Shown: piece by piece, positions 1 through 7,943 of the stretch
How the letters are laid out: the number at the start of each line of letters is the position of its first letter
How positions within the stretch are numbered: position 1 is the first letter of the stretch
NCBI GenBank assembly: GCA_025774615.1
Contig: JALGVQ010000133.1
Coordinates: 1-7,943, forward strand
Length of the DNA: 7,943 nucleotides
DNA from: a bacterium
GTDB lineage: Bacteria; Blakebacterota; Blakebacteria; Blakebacterales; Blakebacteraceae
Direction of reading: 5' to 3'
Program-made: the position numbers and the translations under genes
Notes under the pieces: generated by a model
Databases searched by the model: none
What the model saw: only the letters and a program-made list of their open reading frames with translations
Told to the model about the DNA's origin: nothing

Positions 1-1049
1 TAACCGTTCCTCTGCATGCGTCTGGCGCGGCGACAGGGGAAGAACGGAACGCCTATATTCAATCATCAGAAGAGTGGCTACGGGCTCTACCTGGAGTTAT
101 CAGCGTCGGGTCGACATCGATAACGCCGTTCAGCGGACGTCGATCATTGAGCCGTGTTGCACGGGCTGATCGAAATCCCCGGACTCTTGATGATTTTATC
201 CTCAGCGACTACCGGACCATCACTCCGGGCTTGTTCAGAACTCTGGACATTCCAATTCTCGCAGGTCATTCCTTTCCTTCTCCGGCGAGCCTTACCATTG
301 AGGATGGTATTCCTCTTCCAATCATCGTCAGCGAGAGTCTGGCTGATCACTTGTGGCCGGAATCAGATCCTCTCGGGCAAGAGGTGATCTGGCAAAATGT
401 ACAGGGCCCACGGTATACCGTAATCGGTGTTGTCGGTGATATACGTGATATACAGCCCGCAGCCGATCCTCCGCCCATGCTGTATCTTCCTTACTCTTCT
501 GAACCATTGCCATCAATGACATACATCATTCGGGTGGCTGATGATGAGACAGGGATGATCCCTGTGATTCGTGAACACCTCCGTCGAATGGACCCGGATC
601 TTGTAATCCCCGAAATACTACCACTCACTCAGCATTTTGCCCGGGCGTATGCAGTTCCGAATTTCATGCTCAGGCTCTTCACGGTGTTCGCTGTACTGGC
701 CCTCGTGATGGCGGCCATGGGGCTCTATGCCCTCATCGTCTTTCAGGTCAATCAGAGAGTACGCGAAATCGGCATCCGGATCGCACTGGGAGCTGGTACT
801 GCGAGGATCCTGCGTCTGATCATGCAGCGGACTATAGTCAGGGTGTTCATCGGCCTCGTTGCAGGTACCGGATGCGCCATGGTAATGGCTCATCTACTTG
901 GAAACCTGTTGTATGAAACCGAAACAATAGAGCCGGGTGCGTATATCCTTGTTTATCTGGTTTTAGGGACGACCGCTCTTCTGGCAACCCTCATACCAGC
1001 ACTCCGGGCGTTGAGAACAGACCCGCGATCTGCTTTGCAGGTGGAATAG
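1..1049 (+). CDS. ADOP/MacB-type ABC transporter permease, C-terminal part (5' end outside window)
   Basis: The frame is open from the left edge to the TAG stop, giving 348 visible residues, so the gene starts upstream of the window. A TTG at 147 could look like a start, but the same frame continues upstream with family-like sequence (ALPGVISVGSTSITPFSG), so it is internal. The visible part is the end of the second half of a duplicated permease. First comes the extracytoplasmic MacB-type core, with TPGLFRTLDIPILAG, the ESLADHLWPESDPLGQEV stretch and the YTVIGVVGDIRD strand. Then comes the FtsX domain with about three membrane helices (near 'LFTVFAVLALVMAAMGLYAL', the segment after 'IMQRTIVRVF', and 'YILVYLVLGTTALLATLIPAL') and the cytoplasmic REIGIRIALGAG coupling loop. 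It ends in the canonical tail DPRSALQVE. The role is an inner-membrane permease of unknown substrate that would need an ATPase encoded elsewhere. It is convergent with the serine hydrolase and is not part of that operon. Confidence 0.9.
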   Translation, partial: TVPLHASGAATGEERNAYIQSSEEWLRALPGVISVGSTSITPFSGRRSLSRVARADRNPRTLDDFILSDYRTITPGLFRTLDIPILAGHSFPSPASLTIEDGIPLPIIVSESLADHLWPESDPLGQEVIWQNVQGPRYTVIGVVGDIRDIQPAADPPPMLYLPYSSEPLPSMTYIIRVADDETGMIPVIREHLRRMDPDLVIPEILPLTQHFARAYAVPNFMLRLFTVFAVLALVMAAMGLYALIVFQVNQRVREIGIRIALGAGTARILRLIMQRTIVRVFIGLVAGTGCAMVMAHLLGNLLYETETIEPGAYILVYLVLGTTALLATLIPALRALRTDPRSALQVE

Positions 1050-1116
1050 GGTCGCGCAACCTGTCCAGTCTGGTCAGCGGTATTATCTCCGAGGGCAACT
1101 GCAGTCAGGATCTCTT
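1050..1116. other. Convergent intergenic gap
   Basis: These 67 bases separate two genes that end towards each other. The only symmetry seen is a short CCAG-T-CTGG (1065-1073) with no following T run on either strand. I see no convincing terminator, promoter or small gene here. Confidence 0.6.
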
Positions 1117-2919
1117 TCAGAATGGAATGATGCGAGGCAGATGGACTATCTCGCATACAGCCAGACTGGTCACGCGGCCTTCACTATCGAATACAAATGA
1201 GAGAGATTTGTTTTCAATCGTCGACATCACCCAGACTCCGGCTTCATTTGATTCCAGCAGCAGGGTGTCACTGCTGGAAAGGCCCTGCAGGATCAAGGAA
1301 CCCTCCTGATACGTGATCGCTATCACCCCCTGGTTGCCAGGGAGAGGATATCTACCCAGCAGCGGTTGCAGCGAGTCGGGTACGGTCGGCACGGTATCTG
1401 GTACAGTGACATCTTTCTGCAGCAGTGTCGTCTGCCGGAGCAGCATCTCTTTCACAGATCCAGATGGACTGAATGCGAAAGAAACAGCGACCAGGTCAGT
1501 GAGTGTAAAAGTCCACCATCCTGCCTCATCCGGTTCCTTCAGTTCGAATGTCATCTGACCTGGAATATCCACAGCAAGTTTGCTTCCCCGGGTCAGTACA
1601 GTAAATTCAGCCTCTTCGAAGGCGCCGAAATCAGCTCTATAACTCCCGATGTATGATTGATATCTGTCAGCAACAGAAACTGATGGAGACGCTTCCGTGG
1701 GCATGACGAACAGATCATGGAGCACCGATTCCAGTCCGAGGTAGGCGGTCTGCCCCCGTGACTGGCTGAAAAACAGCACCATCAGGTCCAGGTCCGGCCA
1801 GGCCCAGGCCAGGGTCCCGTCAGATCCACCATACCCGATCACCTGCGGCATGGAATGATCCCCTCCCTCACGATCGAGGTAGAGCAGGGTCATCTGGCCG
1901 TGATAGACGTCGAGGTCCGGGAATCCTGTTGGATAGCTGGATTCAGTACCCGGAGTGGTCATTCGTGACACGGGAGTGAGCATTCTTCGAACAGCGCTCG
2001 GAGAGAGCAATCGCTCACCTGCTATATCCCCTTCATCCAGCAGCATCCCAAGGAACCGGGCATAGTCTTGAGGAGTGCTGTACACACCCTGTGAGCCCCA
2101 TGGAAAGGGGTAAAGAGGATTATCACCCGATTGCCAGAACTTCTGCATGGTACCTCGGTTACCTCCGTAGAGGCTTGCGATCCGTTCCTGTGAAATCAGG
2201 GATTCCGAGTTCTCGGAGAAAAATCCGGTATCACTCATTCCGAGGGGGGCAAAGAGTCTCGTCTCCAGAAACTTTTCCAGGGTAGTTCCTGAGACGACTT
2301 CGATGATTGCACCCAGAACATCTACACCCGCGTCACTGTACCAGAACCGGCTTCCTGGTATGCTTTCGGGCCCTTCTTCTCCGATGGCATTCGCCATCTC
2401 CTGCAGATCGTCAAACTGACCGAAGCCGGTGAGGATGGTCATGGGTAAACCGCTCCGGTGGGTCAGAAGTTGTTCGATGGTGATGTTCGCGGCATTGCCG
2501 TCCCTGAAACCGGGCAGGTACTCGGCCGCACGGTTGGAAAGTCGGATCATTCCTTCCTCGAGAAGGATCTGTATTCCGGCACTGATCAACGGTTTTGTCA
2601 TCGACCTGATATTGAAGACCGTGTTGCACTCCATGGGCATATTCTCTTCACGATCCATCCAGCCAAAGGAGTGGTGGAAGATGGAGTGCCGGTTACTGAT
2701 AACGAGCACTTCAGCTCCAACGATCTGGCCGCTGTCTACATAGCGTTGCAGCTCTGCGGCAAGGGAATCCAGAGTGGCGGACTGAATTCCAAGGGTCTCG
2801 GAAGATGCAGTGGGATGGGGGGCATTCTGTGCCAGGCAGACAGGAAGGGGGGGAACGATCAGAAATGTGAACACTAATAATAGAAAACAACCGTACCGGG
2901 ATGACTGGTGGGATTCCAT
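1117..2919 (-). CDS. Exported SxxK serine hydrolase (beta-lactamase/EstB-like family) with C-terminal beta domains
   Basis: The product is 600 residues. Residues 1-30 look like a Sec signal peptide: a short polar start, a hydrophobic core FLLLVFTFLIV, and probable cleavage after VCLA, giving a periplasmic or secreted enzyme. The penicillin-binding-protein/class C beta-lactamase fold covers about 45-405. The nucleophile motif is S106-M-T-K109. The second motif is Y194-S-D196, with D in place of the usual N. The third motif region is G362-Y-G-G365, where many relatives have HGG or WGG. The stretch PWGSQGVYSTPQDYARF (about 273-289) is typical of the family. Two repeats of about 80-90 residues follow, each opening with a G-x-Y motif (SYIGSYR near 422, PLLGRYPL near 519), resembling the lipocalin-like C-terminal domains of such hydrolases. 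The family includes esterases, D-aminopeptidases and carboxypeptidases, so the substrate is unknown and resistance activity should not be assumed. The ATG at 2919 has AGGAG 9 bases upstream. The gene begins 4 bases after the permease stop, so the two are probably co-translated. Confidence 0.9.
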   Translation of the reverse strand: MESHQSSRYGCFLLLVFTFLIVPPLPVCLAQNAPHPTASSETLGIQSATLDSLAAELQRYVDSGQIVGAEVLVISNRHSIFHHSFGWMDREENMPMECNTVFNIRSMTKPLISAGIQILLEEGMIRLSNRAAEYLPGFRDGNAANITIEQLLTHRSGLPMTILTGFGQFDDLQEMANAIGEEGPESIPGSRFWYSDAGVDVLGAIIEVVSGTTLEKFLETRLFAPLGMSDTGFFSENSESLISQERIASLYGGNRGTMQKFWQSGDNPLYPFPWGSQGVYSTPQDYARFLGMLLDEGDIAGERLLSPSAVRRMLTPVSRMTTPGTESSYPTGFPDLDVYHGQMTLLYLDREGGDHSMPQVIGYGGSDGTLAWAWPDLDLMVLFFSQSRGQTAYLGLESVLHDLFVMPTEASPSVSVADRYQSYIGSYRADFGAFEEAEFTVLTRGSKLAVDIPGQMTFELKEPDEAGWWTFTLTDLVAVSFAFSPSGSVKEMLLRQTTLLQKDVTVPDTVPTVPDSLQPLLGRYPLPGNQGVIAITYQEGSLILQGLSSSDTLLLESNEAGVWVMSTIENKSLSFVFDSEGRVTSLAVCEIVHLPRIIPF

Positions 2920-2923
2920 AGTT

Positions 2924-5164
2924 CTACTCTCCTGATGTCAACGGATCGAGCCTGGCCGCTCTGAGAGCAGGCAGAAATGTAGCGATCGTCGCGACCATGA
3001 ATAACAGGATCGTGACACTCGCCAGGGTGACGGGATCGGTGGAAGCTACACCATAGAGCTGGCTCATGAGCAGGCGAGACAGACCGAGAGAACCGAGCAG
3101 GCCCACCACTATACCTGCTGTGGCCAGAACAAGACCATTCTTGAGAACCATCGAAGTGAGTTGCAGGCCGGTTGCGCCAAAGGCCAGCCGTACTCCGAGT
3201 TCGGCAGTACGCTCATTGACCATCTGTGACGTCACTCCATAGATACCGAGTGAGGCCAGCATGATCGCCAGACCGGCGAACATGACCAGGATGAACGTGG
3301 TGGTCTTCCTGTCACCGATCGATTCGGCGATCATCTCCTTCATTAACCCGAATCCGGAGACCGGCTGATCTCCTTCGGGGAAGTATCCTTCGATGCCGAA
3401 GCCGGCGGTCGACCACCTTCCTCCGAAGGGGAGCACGTTGGTGGTGCTGGCGGCCTCCACGCCAGGCAAAGCTTCGAGATGAGGGAGGAGTTCATGGTAG
3501 AAAGCCTGTTGCGATCCACTGTCGGGATATTTCACTTCGGGGAGGGAAATGTTGGCAGTGAGGATATTCTCGCTTTCGAATCCCGGATCGACCTTCTGCA
3601 GTCCGGCCATCGTCTGTATCAGCAGGCCCGCTCCGGTCAGCAGGGCCAGGGAGATCGCGAACTCTCCTGCCACCAGCACCTTTCTCAGTGATCTGCCGCT
3701 ACGGTCGGTGTGGGAACGATTCCCGCTTACTCGCAGGGTGCTCTGAATATCAGTTCTGGAAATCTGGAGGGCCGGGATCAGGCCGAACAGGACCCCGACC
3801 AGAAGTGAAACCATCAGGGTGTAAAGCAGTACGGGTAGATCGATAGTGATCCCCGCGCTGTCGAATCCGGGGGGACCGAGCGCGACCACCGCGCGTATCC
3901 CCAGCCCGGCCAGCATCAATCCCAGCAGACCCCCGGTGCCTGACAGGACGACGCTCTCGGTAAGCAATTGCTGAAGAATCTGTCTCCGACTGGCTCCGAG
4001 AGCTCCCCGGATGGCGATCTCCTTACGTCGACCGATCGCTCGTGCCAACAGAAGGTTGGCGACGTTGGCACAGGTGATGAGTAGAATAAGGCCGACCGCT
4101 CCGGCCAGAATGAAGAGAGAGGTCCGGTATTCCTGCTTGGCCCGTTCGTCAAGCGAAGTGACCTTCAGCGTCCAGTCTTCAGGGAAGTTGTCAGATAACG
4201 TTTCCTTGAGACCCTCCGCCATGGCGACCAGTTCCTCATGAACCGTCTCGATCGACACTCCTTCTTCGACCCGTGCTATCTGGTATAGCCATTCACTCAG
4301 GTATCCCTGGCTGTCGACCTGCTCGGCGGTGAGGGCCAATGGAGTCCATATTTCCCGTTCCGGTTGGATGATATCCTCGAATCCGGCTGGCATCAGTCCA
4401 ACGATGGTGTACGTATCGCTGTTGAGTTGCAGTTCCCTGTTGATGACATCAGGGACTCCACCCAGCCGGCGTTTCCAGAATCCGTCACTGATGATCACGA
4501 CCTGGTTGTTACCTGGTGTCTCCTCATCAGGTGTGAAGTACCGTCCCTCGGCCAGTGTGAGTCCGAAGGTCTCCAGATAACCACTGGTCACCCGGCTGGC
4601 TGTGATCCGCGCAGGTATTCCTTCGCCGGTGTGGTTGACTGCCCAGCTGGCCGAGATCCCGGTCTGTTCGAAATACGATATGTTGTCACGATAATTCCGG
4701 AATCCCTCGATCGAGACAGGAGCCAGCATCTGCTTTGAGGGGTAGTGATGGTTAATGGTCACCAGGCGATCGGGAGCCGGGTAGGGCAGGGGACGGAGCA
4801 GCATGGTATTGACAATGCTGAAGATTACTGTTGTTACACCGATCCCCAGGGCAAGGGTTCCAGATGTGGATAGAATTAATCCAGGTTTCTTCAACAGCAT
4901 TCGAACAGCATGGCGGCTGTCTTGCACGAGGGAGTCCAGGACAGCTCCGATCCTCTTCTGGCGGACCTTTTCCGCTACCTGTTCGACACCGCCGAATTCA
5001 AGCAGAGCCTCACGACGCGCCTCTTTCTCATTCATACCCTGCCTGATTTTGATGTCAATAACCAGGTTCAGGTAGCTCTGGAGTTCGTCATCCAGGTTCT
5101 GGTCCAGTTCACGTTTCCTGAACAAGGTGCAGAACAGACTTTTGGCGGGTTTATAGCCAGGCAT
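2924..5164 (-). CDS. ADOP-type ABC transporter permease lacking most of its second extracytoplasmic domain
   Basis: The product is 746 residues. Residues 15-80 form the cytoplasmic permease prefix domain typical of ADOP proteins (RELDQNLDDELQSYL, GMNEKEARREALLEFGGVEQV). Helix 1 is about 96-120. The first MacB-type extracytoplasmic domain spans about 121-347. The first FtsX block has helices near 348-372, 399-425 and 443-466, with the coupling loop RRKEIAIRGALGASRRQ between the first two. The second half begins with a helix near 493-515 and continues with helices near 621-643, 672-696 and 709-733. Between 515 and 621 only about 105 residues remain; the sibling permease at 6125 has about 238 in the same place. 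Aligning flanking motifs puts the loss at P601 (D599-Q-P-V), removing about 135 residues in frame. The tail DPLTSGE also departs from the usual DPxxALRxE. All eight helices remain, so a membrane protein could still fold, but function without the domain is uncertain. The ATG at 5164 has GAGGAG 7 bases upstream. No ATPase domain or Walker A motif is present. It is probably co-transcribed with the hydrolase. Confidence 0.92.
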   Translation of the reverse strand: MPGYKPAKSLFCTLFRKRELDQNLDDELQSYLNLVIDIKIRQGMNEKEARREALLEFGGVEQVAEKVRQKRIGAVLDSLVQDSRHAVRMLLKKPGLILSTSGTLALGIGVTTVIFSIVNTMLLRPLPYPAPDRLVTINHHYPSKQMLAPVSIEGFRNYRDNISYFEQTGISASWAVNHTGEGIPARITASRVTSGYLETFGLTLAEGRYFTPDEETPGNNQVVIISDGFWKRRLGGVPDVINRELQLNSDTYTIVGLMPAGFEDIIQPEREIWTPLALTAEQVDSQGYLSEWLYQIARVEEGVSIETVHEELVAMAEGLKETLSDNFPEDWTLKVTSLDERAKQEYRTSLFILAGAVGLILLITCANVANLLLARAIGRRKEIAIRGALGASRRQILQQLLTESVVLSGTGGLLGLMLAGLGIRAVVALGPPGFDSAGITIDLPVLLYTLMVSLLVGVLFGLIPALQISRTDIQSTLRVSGNRSHTDRSGRSLRKVLVAGEFAISLALLTGAGLLIQTMAGLQKVDPGFESENILTANISLPEVKYPDSGSQQAFYHELLPHLEALPGVEAASTTNVLPFGGRWSTAGFGIEGYFPEGDQPVSGFGLMKEMIAESIGDRKTTTFILVMFAGLAIMLASLGIYGVTSQMVNERTAELGVRLAFGATGLQLTSMVLKNGLVLATAGIVVGLLGSLGLSRLLMSQLYGVASTDPVTLASVTILLFMVATIATFLPALRAARLDPLTSGE
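2929..2933 (-). promoter_or_regulatory. Ribosome binding site of the serine hydrolase, inside the upstream coding region
   Basis: AGGAG on the minus strand lies 9 bases before the ATG at 2919. It falls within the final codons (ACA TCA GGA GAG TAG) of the preceding permease, so ribosomes finishing the permease terminate right on the start region of the hydrolase. This fixes the hydrolase start. Confidence 0.75.
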
Positions 5165-5171
5165 GACTGAT

Positions 5172-5177
5172 CTCCTC
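5172..5177 (-). promoter_or_regulatory. Ribosome binding site of the middle permease
   Basis: GAGGAG on the minus strand is 7 bases before the ATG at 5164. It confirms that start for the full-length N-terminal prefix domain. Confidence 0.75.
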
Positions 5178-5209
5178 AGTCTGTTTCCAGGACGTTTGTC
5201 ACAGCACCG

Positions 5210-5237
5210 ACCATACGAGCCCGGTTGTGTCGTTCAA
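5210..5237 (-). promoter_or_regulatory. Weak candidate promoter in the gap before the middle permease
   Basis: Within the 117-base gap (5165-5281) the minus strand carries TTGAAC (5237-5232), a 16-base spacer and TATGGT (5215-5210). Each hexamer matches the sigma-70 consensus at 4 of 6 positions. It could give the permease and hydrolase their own transcript, but matches this weak arise by chance. The same gap has an 8-base direct repeat, GGAAACAG on the minus strand (5252-5245 and 5188-5181), of unknown meaning. No terminator is visible, so readthrough from the regulator genes is equally possible. Confidence 0.22.
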
Positions 5238-5281
5238 CGGACAACTGTTTCCGTCCTGCTGACATCAACTGGTGGTGTGAT

Positions 5282-5719
5282 TCAGACTTCTCGCATGGTC
5301 CAGGCAAGGATGGATGCCGGAAGAGAATGAGCGAAGTACAGGAGAGAAGACGCCAGGAGAACATCGATGAACACGAGATCTGTGAAATCAAGGAAAAGGA
5401 CCTGGGCGAATAGAACAGCCAGACAGATGACGGCAAAAATACCGTATGCGTACCTGAGGGCGACGAAGACGTTCTGGAGTTCGCGTTCATCCATGGAGTC
5501 AGGTCTGCTGTGCACGAGCTTCCACAATCCGGTCCGGACCTGGACGATGACAAAGCTGATGGCAACCATTGAAATGAACAGCACCAGACTTAACAGGCGA
5601 AAAAGGTCATCCACCTCAAGCCGGGGAAGTGCGTTCCAGAAGATGAGCAGAAGAAACAGACTGCAGTAGTTTACGATTACCCAGCTCCGCCGCTGTGATC
5701 TTGACTCTCTAATTGTCAT
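5282..5719 (-). CDS. Small four-helix membrane protein partnered with the XRE regulator
   Basis: The product is 145 residues and I cannot name its family with certainty. Hydrophobic segments lie near residues 13-30, 41-61, 89-110 and 115-133, with basic residues at the N-terminus (RESRSQRR). A charged loop between helices 2 and 3 contains SMDERELQNVF (about 75-85). Small membrane proteins of this size, with a DERE-type loop, are often encoded beside short XRE regulators, and this matches that pattern. It would act in the inner membrane, perhaps controlling or sensing for the regulator, but that is inference. The reading frame extends upstream to an ATG at 5761. I prefer the ATG at 5719 because it has GGGAG 8 bases upstream and begins 1 base after the regulator's TGA stop, the usual geometry of translational coupling. 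Confidence 0.8.
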   Translation of the reverse strand: MTIRESRSQRRSWVIVNYCSLFLLLIFWNALPRLEVDDLFRLLSLVLFISMVAISFVIVQVRTGLWKLVHSRPDSMDERELQNVFVALRYAYGIFAVICLAVLFAQVLFLDFTDLVFIDVLLASSLLYFAHSLPASILAWTMREV

Positions 5720-5720
5720 T

Positions 5721-5981
5721 TCAGACACTCCCGGCATTTTTCGACCCGTACAGTTCTTCACTCAGGGGCTTTAATGGATTCGGCGAAAAGATGACTTCGA
5801 TAGGTAATCCGAAACACTCACTGATCCTGAAAGCCAGATCCAGGCTGGGGTTGTACTCCCCCCGTTCCAGATACCCGACGGTTTGATAGTTCACGTTGAT
5901 CTTTTCGGCCAGTTCGTTGCGTGAAAAGCCTCGCTCCTCCCGCAGAACGGCTATTCTGTTGTAGATTTTTCGAGGTTTCAT
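5721..5981 (-). CDS. XRE-family helix-turn-helix transcriptional regulator
   Basis: The product is 86 residues from the chosen ATG. The N-terminus MKPRKIYNRIAVLREERGFS leads into a Cro/C1-type DNA-binding domain. The HTH is SRNELAEKI, a turn NVN, then the recognition helix YQTVGYLERG, followed by the family-typical EYNPSLDLAFRISECFGLPIEVIF. A short tail, NPLKPLSEELYGSKNAGSV, follows with no sensor domain. Short XRE proteins of this kind are DNA-binding repressors or switches, often acting with a membrane partner, here the next gene. A longer version starting at the ATG at 5999 would add MLYIYN. I chose 5981 because relatives usually begin about here and because the extra residues would be encoded by the palindromic operator. 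Neither ATG has a Shine-Dalgarno site, so a leaderless or near-leaderless transcript is possible. It probably represses its own operon. Confidence 0.88.
   Translation of the reverse strand: MKPRKIYNRIAVLREERGFSRNELAEKINVNYQTVGYLERGEYNPSLDLAFRISECFGLPIEVIFSPNPLKPLSEELYGSKNAGSV
5728..5732 (-). promoter_or_regulatory. Ribosome binding site deciding the membrane-protein start
   Basis: GGGAG on the minus strand lies 8 bases before the ATG at 5719, inside the last codons of the regulator gene. It favours the 145-residue product over the 159-residue one starting at 5761. Confidence 0.6.
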
Positions 5982-5999
5982 GTTGTATATGTACAACAT
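5980..5999. promoter_or_regulatory. Palindromic probable operator of the XRE regulator
   Basis: ATGTTGTATATGTACAACAT consists of two perfect 8-base inverted arms (5980-5987 and 5992-5999) around a 4-base centre. Its size and symmetry suit a dimeric XRE protein, and it lies at the 5' edge of that protein's own gene, covering the ATG at 5999 and reaching that at 5981. Binding here would block transcription start, which suggests autoregulation. Occupancy by this regulator is inferred. Confidence 0.6.
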
Positions 6000-6016
6000 T
6001 GAGTACTACATGTCAA
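5988..6016 (-). promoter_or_regulatory. Candidate promoter of the regulator operon
   Basis: A perfect -35 hexamer TTGACA (6016-6011) is followed by a 17-base spacer and TACATA (5993-5988), a poor 3 of 6 match to the -10 consensus. Initiation 6-7 bases downstream would fall at about 5981, on the preferred start codon, giving a leaderless mRNA. The -10 lies inside the palindrome, as expected for a repressor-controlled promoter. A competing reading uses a perfect TATAAT at 6024-6019 with a weak -35 (ATTATA, 6047-6042), which would give a leader of about 13 bases before the ATG at 5999. Confidence 0.45.
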
Positions 6017-6020
6017 GTAT

Positions 6021-6035
6021 TATATATGATATATA
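6021..6035. repeat. AT-only inverted repeat upstream of the regulator promoter
   Basis: TATATAT-G-ATATATA is a perfect inverted repeat with 7-base arms and a single central base, in a stretch (about 6017-6060) made almost entirely of A and T. It may be a second protein-binding site, an easily melted or curved promoter region, or simple low-complexity sequence. It overlaps the TATAAT hexamer at 6024-6019 (minus strand). Confidence 0.4.
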
Positions 6036-6066
6036 GCACTATATAATATTGTTATCTATCGAAAAT

Positions 6067-6104
6067 GTGGATTCGAATGCCAATCGCCCGCGGCTATAAT
6101 CCAC
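6067..6104 (-). terminator. Weak candidate transcription terminator after the right-hand permease
   Basis: On the minus strand, GTGGATT (6104-6098) pairs with AATCCAC (6073-6067) across 24 bases that contain a small GCC-GCG-GGC hairpin. ATTTTC follows. It lies 21 bases beyond the TAG stop of the permease at 6125, the right place for a terminator. The T run is short and the loop is large, so the call is tentative. Confidence 0.3.
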
Positions 6105-6124
6105 CCTCTCTCCGTGATGCTCCA

Positions 6125-7943
6125 CTACTCGTCGCGAAGTGCACTCAACGGATCCTGGCGGGAAACCCGTAACGCTGGCAGGTAATTGGCCAGTAGAGCC
6201 ACCAGCACCAGCAGAATGGTCATACCGATAATCGGGATCGGTTCGAAAGCGGTGACACCGAACATAGTTGAGGCGAGTCCTACCCCCATCCCGATAGCGC
6301 CGAACAATCCGAGCAGCATCCCGATCCCAACCAGTAGCATTCCCTGTCTGATAATCAGTGTGATCACACGTGACGGGACGGCTCCGAGCGCGATCCTTAT
6401 CCCCATCTCGCGAGTTCGTTCGGTGACTGAGTACGACATGACACCGTACACGCCCAACATTGCCAGGATGAGTGCGAGGATTGCAAAAACGCTCAGCAGT
6501 CTGGTGAAGCTCAGTTCCGCCCACGTGGATTCGGCAACGATATTTTCCAGGGGGCGGAGTTCGCCAAGTGGTAAAGTTGAATCGAGCGCCCAGATCGTTT
6601 CCCGTACGGCTGGGATCAGGGCATGAGGATCTGTGAGTGTCTTCATCACGATCCACATTTCACCAAATCCTCGATTGGCGTACGGGATGTAAAATCCTTC
6701 CCGAATATTGCGGTCGAGACCATGGTGACGGACGCCACCCACGACCCCCACGATCTCCATTGGAGTTGCTCCTTGTTCGATTCGGCCAAGTGCTATCTTC
6801 TTGCCGATCGGATTGGTATCAGGCCAGTATTTCTCTGCCACGGCTTGATTGATAATGACGACATCTCCGCCTGCCAGATTCTCCAACTCATTGAACAGCC
6901 GTCCCTGAATGAGCGGGATCTCCATCGTCTCAAAATAGTGACCGTATGCCAGGCGGATATTTCCCGGCGGGAGTGGTTTGGAAGGATCGACCGGGAACTC
7001 CTCGACCGAATAGCTGTCGCCCCAGGTCAATCCCAGCATCGGAAGGATAAAAACTGCCCCAGCTGAAGCAATACCCGGAACTGCTTCCAGGTTTGCAATA
7101 GCTTGACGGTAGAATAGTGCACGCTGAACCTCATCAGGATACTGAATCCCGGGAAGATCGAGATGCACAACCAGCGCATTTTGTGGTGTGAAACCGGGGC
7201 TAACCGCCTGCAATCGTTGATATCCCTGGATTAATAATCCGGCACCCACCAGAAGCGTAAGTGACACGGCTACCTCGCCTATTATAAGGATGTTCCTGAG
7301 TCTGTGTCGCGATCTACCAGCACTCCGTGCTCCACCCTCCTTCAATATCCCGGTCAGATCAGTCCTACGCATCTGGAAGGCCGGTGCCATCCCGAATATC
7401 AGACTGGTGAGGATGGAGACCAGGAAGAGGACGAGAATGACGAAACCATCAATGGTGACATCCATCCAGATCGGAATGGCCATTGGAATGGATGTAAGTG
7501 TGAGGTCGAGACCTATCTTCCCTAACAAGAGCCCCAGCATTCCACCACAGAGTCCGAGGAGCAGGCTTTCGGTCAGAAGCTGGCGCAGCAGCCTTACTCC
7601 GCCAGCCCCAAGTGCCCGTCTGATAGCTATCTCGCGGGCTCTTCCCGTGGCCCGTGCAAGTAGCAGATTGGCGACATTGGCGCAGGCTACCAGCAATACA
7701 AACACTCCCGCCGCCAGGAGGATTAGGAACGTTGACCGGAAGCCATCCCTGACGAATTCTGTCAGGAACTCCATCCGGATTCCGTGATCGTTGAAAAACT
7801 CAGGATAAGTTTCCCGGAGTCCCTGAATTATCCCTTCGAAATCCTCAAGCGCCTGGTCAAGAGAAACGCCATCCTTCAGGCGACCGATCGCCTGTAGGCT
7901 GTGCTCGCCCCTGTCCTCCAACCCAAAGTATCGACTCATTGGT
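6125..7943 (-). CDS. ADOP/MacB-type ABC transporter permease (5' end outside window)
   Basis: The frame runs through the right edge (a CCA codon precedes the first in-window ATG at 7939), so that ATG is probably internal. The N-terminal prefix domain, first helix and most of the first extracytoplasmic domain are missing from view. From the ATG at 7939, 604 residues are visible. They are the end of the first extracytoplasmic domain, an FtsX block (helices near 70-94, 121-145 and 163-187) with the coupling loop GRAREIAIRRALGAGGVR, and a second-half helix near 216-238. A complete second extracytoplasmic domain spans about 239-476 and includes YGHYFETMEIPLIQGR, EKYWPDTNPIGKKI and MEIVGVVGGVRHHGL. 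The final FtsX block follows (helices near 477-500, 529-553 and 570-591; loop TEMGIRIALG-like, REMGIRIALGAV), ending in the canonical DPLSALRDE. It is the intact comparator for the middle permease. No ATPase adjoins it. Substrate unknown. Confidence 0.92.
   Translation of the reverse strand, partial: PMSRYFGLEDRGEHSLQAIGRLKDGVSLDQALEDFEGIIQGLRETYPEFFNDHGIRMEFLTEFVRDGFRSTFLILLAAGVFVLLVACANVANLLLARATGRAREIAIRRALGAGGVRLLRQLLTESLLLGLCGGMLGLLLGKIGLDLTLTSIPMAIPIWMDVTIDGFVILVLFLVSILTSLIFGMAPAFQMRRTDLTGILKEGGARSAGRSRHRLRNILIIGEVAVSLTLLVGAGLLIQGYQRLQAVSPGFTPQNALVVHLDLPGIQYPDEVQRALFYRQAIANLEAVPGIASAGAVFILPMLGLTWGDSYSVEEFPVDPSKPLPPGNIRLAYGHYFETMEIPLIQGRLFNELENLAGGDVVIINQAVAEKYWPDTNPIGKKIALGRIEQGATPMEIVGVVGGVRHHGLDRNIREGFYIPYANRGFGEMWIVMKTLTDPHALIPAVRETIWALDSTLPLGELRPLENIVAESTWAELSFTRLLSVFAILALILAMLGVYGVMSYSVTERTREMGIRIALGAVPSRVITLIIRQGMLLVGIGMLLGLFGAIGMGVGLASTMFGVTAFEPIPIIGMTILLVLVALLANYLPALRVSRQDPLSALRDE

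Follow-up and report, generated by a model that had tools for sequence, protein, structure and literature searches.

A member of the ADOP permease family, encoded on the minus strand at 2924–5164 of the window (the whole stretch of 7,943 nucleotides of DNA analysed here), has lost 393 nt in frame from the region coding for its second periplasmic domain, and the two flanks of the lost segment meet at a 7-bp sequence, GATCAGC, that intact copies of the gene carry twice. Our preferred interpretation, held with moderate confidence, is that a redundant paralogue in a recombining family underwent a private and probably recent deletion at a microhomology, and that the gene is most likely at an early stage of decay.

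The permease and its family

The permease gene is a single open reading frame of 746 codons, in frame throughout and free of stops and frameshifts, and its 746-aa product matches TIGR03434 in two stretches with 691.8 bits, above the curated whole-protein cut-off of 622.3 bits, in agreement with the ADOP identity proposed in the initial annotation. Domain searches give two FtsX stretches and one MacB_PCD stretch. The latter corresponds to an intact first periplasmic domain (residues 102–313, 4226–4861, minus strand; Pfam PF12704, 1.3e-24), and the first FtsX domain lies at residues 356–472 (3749–4099, minus strand; Pfam PF02687). Eight hydrophobic segments, counted from hydrophobicity with split peaks merged, account for all eight helices, and both flanks of the lost segment align with intact relatives, so that the earlier claim of a preserved frame and helix set holds. 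Of the features that define an ADOP, the duplicated FtsX unit and the eight helices are present, whereas a periplasmic domain in each half is not, the second one being truncated; by descent the permease is an ADOP, but its architecture is incomplete.

Within the window, a sibling ADOP at 6125–7942 (minus strand; TIGR03434, 654 bits) runs off the contig with its second domain intact and serves as an internal reference. Since Pfam likewise recognizes just one MacB_PCD stretch in the visible part of this sibling, the deletion is invisible to Pfam alone and an alignment is needed to see it. Neighbours to which Pfam gives a name on this short contig include, besides other ADOPs, a serine hydrolase and an HTH protein; no ATPase gene was found in the window, either in the list of open reading frames or with Pfam.

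The deletion and its junction

The window is contig C192 of G000, a fragmented MAG in 324 contigs that is 82% complete. The close relatives of the permease are two intact paralogues from the same genome, C49 and C141, and two copies from a same-genus genome (G001), C433 and C229, the C433 contig being also listed as JALGWK010000155.1 of MAG Meg22_46_Bin_213. The retained parts of the gene share 77–87% nucleotide identity with these four, and for the two paralogues of the same genome values of 83–89% were obtained; each of the four aligns as two blocks separated by a segment absent from the permease. In the DNA alignments this segment measures exactly 393 nt, or 131 codons, against C49 and C433, and 408 nt against C141 and C229. 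An in-frame loss of about 135 residues had been described initially; the loss and its frame stand, while its size is corrected to exactly 131 aa against the nearest relatives. The join falls at D599-Q600 (window 3364–3370), within the interval 3330–3410 originally assigned to it, and the motifs YF..M.IPL..GR, WP..NPIGKK and VGVVG.VR, reported as missing, are indeed present in the sibling and absent here.

Between the alignment columns of residues 597 and 601, the permease has 3 residues, in comparison with 134–152 in all of 16 other ADOP frames taken from two genomes, its own and the same-genus one. Because every close relative has the domain, the deletion is derived. For the same reason, the view that this subfamily never had the domain is ruled out.

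The scar of the deletion (3364–3370, minus strand; codons 599–601) was located by DNA alignment with C49, C433, C141 and C229. The C49 copy has GAAGGA-GATCAGC-TGAACCCC in its upstream flank and GACAGC-GATCAGC-CGGTCTCC in its downstream flank, while the junction in the permease reads GAAGGA-GATCAGC-CGGTCTCC; GATCAGC is therefore a direct repeat that intact copies carry on either side of the segment. Of 2106 offsets at a spacing of 393 nt in the intact C433 or C49 gene, 8 show microhomology of at least 7 bp, all of them equivalent placements of the GATCAGC repeat, and no second direct repeat of at least 7 bp exists at this spacing in either copy. The earlier suggestion that the deletion joined short similar sequences is in this way borne out at the DNA level, and replication slippage or microhomology-mediated joining would be the natural explanation for a junction placed on such a repeat.

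The same junction could in principle mark a point of unequal exchange at GATCAGC between two paralogues instead of an internal deletion. Paralogues of this family do exchange sequence, as different segments of the gene favour different trees and its N-terminus is of other origin (see below), but the sequences to the left (codons 521–599) and to the right (codons 601–744) of the junction share the same best grouping, with modest support (dlnL 3.5–6.4 over the alternatives), and we consider such an exchange highly improbable.

A further possibility is that 393 bp were left out, or two paralogues fused, during assembly of the metagenome. The fragmentation and incompleteness of the MAG, the existence of several paralogues and the overlap of a paralogue contig, C49, with the end of the window at 97.9%, with differences, would all be compatible with an error of this kind. 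A 7-bp repeat is, however, far shorter than any ordinarily used assembly k-mer and would not be expected to make an assembly graph collapse, and the sequence on both sides of the junction is about 10% or more away from every known copy; for these two reasons an assembly error is unlikely. The flanking segments moreover favour the same grouping, and the reading frame is kept. That the gene was lifted from C49, C141 or C433 by misassembly is likewise unlikely, given the about 10% or more divergence on either side of the junction.

Consequences for the second periplasmic domain

The periplasmic domain of MacB consists of a Porter subdomain, made of two beta-alpha-beta motifs, that flanks a contiguous Sabre subdomain (PMC5985334). 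The deletion corresponds to residues 601–731 of the intact relative, whose second half aligns to MacB (5lil) from Sabre to the end. According to this alignment, to the secondary structure of the model of the intact relative and to the published domain limits (PMC5985334), the deletion removed nearly all of Sabre together with the strand and helix (beta-alpha) of the second Porter motif. What is left upstream is the first Porter beta-alpha-beta motif and a Sabre stub (residues 526–600, 3365–3589, minus strand; delimited by the MacB alignment of the intact relative and the secondary structure of its model), and downstream the last Porter strand, the stalk helix and TM6–TM8 (residues 601–745, 2930–3364, minus strand; delimited by alignment with intact relatives and hydrophobicity).

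A clean excision of Sabre leaving an FtsX-like, Porter-only domain is ruled out once the deletion is placed, as above, on MacB and on the model of the intact relative: a complete Porter fold without Sabre is not what remains, since the beta-alpha part of the second Porter motif is also gone. Because the cut neither takes the arm off cleanly nor leaves Porter without Sabre, the remnant is unlikely to fold like the rest of the family. The initial picture of a permease with one periplasmic domain is accordingly right in that most of the second domain is lost, but too clean, as half of a Porter fold and a Sabre stub persist.

AlphaFold models, built from six-sequence alignments, were used solely for the secondary structure of the intact second domain, the mean pLDDT of both the deleted protein (42.7) and the intact relative (49.4) being poor and unfit for a comparison of folds. 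At equal alignment depth, pLDDT is about 31–53 in the remnant and mostly 55–88 in the second domain of the intact relative, a contrast that agrees weakly with a misfolding remnant. Compared with MacB structures (5lil, 5gko, 5nik), the first domain and the transmembrane part of the permease align to them, whereas the second half of the deleted protein matches no MacB chain, just a YtrF match to TM6–7 being left.

Mosaic origin and genomic context

Over nucleotides 1 to about 340–365, the gene is about 45–50% identical to its close relatives, and beyond this point 80% or more. The corresponding N-terminal part (4800–5164, minus strand), which comprises permease prefix domain 1 and TM1 and was delimited with NF038403, an identity scan and a search of the own genome, comes from a different ADOP lineage, and the permease is a mosaic in a sequence-exchanging family. 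The break falls at the conserved LLRPLPYPAPDRLV stretch, and the nearest match of the N-terminus in its own genome reaches only about 40% at the protein level. In comparison with the ADOPs of C49 and C433, with which it shares the TIGR03434 family, 80–89% identity in the retained parts, eight helices, two FtsX domains and an intact first periplasmic domain, the permease thus differs in three respects: it lacks 131 aa of the second domain, it lacks a C-terminal LR pair (see below), and its N-terminal 113–120 codons derive from a different, prefix-domain-bearing ADOP lineage.

The ADOP family is large in G000, a MAG of 3.3 Mb in which 79 stretches match the permease and close copies exchange sequence. 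Within its positions 1–1080, C49 overlaps the right end of the window (7426–7943) at 97.9%, with 11 differences in 518. At the point where the contig of the window stops, the copy of the sibling ADOP on C49 is frameshifted by a short deletion (..TVIGVMPAGYQ, after which PMSRYFG.. lies in a different frame), so that strain variants or copies of the sibling are breaking as well. An HTH cassette at 5624–6042 of the window is 94.5% identical to positions 6147–6565 of C433 in G001. It directly follows an intact ADOP in C433 and is preceded by the sibling ADOP in the window, so that ADOP genes have been gained or lost at this spot.

Selection and other marks on the gene

The ratio of differences at codon positions 1+2 to those at position 3 is 0.58–0.63 between the permease and its two nearest relatives, against 0.54–0.59 in intact pairs. 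In a codon model, omega on the branch of the permease is 0.253, nominally higher than the background of 0.138 (2dlnL 5.1), an estimate with additional error because it was obtained from one tree though gene segments favour different trees. For the branch taken as a whole, an omega of 1 can be rejected (dlnL 11.4). If a final share of the branch is allowed to be neutral, the best fit is 10%, with an upper limit of about 30%, and zero is not rejected (1 log unit worse). The branch as a whole is under purifying selection, the estimate pooling the time before and after the deletion, and the omega data fit a recent deletion in a gene that is now drifting as well as they fit a deletion in a gene on which selection still acts.

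A second, small in-frame loss of 6 nt is found near the C-terminus (DNA and protein alignments; the codons at 2930–2935, minus strand, with the missing bases between 2932 and 2933), where relatives read DPLTSLRGE and the permease DPLTSGE. The first residue of the missing pair (L or I) is present in 16/16 other ADOP frames, and LR itself in the closest relatives. At family-conserved columns, the permease has 4 changes of its own and the intact copies have 3–5.

Search for further cases

Orthologues with the same junction were found in none of the genomes searched. In 4 genomes of the own phylum there is no homologue sharing it. In 193 genomes of another ADOP-rich phylum, a junction-spanning query of 213 aa had 3 matches that exceeded the threshold, none of which extends past the part preceding the junction. 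A spliced family profile gave hundreds of matches in 195 genomes of that phylum, and among the best-scoring ones listed none crosses the junction (at about profile position 122), all starting at position 81 or later in open frames that are mostly of full-length size. In this search the best 13 candidates per genome were scored, among which a protein without the domain should rank first, scoring across the whole profile. Viral contigs hold no relative of the permease. In the literature, the phrase “duplicated orphan permease” occurred just in an unrelated taxonomic paper, and nothing useful on ADOPs was retrieved. Judging from all sequences searched, the deletion is private to this permease.

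Decay or an asymmetric permease

The interpretation that we favour proceeds as follows. A member of a recombining ADOP paralogue family lost 393 bp between two 7-bp GATCAGC repeats, by a cut passing through the Porter fold and taking most of Sabre. With a second periplasmic domain that presumably no longer folds or docks a partner, the protein would probably still insert in the membrane, its normal function being lost. The near relatives C49 and C141 in the same genome could make this loss tolerable, and the gene would be in an early stage of decay, so far free of frameshifts. The exact 393-nt loss at a 7-bp microhomology, the two intact paralogues in the same genome and the cut through Sabre and Porter speak, at the sequence level, for decay as the probable course. 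We also count in its favour the LR loss, the nominally raised branch omega, the best-fit neutral share and the failure to find a homologue with the same junction in the genomes searched. Counted against it are the 746 codons without stop or frameshift, position ratios like those of intact pairs, the rejection of omega = 1, the permitted zero neutral share and a number of changes at conserved columns within the range of intact copies; weighing both sides, we still regard decay as the likelier outcome.

Alternatively, the deleted ADOP may still work, with one complete and one reduced periplasmic domain, in the manner of one-domain fused permeases. This seems to us improbable. In its favour, the frame, the stalk helix and all eight helices are kept, selection is purifying overall with a zero neutral share allowed, and a precedent exists in the one-domain fused type VII permeases (PMC5985334). 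On the other hand, the cut leaves half of a Porter fold where a domain cleanly removed or trimmed would be expected, the pLDDT of the remnant is lower than that of the intact domain (a weak argument, both models being poor), no second example was found in the genomes searched, and the C-terminal LR pair has been lost as well. Slightly less probable again is the stronger form, that a single deletion at a microhomology removed one arm and left the protein working, an evolutionary move in the direction of the one-domain fused type VII permeases. BceB has a single large extracytoplasmic domain, ten helices and a partner ATPase, BceA. In the published description, a single large extracytoplasmic domain is typical of BceB-type fused permeases, and YbbP has two (PMC5985334). 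With the BceB type, the permease shares two permease units per chain and one full domain, a likeness of described architecture; it differs in having eight helices, with no ATPase gene in the window, and in the state of its second domain, which a probably recent deletion has cut short and which is not missing as part of the design.

There are many ADOPs, and most of them have hardly been studied; a natural one-arm deletion in such a fused, MacB-like protein would put to the test whether mechanotransmission depends on both arms. As the deletion concerns one gene in one MAG and gives no sign of spread, its main value lies in providing a clean example of a microhomology deletion in a recombining paralogue family.
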